Shown: positions 1 through 64,000 of the stretch, piece by piece
Layout: each line of letters opens with the position of its first letter
Numbering within the stretch: the first letter of the stretch is position 1
Source of the DNA: Aequorivita soesokkakensis
GTDB lineage: Bacteria > Bacteroidota > Bacteroidia > Flavobacteriales > Flavobacteriaceae
Direction: 5' to 3'
Assembly: GCF_001641085.1 (NCBI RefSeq)
Contig: NZ_LXIE01000023.1
Coordinates: forward strand, 1 to 64,000
Length of the DNA stretch: 64,000 nt
The notes under the pieces: generated by a model
Told to the model about the DNA's origin: nothing
What the model saw: the letters and a program-made list of their open reading frames with translations, nothing else
Database searches by the model: none
Made by a program: the position numbers and the translations under genes

Positions 1-87
1 AATATTTAAAGATATTTAATTAATAAAAGAACAGTTGCTTAAGATTTTAAAAAATTATTAGTCTTTTCCTGGCAAAAAAGAATTAAA

Positions 88-1107
88 ATGATAGAAACAA
101 TAAAAAAACACATAGCTGAAGTTCAAGCCTTTTCTTCAACCAAAAAAGAAGAAATTGAAAACTTCCGCATAAAATATTTAGGTAAAAAAGGATTATTAAA
201 TGACTTTTTCGCCGAGTTTAAAAACGTGGCAAACGACCAAAAAAAGGAGTTTGGACAGGTTATAAATTCTCTTAAAAAAAGTGCCGAGGATAAGGTAAAT
301 GAACTAAAGGAATCTTTAGAAAGCAAAGAGGAAACAAAAGGTATTTATGGCGATCTTTCCCGTCCAGGGGAAATAATTCCGTTGGGTTCGCGCCATCCTA
401 TTTCCATCGTTAAAAACAAGATTATCGATATCTTTTTGAGAATCGGTTTCAATGTTTCCGAAGGCCCTGAAATTGAAGATGATTGGCACAACTTTACCGC
501 GCTAAACTTACCGGAATATCACCCAGCGCGCGATATGCAGGATACATTTTTTATCCAGACCAATCCTGATGTTTTGTTGCGCACACACACTTCTTCGGTA
601 CAGGTTCGCTATATGGAAAACAACAAGCCGCCAATCCGTACCATTTCACCCGGTCGTGTTTATAGAAATGAAGCCATTTCAGCGCGTTCGCACTGCTTTT
701 TCCACCAAGTGGAAGGTTTGTATGTGGACAAAGGTGTAAGCTTCGCAGACTTGAAACAAACGCTGCAGTATTTCACTACGGAAATGTTCGGAAAATCTAA
801 AATCCGTTTGCGTCCCTCCTATTTCCCATTTACGGAACCGAGTGCGGAAGTTGATGTTTATTGGGGATTGGAAACCGAAGCAGATTACCGAATCACCAAA
901 GGAACAGGCTGGCTAGAAATTGGCGGCTGCGGAATGGTTGACCCGAACGTACTTAAAAACTGCGGCATCGATCCCGAGGAATATTCTGGTTTTGCTTTTG
1001 GCGTGGGCGTTGACCGTATTGCGATGTTATTGCATCAAATTCCGGACATTAGAATGTTTAGCGAAAACGACGTTCGCTTTTTGGAACAGTTTAAAAGTGT
1101 GCTATAA
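88..1107 (+). CDS. pheS: Phenylalanine--tRNA ligase alpha subunit
   Basis: Cytosolic catalytic subunit of the (alpha-beta)2 enzyme that charges tRNA-Phe. At 339 residues it has the normal PheS length. Residues 1-90 are a charged helical, probably coiled-coil, tRNA-binding arm. The class II synthetase core follows, with the family stretch YHPARDMQDTFF, a motif 2 region around FHQVEGLYVD, and motif 3 AFGVGVDRIAML near the C-terminus. The ATG start fits the family N-terminus and follows an AT-rich leader with no clear Shine-Dalgarno sequence. pheT is not adjacent; two small unknown genes follow instead. Identification is firm from motif content and order. Confidence 0.97.
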   Translation: MIETIKKHIAEVQAFSSTKKEEIENFRIKYLGKKGLLNDFFAEFKNVANDQKKEFGQVINSLKKSAEDKVNELKESLESKEETKGIYGDLSRPGEIIPLGSRHPISIVKNKIIDIFLRIGFNVSEGPEIEDDWHNFTALNLPEYHPARDMQDTFFIQTNPDVLLRTHTSSVQVRYMENNKPPIRTISPGRVYRNEAISARSHCFFHQVEGLYVDKGVSFADLKQTLQYFTTEMFGKSKIRLRPSYFPFTEPSAEVDVYWGLETEADYRITKGTGWLEIGGCGMVDPNVLKNCGIDPEEYSGFAFGVGVDRIAMLLHQIPDIRMFSENDVRFLEQFKSVL

Positions 1108-1149
1108 GTTTGTATCTTTAAGCAAAAACTGCTTTTAAAACTTTCCGCT

Positions 1150-1314
1150 ATGAAAAAATATTTTGTTATTGCCCTATTGGTCATTGTTGCGCTTGTCGTA
1201 ATTTATTTGACATTTATAATCGCCTACATTAAAATAATCATTGGTTCTATTTTGCTGGGAGTTTCGGCCATCGCACTTTTAGCGGTTTGGATTATGTGGA
1301 AAATTGAAGACTGA
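1150..1314 (+). CDS. Small two-helix membrane protein, unknown function
   Basis: A 54-residue reading frame between pheS and the next gene. It starts ATG-AAA-AAA and ends TGA two bases before the next ATG. It is almost entirely hydrophobic: one membrane segment at about residues 4-28, a lysine at 28, a second at about 29-50, and the charged tail KIED. Tight spacing on both sides suggests co-transcription with pheS and the 131-residue gene. I recognise no family. Hydrophobicity, the Lys-Lys start and operon-like spacing support a real gene, but so short an open frame could arise by chance. Confidence 0.5.
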   Translation: MKKYFVIALLVIVALVVIYLTFIIAYIKIIIGSILLGVSAIALLAVWIMWKIED

Positions 1315-1316
1315 TT

Positions 1317-1712
1317 ATGCGAAGAGATATTGAAATTCCAAAAGCTGAAAATGTCCATATTGTTGCCATAAAAGAATGGGACAAAGATTTTACCGGCCAG
1401 CAATGGAATATATATTTGGTAAATGATCGCGAAGATGAAATTTCCACTGTTTTGGTAATGTCGCGGGGTAAAAGTGAAGATAGAAAAACCTCGACCCTGC
1501 GTCACGGTTTGGGAAATATGGAACCAAGAACAGCCGCAAAAGTTGAATTTATTCCAACGGAAGTTTTGGGTTTTACCAATGAATATTTGCTCACTTTTTT
1601 TGCTGAAAATAAACTCTTTGAGCGCAAATTCATTTTTGAACCAAACAGCATTTCCGAAGAAAATGTGGTCGAGCTTCCCGTTTTGGAAAGCGAGGGAATT
1701 TTGGCGAAATAA
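1317..1712 (+). CDS. Conserved hypothetical protein following pheS
   Basis: A 131-residue soluble protein with no signal peptide or membrane segment. It has alternating beta-strand-like stretches (VHIVAIKEWDKDF, WNIYLVNDRED, ISTVLVMSRG) and an acidic C-terminus. I believe homologues are common in Flavobacteriaceae and are sometimes labelled as phenylalanyl-tRNA synthetase subunits because of their position. Nothing in this sequence resembles PheS or PheT, so that label would be misleading. It sits two bases after the 54-residue membrane ORF and nine bases before the ABC ATPase start, so all probably form one transcript. The function is unknown. Confidence 0.8.
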   Translation: MRRDIEIPKAENVHIVAIKEWDKDFTGQQWNIYLVNDREDEISTVLVMSRGKSEDRKTSTLRHGLGNMEPRTAAKVEFIPTEVLGFTNEYLLTFFAENKLFERKFIFEPNSISEENVVELPVLESEGILAK

Positions 1713-1721
1713 TATTTTGTG

Positions 1722-2675
1722 ATGTTAAAAGTTGAAATCGATTCCTTTTCCTATTCTGAAAAAACCATTTTAAAGAACATTCATTTCACGCTTAAACCTG
1801 GCAAACATCTCAGTATTTTAGGTGAAAGTGGCTGCGGCAAATCTACACTTTTACATCTTGTTTACGGCTTGCTCCATTTGGAAAATGGCTCCATTTTTTT
1901 CAACGAAAAAAAACTGCTCGGCCCAACCAAAACCCTCATTCCCGGCGAACCTTTTATGAAGCTCGTGGCGCAGAAATTCAATATTATGCCTTTTACAACA
2001 GTTGCCGAAAACCTGGGTTCACATCTTTCCAGACTGAATGAGGAAAAAGACGAAAAGCGAATTGATGATTTATTGGAAGCAGTAGAGATGGAAGCTTTCA
2101 AAAATACAATGGTAAAAAACCTGAGCGGCGGACAAAAACAACGCGTGGCTTTGGCGAAAGCATTGGCGAACGAACCTGAAATTCTTTTACTTGACGAGCC
2201 TTTCAGCAATATTGATGTTTTTAGAAAAAATAAATTACAGCGAAAAATATTTAATTATCTGAAAGAAAATAACATAAGCTGCATTACCGCAACCCACGAC
2301 AGCGAAGAAGCCTTGGCATTCTCGGATCAAATTTTAATGTTGAAAAACGGAACTGAAGAACTATTCGGAACGCCAGAATTTATTTATAAAAATGTAGCTA
2401 CGAAATATCAAGCTGGATTTTTTGGCGATGCGAATCTGCTTCCAAAAAATCTTTTTTCTTCCGAAGAAACTTCTGAAAAAATGGTTGTTTTTCCGCATCA
2501 ATTAGAAATTTCCGATGAAAAAACAGCACTTGAAGTGATTGTGAAAAAATCCTATTTCAAAGGAACCCATTTTTTGGTTGAAGCAACTTTTAAAGACGAA
2601 ACCATATTTTTCAATAGCTCTATTTCTTTAAAAAAAGGCAAACTATGTAGTTTGAAAATTTCAGAAAAAGATTAA
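1722..2675 (+). CDS. ABC transporter ATP-binding protein, PotA/FbpC type
   Basis: ATPase component of an ABC importer or similar machine. Numbered from the ATG at 1722, it has Walker A GESGCGKST (34-42), a Q-loop around VAQKF, signature LSGGQKQRVALAKA (134-147), Walker B ILLLDEP (154-160) and the switch histidine in ATHDSEEALA. Residues from about 230 to the end form an extra beta-rich, TOBE-like domain, as in polyamine, iron and molybdate importers. A GTG three bases upstream is an alternative start. No permease or binding protein lies nearby, so the substrate cannot be inferred. The stop overlaps the convergent oxidoreductase by four bases. Confidence 0.9.
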   Translation: MLKVEIDSFSYSEKTILKNIHFTLKPGKHLSILGESGCGKSTLLHLVYGLLHLENGSIFFNEKKLLGPTKTLIPGEPFMKLVAQKFNIMPFTTVAENLGSHLSRLNEEKDEKRIDDLLEAVEMEAFKNTMVKNLSGGQKQRVALAKALANEPEILLLDEPFSNIDVFRKNKLQRKIFNYLKENNISCITATHDSEEALAFSDQILMLKNGTEELFGTPEFIYKNVATKYQAGFFGDANLLPKNLFSSEETSEKMVVFPHQLEISDEKTALEVIVKKSYFKGTHFLVEATFKDETIFFNSSISLKKGKLCSLKISEKD

Positions 2676-3667
2676 ACTACGACTATCATCTTCCCTTTGT
2701 TTTTTCCATCAAAAAGATCAATAAAAGCCTGTGGAATATTTTCAAAACCTTCCACTACCGTTTCCATATAAGTAAGTTTGTCTTCTTCCATCCACTGTGC
2801 CAATCGCTTCTGTGCAGGACCAAAATCCTTTACAAAATCGCGTACCGTAAAACCCTGCATTAAAATACTGTTTTTAATCAACGTAGTTTCAACCCGTGGA
2901 CCTGTTGGTCTTTCTGTATCGTTATAAGTTGAAATAGCACCACAGTTAATTACTCTTCCATATTTATTCATATTCATCAAAGCTGCGTCCAGAATTTCTC
3001 CGCCCACATTATCAAAATACACATCAACACCATCTGGGCAGGCTTCGGCGATTGCCTTTTTCATATTGTCCGTAGTTTTATAATTGATAGCCGCATCAAA
3101 ACCAAATTTCTCTTGAATTCGGTCAATTTTTTCTTCGCTGCCCGCAATTCCAACTACTCTACAGCCTTTAATTTTTCCTATTTGTCCAACCACGCTTCCC
3201 ACAGCGCCCGCGGCTCCAGAAACTAAAAGCGTCTCGCCCTTTTCAAGTTTCCCTATTTTTTTAAGACCGAGATAGGCGGTGATTCCTGTTAATCCCAAAA
3301 TGCCCAAATAGGCTTTTAGCGGGGCTTTTCCGCCATCCACTTTGTTGAGACCATTTCCGTTTGAGGTTTGGAATTGTTTCCACTGAAGCATTCCGTTCAC
3401 AAAATCACCTTTCTGAAAATTCTTGTTATTCGATTCAATAACCTCAGCAATAATGCCAGATTCCAAAGGCTTTCCAACTTCAAAAGGCGAAATGTATGAT
3501 TTTTCGTCCCGCATGCGTCCGCGTAAATACGGATCAACGGAAACGTATTTTGTTTTCAGCAAAAGTTCACCGTCTTTGGGTTGTGGTTTTTCTTCTTCGG
3601 TAAACTCAAAATCATTTAAGGAAGGTTTGCCTTCGGGCCGTTTTTTCAGCAGGATTACTTTATTCAT
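2672..3667 (-). CDS. NADP-dependent zinc-free MDR oxidoreductase (curcumin/LTB4 reductase-like)
   Basis: Medium-chain dehydrogenase/reductase of 331 residues, without the catalytic zinc cysteines. The N-terminal GroES-like half includes VDPYLRGRM (45-53), a signature of the leukotriene-B4 12-hydroxydehydrogenase/CurA branch. The Rossmann dinucleotide motif GAAGAVGS is at 151-158, and VYFDNVGGEILD follows. Family members reduce alpha,beta-unsaturated ketones and aldehydes with NADPH in the cytosol, often as detoxification. It is a single-gene unit convergent with the ABC ATPase. The substrate is not determinable from sequence. Confidence 0.92.
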   Translation of the reverse strand: MNKVILLKKRPEGKPSLNDFEFTEEEKPQPKDGELLLKTKYVSVDPYLRGRMRDEKSYISPFEVGKPLESGIIAEVIESNNKNFQKGDFVNGMLQWKQFQTSNGNGLNKVDGGKAPLKAYLGILGLTGITAYLGLKKIGKLEKGETLLVSGAAGAVGSVVGQIGKIKGCRVVGIAGSEEKIDRIQEKFGFDAAINYKTTDNMKKAIAEACPDGVDVYFDNVGGEILDAALMNMNKYGRVINCGAISTYNDTERPTGPRVETTLIKNSILMQGFTVRDFVKDFGPAQKRLAQWMEEDKLTYMETVVEGFENIPQAFIDLFDGKNKGKMIVVV

Positions 3668-3799
3668 CAGTATTATTTATTTCAGTTTCATAAATTTAAA
3701 ACATAAAAACACAACTGCCCAAACCTATATCTTTATTTAATAAAAGAATAACAGACTTACATTTCTGAAAAGATTAACGAACTTCGCTTTTGGGCGCAA

Positions 3800-3807
3800 T
3801 ATCTTTG
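3800..3807 (+). promoter_or_regulatory. -7 promoter box for the FUSC gene
   Basis: TATCTTTG matches the Bacteroidota -7 consensus TAnnTTTG and lies 16 bases before the proposed TTG start. No TTG -33 element stands at the usual 17-23 base spacing. Confidence 0.45.
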
Positions 3808-3823
3808 CAACTTCTGAAACCAA

Positions 3824-6055
3824 TTGCTTTTGAAATCTTCAAAAAACATAGTAGCCACAGCCTTTAAAGATCTTTCGGATTACTTTAATAGCACAGATTT
3901 TTCCAAAGCAATACTTTTGGGAATTGCGCTTACGGTTCCAATAATTTTTGGGGTGAAAATGGACATGCTGCCCATCGGAATTACAATTACCGTTGGCGCC
4001 ATGCTCGCCTCGCCCAGTGACATTAGCGGAAGCATCAGACATAAAATTACAGGTATTTTATTTGCAACTTTATTGGCAATGATCGTGAGCTTGATTGGTG
4101 GTTATTTACATCTTTCACTTTGGTTGTTGTTCCCCATTGTGGGCATTTTAATGTTCAGTATTGCCTATCTCGCCATTTATGGATTTCGGGCTTCTCTTAT
4201 AAGTTTTTCGGGACTTTTGGCGTTGGTGCTAAGTTTTTCAAACGTTTCCACCGGAATGGAGCCTTATGAAAGAATGCTGCTAATTGGCATCGGCGGACTT
4301 TGGTATGCGGCACTTTCGCTACTTCGACATTTTATTTTTCCGAAAGCACCAACGGAATATTACCTTTCCAAAACCCTAAAACTTACAGCCGAATATTTAA
4401 AAATTAGAGGCGAATTGGTTGCTGAAACAACAGATCGCAGCGAGTTATTAAAAAAGTTGTTGGCTACCCAAACCGACCTTACCACAACCCACGAAACCCT
4501 GCGCGATATATTGATTTCAACCCGAACAGGTTCCGGAAAATCTGAGTATGAAGGAAAGCGCATGTTGATATTTGTACAATTGGTGGATATGCTCGAACTG
4601 GCTATGGCAAACCCCGTGGACTATTCAAAAACAGATGAACTTTTTAAAAAGAAACCACAGCAATTGGCAGATTTTCAAGGGTTGCTTTTCGCGATGAGCA
4701 GCAGATTGAACGTAATTGCCGATAATATTTCCACTCCCAAAAGAATTCGAAATAATACTAAAATTGAAGGATTTCAAAAAAATATAAAAAATGATATTTC
4801 CGAATATGCCTTATCAAAGAAAGCTTTTGATGAAAATTTGCTGATGCTAAAAAACCTTTTCAAATATCAAAAGGAGCAAATAAAGAAGATTGAAAAAATT
4901 GAATGGTTGCTGAAAAACCCAGCACAGCGCGAGATTTCTTTGTTAAAAAAGGAAGATTCCCGCAAATTTCTAACAAAGGAAAACTATGATTTTGAAGTTT
5001 TGGTTGAAAATTTCAACTTGCGCTCGCCTATTTTTAAACATTCTCTGCGCCTTGGGGTAATGACAATGATTGGTTATGGAGTGGGGATGCTGTTTTCCGT
5101 GCAAAACCCATATTGGATTTTACTTACGTTAATCGTGATTATGCGTCCAACTTTCGGTCTCACGAAAACACGTTCAAAAGAACGAACTATTGGAACTTTG
5201 ATTGGTGGTGCGTTAGCGGTCGGTATTGTGTTACTAACTCAAAATACAACTGTTTATGGCATTTTGGCAATTGTTTCATTGGTAATTGCCTTTTCGATGG
5301 TGCAACGAAATTACAAGGCTGCGGCAACATTTATTACGCTGAGTGTGGTTTTTATTTATGCACTTTTACGGCCGGATATTTTTAATGTAATTCAGTATCG
5401 AGTTACGGATACCCTTATTGGCGCTGGGTTGGCAACTTTAGGAAATTTGCTGCTTTGGCCTGCTTGGGAAATACAGGGGATGCAAAAAACCCTGCTTGAA
5501 ACTATTAAAGCGAATCGTGTTTATTTGGAAGAAATCATCAGCTTTTACAACAAAAAAGGAAACGTCCCCACGCAATATAAAGTGGCTCGAAAAAAAGCCT
5601 TTTTGGAAATGTCTGACCTCAGTTCGGCTTTTCAACGGATGACTCAGGAACCAAAATCGAAACAGCAAAATCTGGACAAGTTTTATGAAATTGCAATGCT
5701 CAACCACACTTTTTTATCCTCATTGGCTTCGTTGAGCACTTATATTTTAAACAATCCAACGACACCTGCTTCGGAAAATTTCAATAAAGTTTCTTCTAAA
5801 ATTGTACAAAATCTTTTGGATGCAGAAACTATTTTAAAGGAAGAAATTTCTTTGGAAGTTGAAAAAAGTGACCCAGATTCAGAAGACATTTTTGAATCTA
5901 CTTATGGAAAAAAAATCACATTTTCTGATGACGAAAAACCGAAAGAGGATTTCCATCTAAAAATTGAAGAAGCGCATTTAGTCCGCGAACAGTTGAAATG
6001 GTTGCTTGCGATGAGTAAAAAAATGCCGAAACTTTTAAGGGAAATGGAATTTTAA
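3824..6055 (+). CDS. FUSC-family inner-membrane protein (YccS-like)
   Basis: A large membrane protein of about 743 residues with two clusters of transmembrane helices, roughly 28-165 and 405-545. Soluble helical regions lie between them and at the C-terminus. This duplicated layout is that of the fusaric-acid-resistance/YccS superfamily, whose members export aromatic compounds or have envelope roles. The second half carries the typical RPTFGLTKTRSKERTIGTLIGG region as two short blocks. There is no in-frame ATG before the first membrane helix, so translation must start at a TTG (3824 or 3830). The -7 box at 3800 supports this. It is transcribed alone, and no membrane-fusion partner is nearby. 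Confidence 0.88.
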   Translation: MLLKSSKNIVATAFKDLSDYFNSTDFSKAILLGIALTVPIIFGVKMDMLPIGITITVGAMLASPSDISGSIRHKITGILFATLLAMIVSLIGGYLHLSLWLLFPIVGILMFSIAYLAIYGFRASLISFSGLLALVLSFSNVSTGMEPYERMLLIGIGGLWYAALSLLRHFIFPKAPTEYYLSKTLKLTAEYLKIRGELVAETTDRSELLKKLLATQTDLTTTHETLRDILISTRTGSGKSEYEGKRMLIFVQLVDMLELAMANPVDYSKTDELFKKKPQQLADFQGLLFAMSSRLNVIADNISTPKRIRNNTKIEGFQKNIKNDISEYALSKKAFDENLLMLKNLFKYQKEQIKKIEKIEWLLKNPAQREISLLKKEDSRKFLTKENYDFEVLVENFNLRSPIFKHSLRLGVMTMIGYGVGMLFSVQNPYWILLTLIVIMRPTFGLTKTRSKERTIGTLIGGALAVGIVLLTQNTTVYGILAIVSLVIAFSMVQRNYKAAATFITLSVVFIYALLRPDIFNVIQYRVTDTLIGAGLATLGNLLLWPAWEIQGMQKTLLETIKANRVYLEEIISFYNKKGNVPTQYKVARKKAFLEMSDLSSAFQRMTQEPKSKQQNLDKFYEIAMLNHTFLSSLASLSTYILNNPTTPASENFNKVSSKIVQNLLDAETILKEEISLEVEKSDPDSEDIFESTYGKKITFSDDEKPKEDFHLKIEEAHLVREQLKWLLAMSKKMPKLLREMEF

Positions 6056-6064
6056 AATTGGTGC

Positions 6065-6523
6065 TTATTTCACACTCGTAATTTTATAAATAGTTCCATT
6101 AAGATTGAATTCATCTGCTTTTTTCTTTCCCGAAAGAAGCAAACCCACTGGTGAATTCAAGGCAACACATAAATAATCCGTTTTCCCAATAGGAACAGTG
6201 CCAATGGAAAGGCTGATGAAATAAGTAAACCTATCCGTATAAACCAAACTTCCCAAACGCGCGTAATCTGAAGTTGCGTTAACATCTATTTTTTTGAGAA
6301 GTGGGATTATTTTTTCAATTTCCTGCAATTGTTTTCCAGCATTTTCTCGGTCAATCTGAAGCATTGCGCGCCCAGTTTCGTGTTTGTCACCGCTGCTGCT
6401 TTTCGATTCTTCAAGCAATGAATCTTCAATATCGGCAATGGTTTGTTTTATTTTTGAATAACGGTTGTCAACCTGTTTTTGGCAGTGTTGCAGCAATTCG
6501 GTTTTAATTTCTACTGCGGTCAT
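6065..6523 (-). CDS. GreA/GreB C-terminal-like protein
   Basis: A 152-residue cytosolic protein. The N-terminal half is a long helical region carrying SSSGDKHETGRAMLQ. The C-terminal half (about 85-152) is beta-rich with VALNSPVGLLLSGKKKADEF, resembling the FKBP-like C-terminal domain of transcript-cleavage factors (SPxGxAL-type block). As I recall, databases often call this family '3-oxoacyl-ACP synthase', which the sequence does not support: it is too short and has no Cys-His-Asn site. It starts four bases inside the end of mtgA, so the two are probably cotranscribed. A role in binding RNA polymerase is inference. Confidence 0.75.
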   Translation of the reverse strand: MTAVEIKTELLQHCQKQVDNRYSKIKQTIADIEDSLLEESKSSSGDKHETGRAMLQIDRENAGKQLQEIEKIIPLLKKIDVNATSDYARLGSLVYTDRFTYFISLSIGTVPIGKTDYLCVALNSPVGLLLSGKKKADEFNLNGTIYKITSVK

Positions 6524-7239
6524 TTCTTCTTTTTCGTTTTCTTTTTATCTTCTTTGGGTTCCTGCTTTTGCAATGTAAAAGGGCCATAATAACGCATTTG
6601 GCGGACAATCCATTGTGTTCGCCTTGCAACATAATTTCCGGGCGGATTGGCCTTATATCTTTGCGGACTCGGCAAAATTGCGGCAATAGCGGCTGCATTT
6701 TCAATCCGAAGATTTTTTGCTGATTTTTTAAACCAGTATTGCGAAGCTGCTTCAGCGCCAAAAACGCCATCGCCCATTTCTACGCTGTTTAAATACACTT
6801 CCAAAATGCGTTCTTTGCTCCAAAACGTTTCAATCAAAAGGGTGAAATACGCCTCCATTCCCTTTCGAAACCAAGTTCGGCCTGGCCATAAAAAAGCATT
6901 TTTAGCGGTCTGTTGGGAGATTGTACTGCCGCCGCGGAGTTTCTTTCCTTTTTCGTTGTTTTCCAAAGCTTTTTCAATTGCTTCACGGTCAAACCCGCTA
7001 TGGCTTAAAAAAGTTTGATCTTCGGCACAGATAACTGCTAACTGCAAATACGGGGAAATTTCTTCAATAGGAACCCAATCGTGGCGGGTTTGGTATTTTT
7101 CGTCCCCTTCAATGGAACGGATTGCCATCAAAGGCGTGTAGGGTACCGGGACGAATTTGTAGATAAGTACCCACAAAATCGTAAGCCCGAAGAACCAAAG
7201 AATGAGTTTAAATATAAATTTGAATAGTTTTTTTATCAT
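6520..7239 (-). CDS. mtgA: Monofunctional peptidoglycan glycosyltransferase
   Basis: Family GT51 transglycosylase that polymerises lipid II into glycan strands. One N-terminal membrane anchor (about 4-25, numbered from the ATG at 7239) precedes a periplasmic catalytic domain. Motif 1 is ICAEDQTFLSHSGFD with the catalytic Glu, motif 2 is RGGSTISQQTAKN, and the RKGMEAYFTLLIE and YLNSVEMGDGVFG blocks follow. There is no transpeptidase domain, and the C-terminus is a lysine-rich tail. I prefer the ATG at 7239 over the TTG at 7254, because the upstream codons lie in the C-rich palindrome. It overlaps the GreA-like gene by four bases. Confidence 0.94.
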   Translation of the reverse strand: MIKKLFKFIFKLILWFFGLTILWVLIYKFVPVPYTPLMAIRSIEGDEKYQTRHDWVPIEEISPYLQLAVICAEDQTFLSHSGFDREAIEKALENNEKGKKLRGGSTISQQTAKNAFLWPGRTWFRKGMEAYFTLLIETFWSKERILEVYLNSVEMGDGVFGAEAASQYWFKKSAKNLRIENAAAIAAILPSPQRYKANPPGNYVARRTQWIVRQMRYYGPFTLQKQEPKEDKKKTKKKK

Positions 7240-7242
7240 AAG

Positions 7243-7283
7243 CCCCCTCCCCAACCCTCCCCGAAAAAGGGGGAGGGAGCGGG
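7243..7283. repeat. C-rich intergenic palindrome, copy 1
   Basis: CCCTCCCC (7255-7262) pairs with GGGGAGGG (7270-7277) across a seven-base A-rich loop, inside a longer C-rich then G-rich stretch. It lies between the FAD oxidoreductase stop and mtgA. It may serve as a terminator-like hairpin for minus-strand transcription, though it lacks a clean T run. A related element lies at 8448-8475, on the other side of the oxidoreductase gene. Confidence 0.75.
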
Positions 7284-7291
7284 GAATTTAT

Positions 7292-8410
7292 TTAATTAGT
7301 TAATTCTGCCAATTGTTTCCCGATTGAACTGCCAATGGCAACACCCATTCCGCCAAGCCTAACCCCACAAAAAATGTTTTCTGAAACAATTTTTACAATT
7401 GGTTTTTTCTGTTTCCCCAATCCCATAATCCCGCTCCAGCGATGGTCGATTTCAAAAGATTGGGTTGGTAAAATTACTGTTTTAAGCAATTCCTCCAACT
7501 TGTTTTGCACCAATTCTGTCAGTTGCATCTCGGTAGTTTCCTCAGCTTTGAAATCTAAGTTTCTGCCGCCGCCAAATAGAATTCTATTCTCAATATTTCT
7601 GAAATAATAAAAGCCTTTGTCTAAGTGAAATGTTCCTTTTATTTGAAGATTTTCAATGGGTTTTGTGACCAAAACTTGTGCCCTTGCTGGCTTTACATCT
7701 TCGTTTAAAAATTGCTTTGCGAAACCGTTATTGGCGATAAAAACTTTTTTTGCTGAAATGTCTTCAGAAGAATTCACTTGGAGGGAAACTGATTCACCAT
7801 TGTCTGAAATATTTGTTATTTCAGAAGAATTCAATATTAAAATATTTTCTTTTGAAGCTTTTTTGATGAGGCCGAGCATCATTTTTCCGGTGTCAATCTG
7901 TCCTTCAAACGCACTGTAAATAAGTTTTGGCTGAATATTTTCAAATCCGAAATGGTTCTCTTTTTCTGAAAAAACTTCAGCATTGAAAACAGATTTCAGC
8001 AATTCATTTACAAAATCAATTTTTGATTTACAGGTTTCAAAAAGTTCAGCATCTTCCAAAGTAAAAAGTTCGTAGCCTCCGTATTCTTGATAGTCCAGTT
8101 GTTCATCGCCGAGTGTTTTTCGCAATAATTGTAAACCTTCCACCCTGCTTTTTACAAGTTGGATTACTTCTTCTTCGGAATGGTTTTTTAAATCTTCGAG
8201 TATTTCAGAAATACTTCCGAAGCACGCAAAACCGGCGTTTTTTGTACTTGCGCCACTGGGAAGCAGGCCGCGTTCAAAGACTACAATTTTGCTTTTGGGA
8301 TGCTTAACTCGAAGTTCCAACGCACAGCTCAAACCAACAATTCCGCTGCCGATTACTGCGAAATCGATGTTTGATAACCACGTTTTGTGTTCCCAGTAAG
8401 ATAGATTCAT
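7292..8410 (-). CDS. FAD-dependent oxidoreductase, DAO/glycine oxidase type
   Basis: A 372-residue flavoprotein. The N-terminal FAD-binding motif AVIGSGIVGLSCALELR (Gly-x-Gly-x-x-Gly) is followed by GASTKNAGFACFGS, typical of the D-amino-acid oxidase/glycine oxidase superfamily. The C-terminal block FCGVRLGGMGVAIGSSIG closes the FAD site. Members oxidise secondary or primary amines using O2 or another acceptor in the cytosol; the substrate here is unknown. I chose the ATG at 8410 over the TTG at 8431 because a -7 box (TATATTTG on the minus strand) overlaps the longer reading. C-rich palindromes lie on both sides. Confidence 0.85.
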   Translation of the reverse strand: MNLSYWEHKTWLSNIDFAVIGSGIVGLSCALELRVKHPKSKIVVFERGLLPSGASTKNAGFACFGSISEILEDLKNHSEEEVIQLVKSRVEGLQLLRKTLGDEQLDYQEYGGYELFTLEDAELFETCKSKIDFVNELLKSVFNAEVFSEKENHFGFENIQPKLIYSAFEGQIDTGKMMLGLIKKASKENILILNSSEITNISDNGESVSLQVNSSEDISAKKVFIANNGFAKQFLNEDVKPARAQVLVTKPIENLQIKGTFHLDKGFYYFRNIENRILFGGGRNLDFKAEETTEMQLTELVQNKLEELLKTVILPTQSFEIDHRWSGIMGLGKQKKPIVKIVSENIFCGVRLGGMGVAIGSSIGKQLAELTN

Positions 8411-8428
8411 TTTACTATAATTTAAAAA

Positions 8429-8436
8429 CAAATATA
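8429..8436 (-). promoter_or_regulatory. -7 box for the FAD oxidoreductase
   Basis: TATATTTG on the minus strand fits TAnnTTTG and ends 18 bases before the ATG at 8410. It would overlap the start codon if translation began at 8431, so it decides the start. Confidence 0.45.
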
Positions 8437-8447
8437 CTCAGGAAAAC

Positions 8448-8475
8448 ATCCCCCTAACCCCCTTCAAAGGGGGAT
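8448..8475. repeat. C-rich intergenic palindrome, copy 2
   Basis: ATCCCCC (8448-8454) pairs with GGGGGAT (8469-8475). An alternative tighter hairpin pairs CCCCCTT (8458-8464) with AAGGGGG (8467-8473). Seven T residues follow on the plus strand. From memory, the same general sequence type recurs between genes in many Flavobacteriaceae genomes. Confidence 0.75.
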
Positions 8476-8507
8476 TTTTTTCAGCCTAAAAATATATGTA
8501 AATTAAA

Positions 8508-8551
8508 AAAGCACCAAATTCCAATGATATGAGTTTGGAATTTGGTGCTTT
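8508..8551 (-). terminator. Terminator of the accB-accC transcript
   Basis: A perfect 17-bp stem (8508-8524 with 8535-8551) encloses a ten-base loop and has T runs outside both arms. It is 23 bases downstream of the accC stop, so it ends minus-strand transcription. The arms contain AAATTCC, the same unit as the heptamer array at 9946-10002. Confidence 0.85.
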
Positions 8552-8574
8552 CATTTTTTTGGAATTTGCGAATG

Positions 8575-9927
8575 CTATTCCTCTTCAGGTTCGTTCATTT
8601 TAAAGGTATTCATAAACGCGGTAGTATAATTTCCGGCCACATAATCTGGTTCATCCATCAATTGACGATGGAATGGAATTGTAGTTTTAATGCCTTCAAT
8701 TACGAACTCGTCCAAAGCGCGTTTCATTTTGCTGATTGCTTCCTCGCGGGTTTGTGCCGTGGTGATTAGCTTAGCAATCATCGAATCATAGTTTGGCGGA
8801 ATTGTATAACCTGCATAAACGTGAGTATCCAGACGAACTCCATGGCCTCCCGGCGCATGTAAAACGGTAATTTTCCCTGGAGAAGGTCGGAAGTCGTTAT
8901 AAGGATCTTCTGCGTTAATTCTACATTCTATTGCGTGCAATTGTGGTGTATAATTTTTTCCAGAAATCGGAACCCCTGCCGCAACTAAAATCTGTTCGCG
9001 GATAAGATCGTAATCAATTACTTGTTCGGTAATTGGATGTTCTACTTGAATACGGGTATTCATTTCCATAAAATAGAAATTTCGGTGCTTGTCAACCAAA
9101 AATTCTATAGTTCCAGCACCTTCATATTTAATGAATTCTGCGGCTTTTACTGCAGCAAGTCCCATATCGTTACGAAGCTTTTTCGTCATAAATGGGCTTG
9201 GTGTTTCCTCGGTAAGCTTTTGGTGACGACGTTGCACTGAGCAATCGCGTTCACTTAAATGGCAAGCCTTTCCAGTGCTGTCGCCCACAATTTGAATTTC
9301 TATATGGCGCGGCTCTTCAATAAGCTTTTCCATATACATTCCGTCGTTTCCGAAAGCTGCCGAGGCTTCCTGACGGGCACTTTCCCAAGCTTTTTTAAGT
9401 TCGTCTTTTTTCCAAACGGCGCGCATTCCCTTACCTCCACCACCTGCAGTGGCTTTTAGCATTACAGGATAGCCAACTTCTTCAGCTAACTTTTCACACT
9501 TTTCGTATGATTCAATAATACCTTCACTTCCCGGAACGGTTGGAACTCCAGCAGCTTTCATGGTGGCTTTTGCAGACGCCTTATCGCCCATGCGCTCAAT
9601 CATTTCTGGGGAAGCGCCTATGAATTTTATGCCGTGTTCTTGACAGATTTTTGAAAATTTCGCGTTTTCGGAGAGAAATCCGTAGCCTGGGTGAATCGCG
9701 TCTGCATTGGTAATTTCCGCAGCAGCGATAATGTTTGACATTTTTAGGTAGCTCAAATTACTTGGCGGCGGTCCAATGCAAACCGCTTCATCCGCAAAGC
9801 GAACGTGGAGACTTTCTGCATCTGCTGTTGAATAAACTGCTACTGTTTTTATACCCATCTCGCGACAGGTTCGGATAATTCGCAGTGCAATTTCGCCCCT
9901 ATTTGCAATTAATATCTTTTTAAACAT
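8575..9927 (-). CDS. accC: Biotin carboxylase subunit of acetyl-CoA carboxylase
   Basis: Uses ATP and bicarbonate to carboxylate the biotin on AccB, the first half of malonyl-CoA synthesis. At 450 residues it has standard AccC length. The biotin-carboxylase N-terminal domain starts [16 protein letters not shown]. The ATP-grasp domain carries [12 protein letters not shown], and the [15 protein letters not shown] catalytic block is followed by the C-terminal domain with RINAEDP. It is 79 bases downstream of accB and shares its transcript, separated by a heptamer inverted array that could alter relative expression. fabH lies just upstream, so the cluster commits carbon to fatty-acid synthesis. 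Confidence 0.97.
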
Positions 9928-9945
9928 AACGTTTTCTTAAATAAC

Positions 9946-10002
9946 AAATTCCAAAAAGCAAATTCCAAAATCATGGAATTTGGGAATTGGGATTTGGGGT
10001 TT
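9946..10002. repeat. Heptamer inverted array between accB and accC
   Basis: Left arm: heptamers AAATTCC (9946-9952), AAAAAGC, AAATTCC (9960-9966), AAAATCA. Right arm, in the same seven-base register: GGAATTT (9975-9981), GGGAATT, GGGATTT, GGGGTTT (9996-10002). The arms are imperfect inverted copies that would fold into a long hairpin in the accB-accC mRNA. The array begins four bases after the accB stop and ends 18 bases before accC. Confidence 0.8.
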
Positions 10003-10006
10003 ACAT

Positions 10007-10498
10007 TTACGATGGATCTACTAAAAATAACGGTTGGTCAAATTCTACCGGAGAAGAATCGTCCACCAAAACTTTTACAATTTTTCCAGAAATTTCGCTT
10101 TCAATTTCGTTGAAAAGCTTCATTGCTTCAATCACACAAAGTACATCGCCTGTGTTGATAGTGCTTCCCACCTCAACAAAAACGGGTTTGTCCGGAGAAG
10201 GTTTTCTATAGAAAGTACCGATTATTGGCGACTTAATAGTTATAAATTTAGAATCTTCTGCCGCCGCTGGAGCCTCAGTTGATGGTGCCGTTTGCTGAGG
10301 GGTACCAGAAACCTGAGGTTGCATTTGCATTTGCGGTTGTGACATTGTAGGTATTTGCTGAATGTAGGTGGTTTCACCTCTTTCATTTTCAGATCCTGTT
10401 TTGATCGTGATCTTTATGTCTTCCGTTTCAAGTTTTACTTCGCTGGCACCGCTTTTTGCCACAAACTTGATTAAATTTTGAATGTCCTTTAAATCCAT
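10007..10498 (-). CDS. accB: Biotin carboxyl carrier protein of acetyl-CoA carboxylase
   Basis: Carries the biotin that shuttles CO2 from AccC to the carboxyltransferase. It has 163 residues: an N-terminal helix (1-35), a flexible Gln/Pro/Met-rich linker (about 45-80), and a C-terminal biotinyl domain (about 84-163). The biotinylation lysine is K127 in CVIEAMKLFNEIES; the usual AMKM is AMKL here, which is a common variant. It lies between fabH and accC on the same strand, 36 bases after fabH. No separate promoter is evident, so it is probably cotranscribed with fabH. Confidence 0.96.
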   Translation of the reverse strand: MDLKDIQNLIKFVAKSGASEVKLETEDIKITIKTGSENERGETTYIQQIPTMSQPQMQMQPQVSGTPQQTAPSTEAPAAAEDSKFITIKSPIIGTFYRKPSPDKPVFVEVGSTINTGDVLCVIEAMKLFNEIESEISGKIVKVLVDDSSPVEFDQPLFLVDPS

Positions 10499-10534
10499 AT
10501 TTAGAAAGTTTAGTCTTTTGGGTTTGGTTAAAAA

Positions 10535-11533
10535 TTATTTTGAATCATAGGCCCATTTCAAATAAACGGCGCCCCAAGTAAAGCCTCCACCGAAGGAAGC
10601 AAATATCAAGTTATCTCCTTTTTTTAATTGTTTTTCGTAATCTGCCAAACAAAGCGGCAAGGTTGCAGAAGTTGTATTGCCGTATTTGTGTATGTTCATC
10701 ATTACTTTTTCCTCGGGAAGTTTCATTCGCGAAGCTGCGGCATCAATAATACGCTTATTGGCTTGGTGCGGTACGAGCCAATTTACATCTTCGCCTGATA
10801 AATTATTTCGTTGCATCACTTTTTCACAAACATCTGCCATATTTGAAACGGCAAATTTGAAAACAGTTTTGCCTTCCTGAAAAACGTAATGTTGTTTGTT
10901 ATTCACGGTTTCATTTGAAGCAGGAAGCAATGAACCTCCAGCATCAATTTTTAGAAAAGGTCTGCCTATACCATCCGTACGAAGGTATTCATCTTTTACG
11001 CCAAGTCCATCGGTATTTGGCTCAAATAAAACAGCACCGCCTCCATCACCAAAAATGATACAGGTGGTTCTATCTGTATAATCAATAATTGACGACATTT
11101 TATCTGCGCCAATTAGAAGTACTTTTTTGTATTTTCCGGATTCAATATATCGAGCTGCTGTTGACATTCCGAAAAGAAAACTGGAACAGGCAGCAACCAA
11201 ATCATAAGAAAAAGCGTTTACGGCACCAATTTGTGTAGCTACATAAACTCCTGTTGCTGCAACGGGCATGTCTGGAGTTGCCGTTGCCATGATAACCATA
11301 TCAATTTCAGCGGGATCTGTATTGCTTTTTTGGAGAAGGTCTTTAGCTGCCTGGATAGCAAGATAGGAAGTGCCTTTGTCTTTATCCTTTAATATTCTCC
11401 TTTCCTTAATTCCGGTTCTGCTGGTGATCCATTCGTCATTGGTATCGACCATTGTTTCCAGAATTTTGTTGGAGAGAACGTACTCTGGAACGTAGCTCCC
11501 TACAGCGGTAATAGCTGCCGTGATAGTATTCAT
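10535..11533 (-). CDS. fabH: Beta-ketoacyl-ACP synthase III
   Basis: Condenses acetyl-CoA (or a branched starter such as isovaleryl-CoA, common in Flavobacteria) with malonyl-ACP to start fatty-acid synthesis. The 332-residue thiolase-fold protein has the full triad: C116 in DLVAACSSFLFG, H256 in VPHQANKRI and N286 in HKYGNTTSA. A minus-strand -7 box at 11642-11649 implies a roughly 100-base leader after the rpmF terminator. With accB and accC downstream, one transcript supplies both malonyl-CoA formation and its first use. Starter-unit preference cannot be read here. Confidence 0.96.
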   Translation of the reverse strand: MNTITAAITAVGSYVPEYVLSNKILETMVDTNDEWITSRTGIKERRILKDKDKGTSYLAIQAAKDLLQKSNTDPAEIDMVIMATATPDMPVAATGVYVATQIGAVNAFSYDLVAACSSFLFGMSTAARYIESGKYKKVLLIGADKMSSIIDYTDRTTCIIFGDGGGAVLFEPNTDGLGVKDEYLRTDGIGRPFLKIDAGGSLLPASNETVNNKQHYVFQEGKTVFKFAVSNMADVCEKVMQRNNLSGEDVNWLVPHQANKRIIDAAASRMKLPEEKVMMNIHKYGNTTSATLPLCLADYEKQLKKGDNLIFASFGGGFTWGAVYLKWAYDSK

Positions 11534-11641
11534 AAAGCTGAATTAAAATTCACAAAAAAGACCAAAAATCTTTTAAAAAGAGTGAAAATTACTAAATTTT
11601 ACTTGAAATTCGGCACTAATTAAGTTGTTTTTGACTTTTTG

Positions 11642-11649
11642 CAAAGTTA
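11642..11649 (-). promoter_or_regulatory. -7 box upstream of fabH-accB-accC
   Basis: TAACTTTG on the minus strand matches TAnnTTTG. It lies right after the rpmF terminator and about 108 bases before the fabH ATG. No TTG is at the right spacing. Confidence 0.4.
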
Positions 11650-11660
11650 AAAAACAAAAA

Positions 11661-11685
11661 AACCCTCACGGTAGGGTGAGAGTTT
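11661..11685 (-). terminator. Terminator after rpmF
   Basis: On the minus strand an eight-base stem with one G-U pair (11663-11670 with 11677-11684 region) is followed by seven T residues. It starts about 20 bases after the rpmF stop and separates the rpmF transcript from fabH. Confidence 0.7.
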
Positions 11686-11704
11686 TTATTAAAATTATAT
11701 ACTG

Positions 11705-11902
11705 TTATGCTTCTGCCTGCTCAGTTGCATCAATTACAACTTGACCACGGTAGTACATTTTTCCTTCGTGCCAATGTGCTCTGTGGAAAAGGTGCGACTC
11801 ACCCGTTGTTGGGTCTGTTGCAATTGTAGGTGCAGTAGCTTTGTAATGCGTTCTTCTCTTATCTCTTCTTGTTTTCGAGATTTTTCTCTTAGGATGTGCC
11901 AT
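11705..11902 (-). CDS. rpmF: 50S ribosomal protein L32
   Basis: A 65-residue basic ribosomal protein. The N-terminus [21 protein letters not shown] is the L32 hallmark, given here with its invariant start MAHPKRK. The usual zinc-binding cysteines are absent; the position where many L32 proteins have C-x-x-C reads HLFHRAHWH, a cysteine-free form. It follows the YceD gene by nine bases, and the yceD-rpmF-fab order is conserved in many bacteria, linking ribosome and lipid synthesis. Confidence 0.95.
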
Positions 11903-11911
11903 TGCTATTTA

Positions 11912-12463
11912 TTATTTATCCGTTAATAGTTTTTTTAATGAATCCCATCGGGGATCTGTTTTATCGTCTTCCGGCGTTTCTTCTTCGTCTATCGCTTTCG
12001 GACTTAATTCTTCAAGTTTGTCGAGTATGTCGCTTTTTAATGTACCGTCTTTTACTCCGGGATGAATTCTTTTGGAGGGCAAAGCCAACACAATAGTTTC
12101 ATAAACATATTGCTGGATATTCACTTCATAGCTTCCGTGGGGCAAAATGAGCAAATCTTCATTTTCATCATTATATTCCTCACCGAATTTTACAACGAAA
12201 CTATAAGTACCCGAAATCTCTTGATCAAAGGGTTCATTTGTAATATCGCAAGCAACGTTAACGGTTCCATTAAATGTTAATGTGAACTCTAATAACGTGC
12301 TCATTTTTTCCAGCAGTACATCGAGATTAATGGCAGCGTCATTAAATTCGTCATACTCAAAATGCTCAAAGAACGCTTTTTTTAATTCAAAGTTAAACTG
12401 GTGTTTTCCTAATTTCAGCCCTACGAAAGGGATGGTAAACTCTTTCAAATCCTTCATTTTCAC
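11912..12463 (-). CDS. YceD/DUF177 family protein
   Basis: A 183-residue acidic soluble protein of the DUF177 (YceD) family, found upstream of rpmF across bacteria. Visible blocks are TFNGTVNVACDITNEPFDQEI, here lacking the full Cys pairs of some members, and an acidic C-terminus (ELSPKAIDEEETPEDDKTDPRWDSL in two parts) typical of the family end. In other organisms YceD affects 23S rRNA level and processing; a similar role here is inference. The promoter at 12502-12529 drives this gene and rpmF. Confidence 0.85.
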   Translation of the reverse strand: MKMKDLKEFTIPFVGLKLGKHQFNFELKKAFFEHFEYDEFNDAAINLDVLLEKMSTLLEFTLTFNGTVNVACDITNEPFDQEISGTYSFVVKFGEEYNDENEDLLILPHGSYEVNIQQYVYETIVLALPSKRIHPGVKDGTLKSDILDKLEELSPKAIDEEETPEDDKTDPRWDSLKKLLTDK

Positions 12464-12501
12464 ACCTATTTAAGACCTTAACCTTACGGATAAGGCGGGT
12501 G

Positions 12502-12529
12502 CAAAGATAAAAAATTATTTGAATAGCAA
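12502..12529 (-). promoter_or_regulatory. Full promoter for yceD-rpmF
   Basis: On the minus strand TTG (12529-12527), a 17-base spacer and TATCTTTG (12509-12502) match the Bacteroidota consensus TTG-N17-23-TAnnTTTG exactly. The yceD ATG is about 39 bases downstream. Confidence 0.75.
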
Positions 12530-12538
12530 TTAGTTTTT

Positions 12539-13600
12539 TTATTTCTTTTTTGAGTAGTTCTTTTTTCGTGTAGCCTGCAATGGATTTTTACTGATTTCAT
12601 TGTATTCTTCACGAGTTTCAAAAATAGAGACAGCGCTAAATACAGCTTCTCGAAAAGATTCAAAATTAGCATTATTTTTTCCTGCCAAATCAAACGCAGT
12701 GCCGTGATCCGGTGAAGTTCGAATACGATTAAGTCCAGCCGTAAAATTTACCCCTTTCCCAAATGCCAAAGTTTTAAAAGGTATTAATCCCTGATCATGA
12801 TAGGAAGCTATAATTGCATCAAAGTTTTTGTAGTTGCCAGAGCCGAAAAAACTATCTGCCGCATACGGGCCGAAAACCATTTTCCCGTTTTTGCGTATAT
12901 TGTCTAAAGCCGGACGCAAAAGTGTGTCGTCTTCATCGCCAATCACACCATTATCTCCAGTATGTGGGTTGATTCCTAAAACGGCGATTTTAGGCATTTC
13001 AATTCCGAAGTCTTCAATTAAAGTATGATAAATGGTATTAATCTTTTTGTCAATCCGCTCTCGGGTTATATTTTTTACAACGTCTTTTACCGCAACGTGA
13101 TCCGTTAAAAGCCCTACACGCAAATTTTCAGAAATCAACAGCATCAAGCTTTCGCCTTCCAACTCTTGAGCTAAATAATCTGTATGGCCTGGAAAATTAA
13201 AACTTTCAGATTGTATGTTGCTTTTGTTAATTGGCGCAGTAACCAATGCATCAATTTTACTTTCCTTTAGAGCTACAACCGCTGCCTTCAAAGATTTAAT
13301 GGCATATTCTCCTCCCGCTTGGTTTTCTTCGCCAAAAGTAACATCAACGTGTTCTTTCCAAACATTCAGTACGTTTATTTTCTTCGGAACTAGATCTTCT
13401 ATTTTATCTATTCCGTGGAAATTAATATCAATTTCATAATGTTTTTTGAAGAAAGACATCAACTTCACCGAAGCAAAAATAACAGGTGTGCAAAACTCCA
13501 GCATGCGTGAATCTTCGAACGTTTTCAGAATTATTTCGCTCCCAATCCCGTTTATGTCGCCAATAGAAATACCGACCACTATTTTATCCTCTCTGCTCAT
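12539..13600 (-). CDS. pdxA: 4-hydroxythreonine-4-phosphate dehydrogenase
   Basis: NAD-dependent step of the DXP-dependent pyridoxal-phosphate pathway; it oxidises 4-phosphohydroxy-L-threonine in the cytosol. The 353-residue protein starts with VGISIGDINGIGSEIILK. It has the metal/substrate blocks FPGHTDYLAQE, GLLTDHVAVKD, GINPHTGDNGVIGDED and ASYHDQGLIPFK. The C-terminus is Lys-rich (TRKKNYSKKK). It is divergent from ribE across a 57-base gap that must hold both promoters. Its stop lies only ten bases from the -33 element of the yceD promoter. Confidence 0.95.
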   Translation of the reverse strand: MSREDKIVVGISIGDINGIGSEIILKTFEDSRMLEFCTPVIFASVKLMSFFKKHYEIDINFHGIDKIEDLVPKKINVLNVWKEHVDVTFGEENQAGGEYAIKSLKAAVVALKESKIDALVTAPINKSNIQSESFNFPGHTDYLAQELEGESLMLLISENLRVGLLTDHVAVKDVVKNITRERIDKKINTIYHTLIEDFGIEMPKIAVLGINPHTGDNGVIGDEDDTLLRPALDNIRKNGKMVFGPYAADSFFGSGNYKNFDAIIASYHDQGLIPFKTLAFGKGVNFTAGLNRIRTSPDHGTAFDLAGKNNANFESFREAVFSAVSIFETREEYNEISKNPLQATRKKNYSKKK

Positions 13601-13623
13601 TATGTTTGGCTTTTTTTAATTGT

Positions 13624-13631
13624 TACTTTTG
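13624..13631 (+). promoter_or_regulatory. -7 box for ribE
   Basis: TACTTTTG fits TAnnTTTG, 26 bases before the ATG. A TTG at 13606-13608 is only 15 bases away, shorter than the usual spacer. Confidence 0.4.
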
Positions 13632-13657
13632 CAGTACAAATGTAATTAAATGCAACG

Positions 13658-14245
13658 ATGTTTACAGGAATTATTGAAACTGTTGGCGAAATAAACCAAC
13701 TTACCCAAGAAGGTGAAAATATTCATATAGAAATAAAAAGCCCCTTGGCTCATGAGCTGAAAATAGACCAAAGCGTATCGCACAATGGTGTTTGTTTGAC
13801 GGTTATAAGAATAAAAGACGGGGCATACGTTGTTACCGCCATCAAAGAAACTTTGGAGAAAACAAATTTAAAAAAACTAACAAAAGGATCATTGGTGAAT
13901 TTGGAAAGAGCAATGAAGCTTGGCGACAGATTGGATGGCCACATTGTTCAAGGCCATGTTGACGGAACTGCCATTTGTAAAAATATTGATGAAGTGAACG
14001 GGAGTTGGATTTTCACATTTCAGTATACGAATGTTGCGTTTAGCACTGTTGAAAAAGGATCCATTACAATAAATGGTGTGAGCTTAACGGTATTAAATTC
14101 TAAAAAAGAGGAATTTAGTGTTGCCATTATTCCCTACACTTTTGAGAATACAAATTTTAAGAAAATAAAAGAAGGAAGCGAAGTAAACTTGGAGTTTGAT
14201 ATTATAGGAAAGTATGTAAAAAACCTTATGACGCCTTATTTATAG
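13658..14245 (+). CDS. ribE: Riboflavin synthase alpha chain
   Basis: Dismutates two 6,7-dimethyl-8-ribityllumazine molecules to riboflavin. The 195-residue protein starts MFTGIIETVGEI and has two lumazine-binding beta-barrel repeats (about 1-88 and 98-185). The first holds SVSHNGVCLTV; the second holds SITINGVSLTV as the matching block. LGDRLDGHIVQGHVDG joins the repeats. The C-terminal helix mediates trimerisation in the family. It overlaps the convergent small membrane protein gene by 20 bases. Confidence 0.96.
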   Translation: MFTGIIETVGEINQLTQEGENIHIEIKSPLAHELKIDQSVSHNGVCLTVIRIKDGAYVVTAIKETLEKTNLKKLTKGSLVNLERAMKLGDRLDGHIVQGHVDGTAICKNIDEVNGSWIFTFQYTNVAFSTVEKGSITINGVSLTVLNSKKEEFSVAIIPYTFENTNFKKIKEGSEVNLEFDIIGKYVKNLMTPYL

Positions 14246-14426
14246 AAGAACGATTTCTTTTATAAATTAAATAAACTCCGAATAGAATACCAACTACTAA
14301 CAATACCCATATATTATCGTCAATTGGGTAGTTAGGCCCACGATTTTGAGAAGGAGGTGGCGGCGCTTGGTTGCTTGACGCTGCCTGTACCAAAAAAATT
14401 AAAACGTTATATATAAGTGATACCAT
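14226..14426 (-). CDS. Small secreted protein with PID-CTERM-like sorting tail
   Basis: A 66-residue protein with three parts. An N-terminal hydrophobic segment (3-15) resembles a signal peptide. A short Pro/Ser/Asn-rich middle follows (QAPPPPSQNRGPNY, about 20-33). The C-terminus has PID, a membrane helix (about 38-57) and a basic end (KRNR). This matches the pattern of the flavobacterial 'PID-CTERM' small proteins as I remember them, in which Pro-Ile-Asp precedes the membrane helix. The function is unknown, and processing by an exosortase-like enzyme is speculation. Its 3' end overlaps ribE. Confidence 0.7.
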   Translation of the reverse strand: MVSLIYNVLIFLVQAASSNQAPPPPSQNRGPNYPIDDNIWVLLVVGILFGVYLIYKRNRSSINKAS

Positions 14427-14497
14427 GGTTGTTCATTAACGATTTGGGGATCGTGTTTATGCGCCTAAAGTAATAATTTTTTTTTATCCTCAAATAA

Positions 14498-14533
14498 AAA
14501 AATGAGTTATAGAATGTTTAATAACTCATTTTT
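14498..14533 (-). terminator. Terminator of the CAT tRNA gene
   Basis: A perfect 13-bp stem (14498-14510 with 14521-14533) with a ten-base loop. T residues follow in both directions. It is about 64 bases past the tRNA 3' end on the minus strand. Confidence 0.75.
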
Positions 14534-14596
14534 AATATGAAAATTGCCTTTAAAACTCGTTTTACTTTGGCTCATTCTTAGCCATTTATAAAAAAG

Positions 14597-14670
14597 TGGT
14601 CCCACATGGGCTCGAACCATGGACCCTCTGATTATGAGTCAGATGCTCTAACCAGCTGAGCTATGGGACC
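14597..14670 (-). tRNA. tRNA with anticodon CAT (elongator Met, possibly Ile2)
   Basis: A 74-base cloverleaf on the minus strand. The seven-base acceptor stem is GGTCCCA paired with TGGGACC, and the discriminator is A. The D-loop has AGCTCAGCTGGTTAGAGC, the anticodon stem TCTGA/TCAGA carries loop CTCATAA, and the T-loop is GGTTCGAGCC. No CCA is encoded. A CAT anticodon can be elongator Met or, with a lysidine modification, Ile2; sequence alone does not settle this. It is not initiator-like, since the first acceptor pair is matched. Confidence 0.93.
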
Positions 14671-14682
14671 GATAATAGTTTG

Positions 14683-14712
14683 CAAATGTAAAACACTTTA
14701 TATATTCAGCAA
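14683..14712 (-). promoter_or_regulatory. Full promoter for the CAT tRNA
   Basis: On the minus strand TTG (14712-14710), a 19-base spacer and TACATTTG (14690-14683) match TTG-N17-23-TAnnTTTG. It ends 12 bases before the tRNA 5' end. The same TACATTTGCA core precedes tRNA-Cys. Confidence 0.75.
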
Positions 14713-14720
14713 AACTATTT

Positions 14721-15128
14721 TTACTTATTCTCAATTTCTTGGCAAAGCTCTACCAATACTCCATTTGCAGATTTTGGATGTAGAAATGCTACCAATTTAT
14801 TGTCCGCTCCTTTTTTAGGAATAGTATTCAACAACATAAAGCCCTCATTTTTAAGTCGTTCCATCTCCGCTTTAATATCTTTCACAGCAAAAGCTATATG
14901 ATGAATTCCTTCCCCTTTTTTTTCAATGAATTTTGCAATTGGACTATCCGGATTTGAAGCTTCCAATAATTCAATCTTACTTTCACCGCAACGAAAAAAG
15001 GAAGTTTTAACACCTTCGCTTTCCACTTTTTCACTTTTGTAAGGAGAACTTCCCAACAATGCTTCATATATTTTGTTAGCTTCGGAAATATTCTTTACAG
15101 CAATACCTATATGTTCAATTTTATCCAT
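14721..15128 (-). CDS. mce: Methylmalonyl-CoA epimerase
   Basis: Interconverts (R)- and (S)-methylmalonyl-CoA in propionate/succinate metabolism. A 135-residue vicinal-oxygen-chelate protein with two beta-alpha-beta-beta-beta units. Metal ligands are visible as H6 in IEHIGIAVKN, the histidines in GEGIHHIAFAVKD, and the glutamate in GVLVELCQE near the end. LGSSPYKSEKVESEGVKTSF is typical of the family. The methylmalonyl-CoA mutase genes are not in the window. Its promoter at 15148-15180 is back to back with that of rbfA. Confidence 0.93.
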   Translation of the reverse strand: MDKIEHIGIAVKNISEANKIYEALLGSSPYKSEKVESEGVKTSFFRCGESKIELLEASNPDSPIAKFIEKKGEGIHHIAFAVKDIKAEMERLKNEGFMLLNTIPKKGADNKLVAFLHPKSANGVLVELCQEIENK

Positions 15129-15147
15129 ATATTCTTCTTTGTTGGTT

Positions 15148-15180
15148 CAAAAATACAAACTTAATTCCATTGAATTTCAA
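15148..15180 (-). promoter_or_regulatory. Full promoter for methylmalonyl-CoA epimerase
   Basis: On the minus strand TTG (15180-15178), a 22-base spacer and TATTTTTG (15155-15148) fit TTG-N17-23-TAnnTTTG. The ATG is 20 bases downstream. Confidence 0.6.
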
Positions 15181-15222
15181 CAAGCTTGTGGCTTCATTAA
15201 CATTCCGTACGGTTTTATGTTC

Positions 15223-15230
15223 TATTTTTG
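15223..15230 (+). promoter_or_regulatory. -7 box for rbfA
   Basis: TATTTTTG lies only four bases before the rbfA ATG at 15235, implying a leaderless or nearly leaderless transcript. It also rules out the longer upstream reading frame from 15073. Confidence 0.45.
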
Positions 15231-15234
15231 CAGT

Positions 15235-15630
15235 ATGGAAGAAAGCAACAGACAAAAAAAAATAGCCGGCGTTTTGCAAAGCGATCTTGCAAACGTTCTT
15301 CAAAATATGCTTCGCGAAGCCGGGCAGATGGGCATTATTATTTCGGTAAGCAAAGTGAGTGTGACCACAGATCTTTCTATTGCAAAGGTTTATGTTAGTG
15401 TGTTTCCTGCAGATAAAGCGGAAACGATTGTAGTGGAGCTAAACAAAATAAAGTCGAACATAAAGCATCAAATTGCGCAGCTTACCAAGCATCAACTGCG
15501 GAAAATGCCCGATCTTTTCTTTTACAACGACGATTCTTTGGAATATATCGAAAAGATTGACAAAGCCGTAAAAGGCGAGGAAAATCCATTGAAAAACCCA
15601 GATTTGCTTCCGAAACGAAAAAAATCATAA
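15235..15630 (+). CDS. rbfA: Ribosome-binding factor A
   Basis: Binds the 30S subunit and helps mature the 5' end of 16S rRNA. The 131-residue KH-like protein starts MEESNRQKKIAGVLQSDLAN, followed by ISVSKVSVTTDLSIAKVYVS and the RKMPDLFFYNDDSLEYIEKID block typical of the family (given in part). I chose the ATG at 15235 because it gives normal RbfA length and a -7 box lies just ahead. It is separated by one base from the LolC/E-like permease gene, so they are cotranscribed. Confidence 0.94.
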   Translation: MEESNRQKKIAGVLQSDLANVLQNMLREAGQMGIIISVSKVSVTTDLSIAKVYVSVFPADKAETIVVELNKIKSNIKHQIAQLTKHQLRKMPDLFFYNDDSLEYIEKIDKAVKGEENPLKNPDLLPKRKKS

Positions 15631-15631
15631 C

Positions 15632-16837
15632 TTGAATTTTTCGCTATACATCGCCAAGCGTTATTTGTTTTCAAAAAGCAGTAATAATGCCATAAACATT
15701 ATTACAGCCATAGCTGCTATTGGCGTGGTGGTGGGCGCGATGTCTTTGTTTATAGTGCTTTCGGGATTTTCGGGTTTAAAGGATTTCAGCCTTCAGTTTA
15801 CCAATGAATTTGATAGCGACTTAAAAATTCTGCCGGAAAGCGGAAAATCGATTACTTTTTCGGAAGCTCAAAAAGCACAACTTCAAAATATTGAAGGAAT
15901 CCAAAACTTTTCAGAAATAATTGAGGAACGCGTTTTTCTACATTACAAAGGGAAAAACCACATCGCGTATATAAAAGGTGTGGATTCCCGCTATGGAAAA
16001 GTGACCCAATTGGACAGTATAATGTATTTTGGAGAATGGTTTGTTCCACACGAACATCAAGTGGTTGTTGGTCTTTCCACCATTGCTAAACTTTCGATGG
16101 GCGTAAACGATTATTCAAATTTGTTGGAAGTTTATGTTCCAAAACCCGGAACGGGGCAGTTAAACGCATTGGATCCTTCCGAAGCTTTTAATAAAGAAAA
16201 TGTTGTTGTTTCCGGCGTCTATCAAGTTAATGAAGATCTGGACGCGAAATATGTTTTTTCTGATTTGGACTTTGCCCGAAACTTACTTTCAATGGACAGC
16301 ACAAAAATTTCTTCCATTGAAATGAAGCTGTTGCCAAACGCTTCCGAAGAAAAGGTGCGCAGTAAAATTGAAGAAATATTTCCAAAAAACATTCTTATCA
16401 AAAACCGCATCCAGCAAAATGATGCGCTCTACAAAATGCTGAATGCTGAAAATCTCGCGGTGTATCTTATTGCTACCTTGGTTGTTATTATTGCACTTTT
16501 TAATGTGATCGGCTCCATAATTATGATGGTTTTAGACAAGCGGAAAAACATTAAAACCCTTTATAATATGGGCGCATCTTTAAAGGAAATTAGACGAATC
16601 TTTTTTTTGCAGGGAACATTGATGAGTTTGCTTGGCGGAATGCTGGGTATTTTTTTAGGGATTCTTGCAGTATTGGCGCAGTTAAAATTTGAATTTGTTT
16701 CAATAACAAGCACTTTGCCCTATCCCGTTCAATTGAAAGTTATAAATATTGTGATTGTTTTTGCTACAATAAGCGTTTTGGGTGTTCTTGCTTCAAAAAT
16801 TGCCTCAAGCAGAGTACGGGAAAAGTTGTTGGTTTAA
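15632..16837 (+). CDS. FtsX-like ABC permease, lipoprotein-releasing (LolC/E) type
   Basis: An inner-membrane permease of 401 residues in the MacB/LolC architecture. One helix at about 20-45 is followed by a large periplasmic domain (about 50-270) and three helices at about 275-305, 325-355 and 370-392. The N-terminus NFSLYIAKRYLFSKSSNNAI is a LolC/E feature. Family members extract lipoproteins from the inner membrane for LolA with ATPase LolD; no lolD is nearby. It starts with TTG one base after the rbfA stop, so it is translationally linked. Confidence 0.88.
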   Translation: MNFSLYIAKRYLFSKSSNNAINIITAIAAIGVVVGAMSLFIVLSGFSGLKDFSLQFTNEFDSDLKILPESGKSITFSEAQKAQLQNIEGIQNFSEIIEERVFLHYKGKNHIAYIKGVDSRYGKVTQLDSIMYFGEWFVPHEHQVVVGLSTIAKLSMGVNDYSNLLEVYVPKPGTGQLNALDPSEAFNKENVVVSGVYQVNEDLDAKYVFSDLDFARNLLSMDSTKISSIEMKLLPNASEEKVRSKIEEIFPKNILIKNRIQQNDALYKMLNAENLAVYLIATLVVIIALFNVIGSIIMMVLDKRKNIKTLYNMGASLKEIRRIFFLQGTLMSLLGGMLGIFLGILAVLAQLKFEFVSITSTLPYPVQLKVINIVIVFATISVLGVLASKIASSRVREKLLV

Positions 16838-16872
16838 TCCTGAAAGCTCTCTTTCTGTTATTTTTAAAATAC

Positions 16873-17529
16873 TTAAATTATAAGATATTCAGGGTCTGCT
16901 CCCAAACTTACCAACGCATCACAAATTTCTTCCGTAAAAACCTTGGGGCCACAAACATAGAATCGAGAATCAAAGTCGCCAATATTTTCTATCAGAAATT
17001 TACGGTCAATTCTGCGCTCGCGAAAACCAATCACTCCTTCTTGGGTGAATACATTTCTATATGCCGGTCCCAACATCTTGGTCAATTCATCGTGCAAAAT
17101 AATGTCATCCTTGGTTTTATTTGAATACAAAAGCGCAAGATTCCGCAGATTTCCACTCTCGAAAAGTGCCCTGAAAATTGAAATAAATGGGGTTATTCCT
17201 GTACCGCCGGCAATGAATATTCCCGGGCCTTTATAATGAATCGTTCCATATACATCGTGAAGCAACAATTCATCGCCCGCATTCAGCTTTCCCATTTGGA
17301 AAGTCACGCCTTCGTGGTCATCATATATTTTAATGATAAATTCTAGATAATTCCAACTTTGTAAAGAAGTAAATGTAAACGGGCGAATCTGGTCTTTCCA
17401 GTCTGGCAGATTGATGGATATTTGTGCCGATTGTCCGGGAGTGTATTTAAACCCTTTGGGCTTTTCTAATACAAAGCGTTTTACATTATGGGTAATAAAA
17501 TGGGTGTTGAGTATTTTGAGACTTTGCAT
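16873..17529 (-). CDS. Ferredoxin--NADP reductase-like flavoprotein
   Basis: A 218-residue FAD/NAD(P)-binding reductase domain without an iron-sulfur domain. The N-terminal FAD barrel holds RPFTFTS, the R-x-Y/F-S/T FAD motif. The nucleotide-binding half has FIAGGTGITPFISIFRA and ends with FYVCGPKVFTEEICDALVSL. Such short reductases pass electrons between NAD(P)H and ferredoxin, flavodoxin or an oxygenase; the partner is unknown. It is a monocistronic minus-strand unit with a -7 box (TAACTTTG) at 17547-17554. Confidence 0.85.
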   Translation of the reverse strand: MQSLKILNTHFITHNVKRFVLEKPKGFKYTPGQSAQISINLPDWKDQIRPFTFTSLQSWNYLEFIIKIYDDHEGVTFQMGKLNAGDELLLHDVYGTIHYKGPGIFIAGGTGITPFISIFRALFESGNLRNLALLYSNKTKDDIILHDELTKMLGPAYRNVFTQEGVIGFRERRIDRKFLIENIGDFDSRFYVCGPKVFTEEICDALVSLGADPEYLII

Positions 17530-17597
17530 TACACTAATTTGAACTTCAAAGTTAACAAGGATTTGTAGATAATAATACTTAAAAGTTCATAATCCAT

Positions 17598-18590
17598 TTA
17601 AGCGAATTCATAATCTCCAAAGGCTTCCAAAACCTCATCAAATGCTTCAAATACTGAGGCAGAATCATCACTGGTTACCATTTTCATTCGGTATTCCTTA
17701 AAGTTTGGAATGCCCTTAAAGTAGTTTGTATAATGGCGGCGGGTTTCAAAAACACCAAGAGTTTCGCCTTTCCAATCAATTGCCATTTGCAGGTGACGTT
17801 TTGCAGCATCAACGCGTTCCAGCATTGTTGGAGGCGGCAAATGTTCGCCAGTTTTAAAGTAGTGTTTTACTTCCTTAAAAAACCAGGGATAACCTATGCT
17901 TGCACGGCCTATCATTGCGCCGTCCAAACCGTATTTATCGCGCATTTCCATTGCTTTTTTGGGTGTATCAACATCGCCATTTCCAAAGATTGGAATGTGC
18001 ATTCGCGGATTGTTTTTTACTTCGGCAATGGGTTTCCAATCAGCGTCACCTTTATACATTTGAGCGCGTGTTCGGCCATGAATTGAAAGGGCTTGGCAGC
18101 CCACATCTTGCAAACGTTCGGCAACCTCAACAATTTTTATGGAGTCGTGGTCCCAGCCCAAGCGGGTTTTAACGGTAATAGGTAATTTGGTGTGTTTTAC
18201 CATAGCTTCTGTAAGACTTACCATTAAATCGATATCTTTCAAGATTCCGGCACCAGCACCTTTTGAAACTACTTTTTTTACAGGACAGCCAAAGTTTATA
18301 TCAATAATATCCGGGCCGCTGGCTTCAACTATCTCAACGCTGCGAAGCATGGATTCCAAAACTGCACCGAAAATTTGTATGCCTACGGGACGCTCCTTTT
18401 CGTAAATATCAAGCTTCATCACGCTTTTGGCGGCATCACGAATAAGCCCTTCGGAAGAGATAAATTCAGTAAAAACCACATCAGCGCCCTGTTCTTTGCA
18501 AAGTGCTCGGAAAGGCGGATCGCTAACGTCTTCCATCGGTGCGAGCAGCAATGGAAAATCTGGTAGTTGTATGTTTCCTATTTTTGGCAA
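17598..18590 (-). CDS. dusB: tRNA-dihydrouridine synthase
   Basis: FMN enzyme that reduces uridines in the tRNA D-loop using NADPH. About 330 residues in a TIM barrel plus a helical C-terminal domain. Visible blocks are FPLLLAPMEDVSDPPFRALC, DINFGCPVKKVV with catalytic Cys102, TVKTRLGWD, LSIHGRTRAQMYKG and PIFGNGDV. There is no ATG at the family N-terminus. I prefer the TTG at 18590 (MPKIGNIQLPDF), because a TTG at 18611 would overlap the -7 box at 18609-18616; 18611 remains possible. Confidence 0.93.
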   Translation of the reverse strand: MPKIGNIQLPDFPLLLAPMEDVSDPPFRALCKEQGADVVFTEFISSEGLIRDAAKSVMKLDIYEKERPVGIQIFGAVLESMLRSVEIVEASGPDIIDINFGCPVKKVVSKGAGAGILKDIDLMVSLTEAMVKHTKLPITVKTRLGWDHDSIKIVEVAERLQDVGCQALSIHGRTRAQMYKGDADWKPIAEVKNNPRMHIPIFGNGDVDTPKKAMEMRDKYGLDGAMIGRASIGYPWFFKEVKHYFKTGEHLPPPTMLERVDAAKRHLQMAIDWKGETLGVFETRRHYTNYFKGIPNFKEYRMKMVTSDDSASVFEAFDEVLEAFGDYEFA

Positions 18591-18608
18591 TTCTTTCTTT
18601 TTGAACTG

Positions 18609-18616
18609 CAAAAGTA
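18609..18616 (-). promoter_or_regulatory. -7 box for dusB
   Basis: TACTTTTG on the minus strand fits TAnnTTTG. It lies 18 bases before the preferred TTG start at 18590 and is incompatible with a start at 18611. Confidence 0.4.
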
Positions 18617-18669
18617 GTAAATATCAATAAAATAAGATGTGTTGTTTGTTTTGGTTGATTTGGAGCTGG

Positions 18670-21090
18670 TTACTTTTCCTCTAACCTATCACCTTCGTCA
18701 GTCTTAATTTTTTTGCTGTTGTCGCGAAGTCGCGCGTTTCCAAAATTATATTTAAAGCCTAAACGAAAAACCCGGTATTCCAGATTTGCATAAAAATGGT
18801 TGTCTTGGTTATAATAACGCGAAATGGAAGACATATCTTTCAAGGTGTCAAAAAGATCATCCACTCCCATTGTTATGCTGGCACGTTTGCTCCACAATTC
18901 TTTCCTCAAGGAAATATTTACATAAGTTTGGTTTTTAAAGTATCGATCGCCAAATACAAAATTGGATATATAAGAAGCTGTTAGGTCTGCTGTAAAAGAG
19001 CGGTTTTTTGTTATGGCAAAACTATTTGTAGTGGAAATGTATTGCCCGAAAGTATCATTGGTATATTTTTCCTGAGCGCTTTGAAAAGCGTAAAATTCTT
19101 TTGCCAAATAAAAAGAAGAAGTGCGTAAATGCATCCACCACCATGTGGTGAGCGAATTAACGTAAGTAATGTCAAAAGCATATTGGTAGCTTTTTATCAA
19201 GTTGGCATCCACTCTTTCCAAAATACTATTACTGTTGTTTTGAAAGGTAAGCTCCTCCAAACTATTCTCAATATTTTGATAATAGAATTCAAAAAACAAT
19301 TTGTTTTTATGATCAAAAGCCAGAGTAATTATGTCTTCAATAGCTGGCTCCAAATTAGGATTGCCACTATTAAAATCCCTATCTGTTAAAAAATATTTGA
19401 ATGGGTTCAAGCTTTGGTAACGTGGTCGTTCAATACTTCTGCTATAACTTAAACCAATGCCATTATTTTCGTTGATCGTGTAATGAAAAGAGGCAGAAGG
19501 AAAAAAATCAAAATACTGTTGGGTGTTCACTTTACCCAACGAACGCGATATTGCATCAATATCTGTGTACTCACCTCGAAGCCCAAGGGTAATGCTCCAT
19601 TTATCCCAATCCTTTTGATAATTTATGTATTCTGCGTAAATGTTTTCTTTATAGTTAAAATCATCGGACAGTGCGTTATTAAAGACATTTCCATTGATTT
19701 CTGTATCGAAAAAATCTAGCATGCTTTCGGTATCAATGCTGCTGAATTTAATGCCCATTTCCAGGGAGCCTTCCCATAATTCCGTGGCTAAATCGGCTTG
19801 TCCTGTAAAAATATCGCTCTTCTGTCTTGAATCTGTATAAAAACTATTGTTTCTTAAAAAATCGCCATTTGCCAACAAATAATCGGAGCTGACACTTTGG
19901 CCTTGCCCGTGTTTGTAATAAATATAATTTGCTGAAGCAGTAAAAGTAGCACCTTTATCGTTAAGCTTTCTATTGTAGTCTAGCGCAAAGGTTAGGTTCT
20001 CCTTGTCATAATTTACATGGCTTAAGGTTGTAATAGTTGAATCTAGCTGGCGTTGCGGATTATATATAAAAGATTCCCCATTGTTGTAATAATCAACTTT
20101 GGGCGAAACAGAAATATTTGAGGTTACGCTAATGGTGTTTTTGTCATTCAAGGCAAAATCCAATACGATATTTCCGTTGTGGTTTTCGCTTTTTGTAGTT
20201 CGGTTAAAATTGGTTTCCCATATAGATTTTGTGGAGACTTCATCAGCTTCAAAGTAACGAATGTAATTTTCATCCTCTTTATACTCCTTCCTTTTGCCAT
20301 AGGTATAGCTGGCGTAAACGTTCAACCAATTGTTTTTATAAAAATGTGAAGTCCCCAGGCTGTATTTGGGATAAATTGCTTGCTCATAGGTTGCGTTTAC
20401 TGTCCCTTTGTAACCAATGGAAATTGCTTTTGAAGTAACAATATTGAGTACAGTTCCAGCCTCGGCATCATATTTTGAAGAAGGATTTGTAATAACTTCA
20501 ATTGACTTTATATTGCCCGCATCTGTATTTTCCAAAAGTGAAGCTACTTCCGAAGAAGAAAGGTAAACCCGTTTTCCGTTTATATAAACTATGGGGGTTG
20601 AAAATTTCACTTGAATATTTTCACCAATTACAACAACGCCGGGAGTTTTCTTCAAAAGATCCATTGTGCTGCCTACTGAAAGTGAAGTGTTTTCTACATT
20701 GAAAACTAACTTGCCCGCTGTTTTCTTAATGGTTGGTAGCTTTGCATTTACAACCGTTTCGTCCAGCATCTCAGCACTTTCATTTAAAATAATAGTTCCG
20801 AGGTTTTTGTTTGAGGAAAGTTGAATTTTCTGGTCAATACTTTCAAAACCTATGTAGGTAAAACTGATTGTATATAAACCCTCTTCTAATCCTTTCAAAC
20901 TAAAGGAACCATCTTCATCAGTTGTGGTTCCTGCTAAAAGGGTTTCAGATTGGTCTTCATATACCAAAACATTTACAAAAGATAATGGTAGGTTTTGCGC
21001 ATCGGTAACCTTCCCAGTAACTAAAATGTCCTGCGCCATTAAAATACCGCTATGCAAGCAGCATAATAAAATAAATAATCTTGTCAACAT
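18670..21090 (-). CDS. Outer-membrane TonB-dependent-receptor-type beta-barrel protein
   Basis: An outer-membrane protein of 806 residues. From the ATG at 21090 it has a signal peptide (MLTRLFILLCCLHSGILMAQ). A carboxypeptidase-D-regulatory-like beta domain follows (about 21-105, VTGKVTDAQNLPLSFVNVLV), then a plug-like domain (about 115-205, TPGVVVIGENIQV and VYINGKRVYLS). The barrel fills the rest, of the 'outer membrane beta-barrel family' type ending in an aromatic-rich strand with a charged tail. No TonB box is obvious and no SusD partner is adjacent, so the ligand is unknown. An upstream ATG would add 19 charged residues ahead of the signal peptide and is unlikely. Confidence 0.9.
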   Translation of the reverse strand: MLTRLFILLCCLHSGILMAQDILVTGKVTDAQNLPLSFVNVLVYEDQSETLLAGTTTDEDGSFSLKGLEEGLYTISFTYIGFESIDQKIQLSSNKNLGTIILNESAEMLDETVVNAKLPTIKKTAGKLVFNVENTSLSVGSTMDLLKKTPGVVVIGENIQVKFSTPIVYINGKRVYLSSSEVASLLENTDAGNIKSIEVITNPSSKYDAEAGTVLNIVTSKAISIGYKGTVNATYEQAIYPKYSLGTSHFYKNNWLNVYASYTYGKRKEYKEDENYIRYFEADEVSTKSIWETNFNRTTKSENHNGNIVLDFALNDKNTISVTSNISVSPKVDYYNNGESFIYNPQRQLDSTITTLSHVNYDKENLTFALDYNRKLNDKGATFTASANYIYYKHGQGQSVSSDYLLANGDFLRNNSFYTDSRQKSDIFTGQADLATELWEGSLEMGIKFSSIDTESMLDFFDTEINGNVFNNALSDDFNYKENIYAEYINYQKDWDKWSITLGLRGEYTDIDAISRSLGKVNTQQYFDFFPSASFHYTINENNGIGLSYSRSIERPRYQSLNPFKYFLTDRDFNSGNPNLEPAIEDIITLAFDHKNKLFFEFYYQNIENSLEELTFQNNSNSILERVDANLIKSYQYAFDITYVNSLTTWWWMHLRTSSFYLAKEFYAFQSAQEKYTNDTFGQYISTTNSFAITKNRSFTADLTASYISNFVFGDRYFKNQTYVNISLRKELWSKRASITMGVDDLFDTLKDMSSISRYYNQDNHFYANLEYRVFRLGFKYNFGNARLRDNSKKIKTDEGDRLEEK

Positions 21091-21269
21091 AAGTAGATAT
21101 CTGGGGAGACACCCGTTATTCTTTTTCTTTATCTGGGGAGAAAACAAATAACATAGCTGAAATGCAGCTATATTAGTACAAATATGTTAAAAAATTATTA
21201 AACAAAAACATACTTTTTGCAATTATTTTAGATGCATTAATGATAGACTGTATAATCACTCTTTTAATC

Positions 21270-21277
21270 TATATTTG
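21270..21277 (+). promoter_or_regulatory. -7 box for lepA
   Basis: TATATTTG fits TAnnTTTG, 27 bases before the lepA ATG at 21305. No TTG at standard spacing was found. Confidence 0.45.
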
Positions 21278-21304
21278 CAACTTATAGCACGAGAAGGAAT
21301 TTTT

Positions 21305-23101
21305 ATGAAGAATATTCGCAATTTTTGCATTATTGCCCACATTGACCACGGGAAAAGTACCTTGGCAGACCGTCTTTTGGACGCCACCGGTACCGTAACC
21401 GATCGCGAAAAACAGGACCAATTGCTTGACAATATGGACTTGGAGCGCGAGCGCGGTATTACCATTAAAAGTCACGCCATTCAGATGGATTATGTTTACA
21501 ACGGCGAAAAATATACGCTGAACTTGATAGACACTCCCGGCCACGTGGATTTTTCATATGAAGTTTCCCGTTCAATAGCCGCCTGTGAAGGGGCGTTGCT
21601 TATTGTTGATGCTGCGCAGAGCATTCAGGCACAGACCATTTCAAACCTATATTTGGCTTTGGAAAACGATTTGGAAATAATTCCGGTTCTGAACAAAGTA
21701 GATCTTCCCTCGGCAAACGTAGAGGAAGTTACAGATGATATTGTGAATCTTTTGGGCTGCAAAGCCGAAGAAGTGATTCCGGCAAGCGCAAAAACGGGAT
21801 TGGGTATTGACGAAATATTGAGCGCTATCATTGAGCGTATTCCACCGCCAAAAGGTAATCCGGATGAGTCATTACAGGCCTTGATTTTTGATTCTGTTTA
21901 CAATCCTTTCCGCGGCGTTGAAACTTATTTTAGAGTCTTGAATGGCGAAATAAAAAAAGGACAGCACATAAAATTTATGGCTACCGGGAAAAGCTATTTT
22001 GCTGATGAAGTAGGAACTTTGAAACTGAAACAACAACCCAAAGATGTTATTAAAACTGGTGATGTGGGTTACTTGATTACCGGAATAAAAGAAGCCAAAG
22101 AAGTAAAAGTGGGCGATACAATTACCGATTCCAAAAACCCCACGGTCAATATGATTGAAGGTTTTGAAGACGTAAAGCCAATGGTTTTCGCAGGAATTTA
22201 TCCTGTTGATACCGAAGATTATGAAGAGTTGCGAAATTCCATGGAAAAGTTGCAATTGAACGATGCATCATTGGTTTTTATTCCTGAAAGTTCCGCCGCC
22301 CTTGGTTTTGGTTTCCGTTGTGGGTTTTTAGGGATGCTTCACTTAGAAATTATTCAGGAAAGACTGGAGAGAGAATTTGATATGACGGTAATTACAACCG
22401 TTCCAAACGTTTCCTATCACGCTTTTAGCAATAAAGAGCCGGACGTTCCTATTTTGGTAAACAATCCTTCCGATTTGCCGGATCCTTCAAAACTGAACCG
22501 TGTTGAAGAGCCATATATTAAAGCAACAATCATCACAAAGTCAGATTTTGTTGGTTCCGTGATGTCACTTTGTATCGAAAAAAGAGGCGAAATAACCAAC
22601 CAAACCTATTTAACAACCGAAAGAGTTGAACTTTCTTTCGATATGCCTTTGGCAGAAATAGTTTTCGATTTTTACGATAGGTTGAAAACCGTTTCAAAAG
22701 GGTATGCTTCTTTTGATTATTCGCCAATTGGGATGCGCCAATCGTATCTTGTGAAAGTTGACGTTCTTTTAAACGGAAACATCGTGGATGCGCTTTCGGC
22801 TTTGCTTCACCGTGATAATGCCTATGATATTGGCAAGAAAATCTGTGAAAAATTGCGACAGCTTATTCCGCGGCAGCAATTTGACATTCCTATCCAAGCT
22901 GCAGTGGGAGCAAAAATTATTGCGCGTGAAACTGTTAAAGCCTTGCGTAAAGACGTTACCGCAAAATGTTACGGAGGTGATATTTCGCGAAAGCGAAAAC
23001 TTTTGGAAAAGCAGAAAAAAGGAAAGAAACGCATGCGCCAAGTGGGCAATGTGGAAATTCCGCAGGAAGCTTTTATGGCGGTGCTTAAGTTGAACGATTA
23101 A
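21305..23101 (+). CDS. lepA: Elongation factor 4 (back-translocating GTPase)
   Basis: Ribosome-associated translational GTPase. The 598-residue length is standard for LepA from the ATG at 21305. G1 is [10 protein letters not shown]2 lies around [10 protein letters not shown]3 is DTPGHVDF, G4 is NKVD and G5 is SAKTG. Domains II, III and V follow, and the LepA-specific C-terminal domain carries [20 protein letters not shown] and [20 protein letters not shown]. It is monocistronic and convergent with the small lipoprotein gene 13 bases downstream. Confidence 0.97.
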
Positions 23102-23114
23102 AAGTTTTGTAAAT

Positions 23115-23342
23115 TTAATTTCCGCAGCTCGCTCCAGCTTGTTCCAGCCCTGAAATATAAGTATCATAGGGCGTTCCCGTGTTTTGCCCGTTAACGGAAG
23201 CATTTCCATCATTTTCTTCGCATACTTGAAAACTGGCTGTTTCAGGCGAAGAACAGGTGGTGCAGGAAACACCGTCATCTTTTTTACAGGAAAAAAGGGA
23301 AAGACTGCAAGCTATCGCTGTAATGATAGAATATTTCTTCAT
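23115..23342 (-). CDS. Small cysteine-rich putative lipoprotein
   Basis: A 75-residue protein with a lipoprotein signal peptide (MKKYSIITAIACSLSLFSC), the lipid-modified Cys being number 19. After KKDD comes a short region with CTTC, one further Cys in the middle and a final Cys three residues from the end. The paired cysteines could form disulfides or bind a metal. I recognise no family. It may belong with the antiporter gene 37 bases upstream on the same strand, but the spacing does not prove cotranscription. Confidence 0.7.
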   Translation of the reverse strand: MKKYSIITAIACSLSLFSCKKDDGVSCTTCSSPETASFQVCEENDGNASVNGQNTGTPYDTYISGLEQAGASCGN

Positions 23343-23379
23343 TTAAAATGTTTTTTATAGAAACGGTTTTATGGTGAAA

Positions 23380-25248
23380 TTATTTTTTGGATTTTCCTTC
23401 GTTTTCCGTTCGTGTTGCATTCACAACATCTTCAAAATCCATAGGTTTCCCCAGATAAACCAAACTGCTGTCTGCTTCTACCTCCAACTCTGTTGGTGCA
23501 TTTATTAGGTCTAAAAATCCGTTGGGACGCTTCAGAAAAAGTGGAATTGCATTTTCATTTTCGCCAATAATATTAAGCACCCGCAAAAATTGGTTATGGC
23601 TTTCCACTGGAATTTCCTGAATTGATGGAAAATCCTGCGCCACTTCCGTAAAACGAGTATAATCGTGGGTATAGGAAAACAACTCCTTGGCAGCTAGATT
23701 TTGGCGTTCGCGCATTTCTTCCGAAGTCATCAAACGGAATGTTCCGTTTTCCCCGAAATATTTTCCAAATCGATTAATTGCCTGCTTATTAATTTCGTCA
23801 CTTCCCGTCATTGCGAGTAAATAACCCACATCATTCAATTCTATGTTGTCGGTCAAATCGTCTGCATAAATGTTAGCGGTAAAAGCTTCCAGACCCAATT
23901 CTTTTGCTCTATTTATATTTAATTGATTGGAATCTATCAAAACCACGTGCCTATTATTTTTATGTAAATAAGTAGCGATTAATCTAGATGCTTTTGATGC
24001 TCCAACCATAATTATTCCCTCAGATTTCTTTAAAAAGACACCCATCCAACTAGCCATAACCCTAGCCGTTGTGGCGTTTATGATTACCGTTACCAAAACA
24101 ACGGCAAAAACTAAAGGTGTAATATATTCTGCACCAACTACTCCTTTTGAAACCAGTTGTGTGCCAAAAAGTGAAGAAATACCCGCAGCAACAATCCCGC
24201 GCGGCCCCACCCAGCTAATGAAAAGTTTTTCATTTGTTTTAAGCGAAGAGCCTATAGTACTCGCAAAGACCGTCAAGGGCCGCAGCACGAAAATGACAAT
24301 GGCCAACAGAATTGCGGTTTTCCAATTATAGACTAACAAAAGATCCTCCACGCTTATGTTTGCGGCAAGCAGAATAAAAAGTATGGAAACCAGTAAAACA
24401 CTAAGCGATTCTTTAAAATAAAGAAGTTCCTTAAGGCTTGGCAAATTGCTATTTCCTAGAAACATTCCCATAACAACTACTGCCAAAAGACCGGATTCGT
24501 GCGCAAAAAGATCACTGATTACAAAAACCGCCATTACCATAGAAAGCGAAACAACGTTGGAAAGATAATGCGGCACAAGTTTCTTTTTTATTGAGAAATA
24601 AAGTGCATACCCTGCCGAAATTCCAAATGCCATACCTATTAAAACGATTTTTCCGAAATCAAGCAAAGCCTGTTTTGTATAGCCTGAGTCGCCCTCAACA
24701 CTTATAAACTCATAAACAAGTACTGCAACTAAAGCACCAATGGGGTCAATGAGGATTCCTTCCCACCGAAGAACTGCAGCAACATCTTTTTTAAGAGGGA
24801 TATTTCTTAAAATAGGCGTAATTACAGTAGGTCCCGTTACAATTATTAAAGCTGCAAAAAGAAAAGATATACGCCAACTTAAACCAAACACATAATAAGC
24901 CGCAACACCGGCACCAATAAAAGTTATTGCCGCACCAATGCTTATAAGCTTCCCGATTACGGGGCCAACTTTTGAAATTTCGTCGCGTTTTAGGGTCAGT
25001 CCTCCTTCAAAAAGAATAATTCCAACAGCAAGCGATACAAAATAGAAAAGATTTTGACCGGGAAACAGTCCTTTTTCACCATTCCAGATTGGTTGAAGCC
25101 ATTGATTTCCATCTTCAGACATAAAAGTAGAAAGTGGCCCGACCAAAAGACCGATCAAAATTAAGGGTAGAATGGCAGGGATTTTAAATTTCCATGCGAC
25201 CCACTGGGCCAAGATTCCTAAAATTATAATTCCTGCAAGTTCTACCAT
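23380..25248 (-). CDS. CPA1-type cation:proton antiporter with RCK/TrkA-N domain
   Basis: An inner-membrane exchanger of monovalent cations for protons, 622 residues. Residues 1-395 hold about 12 transmembrane helices, including LFEGGLTLKRDEI, TGPTVITPILR and WVGPRGIVAAGISS, all typical of NhaP/CPA1 proteins. A cytosolic nucleotide-binding Rossmann domain follows (about 405-520, IIMVGASKASRLIATYL), then a TrkA-C-like region. The Rossmann domain implies gating by NAD(H) or a nucleotide. Substrate (K+ or Na+) is not decidable from sequence. Confidence 0.92.
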   Translation of the reverse strand: MVELAGIIILGILAQWVAWKFKIPAILPLILIGLLVGPLSTFMSEDGNQWLQPIWNGEKGLFPGQNLFYFVSLAVGIILFEGGLTLKRDEISKVGPVIGKLISIGAAITFIGAGVAAYYVFGLSWRISFLFAALIIVTGPTVITPILRNIPLKKDVAAVLRWEGILIDPIGALVAVLVYEFISVEGDSGYTKQALLDFGKIVLIGMAFGISAGYALYFSIKKKLVPHYLSNVVSLSMVMAVFVISDLFAHESGLLAVVVMGMFLGNSNLPSLKELLYFKESLSVLLVSILFILLAANISVEDLLLVYNWKTAILLAIVIFVLRPLTVFASTIGSSLKTNEKLFISWVGPRGIVAAGISSLFGTQLVSKGVVGAEYITPLVFAVVLVTVIINATTARVMASWMGVFLKKSEGIIMVGASKASRLIATYLHKNNRHVVLIDSNQLNINRAKELGLEAFTANIYADDLTDNIELNDVGYLLAMTGSDEINKQAINRFGKYFGENGTFRLMTSEEMRERQNLAAKELFSYTHDYTRFTEVAQDFPSIQEIPVESHNQFLRVLNIIGENENAIPLFLKRPNGFLDLINAPTELEVEADSSLVYLGKPMDFEDVVNATRTENEGKSKK

Positions 25249-25388
25249 TTGGTTAGGTTTTCGGCTAAATTAAACATATTTGGTCGGGGTAAAACATTAA
25301 CGATTTGTTAAAAATAGTATAATTAATTTACTCTACGCCCTTCTTAATGTAACGCTTTTATTAATTTGCGACTCATTTCTTTCAAAGT

Positions 25389-26249
25389 ATGCAATTATTC
25401 CCCATTGAAGCTGGTAATTTTAAACTTGATGGTGGCGCCATGTTTGGCGTTGTGCCCAAAACCCTTTGGAGCAAAACCAATCCAGCCGACGAGAATAATA
25501 TGATAGATATTGCCGCGCGCTGTCTTCTTATTGAAAATGGCAATCGACTTACGTTGATAGATACGGGAATGGGCAATAAACAAAGCGAAAAATTCTTCAA
25601 TTATTATTACCGTTGGGGAAATTACAACATTGACGATTCCCTTAAAAAATACGGATTTAAACGCGACGATATTACCGATGTTTTTATGACACATCTACAT
25701 TTTGACCATTGCGGCGGAAGCGTTCAGTGGAACAAAGACCGAACAGGTTATGAGCCTGCTTTTAAAAATGCAACTTATTGGAGCAACAAAGACCATTGGC
25801 AATGGGCCACAGAACCAAACCGAAGAGAGCAAGCTTCCTTTTTAAAGGAAAATATTTTACCGATGCAGGAAAGCGGACAGTTGAAATTTGTTTCGCAGCC
25901 CAATTCAGATTTTGCGGAAGCCAATGAACTTGACTTCGGAATTCTTTTCGTTGACGGGCATACCGATAAACAAATGATTCCCCATATAAATTATAAAGGA
26001 AAAACACTTGTTTTTATGGCAGATTTGCTACCAACGGCGGGCCATTTGCCACTTCCTTTCGTGATGGGCTATGACACGCGCCCATTGTTGACGCTTCCTG
26101 AAAAAGAAAAATTCCTCAACAAAGCTGCTGAAAACAATTTTTATCTTTTCCTCGAACACGATGCACACAACCCGATAATAACGGTTCAAAATACTGACAA
26201 AGGCGTTCGCTTGAACGAAACCTTATCACTCAATGAATTTTTTAATTAA
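25389..26249 (+). CDS. Metallo-beta-lactamase-fold hydrolase
   Basis: A 286-residue cytosolic protein with the zinc motif THLHFDHCGG (H-x-H-x-D-H), a further ligand in FVDGHTDKQM and a late histidine in FLEHDAHNP. GNFKLDGGAMFGVVPKTLW at the N-terminus is typical of the lactonase/N-acyl-homoserine-lactonase-like branch. The substrate is unknown and lactonase activity is only one possibility. It lies 15 bases upstream of the subtilase gene on the same strand and is probably in the same operon. Confidence 0.87.
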   Translation: MQLFPIEAGNFKLDGGAMFGVVPKTLWSKTNPADENNMIDIAARCLLIENGNRLTLIDTGMGNKQSEKFFNYYYRWGNYNIDDSLKKYGFKRDDITDVFMTHLHFDHCGGSVQWNKDRTGYEPAFKNATYWSNKDHWQWATEPNRREQASFLKENILPMQESGQLKFVSQPNSDFAEANELDFGILFVDGHTDKQMIPHINYKGKTLVFMADLLPTAGHLPLPFVMGYDTRPLLTLPEKEKFLNKAAENNFYLFLEHDAHNPIITVQNTDKGVRLNETLSLNEFFN

Positions 26250-26264
26250 TACATTATTTCACAA

Positions 26265-27932
26265 ATGAAAATCTTTAAGATCACTCTTTTTGCAGTTGCA
26301 ATGTCAACTGTGTTGGCAAGTTGTGGCAGCGGCGCTGCTATTGTAGCCACCCCCATCCAAAATATTGATGCCAATCCTTTAAAAATTACACCTCTTGCTG
26401 ATGAACAATTAAAGCATTGGCCAGCAATGGACTTGGTAAAAGACACGATTCCGGGAATGAGCGTTGACAAAGCTTACAGTGAAATAATCAAAAACCGAAA
26501 AGGACAAACTGTTATTGTTGGTGTAATTGACAGCGGTGTTGATATTGACCACGAAGATCTTAAAAATGTAATCTGGACCAACCCGGGCGAAATTGCCGGA
26601 AATGGGGTTGATGATGATAAAAACGGTTATGTTGATGACATCCACGGCTGGAATTTCCTTGGAAATATTACGGGCGAAAACATGGAGTATGTTCGCATAG
26701 TAAGAAAGTTCGGTCCAAAATATGAAGGAAAAAGTGAAGCGTCCATTAGTGCTGCAGATAGAAAGGAATTCGCGCTTTACCAAAAAGCAAAAGCAGAATT
26801 TGAAAAGGAAATGGCAGACAATAATGAAGGTAAAGTTCGTTATGAGCAAATTCTTTCGCAATTAAAGCCAACCCACAATGCAATTGCCAAAAAACTTGGA
26901 AAGGAAAATTATACTAAAGAAGACCTTTCCGCTATTAAAAATCCTTCAGCAGAGGAAAGACAACAAATTGCAATGCTAAACCAAATGCTGAATTATGCTG
27001 ATTCGGTTCCGGAAGTAATAAAAGAGCTTGAAAATGGTATTGAATATTTCACTGGAAGAGCGGAAAATAATTTCAATACTACAAAAGATTTCCGTTCTGT
27101 TTTAGGTGATAATCCTGAAGATATTACAGACAATATTTACGGAGATAATAATGTTGCGGGACCAGACCCAACAAGAGATAATGTAAAACACGGAACTCAT
27201 GTTTCTGGAATTATCGCCGCACAACGAAACAATAAAATTGGGATGGACGGGGTTGCCAATAACGTTAAAATTTTGGTAGTTCGCGCTGTGCCGGACGGTG
27301 ATGAGTATGATAAAGATATTGCTTTGGCTATTCGTTATGCAGTGGACAATGGCGCAAAAGTTTTGAACACCAGTTTTGGAAAATATTATTCGCCACACGC
27401 AGATTGGGTTTATGACGCCATTAAATATGCTGCCTCAAAAGATGTTTTGATCGTGAATGCAGCAGGAAACGATGGACTGGATTTGGACACTGTAAACATT
27501 TATCCGAACGATCAATTTGACAATGGTTCCGAAATGGCAGATTCCTTTTTAACGGTTGGAGCATTGAATTTTAAATACGGAAGCGAATTAGTTGCGGACT
27601 TTTCAAACTATGGAAAAACGAATGTTGACGTGTTTGCACCAGGTGTAAAAATTTGGTCAACAACTCCACTGAGCACTTATGAATATTTACAGGGAACTTC
27701 AATGGCCGCACCAGAAGTTGCCGGGGTTGCAGCAATGGTTCGTTCTTATTATCCAAATCTTTCCGCAAAACAGGTAAAACAAATTTTAATGGATAGTGGA
27801 CTTACAACGAATACGAAAGTTGTTTTGGGAGGAGATAAATCCAATACAGATTCTTTCGCAAATATTTCAAAATCAGGGAAAATGGTAAACCTGTATAACG
27901 CGCTGATTATGGCCGATAAAATGTCTAAATAA
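26265..27932 (+). CDS. S8-family (subtilisin-like) serine peptidase lipoprotein
   Basis: A 555-residue protease with a lipoprotein signal (LASC, Cys20), so it is anchored in the envelope. Catalytic Asp89 is in VIDSGVDIDHEDL, His309 in KHGTHVSGIIAA and Ser479 in GTSMAAPEVAGVAA. The oxyanion asparagine lies in NAAGND. About 215 residues separate Asp and His, against roughly 30 in subtilisin. The insert is highly charged and helical (about 140-275), a feature I associate with Bacteroidota subtilases. The TAA stop overlaps the ATG of the M1 peptidase, so two peptidases are translationally coupled. Confidence 0.94.
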   Translation: MKIFKITLFAVAMSTVLASCGSGAAIVATPIQNIDANPLKITPLADEQLKHWPAMDLVKDTIPGMSVDKAYSEIIKNRKGQTVIVGVIDSGVDIDHEDLKNVIWTNPGEIAGNGVDDDKNGYVDDIHGWNFLGNITGENMEYVRIVRKFGPKYEGKSEASISAADRKEFALYQKAKAEFEKEMADNNEGKVRYEQILSQLKPTHNAIAKKLGKENYTKEDLSAIKNPSAEERQQIAMLNQMLNYADSVPEVIKELENGIEYFTGRAENNFNTTKDFRSVLGDNPEDITDNIYGDNNVAGPDPTRDNVKHGTHVSGIIAAQRNNKIGMDGVANNVKILVVRAVPDGDEYDKDIALAIRYAVDNGAKVLNTSFGKYYSPHADWVYDAIKYAASKDVLIVNAAGNDGLDLDTVNIYPNDQFDNGSEMADSFLTVGALNFKYGSELVADFSNYGKTNVDVFAPGVKIWSTTPLSTYEYLQGTSMAAPEVAGVAAMVRSYYPNLSAKQVKQILMDSGLTTNTKVVLGGDKSNTDSFANISKSGKMVNLYNALIMADKMSK

Positions 27933-29767
27933 TGAAATATATTTTAAGTGGATTCTTTTTAACGGCAGTATTTTTTTCGGCTTTTGCCCAAAACAACAAT
28001 AGCTATTGGCAACAGGAAGTTGATTATAAAATGAACGTTCAAATGGACGTGAAAACCTTTCAGTATAAAGGAACACAGGAATTAAAATACACAAACAATT
28101 CCCCAGACACTTTAAACAAGGTTTTCTATCATCTTTATTTCAACGCCTTTCAGCCTGGTAGTGAAATGGACGTGCGTTCGCGAACCATCGTTGATCCAGA
28201 TAGCCGCGTTACGGATAGAATTTCAAAACTTTCCCCTTCGGAAATTGGCTACATCAAACCAACACTTTTTACGCAAGACGGTTCAGCTGCAAAGTATGTT
28301 ATAAAAGGAACCGTGATGGAAGTAATGCTCAATAAGGCAATACTTCCTGGTGAAAGCACCGTTTTTAATATGAATTGGGACGCACAAGTACCGTTGCAAA
28401 TTCGCCGTTCGGGCAGAAATAATGCAGACGGGGTAGCGCTTACAATGACACAATGGTACCCAAAACTTGCTGAATACGACTTTGAAGGTTGGCACGCCGA
28501 TCCTTATATTGGCCGCGAATTTTACGGTGTTTGGGGCGATTTTGACGTAACCATAACCATAGATGAAAACTATACAATAGGTGGAACAGGTTATCTTCAG
28601 AACCCAGCTGAGGTGGGTCATGGTTATACCGTTCCCGGGCAAAAACCTATGCATTCCGTAAAAGGAAAATACACTTGGCACTTTTTGGCGCCAGACGTTC
28701 ACGATTTTGCTTGGGCGGCAGATGATAACTATGTGCATGACACCTATCCAGGTCCTAACGGTGTTACGCTTCACTTCTTTTATAAAAACGATCCCGAAAT
28801 TGCTGAAAACTGGAAAAACCTACAACCAAAAACCGCTGAACTCATGCAATTTTTCAACGAAAATGTAGGGCAATATCCTTATGAACAATACTCCGTAATC
28901 CAAGGTGGCGACGGCGGAATGGAATATGCAATGTGCACAATGATTACCGGAGAGCGCGAATTTGGAAGCCTTGTTGGCGTAACCGCGCACGAACTTGCAC
29001 ATTCATGGTTTCAGTTCGTTTTGGCAACTAACGAGAGCAAACATGAATGGATGGACGAAGGTTTTACATCTTATATTTCCAGCGAAGCAATGAATCTTGT
29101 GATGGATCAGAAAAAAACAAACCCACATATTGGTTCCTATCGCGGATATATACTAATGGCCGCCAGCGGGCAGGAACAACCGCAAACCACGCACGCAGAT
29201 AGATATGCCACCAACCGCGCTTATGGAATAAACGCATATAGCAAAGGTTCGGTTTTTCTATCGCAATTAGGATATGTTATTGGGCCAGAAAATCTTTCAA
29301 AAACTTTGAAAAGATATTATTCAGATTTCAAGTTTAAGCATCCAACTCCAAATGATTTTATCCGCACTGCGGAAAAGGTTTCCGGTTTTGAACTGGATTG
29401 GTATTTGACTGATTGGACACAGACCACAAATACTATCGATTACGGAATAAAAGCTGTGGAAAACGAAGGAAATTCCACAAAAGTAACTTTAGAAAGAATC
29501 GGTTTGATGCCAATGCCAATAGACCTTTATGTTACATATGAAGACGGTTCGCAGGAACTTTTTTACATTCCCTTGCGAATGATGTGGGGCGAAAAACCAA
29601 ATCCATTTACAGAACTAAAACGCACCGTTTTGGAAGACTGGGCGTGGGCATACCCAACCTATACGTTCGAAATAAATAACGGTAAAAAAGTAAAAAATAT
29701 GATAATTGACGCCACACAGCGAATGGCCGATCTAGATCTTGAAAACAATACCTACGGAACAAAATAA
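27932..29767 (+). CDS. M1-family metallopeptidase (aminopeptidase type)
   Basis: A secreted or periplasmic zinc peptidase of 611 residues with a signal peptide (residues 1-19, ending SAFAQ). The zinc site is H353-E-L-A-H357, with Glu376 in HEWMDEGF as third ligand. GGMEY (328-332) corresponds to the GAMEN substrate loop. An N-terminal beta domain (about 25-215) precedes the thermolysin-like fold. It overlaps the subtilase gene by one base, suggesting joint function in protein turnover. A strong terminator follows. Confidence 0.94.
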   Translation: MKYILSGFFLTAVFFSAFAQNNNSYWQQEVDYKMNVQMDVKTFQYKGTQELKYTNNSPDTLNKVFYHLYFNAFQPGSEMDVRSRTIVDPDSRVTDRISKLSPSEIGYIKPTLFTQDGSAAKYVIKGTVMEVMLNKAILPGESTVFNMNWDAQVPLQIRRSGRNNADGVALTMTQWYPKLAEYDFEGWHADPYIGREFYGVWGDFDVTITIDENYTIGGTGYLQNPAEVGHGYTVPGQKPMHSVKGKYTWHFLAPDVHDFAWAADDNYVHDTYPGPNGVTLHFFYKNDPEIAENWKNLQPKTAELMQFFNENVGQYPYEQYSVIQGGDGGMEYAMCTMITGEREFGSLVGVTAHELAHSWFQFVLATNESKHEWMDEGFTSYISSEAMNLVMDQKKTNPHIGSYRGYILMAASGQEQPQTTHADRYATNRAYGINAYSKGSVFLSQLGYVIGPENLSKTLKRYYSDFKFKHPTPNDFIRTAEKVSGFELDWYLTDWTQTTNTIDYGIKAVENEGNSTKVTLERIGLMPMPIDLYVTYEDGSQELFYIPLRMMWGEKPNPFTELKRTVLEDWAWAYPTYTFEINNGKKVKNMIIDATQRMADLDLENNTYGTK

Positions 29768-29786
29768 TCTTTACATTCCTTTTTTC

Positions 29787-29827
29787 AAAGAGACCTCGCA
29801 AGTACTAAATACTGCGGGGTCTTTTTA
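29787..29827 (+). terminator. Terminator after the peptidase operon
   Basis: A ten-base stem with one G-U pair (29791-29800 with 29813-29822) is followed by five T residues on the plus strand. It sits between the M1 peptidase stop and rnpA. Confidence 0.8.
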
Positions 29828-29839
29828 TATATTTACATT

Positions 29840-30205
29840 GTGAACCAAAAATTTCCCAAAAGCCAAAAATTAAAAAGCTCCAAAACAATAGAAAATTTGT
29901 TTTTGGAAGGAAAAACACATTCCAAATTTCCTATAAAAGTTTTTTTTCTTCCAAAGGAAAACCTTGAAACAAATCTTGCTGCCTTTGCCGTTCCAAAACG
30001 AAATTTTAAATCTGCCGTAGATAGAAACCGAGTTAAAAGACAGCTACGGGAAGCCTATCGGCTTAACAAACAATTGCTTGAGGAAATTCACGGCAAGAAA
30101 TTTGTGATGCTCTTTCTTTTTTTAGGAAAAGTCAAACCGCAGTACGCCGAGCTGGAAAACGCAATGGTAAAGCTGCTTAAAAAATTGTATGATGAAAATA
30201 GTTAG
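29840..30205 (+). CDS. rnpA: Ribonuclease P protein component
   Basis: Protein cofactor of RNase P, which trims tRNA 5' leaders. The 121-residue basic protein carries the signature FAVPKRNFKSAVDRNRVKRQ (given in part here: AVDRNRVKRQLREAYR) and a conserved hydrophobic core. It starts with GTG directly after the terminator. rpmH is not adjacent, unlike the classical dnaA-rpmH-rnpA order. Its 3' end overlaps the DUF4349 gene by 17 bases. Confidence 0.94.
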   Translation: MNQKFPKSQKLKSSKTIENLFLEGKTHSKFPIKVFFLPKENLETNLAAFAVPKRNFKSAVDRNRVKRQLREAYRLNKQLLEEIHGKKFVMLFLFLGKVKPQYAELENAMVKLLKKLYDENS

Positions 30206-31007
30206 CGCTTTACTTTTATTGTTTGTTTTGGGATGTTCAAACGGAAGTTCCAACAAAAATTACGAAAGAGATTCCTCAATGGCAGGCATGGATGTGGCCG
30301 AAGAATCTATTGTTGCCAATCAAATGTCAGCAGAGCTAATTCCTGTTGAGCAGGAACAAAAAATCATCAAAACCGCCCGTTTGGCTTTTGAAACCAAAGA
30401 TGTGGAAGCCACACATAAAAAAATTCTTCAACTTGCTTCACAATACAAAGGCTTGGTACAAAGCGACAATAGCGGGAAAGATTACAACCGAATTTATAAA
30501 AACTTAACTGTTCGTATTCCGACAGAAAATTTTCAGCCGTTCATTGACGGAATTTCCGAAGGCGTTGATTATTTCGACCAGCGCGACATTTCCAGACAAG
30601 ATGTTTCCGAGGAATTCGTGGATTTGGAAGCCCGTTTAAAAGCGAAACGCGTTTTGGAAGAGCGTTATCTTGAGTTGCTGAAAAAAGCAAATAAAGTGGA
30701 GGAAATGCTACAAATAGAACGCGAACTTTCCAACATTCGCGAGGAAATTGAAGCAAAACAGGGCCGTTTGCAGTATCTTCAAAATCAGGTTTCAATGAGC
30801 ACCGTAAACATTGAGTTCTATAAAACCACCGCAGAAACAGGAATTACACAATCCTACGGTCAAAAAATGAAAAACGCCTTCCAAGGTGGCTGGAACGGCA
30901 TTTCGGTGTTTTTCTTAGGTGTTCTTTACCTTTGGCCATTGTTTCTCTTTGCTATTATTATAATTGTCATTATTCGTATATTTCTGAAGAGAAGAAAGAA
31001 AAATTAA
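30189..31007 (+). CDS. DUF4349-family lipoprotein
   Basis: A 272-residue envelope protein. Its lipoprotein signal ends at LGCSN (Cys about 17). A conserved alpha/beta domain (about 55-150, KTARLAFETKDVEATHK) is followed by a long coiled coil (about 150-205, RYLELLKKANKVEEMLQIER). One C-terminal membrane helix at about 240-265 precedes a basic tail. The family's function is not established. ATG codons at 30189 and 30192 are both possible. It overlaps rnpA, so it is cotranscribed with it. Confidence 0.87.
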   Translation: MMKIVSALLLLFVLGCSNGSSNKNYERDSSMAGMDVAEESIVANQMSAELIPVEQEQKIIKTARLAFETKDVEATHKKILQLASQYKGLVQSDNSGKDYNRIYKNLTVRIPTENFQPFIDGISEGVDYFDQRDISRQDVSEEFVDLEARLKAKRVLEERYLELLKKANKVEEMLQIERELSNIREEIEAKQGRLQYLQNQVSMSTVNIEFYKTTAETGITQSYGQKMKNAFQGGWNGISVFFLGVLYLWPLFLFAIIIIVIIRIFLKRRKKN

Positions 31008-31010
31008 AAA

Positions 31011-31086
31011 GTTATTATGTTATTGGGTTATTAAGTTAAGCGAGTAAAACCTTTTAATAACCCATTAATTACTAACTCATTAACTT
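31011..31086. repeat. Octamer inverted array between DUF4349 and the S41 protease
   Basis: Left arm in eight-base register: GTTATTAT (31011), GTTATTGG (31019), GTTATTAA (31027). Right arm, inverted: TTAATAAC (31054), CCATTAAT, a seven-base TACTAAC, TCATTAAC (31077-31084). A perfect ten-base core (31025-31034 with 31054-31063) would form the hairpin stem. It fills the whole intergenic space before the S41 gene. Confidence 0.8.
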
Positions 31087-31093
31087 AAAAAAC

Positions 31094-32716
31094 ATGAAAA
31101 AGAGAATCCTAATTCCCATCATCGCCGTTGGCATATTTTTTACAACCGTAAGTTTCAAAAGTGATTTCTTCGAAATTGCGAAACAGATAGAAATCTTCAC
31201 CACACTTTTTAAGGAACTTAATATGAATTATGTGGATGAAGTAACTCCGGCAACCCTAATGGACAAAGCCATAAAAGGTATGTTGGAAGATTTGGACCCA
31301 TATACCGTTTACTGGAACGAACAACAGGTTGAAGATGCTAAAATCAACAATTCCGGCATTTACACGGGCATTGGCGCTTCCGCCCAAAGCAAAAAAGATA
31401 AGATAATTATCGTTGAACCCTACCAAGGTTATCCCGCAGACAAAGCTGGGCTAAAAGCCGGCGATGAAATTATAAAAATTGGAGATGTTACAATTGCAGA
31501 TTTGGAGGACGATGCGGGAGAATTACTGAAGGGCGCGCCAGGTTCAAAAGTTAATATAACCTATAAAAGACAAGGAAAAACAGCTACGGCGACTATTACA
31601 AGAGATGCCGTTGAAATTAAAGCGGTTCCTTTTTATAAATTGATAAATAATGATATTGGCTATATTGTTTTGAGCCAATTCAACGGCAGAACAACTTTTG
31701 AAACCAAAGCCGCTTTGGTGGATTTAAAATCGCAGGGCGCCAAAAAAATCATTTTGGATTTGCGCGGAAATCCCGGCGGACTTTTAAATGAAGCCATAAA
31801 CGTGGTAAACCTTTTTGTGGAAAAAGACGAAGTAATCACAACCACAAAATCCGTAATCGAAAAGTATAACCAAACTTATAAAACCAAAAATGAGCCCGTT
31901 GATACTGAAATTCCGTTGGTGGTTTTGGTTAACGGCAGAAGCGCTTCTGCCAGCGAAATTGTTTCCGGCGGGTTGCAGGATTTGGATCGAGCCGTGATTG
32001 TTGGCGCGCGCAGTTTTGGGAAAGGACTGGTTCAACGTCCAAAAAAATTGACTTACGGAACGCAGTTGAAAGTAACCATTTCGCGCTATTACACACCCAG
32101 TGGCCGTTGCATTCAAGCTTTGGATTATTGGCACCGCGATGAAAACGGCGATCCCGTTCGGAAAGATGCAAAGGAATACAACGCTTTTAAAACCAAGGGC
32201 GGAAGAACGGTTTATGACGGTGGTGGAATTTTGCCCGATGTACAATTGGAGTCCGCTGTTTTCAGCCCGATTACAACCGCTTTGTTAAAGGACAACGCCA
32301 TTTTTGATTACGCCACAAAATATTATTACAGCCACCAAATGGCGGATTGGAAAAACTTTAAATTCGGGGAAGCGGATTTTCAGGATTTTCTGAAGTTTTT
32401 AAAAGATAACAATTTTGAATACGAAACCGAAACAGAAAAGAAGTTTGCTGAAGGTTTAAAAATCTCTGAAGATGACGATATGAGCAAAGATATTTCGGCG
32501 AGTTACAATCAACTTATGGCGGCAATTGATTCTGCAAAAGACAAGGCAATTGTTGACAAAAAAGTGGAAATAGAATCGTTGTTGATGGACGAAATTTTAA
32601 AGCGTTATTTTTATCGCGAAGGTTTGTATAATTATCAAATTGAACACAATCTCGAGATTTTAGAGGCGGTTGCTGTATTGAATGATGCTGGGCGGTATAA
32701 TAAGATTTTGAAATGA
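31094..32716 (+). CDS. S41-family C-terminal processing peptidase
   Basis: A periplasmic Ser-Lys protease of 540 residues with an N-terminal signal/anchor (4-20) and a PDZ domain (about 88-172, including GYPADKAGLKAGDEI). The peptidase core includes LDLRGNPGGLL; SASASEIVSGGLQD holds probable catalytic Ser285, and SFGKGLVQ holds Lys310, 25 residues later as in CtpA/Tsp. The C-terminal helical extension (about 410-540) is typical of Bacteroidota members. It overlaps the OmpA-like small gene by four bases. Confidence 0.94.
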   Translation: MKKRILIPIIAVGIFFTTVSFKSDFFEIAKQIEIFTTLFKELNMNYVDEVTPATLMDKAIKGMLEDLDPYTVYWNEQQVEDAKINNSGIYTGIGASAQSKKDKIIIVEPYQGYPADKAGLKAGDEIIKIGDVTIADLEDDAGELLKGAPGSKVNITYKRQGKTATATITRDAVEIKAVPFYKLINNDIGYIVLSQFNGRTTFETKAALVDLKSQGAKKIILDLRGNPGGLLNEAINVVNLFVEKDEVITTTKSVIEKYNQTYKTKNEPVDTEIPLVVLVNGRSASASEIVSGGLQDLDRAVIVGARSFGKGLVQRPKKLTYGTQLKVTISRYYTPSGRCIQALDYWHRDENGDPVRKDAKEYNAFKTKGGRTVYDGGGILPDVQLESAVFSPITTALLKDNAIFDYATKYYYSHQMADWKNFKFGEADFQDFLKFLKDNNFEYETETEKKFAEGLKISEDDDMSKDISASYNQLMAAIDSAKDKAIVDKKVEIESLLMDEILKRYFYREGLYNYQIEHNLEILEAVAVLNDAGRYNKILK

Positions 32717-33132
32717 AAATGACATTTAAATTAACTAACCTATTTTTTATTTTATTTATTTCTATGTCATTTTATGGTCAAAATACGATTGAAAAAACTA
32801 TTCATTTTGACAAAAATTCCTATAAACTCGATAATATAGATTTAATAGAAATTTCTAAAATTGCTAAACTTTTAGATTCACCCGATTTTTCTTTTCTTAA
32901 AATCTTTGCATATTCAACAATATCAGGAACTGAAAATTATAATTTTGAGTTATCAAAAAAAAGGGCTTTTTCTGTTTTCAATGAAATTGAAAAGTTAAAT
33001 TCTATAGATAAATCTAAGTTTTATATGACTTGGATTGGTGAATCAGACGACACATACGATTTGCATTACAATGATGCGCATTCACAGCAAAGTTGTGTAG
33101 ATATTATAGTTTACCTTGAATCCAATAAATAA
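32713..33132 (+). CDS. Short OmpA-C-like periplasmic protein
   Basis: A 139-residue protein with a signal peptide (about 1-22, ending SFYGQ). IHFDKNSYKLD and YNFELSKKRAFSVFNEI resemble the OmpA peptidoglycan-binding domain (FDxxSxxL and YNxxLSxxRAxxV). Its base and codon use is clearly more AT-rich than in the flanking genes, which suggests later acquisition. It overlaps the S41 gene by four bases and the desaturase by one, so it is translated within the same operon. The assignment is moderate because conservation is weak. Confidence 0.65.
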   Translation: MKMTFKLTNLFFILFISMSFYGQNTIEKTIHFDKNSYKLDNIDLIEISKIAKLLDSPDFSFLKIFAYSTISGTENYNFELSKKRAFSVFNEIEKLNSIDKSKFYMTWIGESDDTYDLHYNDAHSQQSCVDIIVYLESNK

Positions 33133-33950
33133 TGCAATCCTTCCTAACCTTCTTCGAAACAATGCCCGTTTGGATGAAAGCCGGTTGGGTGTTTTTTGTC
33201 CTCACTATTTTCTGGATTTTTGAAGGGTATTACAAACTCGTTTTTACAAAATACAACAAATGGCGACACGCAAAAACCAACTTGATTTTGCTGGCTTTTG
33301 TAATGTTGATAAACGTAGTTTTCGGAATTGCAACCGTGGGTGTTTTTCTTTGGTTAAACAATTCGAATTTTGGTTTACTTCAACTTTTTGAGGCGCCGGT
33401 TTGGTTGAAATTGCTGCTTTCAATTATGATTTTGGATTTGATTGCGCAATATTTTGTGCATTATCTGCTTCACAAAGTAAAGTGGATGTGGCGGCTGCAC
33501 ACCGTACACCATTCCGATAAAAATGTGGATGTAACCACGGGCACGCGCCATCATCCTTTCGACTTTATTATTCGGGAAACTTTTGCTTTGATTGCCGTTG
33601 TAATTATGGGAATGCCGATTGCTTTTTATCTATTTTATAGAATTTTAAGTGTGCTTTTTACCTATTTCACACACGCAAATATTTCGCTTCCGAAGCAATT
33701 GGACAAAGTGCTCAGCTACATTATCGTTACTCCAAACATGCACAAATTCCACCATCATTTTCAAATGCCGTGGACGGACAGTAATTTTGGAAATATGCTT
33801 TCAATTTGGGATCGATTGTTTGGCACGTTTGTCTACGGAAAAACTTCGGAAATTAAATATGGTTTGGACATTGCTGACCATCGCAATGATGAAGATATTT
33901 TACAACAATTACAGCTTCCTTTCGATAAATCCATTCATTATAAAAAGTGA
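33132..33950 (+). CDS. Sterol desaturase/fatty-acid hydroxylase family protein
   Basis: An integral-membrane di-iron enzyme of 272 residues with four or so helices. The histidine boxes are visible as HYLLH, HTVHH (in RLHTVHHSD) and HKFHHHF, which bind the two irons in the fatty-acid hydroxylase superfamily. Substrates in this family are membrane lipids, carotenoids or sterols; which one applies here is not known. It is the last gene of the run that starts at rnpA. Confidence 0.9.
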   Translation: MQSFLTFFETMPVWMKAGWVFFVLTIFWIFEGYYKLVFTKYNKWRHAKTNLILLAFVMLINVVFGIATVGVFLWLNNSNFGLLQLFEAPVWLKLLLSIMILDLIAQYFVHYLLHKVKWMWRLHTVHHSDKNVDVTTGTRHHPFDFIIRETFALIAVVIMGMPIAFYLFYRILSVLFTYFTHANISLPKQLDKVLSYIIVTPNMHKFHHHFQMPWTDSNFGNMLSIWDRLFGTFVYGKTSEIKYGLDIADHRNDEDILQQLQLPFDKSIHYKK

Positions 33951-34023
33951 CTTTAACACTATCACAGTTTAGTTAACATAAAGTTAACCGCCTGTTTATC
34001 AATGGTGTTGTATCTTAGCGTTT

Positions 34024-34395
34024 ATGGTACAATCAGAAAGAGACGAAAACAAGGAGATTCTAAAAGAATCTGTGGCCTATTTAGAGAACCGGGGTTTTGA
34101 ACACATTCAGGCCGATGTGGAAGGTTATGAAACTCCAAAATCCTATCACAAAAAAGATAGTGATGTGGTAATTACTCCAGACATAGTAGCAGATCGCGCG
34201 GGAATTAAACATTATTTTGAAATCAGTCTAAAATCTGAGAAACCGCGATTGCTAAAATCCAAATGGCAGTTTTTGGATACGTTGACCCGCATGCGGAACC
34301 AGCGTTTCAAAATAATTACACGCCGCGGGCATTATAAGTTTACGGATGAAATGCTGAAAGACCTTAATTTGGAAAAGAATCTAATTAAGCTCTAA
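34024..34395 (+). CDS. Small conserved protein, possibly PD-(D/E)xK-fold
   Basis: A 123-residue soluble protein. The core VVITPDIVADRAGIKHYFEI followed by SLKSEKPR reads like the beta-hairpin of PD-(D/E)xK nuclease-fold proteins (PD, then E a dozen residues later). The exact D/E-x-K triplet is absent: it is E-I-S-L-K. The C-terminus is basic (KIITRRGHYKF). It may be a nuclease-fold protein without activity, or something unrelated. It is convergent with the GNAT gene, overlapping by 11 bases. Confidence 0.7.
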   Translation: MVQSERDENKEILKESVAYLENRGFEHIQADVEGYETPKSYHKKDSDVVITPDIVADRAGIKHYFEISLKSEKPRLLKSKWQFLDTLTRMRNQRFKIITRRGHYKFTDEMLKDLNLEKNLIKL

Positions 34396-34825
34396 CCATC
34401 GCGATGTGCGGAATGCCATCTTCCAAGTAGCGATCGCCATAGGTTTTAAAACCGTGGCTTTCATAAAAAATAACCAAATACACTTGAGCCGATATCTTTA
34501 TTTTATCGGCTTTATAGTTTGTTTTAATCGCATTTATAGAAGCTTTGGTAATCTCATGGCCGTAACCCAATTTTCGGTAATTTTCGCGCACTAAAACCCT
34601 TCCTATGGACGCTTCGTCAAAATAATCGCCTGCTTTAAAGCAGCGGGTGTATGCTACCAATTTACCGTCTTCCCAACCTAAAATATGAAGGGCGCGTTCA
34701 TCCTTTCCATCAATATCTTGATAAACGCAATCCTGTTCCACTACAAAAACCTCACTTCGCAATTGCAAAAGATCATAAAGTTCCTTCGTGCTCAATTCCT
34801 CAAAATTCTTTACTTGAATTTCCAT
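34385..34825 (-). CDS. GNAT-family N-acetyltransferase, ElaA-like
   Basis: A 146-residue acetyl-CoA-dependent transferase. The N-terminal LYDLLQLRSEVFVVEQDCVYQ is typical of ElaA proteins. The acetyl-CoA-binding motif A is IGRVLVRENYRKLGYGHEI (R/Q-x-x-G-x-G/A), and the C-terminal FYESHGFKTYGDRYLEDGIPH matches the family end. The acceptor substrate is unknown. It lies 17 bases downstream of the cation efflux gene on the same strand, possibly in one transcript with rpiB. Confidence 0.9.
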   Translation of the reverse strand: MEIQVKNFEELSTKELYDLLQLRSEVFVVEQDCVYQDIDGKDERALHILGWEDGKLVAYTRCFKAGDYFDEASIGRVLVRENYRKLGYGHEITKASINAIKTNYKADKIKISAQVYLVIFYESHGFKTYGDRYLEDGIPHIAMVRA

Positions 34826-34842
34826 AGCTTCTTTTTAAAAAA

Positions 34843-35772
34843 TCAATCCTGTACAATAATATCTTTTGGGTCGTCTTTTTGGTGTTCCGGTTGAATGGTT
34901 ACATGGTTTATTCCGAAGTCATGAAAAAGTACTTCTTCCACCTTTGTTAGCACTGCATCAAACTGGGTGAGGGTAACGTCTTCATAAAAATCTACATGCG
35001 CCTCTAAATGTGTTTCCTGTTCGTTGAGCTGCCAAATGTGCATATGGTGCACATTTTTTATCTCGGGAATTTTACAAATAGCCTCGCTAATAGTTTCTAA
35101 ATTTATGTCATCTGGCGTAAAAAGCATCAAAACCTTGAAAGAGCTTTTCAACAAACCGTAGCCCATTATCAATAAATAGAGCGCTATTAAAACCGTCAAC
35201 AGGCTATCTACCCAAAACCATTCAAAGTATTTCATCAACAAACCGCCAATCAAAACAGCGACCGAAGCGGCCATATCAGTAAACAAATGAAGATATGCCG
35301 AACGCATATTCATATTAGTTTTTGAATCTTTAAAAAGCAGCAAAACGCTAAAGCCGTTGAAAACAATGCCTAAAATTGCGAGCCAAATAACCAAGCCGCT
35401 TTCAATTGTATGCGGATCCATAAAGCGAAGGATTGCTTCGTAAATAAGATAGATTGCAACCACGATTAAAGTAGCCGAATTCACGAATGCTGCTATTATT
35501 TCTGCCCGTTTGTAACCGAAAGTTTTGGTAACCGAAGCGTCTTTTTTTGAATATCTGTCGGCAATGTAACTTACAATCAGTGAAAGCACATCGCTGAAAT
35601 TGTGAAGCGCATCGGATAGCAGGGATAAACTTCCAGAAATCAAGCCACCAATTACTTGGGCAACGGTGATTCCAATATTTAAAAGAATGGAAAGCAACAG
35701 TTTTCTTCCTTTCAAATCTGGGTGGGAATGCCCATGCGAATCGTTGTGGGAATGTGCGTGGTTATGCGCCAT
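34843..35772 (-). CDS. Cation diffusion facilitator (Zn/Co/Cd efflux)
   Basis: An inner-membrane divalent-metal:proton antiporter of 309 residues. The His-rich N-terminus (MAHNHAHSHNDSHGHSHPD) binds metal. Six membrane helices follow, with the zinc-site block LLSDALHNFSDVLSL in helix 2 and HLFTDMAASVAVLIGG in helix 5. The cytosolic C-terminal domain has NVHHMHIWQLNEQETHLEAH. It starts nine bases after rpiB and is probably cotranscribed. Zinc is the most likely substrate from the family. Confidence 0.94.
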   Translation of the reverse strand: MAHNHAHSHNDSHGHSHPDLKGRKLLLSILLNIGITVAQVIGGLISGSLSLLSDALHNFSDVLSLIVSYIADRYSKKDASVTKTFGYKRAEIIAAFVNSATLIVVAIYLIYEAILRFMDPHTIESGLVIWLAILGIVFNGFSVLLLFKDSKTNMNMRSAYLHLFTDMAASVAVLIGGLLMKYFEWFWVDSLLTVLIALYLLIMGYGLLKSSFKVLMLFTPDDINLETISEAICKIPEIKNVHHMHIWQLNEQETHLEAHVDFYEDVTLTQFDAVLTKVEEVLFHDFGINHVTIQPEHQKDDPKDIIVQD

Positions 35773-35781
35773 TTTATTAGA

Positions 35782-36213
35782 TTATGAACAGGCTATTTTT
35801 TCAACGCGGTTTTGGTGACGGCCGCCTTCAAATTCTGTTTTTAGAAAAGTTTTTACCATTTCAACAGCTTGTGGTTTGCTGGTGAATCGGGCTGGAATGC
35901 TCAAAATATTGGCATCGTTGTGTTGACGCGCCAATTCGGTAATTTCTTTAGTCCAGCAAAGTGCGGAACGTACTTTTTGATGTTTATTTGCGGTCATATT
36001 TGCTCCGTTTCCACTTCCGCAGATTATGATTCCTAAATCTACATTTCCGTTTTCAACATCTGCCGCAACGGGATGTACAAAATCTGGATAATCAACGCTT
36101 GCTTCAGAGTCAGTTCCATGGTTAATAACCGTATGACCTTCTTTTTCAAGAAAGGAAATAATTTCAAATTTATATTCTGTACCTGCGTGGTCGTTGCCGA
36201 TGGAGATTTTCAT
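35782..36213 (-). CDS. rpiB: Ribose-5-phosphate isomerase B
   Basis: Interconverts ribose-5-phosphate and ribulose-5-phosphate in the pentose phosphate pathway. The 143-residue RpiB/LacAB-type protein has IGNDHAGTEYKFEI at the N-terminus. DYPDFVHPVA follows, then the catalytic cysteine in LGIIICGSGNGANMTANK, and RSALCW. It is the first gene of a minus-strand run (rpiB, cation efflux, GNAT) that points away from the 650-base AT-rich gap proposed as an origin. A -7 box is at 36228-36235. Confidence 0.95.
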   Translation of the reverse strand: MKISIGNDHAGTEYKFEIISFLEKEGHTVINHGTDSEASVDYPDFVHPVAADVENGNVDLGIIICGSGNGANMTANKHQKVRSALCWTKEITELARQHNDANILSIPARFTSKPQAVEMVKTFLKTEFEGGRHQNRVEKIACS

Positions 36214-36227
36214 AACTATATTTTTTT

Positions 36228-36235
36228 CAAAGATA
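36228..36235 (-). promoter_or_regulatory. -7 box for rpiB
   Basis: TATCTTTG on the minus strand fits TAnnTTTG, 14 bases before the rpiB ATG. It marks the left edge of the AT-rich gap. Confidence 0.5.
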
Positions 36236-36777
36236 AAACATCGGCTTTTTATTTAAGTAGAAATAGAATTTTAATTATACCAAGGTTTCTGTTCAATAAT
36301 AATTGATTTTCAATTGATAACGATTTCTTAACGATGCCTTTATAGTTTGGTTAACAACATTGTTGATATTTGTTTGCGGAATTACGACAAGTAAAATTGC
36401 AAGTGTAAAGAATATTTACAATAGGTTTTAAATTTGCAGAACACCAAAAATTTAAGTCATTTTTTGCTTGCTATTTGTGAGCACAATTTCTTCCCTTTCA
36501 AACAAAAATTTTAGAAAAACTTATCAATTATAGGTTGTGAAATTATGTTGTTCACAGTTGTTCATTATTCATGCTATTACATTATTTGAAAGGCATTTAA
36601 ATCATAAATATATGTTAATAACCTATTATTAAAAAACAATAAATTGATTTCAAAACAAAACTTCAAAAAGTTATTGTACATATTAACATCCTATAATAAT
36701 CACCATTTTTTATTTTAAAATTTCAAAAAAAAGAAATGATGTATAAATAGATGTTGATAACAATAAAAAAAGGAAAC
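36236..36777. other. AT-rich gene-free region, candidate replication origin
   Basis: No credible gene lies between 36214 and 36869, the longest gap in the window. It contains one exact TTATCAACA DnaA-box-like site (minus strand, 36752-36760). One-mismatch relatives are TTAACAACA (36351-36359), ATATCAACA (minus, 36361-36369), TTGTTCACA (36548-36556, against TTATNCACA) and TTATTAACA (minus, 36613-36621). TTATCAATT occurs at 36521. The rest is very AT-rich, as DNA-unwinding elements are. Two parS sites lie 15-17 kb away. No dnaA gene is in the window, and origin function is inference. Confidence 0.4.
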
Positions 36778-36780
36778 AGG

Positions 36781-36862
36781 AGCCAAGATTATAGAGCCAA
36801 GACTTTTAAAATTTAATTTGAATAATAGTTTTGTCTTGAATCTTGGTTCTTATGTCTTGATT
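36781..36862. repeat. Heptamer inverted array (CAAG type)
   Basis: Left arm heptamers: AGCCAAG (36781-36787), ATTATAG (36788-36794), AGCCAAG (36795-36801). Right arm, inverted and in register: CTTGAAT (36835-36841), CTTGGTT, CTTATGT, CTTGATT (36856-36862). The spacer is about 30 AT-rich bases. It begins seven bases after the DUF2007 stop on the minus strand and may end that transcript. Confidence 0.8.
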
Positions 36863-36869
36863 CAACTTT

Positions 36870-37109
36870 TTAAACTATTTTCAAATTAGATGGATGATCC
36901 AGATTTTTAATAATTTCTTCCGCTTCTTCAATGTCTTCAATATGAACTTTAAGCTGAATACCGCCAAAAGCGTTGGAATAAAAAGGAAAAACGCTAATCA
37001 TCGTTTCATTTTGAAAAAAATAACGTAGTTCCTCTTGATCAAACAAAAGCTGAAGCACCGCATATTCCGCAGGATATTGAAAAATAGCAATTGTTTTAAA
37101 GTGCTTCAT
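36870..37109 (-). CDS. DUF2007-family putative signal-transducing protein
   Basis: A 79-residue soluble protein. FKTIAIFQYPAEYAVLQLLF and the ferredoxin-like ending KVHIEDIEEAEEIIKNL match the small DUF2007 family, annotated as putative signal-transducing proteins with a ferredoxin-like fold. Its actual role is unknown. It is alone on the minus strand, divergent from rnr, and ends next to the CAAG-type inverted array. Confidence 0.85.
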   Translation of the reverse strand: MKHFKTIAIFQYPAEYAVLQLLFDQEELRYFFQNETMISVFPFYSNAFGGIQLKVHIEDIEEAEEIIKNLDHPSNLKIV

Positions 37110-37220
37110 TTTAGACTTTTATAAAAATTCAGTGAGCTTTCCTAAGGTACTAAATCTTTCCTAATGTAAACACGTCATTCTTTGAGAAGTAGTACTTTTA
37201 CGCTAATTACAAAAACAACT

Positions 37221-39449
37221 ATGCCAAAACACAAAAGAAAAAAGAAAAACAATAAAATTGAAAATCTTTCCCAAACTATTTTAAACATTCTTCGGAAAGA
37301 TCATTCACAAGCTTTCAACTACAAACAAATTGCCTCAAAACTACAACTGGACGACCCCAGCAGTAGAAATCAAATAGTAAAAAAACTAAAGGATCTGCAA
37401 GGGAAAGGGACGATTCAGGAAATTGAGCGCGGCAAATATATACTTACCCCTTCACAAAATTATTACACCGGAAAAGTAGATATAGCGGGCCGTGGCCAAG
37501 GTTATATTATCGTTGAGGATTTAGAGGATGATATTTATGTGAAAAGCAAAAACCTAAACAAAGCCTTAAACGGCGATATTGTTGAAGTGTATGTTTTTAA
37601 GCGTAAAAAAGGCGGAAAGACCGAAGGTGAAGTAACAAAGATTATAGAAAGAAAACGAACCGAATTCGTCGGTACCATTCAAGTGCAGGAAAATTTCGCC
37701 TTTGTGGACGTTACCGATTATAAAATGTACACAGATATTTTTGTTCCGAAGAATAAAATAAACGGTGCAAAAAATGGTGAAAAAGTATTGGTAGCAATGG
37801 AAGATTGGCCAGAAAAAGCTGATTCTCCGTTTGGAAGCGTTATTAAAGTTCTCGGAATGCCCGGCGAACATAATACTGAAATTCACTCCATTTTGGCTCA
37901 ATACGGACTTCCGTATGAATTTCCACAGGAAGTAGAGGATTTTGCCAATAAAATTGATACTTCAATAAAAGCTTCGGAAATTAAAAAACGCCGCGATATG
38001 CGCGATGTTTTGACTTTTACGATAGATCCAAAAGATGCAAAGGATTTTGATGATGCGCTTTCCTTTGAAAAAATGGAGAATGGAAATTACGAAATAGGAA
38101 TCCATATTGCAGACGTTTCACATTATGTAACTCCAGGAAATGAGTTGGACGATGAAGCTTACGAGCGTGCAACCTCAGTCTATTTGGTAGATAGAGTAGT
38201 GCCGATGCTTCCTGAAATTCTTTCAAACAACGCTTGTTCCCTTCGGCCAAATGAAGAAAAATATACTTTTTCTGCAGTTTTTGAAATGAACCAAAAAGCT
38301 GAAGTTGTAAAAAAGTGGTTCGGAAGAACGGTAACTTACAGTGATGCCCGTTTCGCGTATGAAGAAGCGCAGCATATTATAGAAACGAATGTCACTTCGA
38401 GCGCAGTCGAGAAGTCTTTGAACCTTGAAATTCCTTCAAACATTTCCATTACAGACAAAGAATACACTGTAAAACCTGAAATAGCAGCCGCAATTCTGGA
38501 AATGGACCGTTTGGCAAAAACTTTGCGAACAAAACGTATGCGTGCCGGTGCTATTTCTTTCGATAAAGTGGAAGTGAAATTCATTTTAGATGAAAACAGC
38601 AATCCGGAAGGAGTTTATTTCAAGGAAAGTAAAGATGCGAACAAACTGATTGAGGAATTTATGCTTTTGGCAAACAGAAGTGTGGCTGAATTTATAGGAA
38701 AACAGGAGCCTAAAAAGACGTTTGTCTATCGCGTTCACGACGAACCGGATGATGAAAAGATTGCAGCTTTGGAAAATATAATCAAGCGTTTCGGTTATAA
38801 ACTGAACACCAAAGACCGCCATTCCACAGCCCAATCAATGAACAAGTTATTAAAAGATGTTCAAGGAAAAAAAGAACAAAATTTGATTGATACGCTTGCC
38901 ATCAGAAGTATGAGTAAAGCAATGTACACAACGCATAACATTGGCCATTACGGTTTGGCTTTCGATTATTATACACATTTCACTTCACCAATTCGTCGTT
39001 ATCCCGATGTGATGGTTCACAGACTTCTTCAGCATTATTTGGACGGTGGAAAATCTGCAAAAGAAGAAGAATACGAAGAAAAATGTGGTCACAGTAGCGA
39101 CATGGAAAATCTTGCAACAAACGCAGAGCGCGATAGCATAAAATATATGCAAGTGAAGTATATGCAGGACCACAAAGACGAAGATTTTTTGGGTGTAATT
39201 TCTGGAGTAACCGAATGGGGAATTTATGTGGAAATTATGCAGAATAAATGTGAAGGAATGGTTCGTTTGCAGGATTTAAGCGATGATCGTTACGAATTTG
39301 ACAGGGAAGAATTTGCAGTAATTGGTCAGCGTACAAAAAATGTTTACCGTCTTGGTGATGAAGTTTATGTGAAAGTGAAGAATGCAGATTTAGTGAAAAA
39401 ACACCTTGATTTTACTATGCTTGGTCACCGAAAGGATTATAAAAACTAA
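37221..39449 (+). CDS. rnr: Ribonuclease R
   Basis: A 3'-5' exoribonuclease that degrades structured RNA. It has 742 residues from the ATG at 37221 (MPKHKRKKKN). An N-terminal helix-turn-helix region (about 15-70) and cold-shock domains precede the RNB core, with TIDPKDAKDFDDALSFE and FTSPIRRYPDVMVHRLLQH. A C-terminal S1 domain begins around GVISGVTEWGIYV. Within the RNB domain, residues after EEAQHIIET (near 38385-38470) are an unusual stretch encoded in part by the interspersed element at 38391-38416. The frame is kept, so the enzyme is probably functional. Confidence 0.95.
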   Translation: MPKHKRKKKNNKIENLSQTILNILRKDHSQAFNYKQIASKLQLDDPSSRNQIVKKLKDLQGKGTIQEIERGKYILTPSQNYYTGKVDIAGRGQGYIIVEDLEDDIYVKSKNLNKALNGDIVEVYVFKRKKGGKTEGEVTKIIERKRTEFVGTIQVQENFAFVDVTDYKMYTDIFVPKNKINGAKNGEKVLVAMEDWPEKADSPFGSVIKVLGMPGEHNTEIHSILAQYGLPYEFPQEVEDFANKIDTSIKASEIKKRRDMRDVLTFTIDPKDAKDFDDALSFEKMENGNYEIGIHIADVSHYVTPGNELDDEAYERATSVYLVDRVVPMLPEILSNNACSLRPNEEKYTFSAVFEMNQKAEVVKKWFGRTVTYSDARFAYEEAQHIIETNVTSSAVEKSLNLEIPSNISITDKEYTVKPEIAAAILEMDRLAKTLRTKRMRAGAISFDKVEVKFILDENSNPEGVYFKESKDANKLIEEFMLLANRSVAEFIGKQEPKKTFVYRVHDEPDDEKIAALENIIKRFGYKLNTKDRHSTAQSMNKLLKDVQGKKEQNLIDTLAIRSMSKAMYTTHNIGHYGLAFDYYTHFTSPIRRYPDVMVHRLLQHYLDGGKSAKEEEYEEKCGHSSDMENLATNAERDSIKYMQVKYMQDHKDEDFLGVISGVTEWGIYVEIMQNKCEGMVRLQDLSDDRYEFDREEFAVIGQRTKNVYRLGDEVYVKVKNADLVKKHLDFTMLGHRKDYKN
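38391..38416 (+). repeat. Interspersed constant-loop hairpin element, copy A (inside rnr)
   Basis: Leading GTC, left arm ACTTC, constant loop GAGCGCAGTCGA, right arm GAAGT. In the rnr frame it reads VTSSAVEKS. Copies B (46749) and C (41536) share the GTC and the loop but have different, complementary arms. Confidence 0.8.
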
Positions 39450-39461
39450 AAATTTAAACAG

Positions 39462-40139
39462 ATGAAAAATCTAATTTTTATTTCAATACTTTGTGTGTCA
39501 GCTATTTCTTTTTCGCAACAAACAACTGAGATTGGTGATTTTAGTGAATTGAAAGTCTACGACCTTATTACAGTAAAACTGGTTCCATCCGATGAAAATA
39601 AAGTTGTTGTGGAAGGAGAGAATACTGAATTCGTAAAAACAATAAATGACAACGGCGTATTAAAAATACGGATGGAACTTGAAGAACGTTTTGATGGTAG
39701 CGCAACTACAGTTACCGTTTATTTTAAAAACGTTTCAATTCTTGATGCGAATGAAGGTGCTGAAATAAATTCTGAAGAAGAAATAAAAGAAACTTCTTTG
39801 GAACTTAAGACACAAGAAGGCGGGAAAATAAATGTTGCGGTCGCCACTGAAAATCTTGATATTAAATCTGTTTCAGGAGGTGTTATAAAAGCTAAAGGAA
39901 CTACTAAAAAACAGGATATAAGTATTAATTCTGGTGGAGTTTATGAAGCAAAGGATCTAATTTCTTCCGAAGCCTTTGTTAATGTAACTGCCGGTGGGTC
40001 TGCAACTATTTTTACTACCGAAAAAGTTGAAGCTAAAGTTACCGCAGGAGGATATATCACTGTTTATGGAAATCCAAAAGATGTAAAGAAAAAGAAACTG
40101 GCGGGCGGAAAAATTGAAATAATAGAAGGTAAAAATTAA
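39462..40139 (+). CDS. GIN-domain (DUF2807) putative auto-transporter adhesin head protein
   Basis: A 225-residue secreted protein with a signal peptide (1-18, ending ISFSQ). The rest is a repetitive beta structure with regularly spaced Gly and short strands (TEIGDFSELKVYDLITVKL, then SVSGGVIKAKG, NSGGVYEAK, TAGGSATIF, TAGGYITVYG). This is the right-handed beta-helix-like GIN/DUF2807 domain of Bacteroidota. The role is unknown and adhesion is only suggested. It follows rnr by 12 bases and could be in its transcript. Confidence 0.87.
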   Translation: MKNLIFISILCVSAISFSQQTTEIGDFSELKVYDLITVKLVPSDENKVVVEGENTEFVKTINDNGVLKIRMELEERFDGSATTVTVYFKNVSILDANEGAEINSEEEIKETSLELKTQEGGKINVAVATENLDIKSVSGGVIKAKGTTKKQDISINSGGVYEAKDLISSEAFVNVTAGGSATIFTTEKVEAKVTAGGYITVYGNPKDVKKKKLAGGKIEIIEGKN

Positions 40140-40184
40140 AATTTTACCGTTATTGGGCAAAAGTAATTTGTATTTTTACCTACT

Positions 40185-40952
40185 ATGTTTGACGGTTTAC
40201 TCTACGCAGCATTTTACGGATTTTTGTTGGCTTTCGCAGTTGGCCCAGTGTTTTTCACTTTAATTGAAACTGCAATAACCAAAGGAATTAAAGCCGCAAT
40301 ATTTTTTGACCTCGGAGCGCTTTTTGCTGATGTAATATTCATCTTAATAGCTTTTTTCAGTACCAACAGAATTCTCGAAAAAGTAAAACACGATCCTGGC
40401 CTGCTCATTTTTGGAGGAGCTATACTTATTGCTTACGGTATTATTTCATACATACGCACCAATAAATCCATTTTCAAAATTGTTCGTGAACATTATGCCG
40501 TAAAAGTGAAGAAAAACCTCGGCGGCTTGTTCTTAAAAGGCTTCCTTTTGAATTTTGTAAACTTCGGAGTTTTGGCAGGCTGGATAGGAACTTTAATAAT
40601 GGCTAATGCGCTAACTACTTCGGACAATGGCGTGCTTCTTTTCATTGCAACCGTTTTGGCGACCTTCTTTCTCACAGATCTTTTAAAAATGCTTTTGGCA
40701 AAAAGATTGAAAAATAAAATGACCCCGCGTTTTATTTTCAAAACAAAAAAGTGGGTAAGTATTTTAATTTTAGGGTTCGGTGTTTTGTTACTAATCCAAG
40801 GTATTTTTCCAAAAGGAGTAGAAGCACAACTTGATAGAATTCCTGGGCAACAACATTTAGAGGAAAGTCCCATTCCGCCAGTCGATGGCTCTTTAAAAAC
40901 CCCGCCCAAAGAAAATGAAAATGTTCCAAAAATAATGCCTGTTGAAAAATAA
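40185..40952 (+). CDS. LysE/RhtB-family exporter
   Basis: An inner-membrane transporter of 255 residues with about six helices between 1 and 205. The N-terminal block FLLAFAVGPVFFTLIETAITKG (given in part as AVGPVFFTLIETAI) is the LysE signature. NFVNFGVLAGWIG follows in helix 4. The last 45 residues are a Pro-rich soluble tail (PIPPVDGSLKTPPKENENVP) with no recognised domain. LysE proteins export amino acids or similar compounds; the substrate is unknown. It ends before the convergent tRNA-Cys terminator. Confidence 0.88.
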   Translation: MFDGLLYAAFYGFLLAFAVGPVFFTLIETAITKGIKAAIFFDLGALFADVIFILIAFFSTNRILEKVKHDPGLLIFGGAILIAYGIISYIRTNKSIFKIVREHYAVKVKKNLGGLFLKGFLLNFVNFGVLAGWIGTLIMANALTTSDNGVLLFIATVLATFFLTDLLKMLLAKRLKNKMTPRFIFKTKKWVSILILGFGVLLLIQGIFPKGVEAQLDRIPGQQHLEESPIPPVDGSLKTPPKENENVPKIMPVEK

Positions 40953-40989
40953 ATTAGGAAAAAAAGGGGCGTAATTTCAATTGAATAAA

Positions 40990-41017
40990 AAAACCTCCAA
41001 CTAATGTTGAAGGTTTT
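40990..41017 (-). terminator. Terminator of tRNA-Cys
   Basis: A 12-base stem with one G-U pair (40990-41001 with 41006-41017) and a four-base loop, followed by seven T residues on the minus strand. It starts four bases after the tRNA and can also stop the LysE transcript. Confidence 0.8.
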
Positions 41018-41020
41018 AAG

Positions 41021-41091
41021 AGGTATCGAGCGGATTCGAACCGCTGTAGCAGCTTTTGCAGAGCTGAGCCTAGCCACTCGGCCACGATACC
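41021..41091 (-). tRNA. tRNA-Cys (anticodon GCA)
   Basis: A 71-base cloverleaf on the minus strand. The acceptor stem GGTATCG pairs with CGATACC, and the discriminator is T (U73), the Cys identity base. The D arm has GCCGAGTGGCTAGGC, the anticodon stem CAGCT/AGCTG holds loop CTGCAAA, and the T-loop is GGTTCGAATCC. No CCA is encoded. A TACATTTG -7 box lies 12 bases upstream. Confidence 0.95.
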
Positions 41092-41102
41092 CTTTAGGGT
41101 TG

Positions 41103-41110
41103 CAAATGTA
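41103..41110 (-). promoter_or_regulatory. -7 box for tRNA-Cys
   Basis: TACATTTG on the minus strand, followed by CA as at the CAT tRNA. It is 12 bases before the tRNA 5' end. No TTG at the right spacing. Confidence 0.5.
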
Positions 41111-41147
41111 AAAAAATTAAACTTAAAATACCTACTTAAAAAACAAA

Positions 41148-41504
41148 TTACCTTTTCTGTTGCAGGGTAACGCTAACTTCGGCAACATCACCACCAATTG
41201 GAGGGTTGCGTTTGGCAACGGTGACTTTTACTTCGTCAACCATTTCAATCTTTAATAAAATTGAATCGATAATACGCTTTGCAACGTGTTCCAAAAGCTT
41301 GGCGCGCATCGCCATTTCTTCTCTCACAATTTTTTGAAGCATTACATAATCAACGGTATCTGCGAGTTCGTCGGTTTCCGAGGCGTTTTGCAAATCTGCC
41401 TTTACAGAAAGGTTCACCAAATAATCGGAACCTATTTGTCCTTCCTCAATCAAACAACCATGAAAAGCGTAAATCTTTATATTTTTTAAACGAATGGTGC
41501 CCAT
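41148..41504 (-). CDS. folB: Dihydroneopterin aldolase
   Basis: Folate biosynthesis enzyme cleaving 7,8-dihydroneopterin to 6-hydroxymethyl-dihydropterin. It has 118 residues. The block IRLKNIKIYAFHGCLIEEGQ holds the tyrosine/phenylalanine-His-Gly signature, with a glutamate in the usual place. The C-terminus VKVTVAKRNPPIGGDVAEVSV carries the catalytic lysine region (KxxPP). It is a single-gene minus-strand unit, divergent from glnS, with a copy of the interspersed element in its upstream region. Confidence 0.93.
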   Translation of the reverse strand: MGTIRLKNIKIYAFHGCLIEEGQIGSDYLVNLSVKADLQNASETDELADTVDYVMLQKIVREEMAMRAKLLEHVAKRIIDSILLKIEMVDEVKVTVAKRNPPIGGDVAEVSVTLQQKR

Positions 41505-41518
41505 AAAAATAATTTTAG

Positions 41519-41526
41519 CAAATATA
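41519..41526 (-). promoter_or_regulatory. -7 box for folB
   Basis: TATATTTG on the minus strand fits TAnnTTTG, 14 bases before the folB ATG. Its expected -33 region falls in the interspersed element at 41536. Confidence 0.45.
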
Positions 41527-41535
41527 TGTTAGAAT

Positions 41536-41566
41536 GTCCGGTTGAGCGCAGTCGAAACCTTTTTTT
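41536..41566 (+). repeat. Interspersed constant-loop hairpin element, copy C (folB-glnS gap)
   Basis: Leading GTC, left arm CGGTT, constant loop GAGCGCAGTCGA, right arm AACCT, then a T run. Four of five arm pairs form. It lies between divergent folB and glnS. Confidence 0.8.
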
Positions 41567-41593
41567 GGAAGATAGCTTTTTCAGTTAATTGGT

Positions 41594-41601
41594 TACCTTT
41601 G
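41594..41601 (+). promoter_or_regulatory. -7 box for glnS
   Basis: TACCTTTG fits TAnnTTTG, 21 bases before the glnS ATG at 41623. It rules out the longer frame from 41542. The nearest TTG is 26 bases away. Confidence 0.45.
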
Positions 41602-41622
41602 CACTTCATAAAAAATATTTAT

Positions 41623-43302
41623 ATGAGTAACGAAGCCGCGCCGCTGAATTTTATTGAACACATAATAGAAGAAGATCTCACAAAAGGATATAAAAAAGAG
41701 CAATTATGTTTCCGTTTTCCGCCTGAGCCCAACGGCTATCTTCACATTGGCCATGCCTCTTCAATATGTTTGAATTTCGGATTGGGAGAAAGATATAATG
41801 CGCCAGTAAATCTTCGTTTTGACGATACGAATCCTGCAAAGGAAGAACAGGAATTTGTGGACGCTATAAAACGTGATATTTCTTGGTTGGGCTATGAATG
41901 GGCTACGGAATGCTATGCTTCTGATTATTTTCAGCAGTTGTATGATTGGGCCATTCAAATGGTGAAGGACGGAAAAGCGTATGTAGATTCACAAACTTCG
42001 GAAGCCATTGCGGAACAAAAGGGAACGCCGAATTCTCCCGGAAAACCAAGTCCTTTCAGAAATCGTTCCGTTGAGGAAAATTTGGATTTACTCGAAAAGA
42101 TGAAAAATGGTGAAACCAAAGAAGGTGAGCACGTGCTTCGGGCAAAAATAAATATGGAATCCCCAAATATGTTGATGCGCGACCCGGTTATGTACCGAAC
42201 CATCAACAAACATCATCACCGTACGGGAACGGATTGGAAAATATTCCCAATGTACGATTGGACCCACGGAGAAAGCGATTATATTGAGCAAGTATCGCAT
42301 TCCTTCTGTACGCTTGAATTTTTGCCACACAGAGAGCTTTACGATTGGTTTTTGGATCAAGTGTACGATTCCAATAAATTACGCCCTAAACAGCGCGAAT
42401 TTGCCCGTAGAAATTTAAGTCATACCGTGGTTAGCAAACGAAAACTTGCCCAATTGGTGAGTAGCGGTGTTGTTACAGGCTGGGATGACCCACGGATGCC
42501 CACAATTTCTGGTCTGCGCCGAAGAGGTTACACCCCGGAATCGATTAAAAACTTTGCAGACAGCATTGGCGTAGGAAAACGTGAAAATTTAATTGATGTG
42601 TCGCATTTGGAATTCAACGTTCGCGAAGATCTCAACAAAAAAGCACCGCGAATTATGGTGGTTTTAGATCCTGTGAAATTGATAATAGACAATTATCCCG
42701 AAGGAAAAACGGAAATGCTCGAGGCTGAAAATAACCAAGAAGACGAAAGCGCTGGTAACCGGGAAGTTCCTTTTTCAAAAGAACTTTATATTGAAAAAGA
42801 AGATTTTCTTGAATCTGCAAACAACAAATTTTTCAGATTGACTCTTGGGAAGGAAGTTCGTTTAAAAAACGCTTACATCATTAAAGGTGAAAGCGTAGTA
42901 AAGGATTCTGAAGAAAATATTACTGAAATCCATTGCACGTATGATCCTGACAGCAAAAGCGGAAGCGGTTCTGAAGCATCTTTACGAAAAGTAAAAGGAA
43001 CGCTTCATTGGGTTTCCGCAAAGCACGCGTTGCCTGTTGAGGTTCGTCTTTATGACCGTCTTTTCACCGAGGCCTCGCCCGATACCAATAAAGAAAAGGA
43101 TTTTATGGAGTTTATAAATCCAAATTCTTTGGAAGTAATAACAGCTTATGCCGAACCAAGTGTAAATAATGTAAAAGCGGAAGATAAGTTCCAGTTTCAA
43201 CGATTGGGTTATTTTGTGGTTGATAGGGATTCGACTTCGGAAAAATTGATTTTTAACCGAACCGTTCCTTTGCGGGATTCTTGGGCCAAATTAGCAGAAT
43301 AA
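41623..43302 (+). CDS. glnS: Glutamine--tRNA ligase
   Basis: Class I synthetase charging tRNA-Gln; 559 residues from the ATG at 41623. RFPPEPNGYLHIGHASSICL is the GlnRS-specific HIGH region, and VVSKRKLAQLV corresponds to KMSKS. FDDTNPAKEEQEFV follows the first motif. The C-terminal anticodon-binding beta-barrels cover about residues 345-559. Having both GlnRS and GltX in one window shows direct glutaminylation rather than the Glu-amidotransferase route. The alternative start at 41542 lies inside the interspersed element and upstream of the promoter box, so it is rejected. Confidence 0.96.
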   Translation: MSNEAAPLNFIEHIIEEDLTKGYKKEQLCFRFPPEPNGYLHIGHASSICLNFGLGERYNAPVNLRFDDTNPAKEEQEFVDAIKRDISWLGYEWATECYASDYFQQLYDWAIQMVKDGKAYVDSQTSEAIAEQKGTPNSPGKPSPFRNRSVEENLDLLEKMKNGETKEGEHVLRAKINMESPNMLMRDPVMYRTINKHHHRTGTDWKIFPMYDWTHGESDYIEQVSHSFCTLEFLPHRELYDWFLDQVYDSNKLRPKQREFARRNLSHTVVSKRKLAQLVSSGVVTGWDDPRMPTISGLRRRGYTPESIKNFADSIGVGKRENLIDVSHLEFNVREDLNKKAPRIMVVLDPVKLIIDNYPEGKTEMLEAENNQEDESAGNREVPFSKELYIEKEDFLESANNKFFRLTLGKEVRLKNAYIIKGESVVKDSEENITEIHCTYDPDSKSGSGSEASLRKVKGTLHWVSAKHALPVEVRLYDRLFTEASPDTNKEKDFMEFINPNSLEVITAYAEPSVNNVKAEDKFQFQRLGYFVVDRDSTSEKLIFNRTVPLRDSWAKLAE

Positions 43303-43433
43303 TTAACGTTTTAATTAAAATATAATCTCTTTTTTAAGAGAATTTGGCTAAAATATCTTCTTTTTAAGACAAATTTATAGATTGAAAATTAACTATTAAC
43401 CGGTTGTTAACAGCAAACGGAAATGCCGTTTCC

Positions 43434-43441
43434 TATCTTTG
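43434..43441 (+). promoter_or_regulatory. -7 box for the ytxH operon
   Basis: TATCTTTG fits TAnnTTTG, 29 bases before the YtxH-protein ATG. The nearest TTG (43404) is 27 bases away, longer than usual. Confidence 0.45.
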
Positions 43442-43470
43442 ATATTATTAACAAATAAAACAAAAAAACA

Positions 43471-43848
43471 ATGGCATCAAATACAGGTCAAACACTTATC
43501 GCATTATTAACCGGAGCCGCTATTGGAGCGGGATTGGGAATACTTTATGCGCCAGACAAAGGTTCAAAAACTAGAGATAAACTTAGCAAAGAAGCTAAGA
43601 AAGCCCAAAAAAAATTAAACAAGCAAATTCAGGAAACTAGCCATACGCTAAGTGAAAAAGCGCAGCAAGCTAAATATAGTTTTGAGCAAAAATTGAATGA
43701 TACTTTGTCTTCTGCAAGTTATAAAGCTGATGATATTTTAGTAGCTATGGAAGATAAATTGGAAGCTTTAAGAAGACAAAACGCCAAGCTTCAAATTGAT
43801 TCAAAAGTTGACAAAGCAAAAGCGACAGCCAAAAAAGTAACAGCATAA
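43471..43848 (+). CDS. YtxH-domain protein
   Basis: A 125-residue protein with a Gly-rich N-terminal membrane segment (about 7-28, LLTGAAIGAGLGILYAPDKG) followed by a long Lys/Ala/Gln-rich coiled coil (about 32-125). This is the YtxH/GvpP-like layout seen in general-stress proteins of other phyla. The function in Bacteroidota is not known. It is the first gene of a three-gene run with one-base and five-base gaps. Confidence 0.85.
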   Translation: MASNTGQTLIALLTGAAIGAGLGILYAPDKGSKTRDKLSKEAKKAQKKLNKQIQETSHTLSEKAQQAKYSFEQKLNDTLSSASYKADDILVAMEDKLEALRRQNAKLQIDSKVDKAKATAKKVTA

Positions 43849-43849
43849 T

Positions 43850-44296
43850 ATGGCATTTAAAGGTCTAACAGACAGCCTGCATAAGGTAACAGACAGAATA
43901 GAAGATTATGGTTTGAGCATGGCGGAGTATTACAAACTTCGCCTGTTTAAATCTGTAATGAAAGGGGGCATTTCCCTTGTAAATCTTTTGGTTTACGGCA
44001 GTCTGTTTCTTTTTGTTCTGCTTTTTCTATCTCTTGGCGCAGCATTTTGGCTGGCTACTTTTTTTGAAAACGTTTACGCTGGCTTTTTGTTGATTGGTGC
44101 TTTCTATGGAATTATTTTAATCTTCATGTTTATCTTCGGAAGAAAAATTATAGAGCGAAAAATGCTTCATAAATTCTCTGGAGTATTATATGATGAAGAC
44201 GATTTGGATCCAAAAGCTTTAGCCGAAGAAGAGATAGTAGAATATCAAAAAACCCTTGAAGATGAGGCTATCCGAAAAGCAGATATTTCAAAATAA
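43850..44296 (+). CDS. Phage-holin-like (Phage_holin_3_6 type) membrane protein
   Basis: A 148-residue protein with two membrane helices (about 43-67 and 76-103) flanked by charged amphipathic ends. This matches the chromosomal holin-3_6/superfamily-III-like proteins that accompany YtxH genes. The 'holin' name reflects family only; no endolysin or phage gene is nearby, so a lysis role is unlikely. It probably acts with the YtxH and DUF6327 proteins at the inner membrane. Confidence 0.8.
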   Translation: MAFKGLTDSLHKVTDRIEDYGLSMAEYYKLRLFKSVMKGGISLVNLLVYGSLFLFVLLFLSLGAAFWLATFFENVYAGFLLIGAFYGIILIFMFIFGRKIIERKMLHKFSGVLYDEDDLDPKALAEEEIVEYQKTLEDEAIRKADISK

Positions 44297-44301
44297 CATT
44301 T

Positions 44302-44562
44302 ATGAAGCGATACACTACTTTTGACGAAATAGACCGCGATTTAAAATACCTACGTTTAAAATCCCAGATTGATCTTGAAGAGGTGAAATTAGGATTGAAC
44401 GAAAGCAAACAAACCATAAGCGAGACTTTTTCCCCAATAAATATGATAGCAGGCACAGTGGGAGCGATTATAAAAAAGGCCTTTGTCTTAAAAGTAGTTG
44501 ATAAATTAATAGGCATAAAACCTGTGAAAAAGAAAGATTACGAAGATGACGAACATCTTTAA
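44302..44562 (+). CDS. DUF6327-like protein
   Basis: An 86-residue protein starting YTTFDEIDRDLKYLRLKSQI, with an amphipathic helix and a weakly hydrophobic segment (about 50-65). It resembles the DUF6327 family, which I recall following YtxH and holin-like genes in Flavobacteriaceae. The function is unknown. It closes the trio and is followed by a perfect 20-bp terminator. Confidence 0.75.
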   Translation: MKRYTTFDEIDRDLKYLRLKSQIDLEEVKLGLNESKQTISETFSPINMIAGTVGAIIKKAFVLKVVDKLIGIKPVKKKDYEDDEHL

Positions 44563-44588
44563 AGATTGTTTAAACTTCGATTGATTGA

Positions 44589-44628
44589 AAAAGAAAGCCC
44601 TCCTAAAATTTTAGGAGGGCTTTCTTTT
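44589..44628. terminator. Bidirectional terminator between the ytxH trio and the SPFH gene
   Basis: A perfect 40-base palindrome: 44589-44608 is the exact inverse of 44609-44628, with A and T runs at the ends. It serves both convergent transcripts. Confidence 0.93.
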
Positions 44629-44641
44629 AAATACGTAGAAA

Positions 44642-45634
44642 TTAATAATTCAAATCTTCACCTTCTTCTGCTCTTGGTGGCGCTTGGCGTTTCGGCTTCT
44701 TTTTTGGCACAATCCCTTTTTCAATATTTTTCTTTTTCATCTCTTCGCCAATTTGGTTGCTCGCTACAAAGGAAGCAATCATATTGTTAAGCATATCGCT
44801 ACCGGCCTGTGGTGAATTTGGTAAAAGAATAAGGTTAGTATTGGTTGCCTCACCAATGGATTGCAACGTATCATAATGTTGTGTAACCACAATCAATGCA
44901 GAAGCTTCCTGCGAATTGATACCCACATTATTCAAAACATCAACACTTTCTTCCAAACCGCGTGCAATTTCACGACGCTGATCCGCAATACCCTGCCCTT
45001 GCAAACGCTTGCTTTCTGCTTCTGCTCTTGCTTTAGCCACAATTTTTATACGTTCTGCTTCAGCTTCAAATTCAGCAGCTACTTTTTCACGTTCCGCAGC
45101 GTTTATTCGGTTCATCGCTGCTTTTACCTGTATGTCCGGGTCAATATCTGTAACAAGAGTTTTGATAATATCATAACCATAGGTGCTCATCGCTTCGTTT
45201 AATTCTGCTTTTACGGCTATTGCCACGTCATCTTTTCTTTCAAAAACATCATCGAGTTTCATTTTTGGAACTTCGGCACGAACAACGTCGAAAACGTAGG
45301 AAGTAACCTGATCGTGCGGGTTTTGAAGCTTATAAAAAGCATCATAAACCTTCTGCTCCAACACTTGAAACTGTACAGAAATTTTCAATCTAACAAAAAC
45401 GTCATCCTTTGTTTTTGTTTCAACAATTACATCCAACTGTTGGATTTTCAAATTTATACGGCCTGCAATCCTATCTACCAAAGGAATTTTTAACTGCAAT
45501 CCAGAATGTCTTATACTTTGAAACTTTCCAAAGCGTTCTACTATTGCAGCGGTTTGTTGCTTTACTGTAAAAAATCCTGCCAATAGAATAAAAAAGCCAA
45601 CAACTAGTAGTGGCACAAAAATAAACCCACCCAT
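44642..45634 (-). CDS. SPFH/Band 7 (stomatin/QmcA-like) membrane protein
   Basis: A membrane scaffold protein of 330 residues. One N-terminal membrane helix (about 3-22) precedes an SPFH domain (about 22-190, AAIVERFGKFQSIRHSGLQ and LDDVFERKDDVAIAVKAEL). A coiled coil rich in Ala/Glu/Arg follows (about 190-245), ending in a Lys/Pro-rich tail. Family members form ring-like oligomers and often partner with NfeD or FtsH. No nfeD gene is nearby. Confidence 0.92.
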   Translation of the reverse strand: MGGFIFVPLLVVGFFILLAGFFTVKQQTAAIVERFGKFQSIRHSGLQLKIPLVDRIAGRINLKIQQLDVIVETKTKDDVFVRLKISVQFQVLEQKVYDAFYKLQNPHDQVTSYVFDVVRAEVPKMKLDDVFERKDDVAIAVKAELNEAMSTYGYDIIKTLVTDIDPDIQVKAAMNRINAAEREKVAAEFEAEAERIKIVAKARAEAESKRLQGQGIADQRREIARGLEESVDVLNNVGINSQEASALIVVTQHYDTLQSIGEATNTNLILLPNSPQAGSDMLNNMIASFVASNQIGEEMKKKNIEKGIVPKKKPKRQAPPRAEEGEDLNY

Positions 45635-45716
45635 AATTTTTAAATATTTATGATTAAACGTTGTGGAAGATACAAAAAATAAAACCTATTTTCACGCCCT
45701 CAAAATATCCCCGACT

Positions 45717-46376
45717 ATGAATTTTAAACAGTTAATCTTTGTTTCCTTTTGTCTTTTATTTTTTCAGCAAACTTTTTCACAACGTAACTATAACGACTAT
45801 AATTTTTTAGGAATTCAGGGTGGAATAACACTTTTCGATATACAAACCGATGATTTGGTGACCCAACAGCAAACAGGTTTTACAGCTGGTTTTACAACCC
45901 GTGGCGCTTTCAGAAACGACTTTGACCTTATTTATGGATTAAATTTTCAAAGTTCTTCAGTGGGCGTGGAAGGAAGCAATTTCTTGGGGACAGACACCCA
46001 GAATATTAGTTACACAATTCAAGGTGCACAGATTAATTTTTTGGGAAGTTATAATATTGTTGTGAAGCATTTGAGCGTTGAGTTCGGTCCAATTTTCGAT
46101 GTTAACGGAAAGATGAAACTTGACAATGATAAATATGAAGACTATATTTTATCCGGCTATAGTACTATTACAGCTAAAGATATACAGGAAATTTCCCGAT
46201 TCAACGTTCGGCTTGCTGGCGGGCTAACTGCGGGCTTGGAACATTTCCGAATTAGCGCGCAGTATCAATATGGTGTTACAAATATGTTGAGTAAATTGAA
46301 TGACAGAGGCTTAGAAAATAAAGATTTTAAAGGAAATAGTTCCACCATTGTTGTGATGGGCGTGATATACTTTTAA
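45717..46376 (+). CDS. Outer-membrane beta-barrel protein, PorT-like
   Basis: About 219 residues from the ATG at 45717. The signal peptide (1-21, ending QTFSQ) is followed by alternating strands of about ten residues with a final aromatic (VIYF), fitting an eight-strand outer-membrane barrel. It resembles the PorT-family of type IX secretion-associated barrels, but that family is broad and secretion function is not shown. The GTG at 45663 would bury the signal peptide and is rejected. It overlaps gltX by four bases (convergent). Confidence 0.8.
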   Translation: MNFKQLIFVSFCLLFFQQTFSQRNYNDYNFLGIQGGITLFDIQTDDLVTQQQTGFTAGFTTRGAFRNDFDLIYGLNFQSSSVGVEGSNFLGTDTQNISYTIQGAQINFLGSYNIVVKHLSVEFGPIFDVNGKMKLDNDKYEDYILSGYSTITAKDIQEISRFNVRLAGGLTAGLEHFRISAQYQYGVTNMLSKLNDRGLENKDFKGNSSTIVVMGVIYF

Positions 46377-47884
46377 CCCATAAAATCTATTGCTTTTTCA
46401 ATTCGGGAAATGCTTTCCTTTTTTCCTAAAATTGAAAGAATATCAAACACATCGGGACCTTTCATTTCACCAACCAGTGCCAAACGTAGTGGCATCATCA
46501 CTTTTCCGAAGCCTATATTTTCTGAAGTAATCCAGCCTTTCACTTTTTCCGAAAGGTTTCCTGCTGAAAAGTCTTCCGAAGTATTTAGGATAGAAACCAC
46601 TATTTGAAGAAATTCCGGTGTTTCGGCTTTAAATGCTTTTTCTGTAGCTTTTGTGTCATATGTTTTTGGTGCTTCAAAAAAGAAACTTCCCTGTTCCCAT
46701 AGATCAGTTACGAAGGTTGCTCTTTCTTTTAAAAGTGAAACAATTTTTGTCAGGTTGAGCGCAGTCGAAACCTTTTTTGCTTCCAAAAATTCTCCAAACT
46801 CTCCTGCAAGTTTCACATCATCAACAGTTTGCAAATACTGATGCTGAAACCATTTAGTTTTTTCGGGATCGAATTTTGCTCCTGCTTTATGAACTCTTTC
46901 CAATTCAAAAGCGGAAATCAATTCTTCCAAACTGAAAATTTCCTGCTCCGTTCCGGGGTTCCAGCCTAAAAAGGCGAGCATATTTACAACGGCTTCGGGC
47001 AGATAACCATCTTCGCGATAGCCTGAGAAAAGATCTCCTTCAGCAGTTTTCCATTCCAAAGGAAAAACAGGGAAGCCCATTTTATCGCCATCGCGTTTGC
47101 TGAGTTTTCCGTTGCCCGTTGGCTTTAAAATTAACGGTAAATGCGCAAATTGTGGTGCATTCCAGCCAAAAGCACGATACAACAAAACGTGAAGCGCCAA
47201 TGACGGCAACCATTCCTCGCCACGAATAACGTGTGTAATTTTCATTAAATGGTCGTCCACAATATTTGCCAAATGGTAGGTTGGCATTCCATCACTTTTG
47301 AATAGAACCTTATCGTCGAGAATGTTGGTTTCCACCTGCATCTCGCCGCGAATAATATCATTTAAATGAAGAGTTTCATCTTCGGGCGTTTTAAAACGAA
47401 TAACATATTCTTCACCATTGGCTATTTTCTGCTGCGTTTCTTCCTCAGAAAAAACCAACGAATTTTTCAGTTTTAAACGGTTGTGCCAATTGTAAATAAA
47501 GGTTTTCCCTTTTGCTTCGTGATCTTTTCTATGTGCGTCAAGTTCTTCAGCGGTATCGAAAGCGTAATATGCATTTCCAGATTCAATCAGCGCATCTGCA
47601 TATTGTCTGTAAAGCTCTTTTCGTTCGCTTTGGCGGTATGGTCCGCAATTCGCTTCTTTTCTCGGACCTTCATCGTAGGGAATATTCAACCAATTCAAAG
47701 CTTCAATAATATATGCCTCGGCGCCTTCCACATAACGGTTTTGGTCGGTATCCTCTATTCGCAGTAGAAAATCGCCGCCGTGTTTTTTTGCGAATAGATA
47801 ATTAAACAAAGCGGTGCGACCACCACCAATATGTAAAGGCCCTGTTGGGCTAGGGGCAAAACGAACCCGAACTTTTTGAGACAT
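46373..47884 (-). CDS. gltX: Glutamate--tRNA ligase
   Basis: Class I synthetase charging tRNA-Glu; 503 residues from the ATG at 47884. The HIGH motif is in RFAPSPTGPLHIGGGRTAL, and KMSKS is KLSKRDGDK. FAKKHGGDFLLRIEDTDQNR follows the first motif (given in part: LRIEDTDQNRYVEG). The anticodon-binding domain starts near residue 330. Residues KKVSTALNLT near 375 are encoded by the interspersed element at 46749-46778, read in the antisense direction. A -7 box (TAACTTTG) is at 47910-47917. Confidence 0.95.
   Translation of the reverse strand: MSQKVRVRFAPSPTGPLHIGGGRTALFNYLFAKKHGGDFLLRIEDTDQNRYVEGAEAYIIEALNWLNIPYDEGPRKEANCGPYRQSERKELYRQYADALIESGNAYYAFDTAEELDAHRKDHEAKGKTFIYNWHNRLKLKNSLVFSEEETQQKIANGEEYVIRFKTPEDETLHLNDIIRGEMQVETNILDDKVLFKSDGMPTYHLANIVDDHLMKITHVIRGEEWLPSLALHVLLYRAFGWNAPQFAHLPLILKPTGNGKLSKRDGDKMGFPVFPLEWKTAEGDLFSGYREDGYLPEAVVNMLAFLGWNPGTEQEIFSLEELISAFELERVHKAGAKFDPEKTKWFQHQYLQTVDDVKLAGEFGEFLEAKKVSTALNLTKIVSLLKERATFVTDLWEQGSFFFEAPKTYDTKATEKAFKAETPEFLQIVVSILNTSEDFSAGNLSEKVKGWITSENIGFGKVMMPLRLALVGEMKGPDVFDILSILGKKESISRIEKAIDFMG
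46749..46778 (+). repeat. Interspersed constant-loop hairpin element, copy B (inside gltX)
   Basis: Leading GTC, left arm AGGTT, constant loop GAGCGCAGTCGA, right arm AACCT, then a T run, on the plus strand. gltX reads it on the other strand as KKVSTALNLT. All five arm pairs form. Confidence 0.8.
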
Positions 47885-48046
47885 AATCTGCATTCTTTTT
47901 ATGAATGGGCAAAGTTACAATTTAGAAGCCGCATTTTAAAGTTATTGCACAGAGTGGTTTTTTCTTTTTTTGGAGCAATATTTGCGGCGTGGTCAGCACA
48001 AAATAATATTGTATTTTAGAAGTTTTGAATAAAGGGAAAAACAACT

Positions 48047-51000
48047 ATGAGCACTTTTAACATCATCCAGCAAAAACTGGAGGAGTTTATAAAGAAATAC
48101 TACACCAATGAGCTTATAAAAGGAGCAATCCTTTTTTTCGCCATTGGGCTTCTGTATTTGTTGATAACGCTGCTCGTAGAGTATTTTCTGTGGTTAAATC
48201 CATTGGGAAGACGTATTCTTTTTTGGGCTTTTGTTTTTGTTGAATTGGCTTTGTTTATTCGGTTTATTGCCTTTCCGCTTGCGAAACTTTTCAAACTTCA
48301 AAAGGGAATTAATTATGAAGAAGCTTCAAAAATAATCGGGAACCATTTTCCTCAGGTAAATGATAAATTGCTGAATGTAATTCAGCTAAACCAAAACCAG
48401 CGCGAAAGTGAATTGCTCGCAGCGAGCATTGACCAAAAAGCTACGGAATTGCAACCAATTCCTTTTAAAAGTGCCGTAAATTTTAAAAAGAACGCCAAAT
48501 ATTTAAAATACGCGGCTATTCCGGTTTTGGTGTTTTTACTTTTCAGTGTTTTGGGCGGAATGGATATTTTTTCCAGCAGCTACAAACGTGTGGTCCATTA
48601 CGACACTGCATTTGAACCGCCCGCGCCCTTTTCTTTTATAGTAATGAACGACGATTTGAATGCGGTTGAAAACAAACCATTCAGCTTAAAAATTAGAACT
48701 GAGGGCACGGCAATTCCCGAAAACGCGAGCATCAATTATAATGGTGAAACCTATTATCTGCAGCAGACCGCGCCAGGTTTGTTTGAATATACGTTTCAAC
48801 AACCTGTAGAATCCATCGATTTCAACTTAAAGGCAAATAAGGTGATTTCTCGGGAATATACGTTGGATGTTGTAAAAACCCCTTCATTGCTCAATTTTGA
48901 AATGGTCTTGGATTATCCTTCCTATACAGGAAAAAGAGACGAAACCTTGAAAAGTACAGGAAACGCTACTATTCCAGAAGGAACAAGAGTAAAATGGAAC
49001 GTTGCGACGAAAAACACAAAAACTGTTACATTAAAAGCCGCGGATACTTCTTTTTCATTTGCTTCAAAAGGCGAAAATTTCAATTTTGAAAAAGGAGTTT
49101 ATAATAAATTTGATTACGCCATCACAACTTCCAACGAGAAATTGAAGGATTATGAAAACCTTGCATTCACGCTGAATGTGGTGAAAGATCAATTCCCAGA
49201 AATTGAAGTGCAGTCAAAACAGGACAGCACAAACACGCAAAGGGTTTTCTTTTTGGGCCAAATCTCGGACGATTATGGACTTACAAAACTTCGATTGGTA
49301 TATTTTCCCGAAGGTGATGAAAAGCAGGCTAAAACACAGGCTTTGCCATTGAATAAGACCAATTTTGACCAATTTACCTATATGTTTCCCGGAAACCTTC
49401 TTTTGGATGAAGGCGTTTCGTATGAATATTATTTTGAGGTTTTTGACAACGATGCAATTCACAATTATAAATCTTCGAAATCGGGAATATATTCCTTCAG
49501 AAAATTAACAAAGAATGAATTAGAGGATGAACAACTGCAAAATCAGCAAAATGCTATTAAAGGGTTAGATAAATCGTTGGAAGAATTAAAAGACCGAAAG
49601 CAAACTTTGGAAGAACTTTCGCGAACCCAAAAAGAGAAGAACGAGCTTAATTACAACGATAAAAAGAAACTGGAAAACTTCATTCAGCGGCAGCAAAAGC
49701 AGGAAGAAATGATGAAGAACTTTTCAAAGGAAATGAAAGAGGAGCTTGAAAACTTCCAGCCTGAAAACACAGAAAAAGATCCTTTTAAGGAAGAACTTGA
49801 AAAGCGATTGGATGAAAACGAAGAGCGTTTAAAGGAAAACGAGAAATTGCTTGACGAACTTGAAAAATTACAGGATAAAATTGAAAAGGAAGAGTTGACT
49901 GAAAAACTGGAAAAGCTTTCTAAACAAAACAAAAATCAAGAGAAAAATCTTGAGCAATTGCTGGAACTGACCAAGAGATATTACGTAGAAAAGAAAGCTG
50001 AAAAGCTGGCTGAGGAATTATTTGAATTAGGCGAGGAACAAGAGGAATTGGCGGACAAACCCGAAAATGAAAATACAAAGGAAGAACAAGAAAAGCTAAA
50101 TGAAAAGTTTGAAGAATATAAAAAACAAATGGACGATCTCCAAAAGGAAAACGAAGGTTTAAAAAAGCCAATGGATATTCCAGAGGATAAACCAACGGAG
50201 CAACAGATTGACGATGAACAAGATAAGGCAACAGATAAATTACAAAAACAAAAAAAGAAAGAGGCTGGGGATAACCAAAAGAAGGCTGGTCAAAAGATGA
50301 AGCAGATGAGCAAGAGTATGCAAATGCAAATGCAGTCTGGAAGTATGGAATCTATTGAGGAAGACGTTAAAATGCTAAGACAGATTGTGGATAATCTTGT
50401 GGTTTTTTCCTTTCAGCAGGAGGATTTAATGGAGACTTTTAAAAAGATTGAATATGGCAATCCAATTTTTGGAAAGAAATTAAATATTCAAAACGACCTT
50501 AAAACGAATTTTGAGCATATAGATGATAGCATATTCGCTTTATCACTTAGGCAACCTTTGATTGGATCTGAAATAAACAATTCACTTACTGAAATTCAGT
50601 TTAATATTGATAAGTCTTTAGAACGATTAGCACAAAATGAATCAAGACAAGGTATTGGTAACCAGCAATATACAATTACAGGAGCAAATGATTTAGCCGT
50701 TTTGTTGAGTGATATATTAGGAAATATGCAAATGCAAATGTCCATGGCTATGGGTTCTGGATCCGGGAAAGGAAAACCAAGTCCAGGTTCTGGAGGTGGT
50801 GAGTTTCAATTACCAGATATTATAGAAAAGCAGGAAGGCCTTGGCGAAAAAATGAAGCAAGGAATGAAGAAGGGAAAAAAAGGTTCCAAAGGAGAGGGCG
50901 AAGGCAAAGGCGAGGGAGAAGGCGAAGGAAGTGGTGATGGAAATGGCCAAAATGGTGAAAATGGAAGAGACGGACAAAAGGGAAATGAGAAGGGCGGCGA

Positions 51001-51439
51001 AAAAGATGGAAATGGAAATAGTGAGGATATAAATGGCGAAATTTTCGAAATATATAAACAGCAACAGGAATTGCGAAATCAACTTCAGGATAGATTAAGC
51101 AAGGAAGGCCTAAAAGGAAATGGCGGTAATTTATTAAAGAAAATGGAAGGCATTGAACAGCAGCTTTTAGACAAAGGATTTAATCAGAATACGCTTCAAC
51201 AAATGCTTAACCTTAAATATGAGTTATTAAAATTAGATAAGGCCGACCTTGAACAAGGACAAGAGAGCAGAAGGGAATCCCGGACTAACAGAAGAGACTT
51301 TCAGAACAATTCACGGCTTTCTCCGGAGGATATAAAAAAATACTTCAACACAACCGAGATATTGAACAGAGAGGCTTTACCTTTGCGACAGGATTATAAA
51401 AATAAGGTTCAGGAATATTTTAAGGAAAGCAATGATTGA
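48047..51439 (+). CDS. DUF4175-family large membrane/coiled-coil protein
   Basis: A 1130-residue protein with membrane helices at about 25-45, 53-78 and 150-170. A beta-rich extracytoplasmic region follows (about 190-480), then a very long charged coiled coil (about 490-720, Glu/Lys/Gln-rich). A Met/Gln region precedes a Gly/Glu/Lys low-complexity stretch (about 940-995), and helical ends close it. This layout is that of the Bacteroidota DUF4175 family, function unknown, probably a cell-envelope scaffold. It overlaps ybeY by eight bases. Confidence 0.9.
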   Translation: MSTFNIIQQKLEEFIKKYYTNELIKGAILFFAIGLLYLLITLLVEYFLWLNPLGRRILFWAFVFVELALFIRFIAFPLAKLFKLQKGINYEEASKIIGNHFPQVNDKLLNVIQLNQNQRESELLAASIDQKATELQPIPFKSAVNFKKNAKYLKYAAIPVLVFLLFSVLGGMDIFSSSYKRVVHYDTAFEPPAPFSFIVMNDDLNAVENKPFSLKIRTEGTAIPENASINYNGETYYLQQTAPGLFEYTFQQPVESIDFNLKANKVISREYTLDVVKTPSLLNFEMVLDYPSYTGKRDETLKSTGNATIPEGTRVKWNVATKNTKTVTLKAADTSFSFASKGENFNFEKGVYNKFDYAITTSNEKLKDYENLAFTLNVVKDQFPEIEVQSKQDSTNTQRVFFLGQISDDYGLTKLRLVYFPEGDEKQAKTQALPLNKTNFDQFTYMFPGNLLLDEGVSYEYYFEVFDNDAIHNYKSSKSGIYSFRKLTKNELEDEQLQNQQNAIKGLDKSLEELKDRKQTLEELSRTQKEKNELNYNDKKKLENFIQRQQKQEEMMKNFSKEMKEELENFQPENTEKDPFKEELEKRLDENEERLKENEKLLDELEKLQDKIEKEELTEKLEKLSKQNKNQEKNLEQLLELTKRYYVEKKAEKLAEELFELGEEQEELADKPENENTKEEQEKLNEKFEEYKKQMDDLQKENEGLKKPMDIPEDKPTEQQIDDEQDKATDKLQKQKKKEAGDNQKKAGQKMKQMSKSMQMQMQSGSMESIEEDVKMLRQIVDNLVVFSFQQEDLMETFKKIEYGNPIFGKKLNIQNDLKTNFEHIDDSIFALSLRQPLIGSEINNSLTEIQFNIDKSLERLAQNESRQGIGNQQYTITGANDLAVLLSDILGNMQMQMSMAMGSGSGKGKPSPGSGGGEFQLPDIIEKQEGLGEKMKQGMKKGKKGSKGEGEGKGEGEGEGSGDGNGQNGENGRDGQKGNEKGGEKDGNGNSEDINGEIFEIYKQQQELRNQLQDRLSKEGLKGNGGNLLKKMEGIEQQLLDKGFNQNTLQQMLNLKYELLKLDKADLEQGQESRRESRTNRRDFQNNSRLSPEDIKKYFNTTEILNREALPLRQDYKNKVQEYFKESND
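50871..51026 (+). repeat. Low-complexity Gly/Glu/Asn-coding stretch
   Basis: Short purine-rich triplet repeats (GGC-GAA, GGA-AAT and similar) code for GEGEGEGSG-like and GNGNGENG-like peptides inside the DUF4175 gene. It is prone to length variation by slippage, and it is coding, not regulatory. Confidence 0.8.
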
Positions 51440-51851
51440 GTTTAATTTTGAAACCGATTTTGAATTAAAAAACCAATCCAAAGTTCAGAAATGGATTGCT
51501 GAAACAATAATTTCTGAAGGATATGAATTGGGAGAAATTGTTTACGTTTTTTGTGATGATGATTTTCTTCTTAAATTAAACATAGAGTTTTTAGATCACG
51601 ACACACTAACAGACATTCTTAGTTTTGATTATGGAGTTGGCAAACAAATAAATGGCGAGATTTATATTTCCATAGAAAGAGTTGCTGAAAACTCCAAAGA
51701 TTTCAACACCAGATTTGATGATGAATTGCATAGAGTAATGATTCACGGAATACTCCATTTTTGTGGTTATAAAGACAAGAGCGATTCAGAAGAGAAATCT
51801 ATGCGAAAGAAAGAAGATGAATCTCTTGAAAAATTTGCCCTTCTGCAATAA
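51432..51851 (+). CDS. ybeY: Endoribonuclease YbeY
   Basis: Zinc endoribonuclease in 16S rRNA 3'-end maturation and ribosome quality control; 139 residues. TDILSFDYG and INGEIYISIERV are family blocks. The zinc motif reads HGILHFCGYKDKSD: two histidines are present, but the usual third His is Asp. I believe this is usual in Bacteroidota, but I could not check it. It overlaps DUF4175 by eight bases and precedes mnmG. Confidence 0.93.
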   Translation: MIEFNFETDFELKNQSKVQKWIAETIISEGYELGEIVYVFCDDDFLLKLNIEFLDHDTLTDILSFDYGVGKQINGEIYISIERVAENSKDFNTRFDDELHRVMIHGILHFCGYKDKSDSEEKSMRKKEDESLEKFALLQ

Positions 51852-51894
51852 ATGACTAATATATCTTAATTAGTTTATAATAAGTTATTTATTG

Positions 51895-51902
51895 TAATTT
51901 TG
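51895..51902 (+). promoter_or_regulatory. -7 box for mnmG
   Basis: TAATTTTG fits TAnnTTTG, 57 bases before the mnmG ATG. The parS palindrome lies between it and the start codon. Confidence 0.45.
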
Positions 51903-51930
51903 CACCCTTAAAATTTTTAAAATAAATAAA

Positions 51931-51946
51931 TGTTCCACGTGGAACA
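51931..51946. other. parS: parS-like ParB-binding site 1
   Basis: TGTTCCACGTGGAACA is a perfect 16-bp palindrome and matches the conserved bacterial parS consensus TGTTNCACGTGNAACA at all fixed positions. It lies in the leader of mnmG, 13 bases before the ATG. ParB binding could also influence mnmG transcription. Confidence 0.82.
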
Positions 51947-51959
51947 ATTAATATAGTTT

Positions 51960-53831
51960 ATGTTTCCAAAAGAATATGATGTAATTGTAGTTGGTGCAGG
52001 TCACGCTGGTTCTGAAGCGGCGGCGGCGGCGGCAAACATGGGTTCAAATACCTTATTGGTTACTATGAATTTGCAAACAATTGCACAAATGAGTTGTAAT
52101 CCAGCGATGGGAGGTATCGCTAAAGGACAAATAGTACGCGAGATTGATGCTATGGGTGGATATAGCGGTATTGTTTCTGACAAGACCGCCATTCAGTTTA
52201 AAATGCTCAACAAATCTAAAGGTCCTGCAATGTGGAGCCCTAGAGTGCAGAGCGATAGAATGCGATTTGCTGAAACTTGGAGAATAATGCTGGAACAAAC
52301 CCCAAATCTGGACTTTTATCAGGAAATGATTTCAGGGATAATTGTTGAAAATGGAAAAATAAGAGGCGTTAAAACTTCGCTTGGATTAGAAATAAAAGGG
52401 AAAAGTGTTGTGCTTACAAATGGCACTTTTTTGAATGGCTTAATTCATATTGGTGAAAAGCAATTTGGAGGTGGTCGTGCAGGAGAAAAAGCTTCTACAG
52501 GAATTACCCAAGATTTGGTAGAATTAGGGTTTGAATCCGGTAGAATGAAAACCGGAACCCCGCCCCGAGTTGATGGCCGTTCTTTGGACTTTTCAAAAAT
52601 GATCGAACAACCCGGAGATGAAATACCTGAAAAATTTTCATATTCTGATGAAACAACTCCATTAAAAAATCAAAGATCTTGTCACATGAGCTATACCAGT
52701 TTGGAAGTTCATAATATTTTAAGGGAAGGTTTTGATAGGTCGCCAATGTTTAATGGTTCAATCCAAAGTTTGGGTCCGAGATATTGTCCTTCCATTGAAG
52801 ATAAAATCAATCGATTTGCTGATAAAGACAGACACCAACTTTTTGTAGAGCCCGAAGGGTGGGACACTGTGGAATATTATATTAATGGATTTTCTACTTC
52901 CCTTCCTGAAAACATTCAATTTAAAGCTTTGCGACAAGTTGCCGGTTTTGAAAATGTAAAGTTTTTCCGTCCGGGATATGCTATTGAATATGATTATTTT
53001 CCGCCAACACAATTGAAGCACACTTTGGAAACTAAATTGGTTTCAGGCTTATATTTTGCTGGACAAATTAATGGTACAACAGGCTATGAAGAAGCAGCTT
53101 CACAGGGCTTAATGGCTGGAATTAATGCACATTTAAAAGTTCAAGAAAAAGAAGAATTCATACTTCAACGGAACGAGGCATATATAGGTGTTTTGATTGA
53201 TGATCTTATTACAAAGGGAACGGAAGAGCCGTATAGAATGTTTACTTCCCGTGCGGAATACAGAACTTTATTACGTCAGGACAATGCAGATTTTAGGTTA
53301 ACGCCCAAAGCATTTGAAATTGGTTTGGCAAGTGAAAAGCGTATGCGAAAAATGGAGGAGAAGAAAGAAAAGGCAGAAGCTTTTGTTCAATTTTTCAAAG
53401 AAACAAGTGTTATTCCGGAAGAGATCAACCCTATTTTTGAAAAACGGGAATCTGCTTTGGTCGATCAAAGCGATAAAATGTTTAAATTCTTTTCGCGTCC
53501 TGAAGTTACAATGGAGGATATGAAAACAATTTCTTCGGTAAAAAATTATATTGAGGCTAATGCTTTGGATACTGAAATGATTCAGCAAACTGAAATCCAA
53601 GTGAAATATTCTGGGTATATTGAAAAGGAAAAAAATAATGCCGATAAACTAAACAGATTGGAAGGATTAAAAATTCCCGCCTCATTTGACTATTCAAAAT
53701 TAAAATCCCTTTCCTATGAAGCGCGCGAGAAATTAACAAAAATCAAACCCGCAACCGTCTCACAGGCTTCACGAATTAGCGGAGTTTCTCCAAATGATGT
53801 TTCTGTATTGCTAGTCTATATGGGGCGTTAG
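51960..53831 (+). CDS. mnmG: tRNA uridine-5-carboxymethylaminomethyl modification enzyme
   Basis: FAD enzyme (GidA) that, with MnmE, modifies U34 of tRNAs; 623 residues, standard length. The FAD motif is VVVGAGHAGSEAAAAAANMG, followed by MSCNPAMGGIAKGQIVREID. GTFLNGLIHIGEKQFGGGRA and QINGTTGYEEAASQGLMAG are further MnmG signatures, and the C-terminal helical domain ends in ASRISGVSPNDVSVLLVYMGR. mnmG is near the replication origin in many bacteria. Here it is flanked on both sides by parS-like palindromes. mnmE is not in the window. Confidence 0.97.
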   Translation: MFPKEYDVIVVGAGHAGSEAAAAAANMGSNTLLVTMNLQTIAQMSCNPAMGGIAKGQIVREIDAMGGYSGIVSDKTAIQFKMLNKSKGPAMWSPRVQSDRMRFAETWRIMLEQTPNLDFYQEMISGIIVENGKIRGVKTSLGLEIKGKSVVLTNGTFLNGLIHIGEKQFGGGRAGEKASTGITQDLVELGFESGRMKTGTPPRVDGRSLDFSKMIEQPGDEIPEKFSYSDETTPLKNQRSCHMSYTSLEVHNILREGFDRSPMFNGSIQSLGPRYCPSIEDKINRFADKDRHQLFVEPEGWDTVEYYINGFSTSLPENIQFKALRQVAGFENVKFFRPGYAIEYDYFPPTQLKHTLETKLVSGLYFAGQINGTTGYEEAASQGLMAGINAHLKVQEKEEFILQRNEAYIGVLIDDLITKGTEEPYRMFTSRAEYRTLLRQDNADFRLTPKAFEIGLASEKRMRKMEEKKEKAEAFVQFFKETSVIPEEINPIFEKRESALVDQSDKMFKFFSRPEVTMEDMKTISSVKNYIEANALDTEMIQQTEIQVKYSGYIEKEKNNADKLNRLEGLKIPASFDYSKLKSLSYEAREKLTKIKPATVSQASRISGVSPNDVSVLLVYMGR

Positions 53832-53837
53832 CTGCAT

Positions 53838-53853
53838 TGTTTCACGTGGAACA
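53838..53853. other. parS: parS-like ParB-binding site 2
   Basis: TGTTTCACGTGGAACA matches TGTTNCACGTGNAACA at all fixed positions and differs from the Bacillus subtilis parS by one base. It begins seven bases after the mnmG stop. Confidence 0.82.
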
Positions 53854-53861
53854 CTTCTGCT

Positions 53862-54758
53862 TTGCTCAATGTGGGCACTAAATCCATTTTCACTAAAAAT
53901 TATAAGTTCGAATTGCAAAACGAAGAAAAAATATATTTATCTACCAAGGATTTCTTGGTTTCTGGTGAATCATTTGAATTAATTTATGATTCAGAATTTG
54001 ACTTTCTAAAAACCTTTCCACAACCAAATGTGGAAGAACTCTCTAAATATTATGAAAGCCAAGAATACATTTCGCATACCGATGAAAAGCGTGGTTTGTT
54101 TTCAAAATTATATCAACTGGTAAAAAAATGGTCTCTTCAAAAAAAAGCTAAACTGATTTTTGATCAAAATAATGGCGTTGGTACTTTGCTCGATATTGGA
54201 GCCGGAACTGGCGATTTTTTAAGAATTGCAAAAGAAAAAGGGTGGCAAGTTCAAGGAACGGAGCCAAATAAAAATGCATCAAAATTAGCTTTGGAAAAAG
54301 GGATTGAATTAAAACCTTTATTAAATGATTTTGAAGGAAAGCATTTTGATGTTGTTACACTCTGGCATGTTTTAGAGCACATACCAAATTTGGAAGAAAC
54401 AATTTTAAAATTATCCGCAATGGTAAAACCAAATGGGACTTTAATAATTGCGGTACCAAATTTCAAAAGTTTTGACGCCAACCATTACGGAAAATTTTGG
54501 GCAGCTTTTGATGTGCCTCGACACCTTTGGCATTTTTCAAAAGAATCAATTAAAAATCTTTTTGCTGAAAATTTTGAACTTGAAAAAGTTGAACCAATGA
54601 TTTTTGATTCTTTTTACGTGAGTTTACTTTCTGAGAAATATAAAACAGGAAACAAATTTTCCCTAAAAGCTCTTTGTATAGGTTTAAAATCTAATTTGAA
54701 AGCAAAACGTACAAAAGAATATTCTTCACATATTTACTGCTTCAGAAAAGTAAAATAA
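53862..54758 (+). CDS. Class I SAM-dependent methyltransferase
   Basis: About 298 residues. The SAM motif I is LLDIGAGTGDFLRIA (about 110), followed by GTEPNK, VVTLWHVLEHIPN and PNGTLIIAVPNF. A small N-terminal region ahead of it (TKDFLVSGESFEL) suggests a zinc-finger-less member of the Methyltransf_23-like group. The substrate is unknown. No ATG is in frame near the start, so it must begin at TTG (53862), GTG (53871) or a later TTG; I keep the longest. It begins eight bases after parS site 2. Confidence 0.87.
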   Translation: MLNVGTKSIFTKNYKFELQNEEKIYLSTKDFLVSGESFELIYDSEFDFLKTFPQPNVEELSKYYESQEYISHTDEKRGLFSKLYQLVKKWSLQKKAKLIFDQNNGVGTLLDIGAGTGDFLRIAKEKGWQVQGTEPNKNASKLALEKGIELKPLLNDFEGKHFDVVTLWHVLEHIPNLEETILKLSAMVKPNGTLIIAVPNFKSFDANHYGKFWAAFDVPRHLWHFSKESIKNLFAENFELEKVEPMIFDSFYVSLLSEKYKTGNKFSLKALCIGLKSNLKAKRTKEYSSHIYCFRKVK

Positions 54759-54811
54759 GCGAATTTTAGCGCGTTTAAGGCGTTTAGCACTAAAAATGAA
54801 GCATTGCCCTG

Positions 54812-54864
54812 GCTGTTTTAAAATTATATGGGAAAACACATTAAAAAGACCATTTTAAAATAGC
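54812..54864. repeat. Inverted repeat between the methyltransferase and holB
   Basis: 54812-54824 pairs with 54852-54864 at 12 of 13 bases around a 27-base spacer. It lies in the convergent intergenic gap. It may be a weak bidirectional terminator; the long loop makes this uncertain. Confidence 0.45.
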
Positions 54865-54900
54865 CTCTTTCTATTTTAATCTATAAACTATAAAAATTGA

Positions 54901-56055
54901 TTATACTAATTCTGGTTTGTGAATTAGTCGAGTTAATTTTATGGAAAGATCCGTAAAAATTATTTTGGCATTTCCATTTCGCTCAATGTGATAGGAAGCA
55001 TCTTCTAAAGCGGAGTTGATTTCAAAAATATTATTTTGATGGACGAAAGGTGCAAATTTTGGAAGCGAGAAGGATTCATCTTTTGCTTCAAAAAATAAAA
55101 GAGTATCTGCGTTGTAATTTTTTAAAAGTGCTTGTCTAAAAACCTCAATACAATAGAAAAGAAATTTTTTTTGCGTTTCTCTTCCCTGCCCGGCAAGTTC
55201 ATCGCTCCAATCCAATAAATTGTTTATTGCAGCTTTATTCCCTTTTGCCCTAAAAGCAGTTCGCACCCAACTGATAAACCATTTTTCAAAAATTTCATCT
55301 TCCCCGGTTTCTTCTAATAATTGAAGGGCTTTGTTATAATCACCTCGCGATCTTCTTGCGGTTTTAAAAGCTAAGGATTCTTTTATTTGATGGTTTTTAA
55401 CCAAATTATCAGCAATGTCAGTTTCTGAAAGAAGCGGTATTGTCAACTTCTGGCAACGCGAACGGATAGTGGTAATAATTTGTTGTTCTTTTTCAGTCAA
55501 TAATAGAAGAACGGTTTTATCTGAAGGCTCCTCAATCAATTTAAGGATTTTATTGGCGCATTCGCCGTTCATATTGTCAGCCATCCAAATAATCATCACT
55601 TTGTAACCGCCTTCAAATGCTTTGAGGGAAAGCTTTTTCGAAATATTTTCAGCTTCAAATTTGCTAATATTTCCCTGTTTTTTTTCAATGCCAAGACTTT
55701 GCAACCATTCAAAAAGGGAAGCATATGGATTGTTCAAAACAAAATTTCGCCATCCTTCGGCATAATTATCCGAAACCGCATTTTTTTTTACATCATCACT
55801 CGTGTTTACAGGATAAACGAAGTGCAAATCTGGGTGGATCAATTTTGAAACTTTGTTTTTACACGAAATATAATAAGGGCTTCCTTTTTCATATTGGTTG
55901 CACAACAATTCGGAAGCATAGGCAATTGCCAACGGTAATAAACCACTTCCATTAACACCAGAAAACAGCTGAGCGTGCGGAACACGGCCGTTTTCAATAG
56001 ATTTTAAAAGATGTGATTTTATATGTTGGTGCCCAATTATTTCTGAAAAATCCAT
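54901..56055 (-). CDS. holB: DNA polymerase III delta-prime-like clamp loader subunit
   Basis: A clamp-loader ATPase-fold subunit, about 384 residues. DFSEIIGHQHIKSHLLKSI and NGRVPHAQLFSGVNGSG match the delta-prime N-terminus. KVMIIWMADNMNGECANKIL and EEPSDKTVLLLLT are conserved, and the SRC arginine is in TTIRSRCQKL. The P-loop is degenerate (SGVNGSGLLPLA, no Lys-Ser/Thr), and only two of the zinc-site cysteines remain (LLCNQ, ISCKN). Delta-prime does not need ATPase activity, so this is compatible with function. Confidence 0.9.
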   Translation of the reverse strand: MDFSEIIGHQHIKSHLLKSIENGRVPHAQLFSGVNGSGLLPLAIAYASELLCNQYEKGSPYYISCKNKVSKLIHPDLHFVYPVNTSDDVKKNAVSDNYAEGWRNFVLNNPYASLFEWLQSLGIEKKQGNISKFEAENISKKLSLKAFEGGYKVMIIWMADNMNGECANKILKLIEEPSDKTVLLLLTEKEQQIITTIRSRCQKLTIPLLSETDIADNLVKNHQIKESLAFKTARRSRGDYNKALQLLEETGEDEIFEKWFISWVRTAFRAKGNKAAINNLLDWSDELAGQGRETQKKFLFYCIEVFRQALLKNYNADTLLFFEAKDESFSLPKFAPFVHQNNIFEINSALEDASYHIERNGNAKIIFTDLSIKLTRLIHKPELV

Positions 56056-56157
56056 TCGCAAATCTACACATTTTTGCTATTTATTCTCTTTGGAAAATTA
56101 AACACCTTAATTGGTTTTTGAATAATGAAGGAATACGGTATTAAAAACCAAAAAAGC

Positions 56158-56165
56158 TATATTTG
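56158..56165 (+). promoter_or_regulatory. -7 box for pgk
   Basis: TATATTTG fits TAnnTTTG, 19 bases before the pgk ATG. No TTG at standard spacing. Confidence 0.45.
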
Positions 56166-56184
56166 TCGGATAAAATTATTGTAG

Positions 56185-57372
56185 ATGAAAACCGTAAACG
56201 ATATAGATTTTAAAGAGAAAAAAGCATTGATTCGCGTAGATTTCAATGTTCCGCTTGATGATAATTTTAATGTAACTGACGACACCCGAATCCGTGCAGC
56301 CAAGCCAACTATTTTAAAAATTTTGGAAGACGGTGGCAGCTGTATTTTAATGTCTCACCTTGGAAGGCCTAAAAATAGGGAAGATGAATTTTCTTTGCGG
56401 CATATCATTAAATCGTTATCTGATGTTCTTGGGATGCAGGTGAAATTTGTGGATGACTGTATTGGGCCAAAGGTTGCTGAAGCTGTTTCAAACTTAAAGT
56501 CAGGTGAAATTCTTTTATTAGAAAATCTACGTTATTACGAAGAGGAAACAAAAGGGGATCGTGATTTTGCTGAGAAATTGTCAAAATTTGGAGATGTTTA
56601 TGTGAATGACGCCTTTGGTACCGCACACCGTGCACATGCTTCCACTGCCATTATTGCAGACTTTTTTCCTGAGGATAAATGTTTCGGGTTATTGCTCGCT
56701 TCCGAAGTGGAAAGCGTTAAAAAAGTTTTGGAAACTAGCGAGAAACCTGTGACGGCAATTATTGGCGGCGCAAAAGTTTCTTCAAAAATTACCATTATAG
56801 AGAACATTCTCGACAAAATTGATCACTTGATTATTGGCGGAGGAATGGCTTTCACATTTATAAAAGCGCAAGACGGAAAAATAGGAAGTTCCCTGGTTGA
56901 AGACGATAAACAGGAATTGGCGCTAGAAATATTGAAAGAAGCAAAAAAGAAAAACGTTTCGGTCCATTTGCCTGTTGATGCAGTGATTGCCGATAGTTTT
57001 TCAGAAACTGCAAACACTCAGGTTTCAGCGGTAAATACAATTCCCGATGGCTGGATGGGGCTTGATGTAGGTCCTGAAACAAACAAGATTTTTGAAGAGG
57101 TTTTAGCCGCATCAAAGACTATTTTGTGGAATGGGCCCGTGGGCGTTTTTGAAATGGACAAGTTTGCTGAAGGCACCAAAACTTTGGGGCAAAATATTGC
57201 CAAAGCAACCCAAAACGGAGCATTTTCGTTAGTAGGCGGTGGTGATTCCGTAGCAGCGGTTCATAAATTTAACCTCACAAATAAAGTAAGTTACGTTTCC
57301 ACAGGTGGCGGAGCAATGTTGGAAATGCTTGAGGGAAAAACGCTGCCCGGCATCCAAGCCTTGTTGAAATAA
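56185..57372 (+). CDS. pgk: Phosphoglycerate kinase
   Basis: Glycolytic enzyme making ATP from 1,3-bisphosphoglycerate; 395 residues, standard length. The N-terminal domain has [21 protein letters not shown] and [12 protein letters not shown]. The C-terminal nucleotide domain has GGAKVSSKI and [32 protein letters not shown] and [18 protein letters not shown] end the protein. It is monocistronic and divergent from holB. Confidence 0.97.
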
Positions 57373-57560
57373 TGTTAAATATCAGTAACATAAGCCTTTG
57401 AGGTAAAAATTTGCGTATTTTCGCGAAATCTTTATTTTTGATAAAATTTTTTATTTAAAAAGACGTTTGAGTTTTTAGGAAATTTAACTGTCGTCCCTCT
57501 ATAATTAAAGTATTAATCAGGCGAATTTGCCCTAATCCCCAAATTGCAATAAACAAACTG

Positions 57561-59135
57561 ATGAAACTAAACAAAATCCTCCCCCTTGCACTGTTGTTGG
57601 TCTTCAGTATGGGTTTTGCCCAACAAGGCAAAAAGAATAGCAAAAAACTTAACACCAAAAAGGTACAGGTTGTTGACTCCATAAAAGTTTCAAAAATTGC
57701 CGAAGAACTGCCCTCTACAGTTATTGCCACTTCTATAAAAGATACTACCATATTTGATTTAAAAGACATGGCCTTGGCCAGAAAAAAGGACAGTCTTTGG
57801 TTAAAGGAATTATACAAGTCTGATCTATTTGAAGATATCTATAGCAGTGTAGCAAACCAAGAATATGAAGCTGTTGATTATGATGAACTTCCAACCGAAG
57901 TTTTAAAACAGCGTCTTAAAGAACTGGATGCCCGCACCCCTTTTAAAGTTGAATATAATCCATCTTTGGAGAGCGTAATTAAACAATATCTTAAAAACAG
58001 AAGAGGTACATTAGAGCGTTTGATGGGCTTGAGCGAATATTATTTCCCAATGTTTGAACAGGAGCTTGACAAAAACAATCTTCCTCTGGAATTAAAATAT
58101 TTAGCAGTAATTGAATCGGCATTGAATCCACGTGCGCAATCAAGGGTTGGCGCTACTGGACTTTGGCAATTTATGTATCCAACCGGAAAAATGTTCGGTT
58201 TGGATGTAAGCTCTTATGTTGATGAACGGTCTGATCCAATTATGGCTACTGAAGCAGCCTGTAAATACCTAAAAAGCTTAAATAATAGTTTTAATGATTG
58301 GGATTTGGCGCTTGCAGCCTATAATTCCGGTCCCGGAAATGTTTCAAAAGCTATCCGTCGTTCAGGTGGAAAAACAAATTATTGGAACCTTCGGGATTAT
58401 CTTCCACGTGAAACCGCAGGCTATGTTCCTGCATTTTTGGCGACCATGTACATTTTTGAATATGCCCAGGAACACGGTTTTAAAAAGCAAGGTCCAAGAA
58501 TACCATATGTTGCCACAGACACAATTAGAGTGAAGCAGCAAATCACTTTGGATCAAATAGCAAAACTTACCAATTTGGATAAAGAAGAGCTTGAATTTTT
58601 AAATCCATCATACAAGCTTGGGATTATTCCTGTAATAAAGGATGAAAACTATATGTTGCGTCTTCCACTTACAGCCGTTGGGGCTTTTGTTAACAATGAA
58701 GAAGCTATCTATACCTTTGCGCAAGAAGAACGGCAAGAAGCTGAAAAGCCTGCACCCGAATTATTTGAACAGCCTGAAAAAATTCGCTATCGAGTTAAAA
58801 GAGGTGATTATTTGGGAAGAATTGCAGATAGATACGGCGTGGGTGTTAGCCAAATAAAGAATTGGAACGGTATGCGAAGCAATACGGTGAAGGTGGGCCA
58901 AAACTTGATTATTTATCCCAAAAAGAGTTCTCAGGATATTGCCAGTAATAAACCCGTTGCACAAAACAATTCATCAAATTCTTCTGAAAAAACTTATACA
59001 GTGCGTAATGGGGATTCATTATGGAGTATTTCACAAAAATTTCCTGGTGTTTCAGTGCAGAATATCAAAAATTGGAACGATATTAGTGGTAGTAACATAA
59101 AGCCTGGAACTAAACTAAAAATATACAAAGGATAG
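57561..59135 (+). CDS. MltD-type lytic transglycosylase with two LysM domains
   Basis: A secreted murein hydrolase of 524 residues. The signal peptide (1-21) ends at GFAQQ. The SLT domain (about 160-300) has catalytic Glu185 in LAVIESALNPRAQS, GATGLWQFM and ALAAYNSGPGNVSKAIR. Two C-terminal LysM domains (about 409-453 and 477-524) bind peptidoglycan: YRVKRGDYLGRIADRYGV and YTVRNGDSLWSISQKFPG. It cuts glycan strands during wall remodelling. A degenerate parS-like sequence lies inside the gene at 58400-58415. It is followed by the DUF4837 lipoprotein gene 22 bases later. Confidence 0.94.
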   Translation: MKLNKILPLALLLVFSMGFAQQGKKNSKKLNTKKVQVVDSIKVSKIAEELPSTVIATSIKDTTIFDLKDMALARKKDSLWLKELYKSDLFEDIYSSVANQEYEAVDYDELPTEVLKQRLKELDARTPFKVEYNPSLESVIKQYLKNRRGTLERLMGLSEYYFPMFEQELDKNNLPLELKYLAVIESALNPRAQSRVGATGLWQFMYPTGKMFGLDVSSYVDERSDPIMATEAACKYLKSLNNSFNDWDLALAAYNSGPGNVSKAIRRSGGKTNYWNLRDYLPRETAGYVPAFLATMYIFEYAQEHGFKKQGPRIPYVATDTIRVKQQITLDQIAKLTNLDKEELEFLNPSYKLGIIPVIKDENYMLRLPLTAVGAFVNNEEAIYTFAQEERQEAEKPAPELFEQPEKIRYRVKRGDYLGRIADRYGVGVSQIKNWNGMRSNTVKVGQNLIIYPKKSSQDIASNKPVAQNNSSNSSEKTYTVRNGDSLWSISQKFPGVSVQNIKNWNDISGSNIKPGTKLKIYKG

Positions 59136-59157
59136 TTCCCAAAAAACATCCTTTTTA

Positions 59158-60135
59158 ATGAGACTATTTAATATTGTATTGTTTTCGATTTTCATTGCTT
59201 TCACTTCCTGCAATGAAGGCGGACAAAAAGACAAATCATTACTCCCGGAATCTGTAGGAAATATTAATGTCCTTCAAATAGTAACCCCCAATGATTTATG
59301 GACAGGCATAGTGGGCGAAGCAATCCGAAACAATTTTGCAGCTCCCACAGACGGTCTTCCTCAGGACGAACCTTTGTATTCCATGAACCAGATGCCCCCC
59401 GAGCAATTTACTGGTTTTGCGAGAAGCAATCGACTTTTTCTATATGTTGTACTTAGCGACGAAGATAAAGCCACCATTGCCACAAACGAATATGCCAAAC
59501 CACAGGTTGGAGGCGTTATAAAAGCAACTTCCGAAGAAAAACTGGTTGAGCTTATCAATAAAAATTCTGCTAAAATAATTGAAGCTTTCCACGCTTCCGA
59601 AATAAAGGAAAGACAGCGCAGAACTTCAATTTCATTAATGAAAATTGATTCTCTGAAAAATGTTATGGGGGTGAGTTTAAAAATTCCAAGTGCATACAGA
59701 ATCGCAAAAGCTACAGACAGTTTTTTCTGGCTGCGGAAAGACTTAAAGGACGGCACCACCAATATTCTTGTATATCAAGTGCCCTTAACAATGATTCAAA
59801 ATGATAGTACCGCTGTTGGCGATATTATAAAAATTAGAGACTCCATCGGCAGTAGGTTATTACCCGTAGAAGACGAGGGACAGTTTATTACTGAGGATGC
59901 TTATGCACCATATCTTTTTAAGACCAAGATTGATGGAAAATTTGCCTATGAAACCAAAGGTACATGGGAAGTAAAGGATGCTTGGATGGGCGGTCCTTTT
60001 GTTAATTATGCAATTAGGGATGAAAAAAACAATCGCTATTTAATATTGGAAGGATTTACGTATGCTCCCTCTGCTTCCAAAAGAAACCTTCAGTTTGAGT
60101 TGGAATCTATCATAGCTTCGGCTAAAATAGAATAG
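59158..60135 (+). CDS. DUF4837-family lipoprotein
   Basis: A 325-residue envelope lipoprotein. The signal peptide ends at FTSCNEGG (Cys about 19). The mature part is soluble with an alpha/beta pattern, including PESVGNINVLQIVTPNDLW and PSAYRIAKATDSFFWLRKDL, typical of the Bacteroidota DUF4837 family. Function is not known. It follows the lytic transglycosylase closely and may be cotranscribed with it. A strong terminator follows. Confidence 0.88.
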   Translation: MRLFNIVLFSIFIAFTSCNEGGQKDKSLLPESVGNINVLQIVTPNDLWTGIVGEAIRNNFAAPTDGLPQDEPLYSMNQMPPEQFTGFARSNRLFLYVVLSDEDKATIATNEYAKPQVGGVIKATSEEKLVELINKNSAKIIEAFHASEIKERQRRTSISLMKIDSLKNVMGVSLKIPSAYRIAKATDSFFWLRKDLKDGTTNILVYQVPLTMIQNDSTAVGDIIKIRDSIGSRLLPVEDEGQFITEDAYAPYLFKTKIDGKFAYETKGTWEVKDAWMGGPFVNYAIRDEKNNRYLILEGFTYAPSASKRNLQFELESIIASAKIE

Positions 60136-60153
60136 ACCATTTAAAAACATAAT

Positions 60154-60195
60154 AAAAAAAGACCCTTTCAAATTTGACTGAAAGGGTCTTTTTTT
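60154..60195. terminator. Bidirectional terminator between DUF4837 and tatA
   Basis: A 17-base perfect stem (60154-60170 with 60179-60195), eight-base loop, A run before and T run after. It serves the two convergent genes. Confidence 0.92.
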
Positions 60196-60216
60196 TAAAT
60201 ATTAATAAAACGAAAA

Positions 60217-60408
60217 CTATTTGTTATCGTCAATTTTTTTGTCTGTTGAATCGTCTTTGGAAGCATCCTTAAATTCTTTAAGGCCACTACCCAAACCTCG
60301 CATAAGTTCTGGAATCTTTTTTCCGCCGAACAATAGCAACACAATAACAACAATCAATATAATTTGCCAAGGGCCAACAACACCTAAAGGAATAAACAAT
60401 GCACTCAT
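60217..60408 (-). CDS. tatA: Sec-independent translocase subunit TatA
   Basis: A Tat export pore protein, about 63 residues. The N-terminal membrane helix is [19 protein letters not shown], followed by the hinge [19 protein letters not shown] amphipathic helix, both diagnostic for TatA/E. The rest is an acidic-basic tail. I prefer the second ATG (60408) over 60417. The tatC gene is not in the window. Confidence 0.93.
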
Positions 60409-60500
60409 GATTTTCAAAATTTAATTAAGCAAAGGTAACAAGAAATGTTTAGATACAACGTTTTGGGAATAACTTTAGCGTGTGGGGCTAGAGTTTATTT

Positions 60501-60508
60501 TATATTTG
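60501..60508 (+). promoter_or_regulatory. -7 box for the M23 peptidase
   Basis: TATATTTG fits TAnnTTTG, 19 bases before the ATG at 60528. No TTG at standard spacing. Confidence 0.45.
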
Positions 60509-60527
60509 TAAAAAGCTATCGCGAAGT

Positions 60528-61391
60528 ATGACAAAGAAAGAAAAAGGCGCCAAACGCTTCAAAAGGAAGCTATTGCACAAATACAGGCTAGTAATACTTA
60601 ATGAAGAAACCTTTGAGGAACGTTTTTCATTTAAGTTGAATCGGTTGAATGTATTTGTGTTCAGTACGCTTTTCGCACTGTTTCTAATTCTCGCAACTAC
60701 CTTTATTATTGCTTTCACGCCGTTAAGGGAATATATTCCCGGATATTCTTCCACCACCTTAAAAAAGAAAGCAACACGTTTAGCCTATCAAACAGACTCA
60801 TTACAGAAAATTCTCGATGTAAATGAAGCATACCTCGCCTCCATCAAAAAAGTGCTTACAGGCGACGTTAAAACGGTAGATTTCAACAAAGATTCCATCA
60901 TTGAAGTAGCGAAGACGGACCCATCTGTTTTAATCAGAACCTCGAGAAAAGATTCCTTGCTTCGTGAAGCTGTTGCAAAAGAGGATAAATACAATCCACT
61001 AATTGCACCACAAGCGCAGCAATATGCATTGTTTGCGCCCGTAAAAGGATCAATTTCCGAAGGCTATGATTCACAAAAGAAACATTATGCCGTAGATGTG
61101 GTAACTGTTAAAGATGCGCCGGTGAAAGCTGTAGCAGATGGTACGGTTATTTTTGCCGAATGGACTGCAGCAACCGGCTACGTAATTATTTTGAAGCACG
61201 ACAACAATCTTATTTCTGTATACAAGCATAACGCAATGCTTACCAAAGAACAGGGCGAAGTTGTTAAAGCAGGCGAAGTGATTGGAACAGTTGGCAATAC
61301 AGGCGAACTTACCACTGGCCCACATTTACATTTTGAATTGTGGCGCGATGGTTTTCCGGTGAACCCTACAAGTTTCATAGATTTTGATTAA
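60528..61391 (+). CDS. M23-family (LytM) zinc metallopeptidase
   Basis: A 287-residue membrane-anchored peptidoglycan hydrolase domain protein. A basic cytosolic N-terminus (1-40) precedes one membrane helix (about 42-63) and a short coiled coil (about 75-110). The LytM domain (about 165-287) has zinc ligands H186 and D190 in KKHYAVDVV and H268 in GPHLHFELW, with H266 as catalytic residue. All zinc-site residues are present, so it could cut cross-bridges. It is followed by the GH3 gene six bases later. Confidence 0.93.
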   Translation: MTKKEKGAKRFKRKLLHKYRLVILNEETFEERFSFKLNRLNVFVFSTLFALFLILATTFIIAFTPLREYIPGYSSTTLKKKATRLAYQTDSLQKILDVNEAYLASIKKVLTGDVKTVDFNKDSIIEVAKTDPSVLIRTSRKDSLLREAVAKEDKYNPLIAPQAQQYALFAPVKGSISEGYDSQKKHYAVDVVTVKDAPVKAVADGTVIFAEWTAATGYVIILKHDNNLISVYKHNAMLTKEQGEVVKAGEVIGTVGNTGELTTGPHLHFELWRDGFPVNPTSFIDFD

Positions 61392-61397
61392 TAGCCT

Positions 61398-62900
61398 ATG
61401 TCCTTAAAATCTCTCGGAGCAAAAATATTTGCAAAAATTGTTTTCAATCGAATACAGAAATGGGCCACAAATCCTGTTGAAACGCAGCAAAAGGTTTTTG
61501 AAAAATTGATTTCCGAAGCGAAAAACACCGTCTTAGGAAAAGACCATGATTTTGAAAATATAACTTCTTTTGAGGATTTCGCCGCAAAGGTCCCAATTCG
61601 CGATTATGAAGAATTGAAACCTTACGTTGAGCGTGTGGTCTCAGGCGAAGAAAATATTCTTTGGCCTGGAAAACCGCTCTATTTTGCAAAAACCTCCGGT
61701 ACAACCTCGGGCGCAAAATATATTCCGCTTACCAAGGAATCCATGCCGCATCACATTGAAGCCGCGCGAAATGCAATTTTGTGTTATATAAAAGAAACAG
61801 GAAAAGCAGATTTTGTTGACGGAAAAATGATCTTCCTCCAAGGAAGCCCAGAAATGCAGGAAAAGAACGGAATCAAAGTAGGTCGGCTTTCGGGCATCGT
61901 GGCACATTACGTCCCCGCATATCTTCAAAAAAATCGTTTGCCTAGTTGGGAAACAAACTGCATCGAAGATTGGGAAACCAAAGTAGATGCAATTGTTGAG
62001 GAAACCAAAAACGAAAATATGTCCGTTATCAGCGGTATTCCCTCGTGGGTGCAGATGTATTTTGAAAGACTCCAAAAAAGCAGTGGAAAAAAGGTTGGCG
62101 ACCTTTTCAAAAACTTCAACCTCTTCATTTACGGCGGCGTAAACTTTGAACCTTATCGTGCCAAATTTGAAAATTTAATAGGAAGAAAAGTTGATAGCAT
62201 CGAGCTGTTTCCCGCCAGTGAAGGCTTTTTCGCCTTTCAGGATAGTCAAAAGGAAAAGGGAATGCTATTACTGTTGAATTCTGGAATTTTCTATGAATTT
62301 GTTGAAGCAACTACTTTTTTTGACAAAAATCCAAAGCGATTGACCATTGGCGAAGTTGAAATAGGCGTGAATTATGTAATGATAATTTCAACAAACGCAG
62401 GCCTTTGGGCGTATAATTTGGGAGATACCGTTCAGTTCACTTCAACAAAACCCTATCGTGTTATTGTATCGGGACGCATAAAACATTTTATTTCGGCCTT
62501 TGGAGAACATGTGATTGGGAAAGAAGTGGAAGAAGCGATGAACAAAGCCATTTCAAAATTCAATTTTTCGATTACCGAATTTACCGTGGCACCGCAAATT
62601 ACGCCTTCCGAAGAAAATCTTCCCTATCACGAATGGCTTGTTGAGTTTGATAACTCACCCGAAAACCTTCAAAAAATAGCTGAATTTCTCGATTTAGAAA
62701 TGCAACAACAAAATTCATATTATTTCGATTTAATTGAAGGAAAAGTGCTTCAGCCCTTAAAAATTACTTCGCTTAAAAAAGACAGTTTTCAGGAATTTAT
62801 GAAATCTGAAGGCAAACTTGGCGGTCAAAATAAAGTGCCACGCCTTTCAAACGACCGTAAAATTGCAGTTGCATTAATACAAATTCAGCCCCAAAATTAG
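61398..62900 (+). CDS. GH3-family acyl-adenylate-type protein
   Basis: A 500-residue protein of the GH3/ANL superfamily, like plant auxin-amido synthetases. PLYFAKTSGTTSGAKYIPLT is the P-loop-like nucleotide-binding signature, and LIGRKVDSIELFPASEGFFA and NLGDTVQFTSTKPYRVIVSG are conserved. Members adenylate small carboxylic acids and join them to amino acids. The bacterial substrate is unknown. It is translationally near the M23 gene (six-base gap), so both are probably one operon, but a functional link is unclear. Confidence 0.9.
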   Translation: MSLKSLGAKIFAKIVFNRIQKWATNPVETQQKVFEKLISEAKNTVLGKDHDFENITSFEDFAAKVPIRDYEELKPYVERVVSGEENILWPGKPLYFAKTSGTTSGAKYIPLTKESMPHHIEAARNAILCYIKETGKADFVDGKMIFLQGSPEMQEKNGIKVGRLSGIVAHYVPAYLQKNRLPSWETNCIEDWETKVDAIVEETKNENMSVISGIPSWVQMYFERLQKSSGKKVGDLFKNFNLFIYGGVNFEPYRAKFENLIGRKVDSIELFPASEGFFAFQDSQKEKGMLLLLNSGIFYEFVEATTFFDKNPKRLTIGEVEIGVNYVMIISTNAGLWAYNLGDTVQFTSTKPYRVIVSGRIKHFISAFGEHVIGKEVEEAMNKAISKFNFSITEFTVAPQITPSEENLPYHEWLVEFDNSPENLQKIAEFLDLEMQQQNSYYFDLIEGKVLQPLKITSLKKDSFQEFMKSEGKLGGQNKVPRLSNDRKIAVALIQIQPQN

Positions 62901-62903
62901 TGT

Positions 62904-62911
62904 TATCTTTG
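62904..62911 (+). promoter_or_regulatory. -7 box for the DUF6909 gene
   Basis: TATCTTTG fits TAnnTTTG and ends six bases before the ATG at 62918. The transcript would be leaderless or nearly so. Confidence 0.45.
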
Positions 62912-62917
62912 CACCCA

Positions 62918-64000
62918 ATGAATAAACAAAGATCACATACACGTACCCGCGCGCAGGAAAGCACACAAGCTATTGAAAGATTATACATTACCATGCGCCA
63001 TCTTTTTAACCGTGGGTTTTACAAGCCTATGGGCATTTCCGGAGAGACGCTTCGCGAGTCATTATTAACACTTCGGCCAGAGATTTATGGCTCTATAAAA
63101 GAAGACAAAATTGAGTTGCAGGGCTTATTGTATGTTATGGACCGTCTGCCTTACGGAATTGAGGAATGCAGGTTTATCAATTTAACGAGTGATGAAGGCT
63201 ATAAAAATTCACATTTTGAAGCTATAATTCCGCTTAAACGCCGTAGAAACTGTTACCGAATAGATTCGGAACAGATGAATATTGAAATTACCCGTGGCCG
63301 TTCGGAAATCTATGATATCCTAACGCATCTTACCTTTCTTTTCATTGAGTCGCACAAAATTATGAAGCAAGTGCTCATTAATGAGAACGGAGAAGTAATC
63401 CGCGATTGGAAAAAGCTGGAACAGGCAGTGCTGAAAAAAGGCAAACTGTCACAGGAAGAAAAAGAAATAACCCTTACCCACACAGCTAATTTTCTCGGAA
63501 GAACTTTTGAAGAAGTTAAAAGCGTATATCCCTTTTTTGCAAGCGAAAAGAACGAGAATAGATTCTTCAATATTATTTATTTTTTAGGCAAAATTGCGAT
63601 AGAGGAGGTTATTGAAGATAACAAACGCATCATCACTTTCAGTCCGGTATTGCGCGAAAGCTTAGGGCACCATATTCACGGCGAACAATGGGCTTATAAT
63701 ATAAAGCAGACCTTGCAGCATAAAGGTTTACTGGAGCGTCCGTTACATATTATCAGTGCCAATATGCACAGTGTGATGAACAGTCTGTATGCCCCAAAAG
63801 CTTTGGCTTCGGAATTTTCAAAGAATAAACCAATGGAGGTTTTTGAAGCTTTGAGCATTCCGGCAAATTTAAAATTGCGCGAAAAAGTAAACAAAACGGC
63901 TTTGGCGGAAGGAATGATTTTTATTGAGGACCAAAGTGGGACCAATATAGACGTTCAGCTAATTGATACCGCCAAAATAAAACAGAATCTTTATACCGAA
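62918..64000 (+). CDS. DUF6909-like protein, 3' end beyond the window
   Basis: An open frame of at least 361 codons with no stop before the end of the window, so the gene is partial. It starts ATG-AAT-AAA (MNKQRSHTRTRAQESTQAIE). It reads as a soluble, mostly helical protein with LYITMRHLFNRGFYKPMGIS and LTFLFIESHKIMKQVLINEN. I think it is the conserved Bacteroidota family DUF6909, function unknown. The promoter box just ahead supports this start. Confidence 0.8.
   Translation, partial: MNKQRSHTRTRAQESTQAIERLYITMRHLFNRGFYKPMGISGETLRESLLTLRPEIYGSIKEDKIELQGLLYVMDRLPYGIEECRFINLTSDEGYKNSHFEAIIPLKRRRNCYRIDSEQMNIEITRGRSEIYDILTHLTFLFIESHKIMKQVLINENGEVIRDWKKLEQAVLKKGKLSQEEKEITLTHTANFLGRTFEEVKSVYPFFASEKNENRFFNIIYFLGKIAIEEVIEDNKRIITFSPVLRESLGHHIHGEQWAYNIKQTLQHKGLLERPLHIISANMHSVMNSLYAPKALASEFSKNKPMEVFEALSIPANLKLREKVNKTALAEGMIFIEDQSGTNIDVQLIDTAKIKQNLYTE

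Follow-up and report, generated by a model that had tools for sequence, protein, structure and literature searches.

A TGTC-tagged palindromic repeat of Aequorivita soesokkakensis, inserted in frame in rnr and linked to small GIY-YIG nuclease genes

The 64,000-nucleotide stretch of the Aequorivita soesokkakensis genome analyzed here (the window) contains a short palindromic repeat, one copy of which is inserted in frame in rnr. The repeat has complementary arms, forms asymmetric pairs and is linked to the gene of a small GIY-YIG nuclease. Its insertion in rnr is derived, and inserts recur at the same RNase R loop in relatives. We consider it reasonably probable that this is a REP-type repeat with a cognate small GIY-YIG nuclease that spreads it, and that the in-frame copies in genes are survivors.

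Repeat copies in the window

Exactly three GAGCGCAGTCGA sites were identified in the window, at positions 38399-38410, 41544-41555 and 46757-46768, all on the forward strand. Copy 1 (38390..38415, + strand) is located in frame in rnr (37218..39449, + strand), which encodes an RNase R of 743 amino acids counted from the ATG, and is translated as the peptide VTSSAVEKS in a loop within the RNB domain (PF00773, residues 258-609). It comprises a TGTC tag (38390-38393), the arm ACTTC (38394-38398), the core GAGCGCAGTCGA (38399-38410) and the arm GAAGT (38411-38415), all read on the + strand. An earlier note on this DNA had placed the hairpin at 38391-38416, which is right to within a base. Copy 2 (41535..41559, + strand) comprises TGTC, the arm CGGTT, the core and the arm AACC, and lies between two divergent genes whose names, folB and glnS, were read from the sequence. 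Copy 3 (46748..46773, + strand) comprises TGTC, the arm AGGTT, the core and the arm AACCT. It lies antisense inside gltX (46373..47893, - strand), which encodes glutamyl-tRNA synthetase, near the start of the anticodon-binding domain, and contributes the peptide VSTALNL. The three copies therefore have complementary and differing arms, as had been described. Complementarity is complete in rnr (ACTTC/GAAGT) and gltX (AGGTT/AACCT) but not in copy 2, where CGGTT/AACC leaves a C-T mismatch at the fifth pair. The known RNA families found in the window at gathering thresholds were two tRNAs and nothing else.

Anatomy and pairing of the repeat

A total of 84 exact copies of GAGCGCAGTCGA were retrieved from the whole genome, 43 forward and 41 reverse, and the reversed pattern, used as a control over the same genome, gave 0 matches. 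The consensus order is TGTC, one free base, a 4-base variable arm ending in two pyrimidines (consensus of the 84 copies), the 12-nt core and a complementary arm. The TGTC tag is present on 78 of the 84 copies; one of two copies flagged for metG (C23:128700) has another tag and is included in all counts. Watson-Crick pairs occur at arm positions 1-4, numbered from the core, in 82, 83, 83 and 80 of the 84 copies, and at the outer position 5 in 36 only, giving a variable stem of 4-5 bp on a constant core of 12 nt. All four inner positions are paired in 76 copies, against a mean of 10.6 and a largest value of 23 in 10,000 draws with shuffled right arms. The copies contain 21 distinct 4-nt arm pairs, 14 of them fully complementary (shuffles: mean 1.2, largest 7). 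The genome-wide search and arm tabulation proposed in the earlier note thus bear out its covarying arms around a constant core. A lone 27-nt unit, computed as naked single-stranded DNA for five copies, folds weakly, with energies of -0.8 to -3.6 kcal/mol and z-scores of +0.89 to -1.28. Further folding of the core through GA/TC pairs, with a GA bulge, is possible.

Among the 22 pairs of neighbouring copies no more than 120 bp apart in the genome, 19 are head-to-head, 2 tail-to-tail and 1 head-to-tail. The head-to-head pairs have their tags outside and their core starts 25-54 bp apart. In all 19, one partner carries a GG arm (GGTC, GGTT or GGCT) and the other a non-GG arm (GTTC, CCTC, CCCC, CATT, CACT or CCCT). 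Random re-pairing of the members gave a mean of 9.8 such pairs and reached 19 in 0 of 20,000 draws. Pairs with equal arms were expected 3.5 times and observed 0 times, an absence seen in 1.4% of shuffles. The two ends of a paired unit can therefore be told apart as left and right, and part of the arm variety is explained more simply by left versus right ends than by compensatory drift. The compensatory change that had been read from the arms accordingly stands as complementarity, while the variation itself belongs partly to the two end types. Selection for the fold in place, which had also been suggested, is weakly supported, since orthologous glnS copies are decayed or absent. We read the element as one end of a repeat of the REP type, with an unpaired TGTC tag, found singly or as head-to-head pairs, and paired repeats with two different ends can by analogy be called REPIN- or MITE-like.

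Distribution and copies in other genes

The pattern GTC-N5 followed by the core has at least one copy in 28 of 28 genus genomes versus 5 of 31 other genomes searched alongside. With any sixth core base allowed, matches were found in 34 of 148 genomes across the phylum, the highest copy numbers being 192 (genome G348) and 126 (G180); the reversed-pattern control gave at most 1 match per genome in the 148. The ACTTC version occurs at 28 places in 19 of 299 family genomes, in agreement with the recurrence in other Flavobacteriaceae mentioned in the earlier note. Among 20 fetched ACTTC loci, 7, including the rnr copy, have the repeat in open frames of at least 244 residues, all encoding V(T/S)SSAVE(K/N)S. 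Two of the fetched loci, from other genera (L244 and L245), carry it in a metG-matching frame at the same position as here.

Genic copies were counted in fetched stretches, inside frames of at least 200 residues, with shorter frames excluded. Ten copies lie well inside such frames. Five of these frames have identities confirmed by Pfam, namely rnr, gltX, hemD, a 3-hydroxyacyl-CoA dehydrogenase and a GSCFA protein; the other five were read from the sequence as leuS, metG, purL, hemW and a membrane protein. Two further copies form the C-terminal ends of frames read as hisD and a PAP2-type phosphatase.

The gltX site could be aligned in 19 of 21 genus genomes, this genome (G000) included, and at least eight keep a recognisable hairpin. 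Its arms are AGGTT/AACCT in G000, G019 and G005, ACATC/GATGT or CATC/GATG in G011, G004, G021 and G001, and AGATT/AATCT in G009; in the remaining genomes the site is decayed or replaced. At the glnS site, G000 and G017 have an intact copy; in other congeners it has decayed, and several lack it. Clean pairs of empty and filled sites were sought at rnr, gltX and glnS and none was obtained, the sites being too diverged, and no target duplication was definable from the sites compared.

In-frame insertion at an RNase R loop

RNase R loops were compared in 107 homologues, 80 from named genomes and the other 27 from this genome and 26 congeners. The rnr genes of 27 congeners were searched, and that of G007 is a fragment short of the loop, leaving 26 readable. 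In 24 of these 26, an 8-residue loop of the NPKDETHT type without insert is present, which substantiates the shorter connection that the earlier note had given for other RNase R proteins. The insert of congener G009 is the same as in this genome (NVTSSAVEKS), and that of G002 is a derivative in which 27 nt replace three core bases. Outgroup loops are of the same short type (e.g., NPSEEIHT and NPTDTSHT), indicating that the rnr insert is derived. A single ancestral insertion with later losses is disfavoured, as the short NPxxxxH-type loop is common to outgroups. Alignment to the RNase R of PDB 8cdu places a much shorter connection at the insert position, within the RNB domain. The repeat is thus not confined to a few copies, its arms pair beyond chance and the RNase R segment is not universal, and the original observation is confirmed.

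At this loop the repeat is also present in Aureisphaera galaxeae (L109), with arms TCCTC/GAGGA, in L130 and L143, and in decayed form in L147 and L115. A different REP, encoding the peptide VIPA(K/Q)AGI, occurs at the same loop in L129, L141 and L150. Repeat-derived inserts of two families were counted in 11 of the 106 homologues in the RNase R tree; the row of L124, which resembles a decayed insert, was left out of the 11. The tree was built with FastTree with the loop removed, and a fragment from G020 was read over the loop but kept outside the tree. The 11 insert rows, every one isolated, need 11 changes on this tree of 106 proteins, a number that is not firm given many weak inner branches and given that lateral exchange scores as a change. 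G000 and G009 share 38 identical nucleotides at the insert, their rnr genes are 82% identical, and the 48 and 58 columns adjoining the tract are 73 and 78% identical. This identity is compatible with independent arrival of the same unit, with exchange of a very short tract or with strong conservation.

A GIY-YIG nuclease gene linked to the repeat

The densest 3.5 kb of the genome (C12:44123-47572) holds nine exact copies and includes a gene for a 115-residue GIY-YIG protein (C12:47009-47356, minus strand), whose neighbours on either side were read from the sequence as purE and purK. The GIY-YIG gene is surrounded by five exact copies and a single near copy. Its last codons are a repeat copy, and two head-to-head pairs lie on its 5' side. 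GIY-YIG enzymes are nucleases. The protein matches PF01541 with 67 bits and resembles the UPF0213 structures 1zg2 and 1ywl. NCBIfam has no named family for it, and plasmid and viral collections gave only weak GIY-YIG relatives (6 records; 2 loci).

Before the result of the search was seen, it was predicted that GIY-YIG genes would be flanked by the repeat more often than Y1 genes. At least 156 PF01541 matches were found in 20 genomes, and 85 places were examined, which took in most of the small genes and some UvrC and other long ones. Canonical repeats lie on both sides within 450 bp at 7 of the 85. L282, L284, L286, L289, L301 and L302 are one subfamily, and the seventh, L337, is a broken frame resembling them. 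Among the other 78 places, L332 has a variant core on both sides, L306 has one copy at 429 bp, and the rest have none. Invariant residues of the six subfamily members used as seeds include Tyr, Arg, His and Glu positions, which we take to be those expected at the GIY-YIG catalytic site.

A protein profile of the six members, trimmed before any repeat-coded tail, was used to search the phylum and matched in 252 of 395 genomes. Flanks were read with a matcher that allowed one core base off and required three paired arm bases. Among the best 30 nuclease loci, the repeat lies within 250 bp on both sides in 23, on one side in 1 and on neither in 6, and the flanking repeats are head-to-head in 21. 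When the five seed loci are set aside, the 25 left are flanked on both sides in 18, one side in 1 and neither in 6, with 16 head-to-head. All 23 loci bearing a C-terminal C-x-N motif have flanking repeats, on both sides in 22 and on a single side in L353, whereas of the 7 of the best 30 without the motif only L368 is flanked. The nuclease loci have 5.2 cores (any sixth base) per kb in the nearest 250 bp and 0.39 per kb from 250 to 1500 bp, a 13-fold difference. The nearest ends could be paired in 20 loci; their arms differ in 18, and the units span 358-595 bp. This subfamily-specific link between nuclease and repeat was seen in six families of a single phylum, of which four lie outside the window's class.

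Across the 148 genomes, six or more copies occur in 11 of 11 genomes with a strong nuclease match versus 10 of 137 others (p 3e-11), where a strong match means E at most 1e-41, a threshold set after the data were seen, and unlisted genomes are counted as having no match. The genome with most copies, G348 (192), has no nuclease match, and nine more genomes with at least six copies lack a strong one; in one of the nine, G176, the nuclease gene is broken. The GIY-YIG genes of eight genus genomes were examined. All eight genomes carry copies, and a member flanked by canonical repeats was found only in this genome, L332 of congener G025 having the C-x-N motif and the variant core. Gene loss or action from elsewhere must therefore be assumed. 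Given the copy-rich genomes without the gene and the single flanked member in the genus, the association falls short of proof that the nuclease makes the copies. The sequence associations nevertheless suggest that the subfamily nuclease probably acts on the repeat, as its cognate enzyme.

Comparison with known repeat systems

The available part of Di Nocera, De Gregorio and Rocco (2013; PMC3733652) reports no dedicated enzyme for the CGTC/TGTC-tagged REP superfamily. It describes four CGTC families with stems of 8-9 bp, almost always starting with A and T pairs, loops of 4-5 nt and a short unpaired tail, assigns Neisseria dRS3 to the CGTC-1 REPs, and includes RPE-4 and RPE-6 of Rickettsia among the CGTC REPs. 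As far as that part goes, the repeat studied here resembles these REPs in several respects: a CGTC or TGTC tag at one end (TGTC here, in 78 of 84 copies), a predominance of head-to-head pairs whose units often differ, in-frame copies in certain genes, tRNA synthetases among them, the lack of an adjacent Y1 transposase gene, and presence in Bacteroidetes including G. forsetii. It differs in its linked GIY-YIG gene and in its variable 4-5 bp stem with a constant 12-nt core, in place of an 8-9 bp stem with a 4-5 nt loop. By stem and loop, the repeat therefore lies outside the four families described there.

The RAYT/REPIN system (TnpA-REP with GTAG REPs), as outlined in the accessible portion of PMC6006769, likewise has single or few nuclease genes flanked by repeats, and dispersed single and paired repeats that form hairpins with a possible bulge. 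In contrast, the enzyme here is of the GIY-YIG type rather than HUH Y1 (PF01797), and the tag is TGTC rather than GTAG or GTGG.

The rnr copy also supports the likeness to Rickettsia palindromic elements proposed in the earlier note. Like RPE-4 and RPE-6, it is a palindrome carried in frame as a peptide in a working gene and absent from orthologues, but the core and stem are others and so is the phylum.

A 2025 paper in Nature Communications is reported to describe Ssn, GIY-YIG single-strand nucleases of Neisseria with cognate NTS repeats in hundreds of copies. The NTS repeats are presumably dRS3. By that description, Ssn is also a small GIY-YIG protein whose gene adjoins its repeat (on both sides in 23 of the best 30 loci here), whereas the Bacteroidota branch may be distinctive in its variable self-complementary arms and its asymmetric pairs. 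Literature on GIY-YIG proteins with repeats, REPINs, Ssn and mobile elements, mostly outside subscription journals, was searched, and no title or abstract among the matches listed ties such a nuclease to REPs. In the available part of PMC9465073, the terms 'GIY-YIG' and 'repetitive extragenic palindrom' co-occur only in an unrelated gene table and a reference.

Proposed mechanism and alternatives

In the proposed mechanism, the cognate enzyme would be a small GIY-YIG nuclease of about 100 amino acids with a C-terminal C-x-N motif, encoded between two repeat ends. It would recognise the tag, core and bulge on single-stranded DNA and tolerate any complementary stem, which would explain the fixed core and varying arms. 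The nuclease would cut at the hairpin foot, and repair or ligation would then spread copies. Genic copies would persist only in frame and in tolerant loops, and the rnr copy would be a survivor that recodes its loop. We infer binding, cutting and movement of the repeat from comparative data. A broader idea is more tentative and, in our judgement, possible though short of probable: small GIY-YIG nucleases might be transposase-like drivers of a whole class of REPs. The minimal mobile unit would then be about 360-600 bp long and consist of the nuclease gene and two unlike hairpin ends, and paired hairpins would be its non-autonomous offspring. Each nuclease subfamily would have its own hairpin, with stems free to vary since only tag, core and bulge would be read.

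The same linkage of nuclease and repeat would also fit a site-marking role, in which an Ssn-like nuclease cuts repeats on incoming single-stranded DNA and shapes natural transformation, the repeats spreading slowly by recombination with no mobilisation. This seems somewhat unlikely to us. It has the reported Ssn precedent of Neisseria in its favour, and the identical 38-nt rnr insert of G000 and G009, amid an 82% identical gene and 73-78% identical flanks, resembles a very short exchanged tract; yet those flanks are no more alike than the gene average, and 84 dispersed copies here and 192 in G348, with pairs of fixed asymmetry and pairs flanking the gene, resemble a mobile family. Alternatively, the GIY-YIG gene could be a passenger whose preferred landing sites lie between repeats that another agent makes. 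Other GIY-YIG subfamilies also adjoin repeats or tRNA-like sequence, and G348 has many copies and no such gene, but flanking is subfamily-specific (23 of 23 C-x-N loci versus 1 of 7, L368, without the motif), which makes a passenger improbable. It is more doubtful still that a local function, for example as a hairpin in the mRNA or as a beneficial peptide of RNase R, maintains the rnr copy. The 38 nt unchanged against 82% rnr identity and the eleven separate acquisitions at the loop would suit such a function; the inserts, however, derive from two repeat families and encode different peptides, and they are missing from most relatives. The site reads better as a permissive loop.

Least credible is that these are ordinary REPs moved by a Y1 tyrosine transposase (RAYT) since lost from this genome. 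The anatomy is REP-like, Y1 genes occur in 19 of 28 genus genomes, and at one RAYT-like locus, L092, a copy lies about 170 bp upstream, although other palindromes surround that gene. Against this, the genome has no Y1_Tnp or RAYT match, 9 of the 28 genus genomes are without Y1, and copy number is unrelated to Y1 count across the 28 (rho 0.09). In 12 copy-rich genomes, three of which have no Y1 match at all, 0 of 30 Y1 loci (of 39 matches) has a copy in its flanks, read to 1.5 kb or less at contig ends. Another 30 Y1 loci from relatives gave a copy at three, one of them (L092) within 250 bp. A RAYT/Y1 mobiliser, absent here, uncorrelated across the genus and unlinked in copy-rich genomes, is thus disfavoured, and the cognate GIY-YIG nuclease remains the preferred reading.

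Implications

If Ssn is as reported, the system would be a Bacteroidota counterpart of Neisseria Ssn, and the novelty here would lie in the hairpin family, in its asymmetric pairs whose arms vary freely, and in the in-frame sites that recur. The link to the nuclease makes the question of who moves or cuts CGTC/TGTC REPs testable with one purified 100-residue protein and short oligonucleotides. If GIY-YIG nucleases do drive REPs, they would be the agents that move CGTC/TGTC REPs, a question left open in 2013. In RNase R and in methionyl-tRNA synthetase, the repeats have recoded the same loops in more than one genus, and they thereby offer a natural experiment on tolerated peptide insertion.

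Repeat sites and RNA genes

A search of the whole 64,000-nt window against Rfam at gathering thresholds returned two tRNA genes, both on the minus strand (14597-14670 and 41021-41091), and no further matches.

In four congeners (G012, G018, G023, and G016), the coding sequence at the hairpin position in gltX contains, in place of the hairpin, a different palindrome: either GAGACAGGGCAnTGCCCTGTCTC itself or a degenerate version. An extra stretch is nested within the hairpin core at the gltX site of G001 (L220) and G009 (L224) and in rnr of G002 (L204). The nested stretch is repeat-like at both gltX sites. Judging by these nested sequences, it is as if the hairpin loop were a target in its own right.

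Tandem arrays of the present repeat were noted in one congener, G002 (C1 874098-874886 and 3028780-3029604, with periods of ~115 and ~100 bp). At L092, a locus from relatives, a RAYT-like gene surrounded by CGCGATnCAATCGC-type palindromes (1170-1960) adjoins one copy of the present repeat.

Other GIY-YIG genes

GIY-YIG genes of other kinds are tandemly arrayed at L309, L318, L319, L325, L327, L328, L329, and L333. Since some of these arrays adjoin what we read as tRNA 3' end-like sequence, the arrangement suggests a distinct, tRNA-associated kind of GIY-YIG gene. The word GGGGTTCGAACCCC is present in the GIY-YIG loci L292 and L325.

Small GIY-YIG genes outside the subfamily flanked by the present repeat have differing inverted words on both sides (L308, L346, L294, L336, L279, L280, L304, and L290), for example CGTCATTC[TA]GAGCGAAGCGA, GTCATTTCGACGTAAGGAGAAATC, and CTGAGCCTGTCGAAG. 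In the control for these flanking words, words of length at least 13 occurred in 50 of 5,064 cross-locus pairs. From these sequences, each GIY-YIG subfamily may have its own hairpin.
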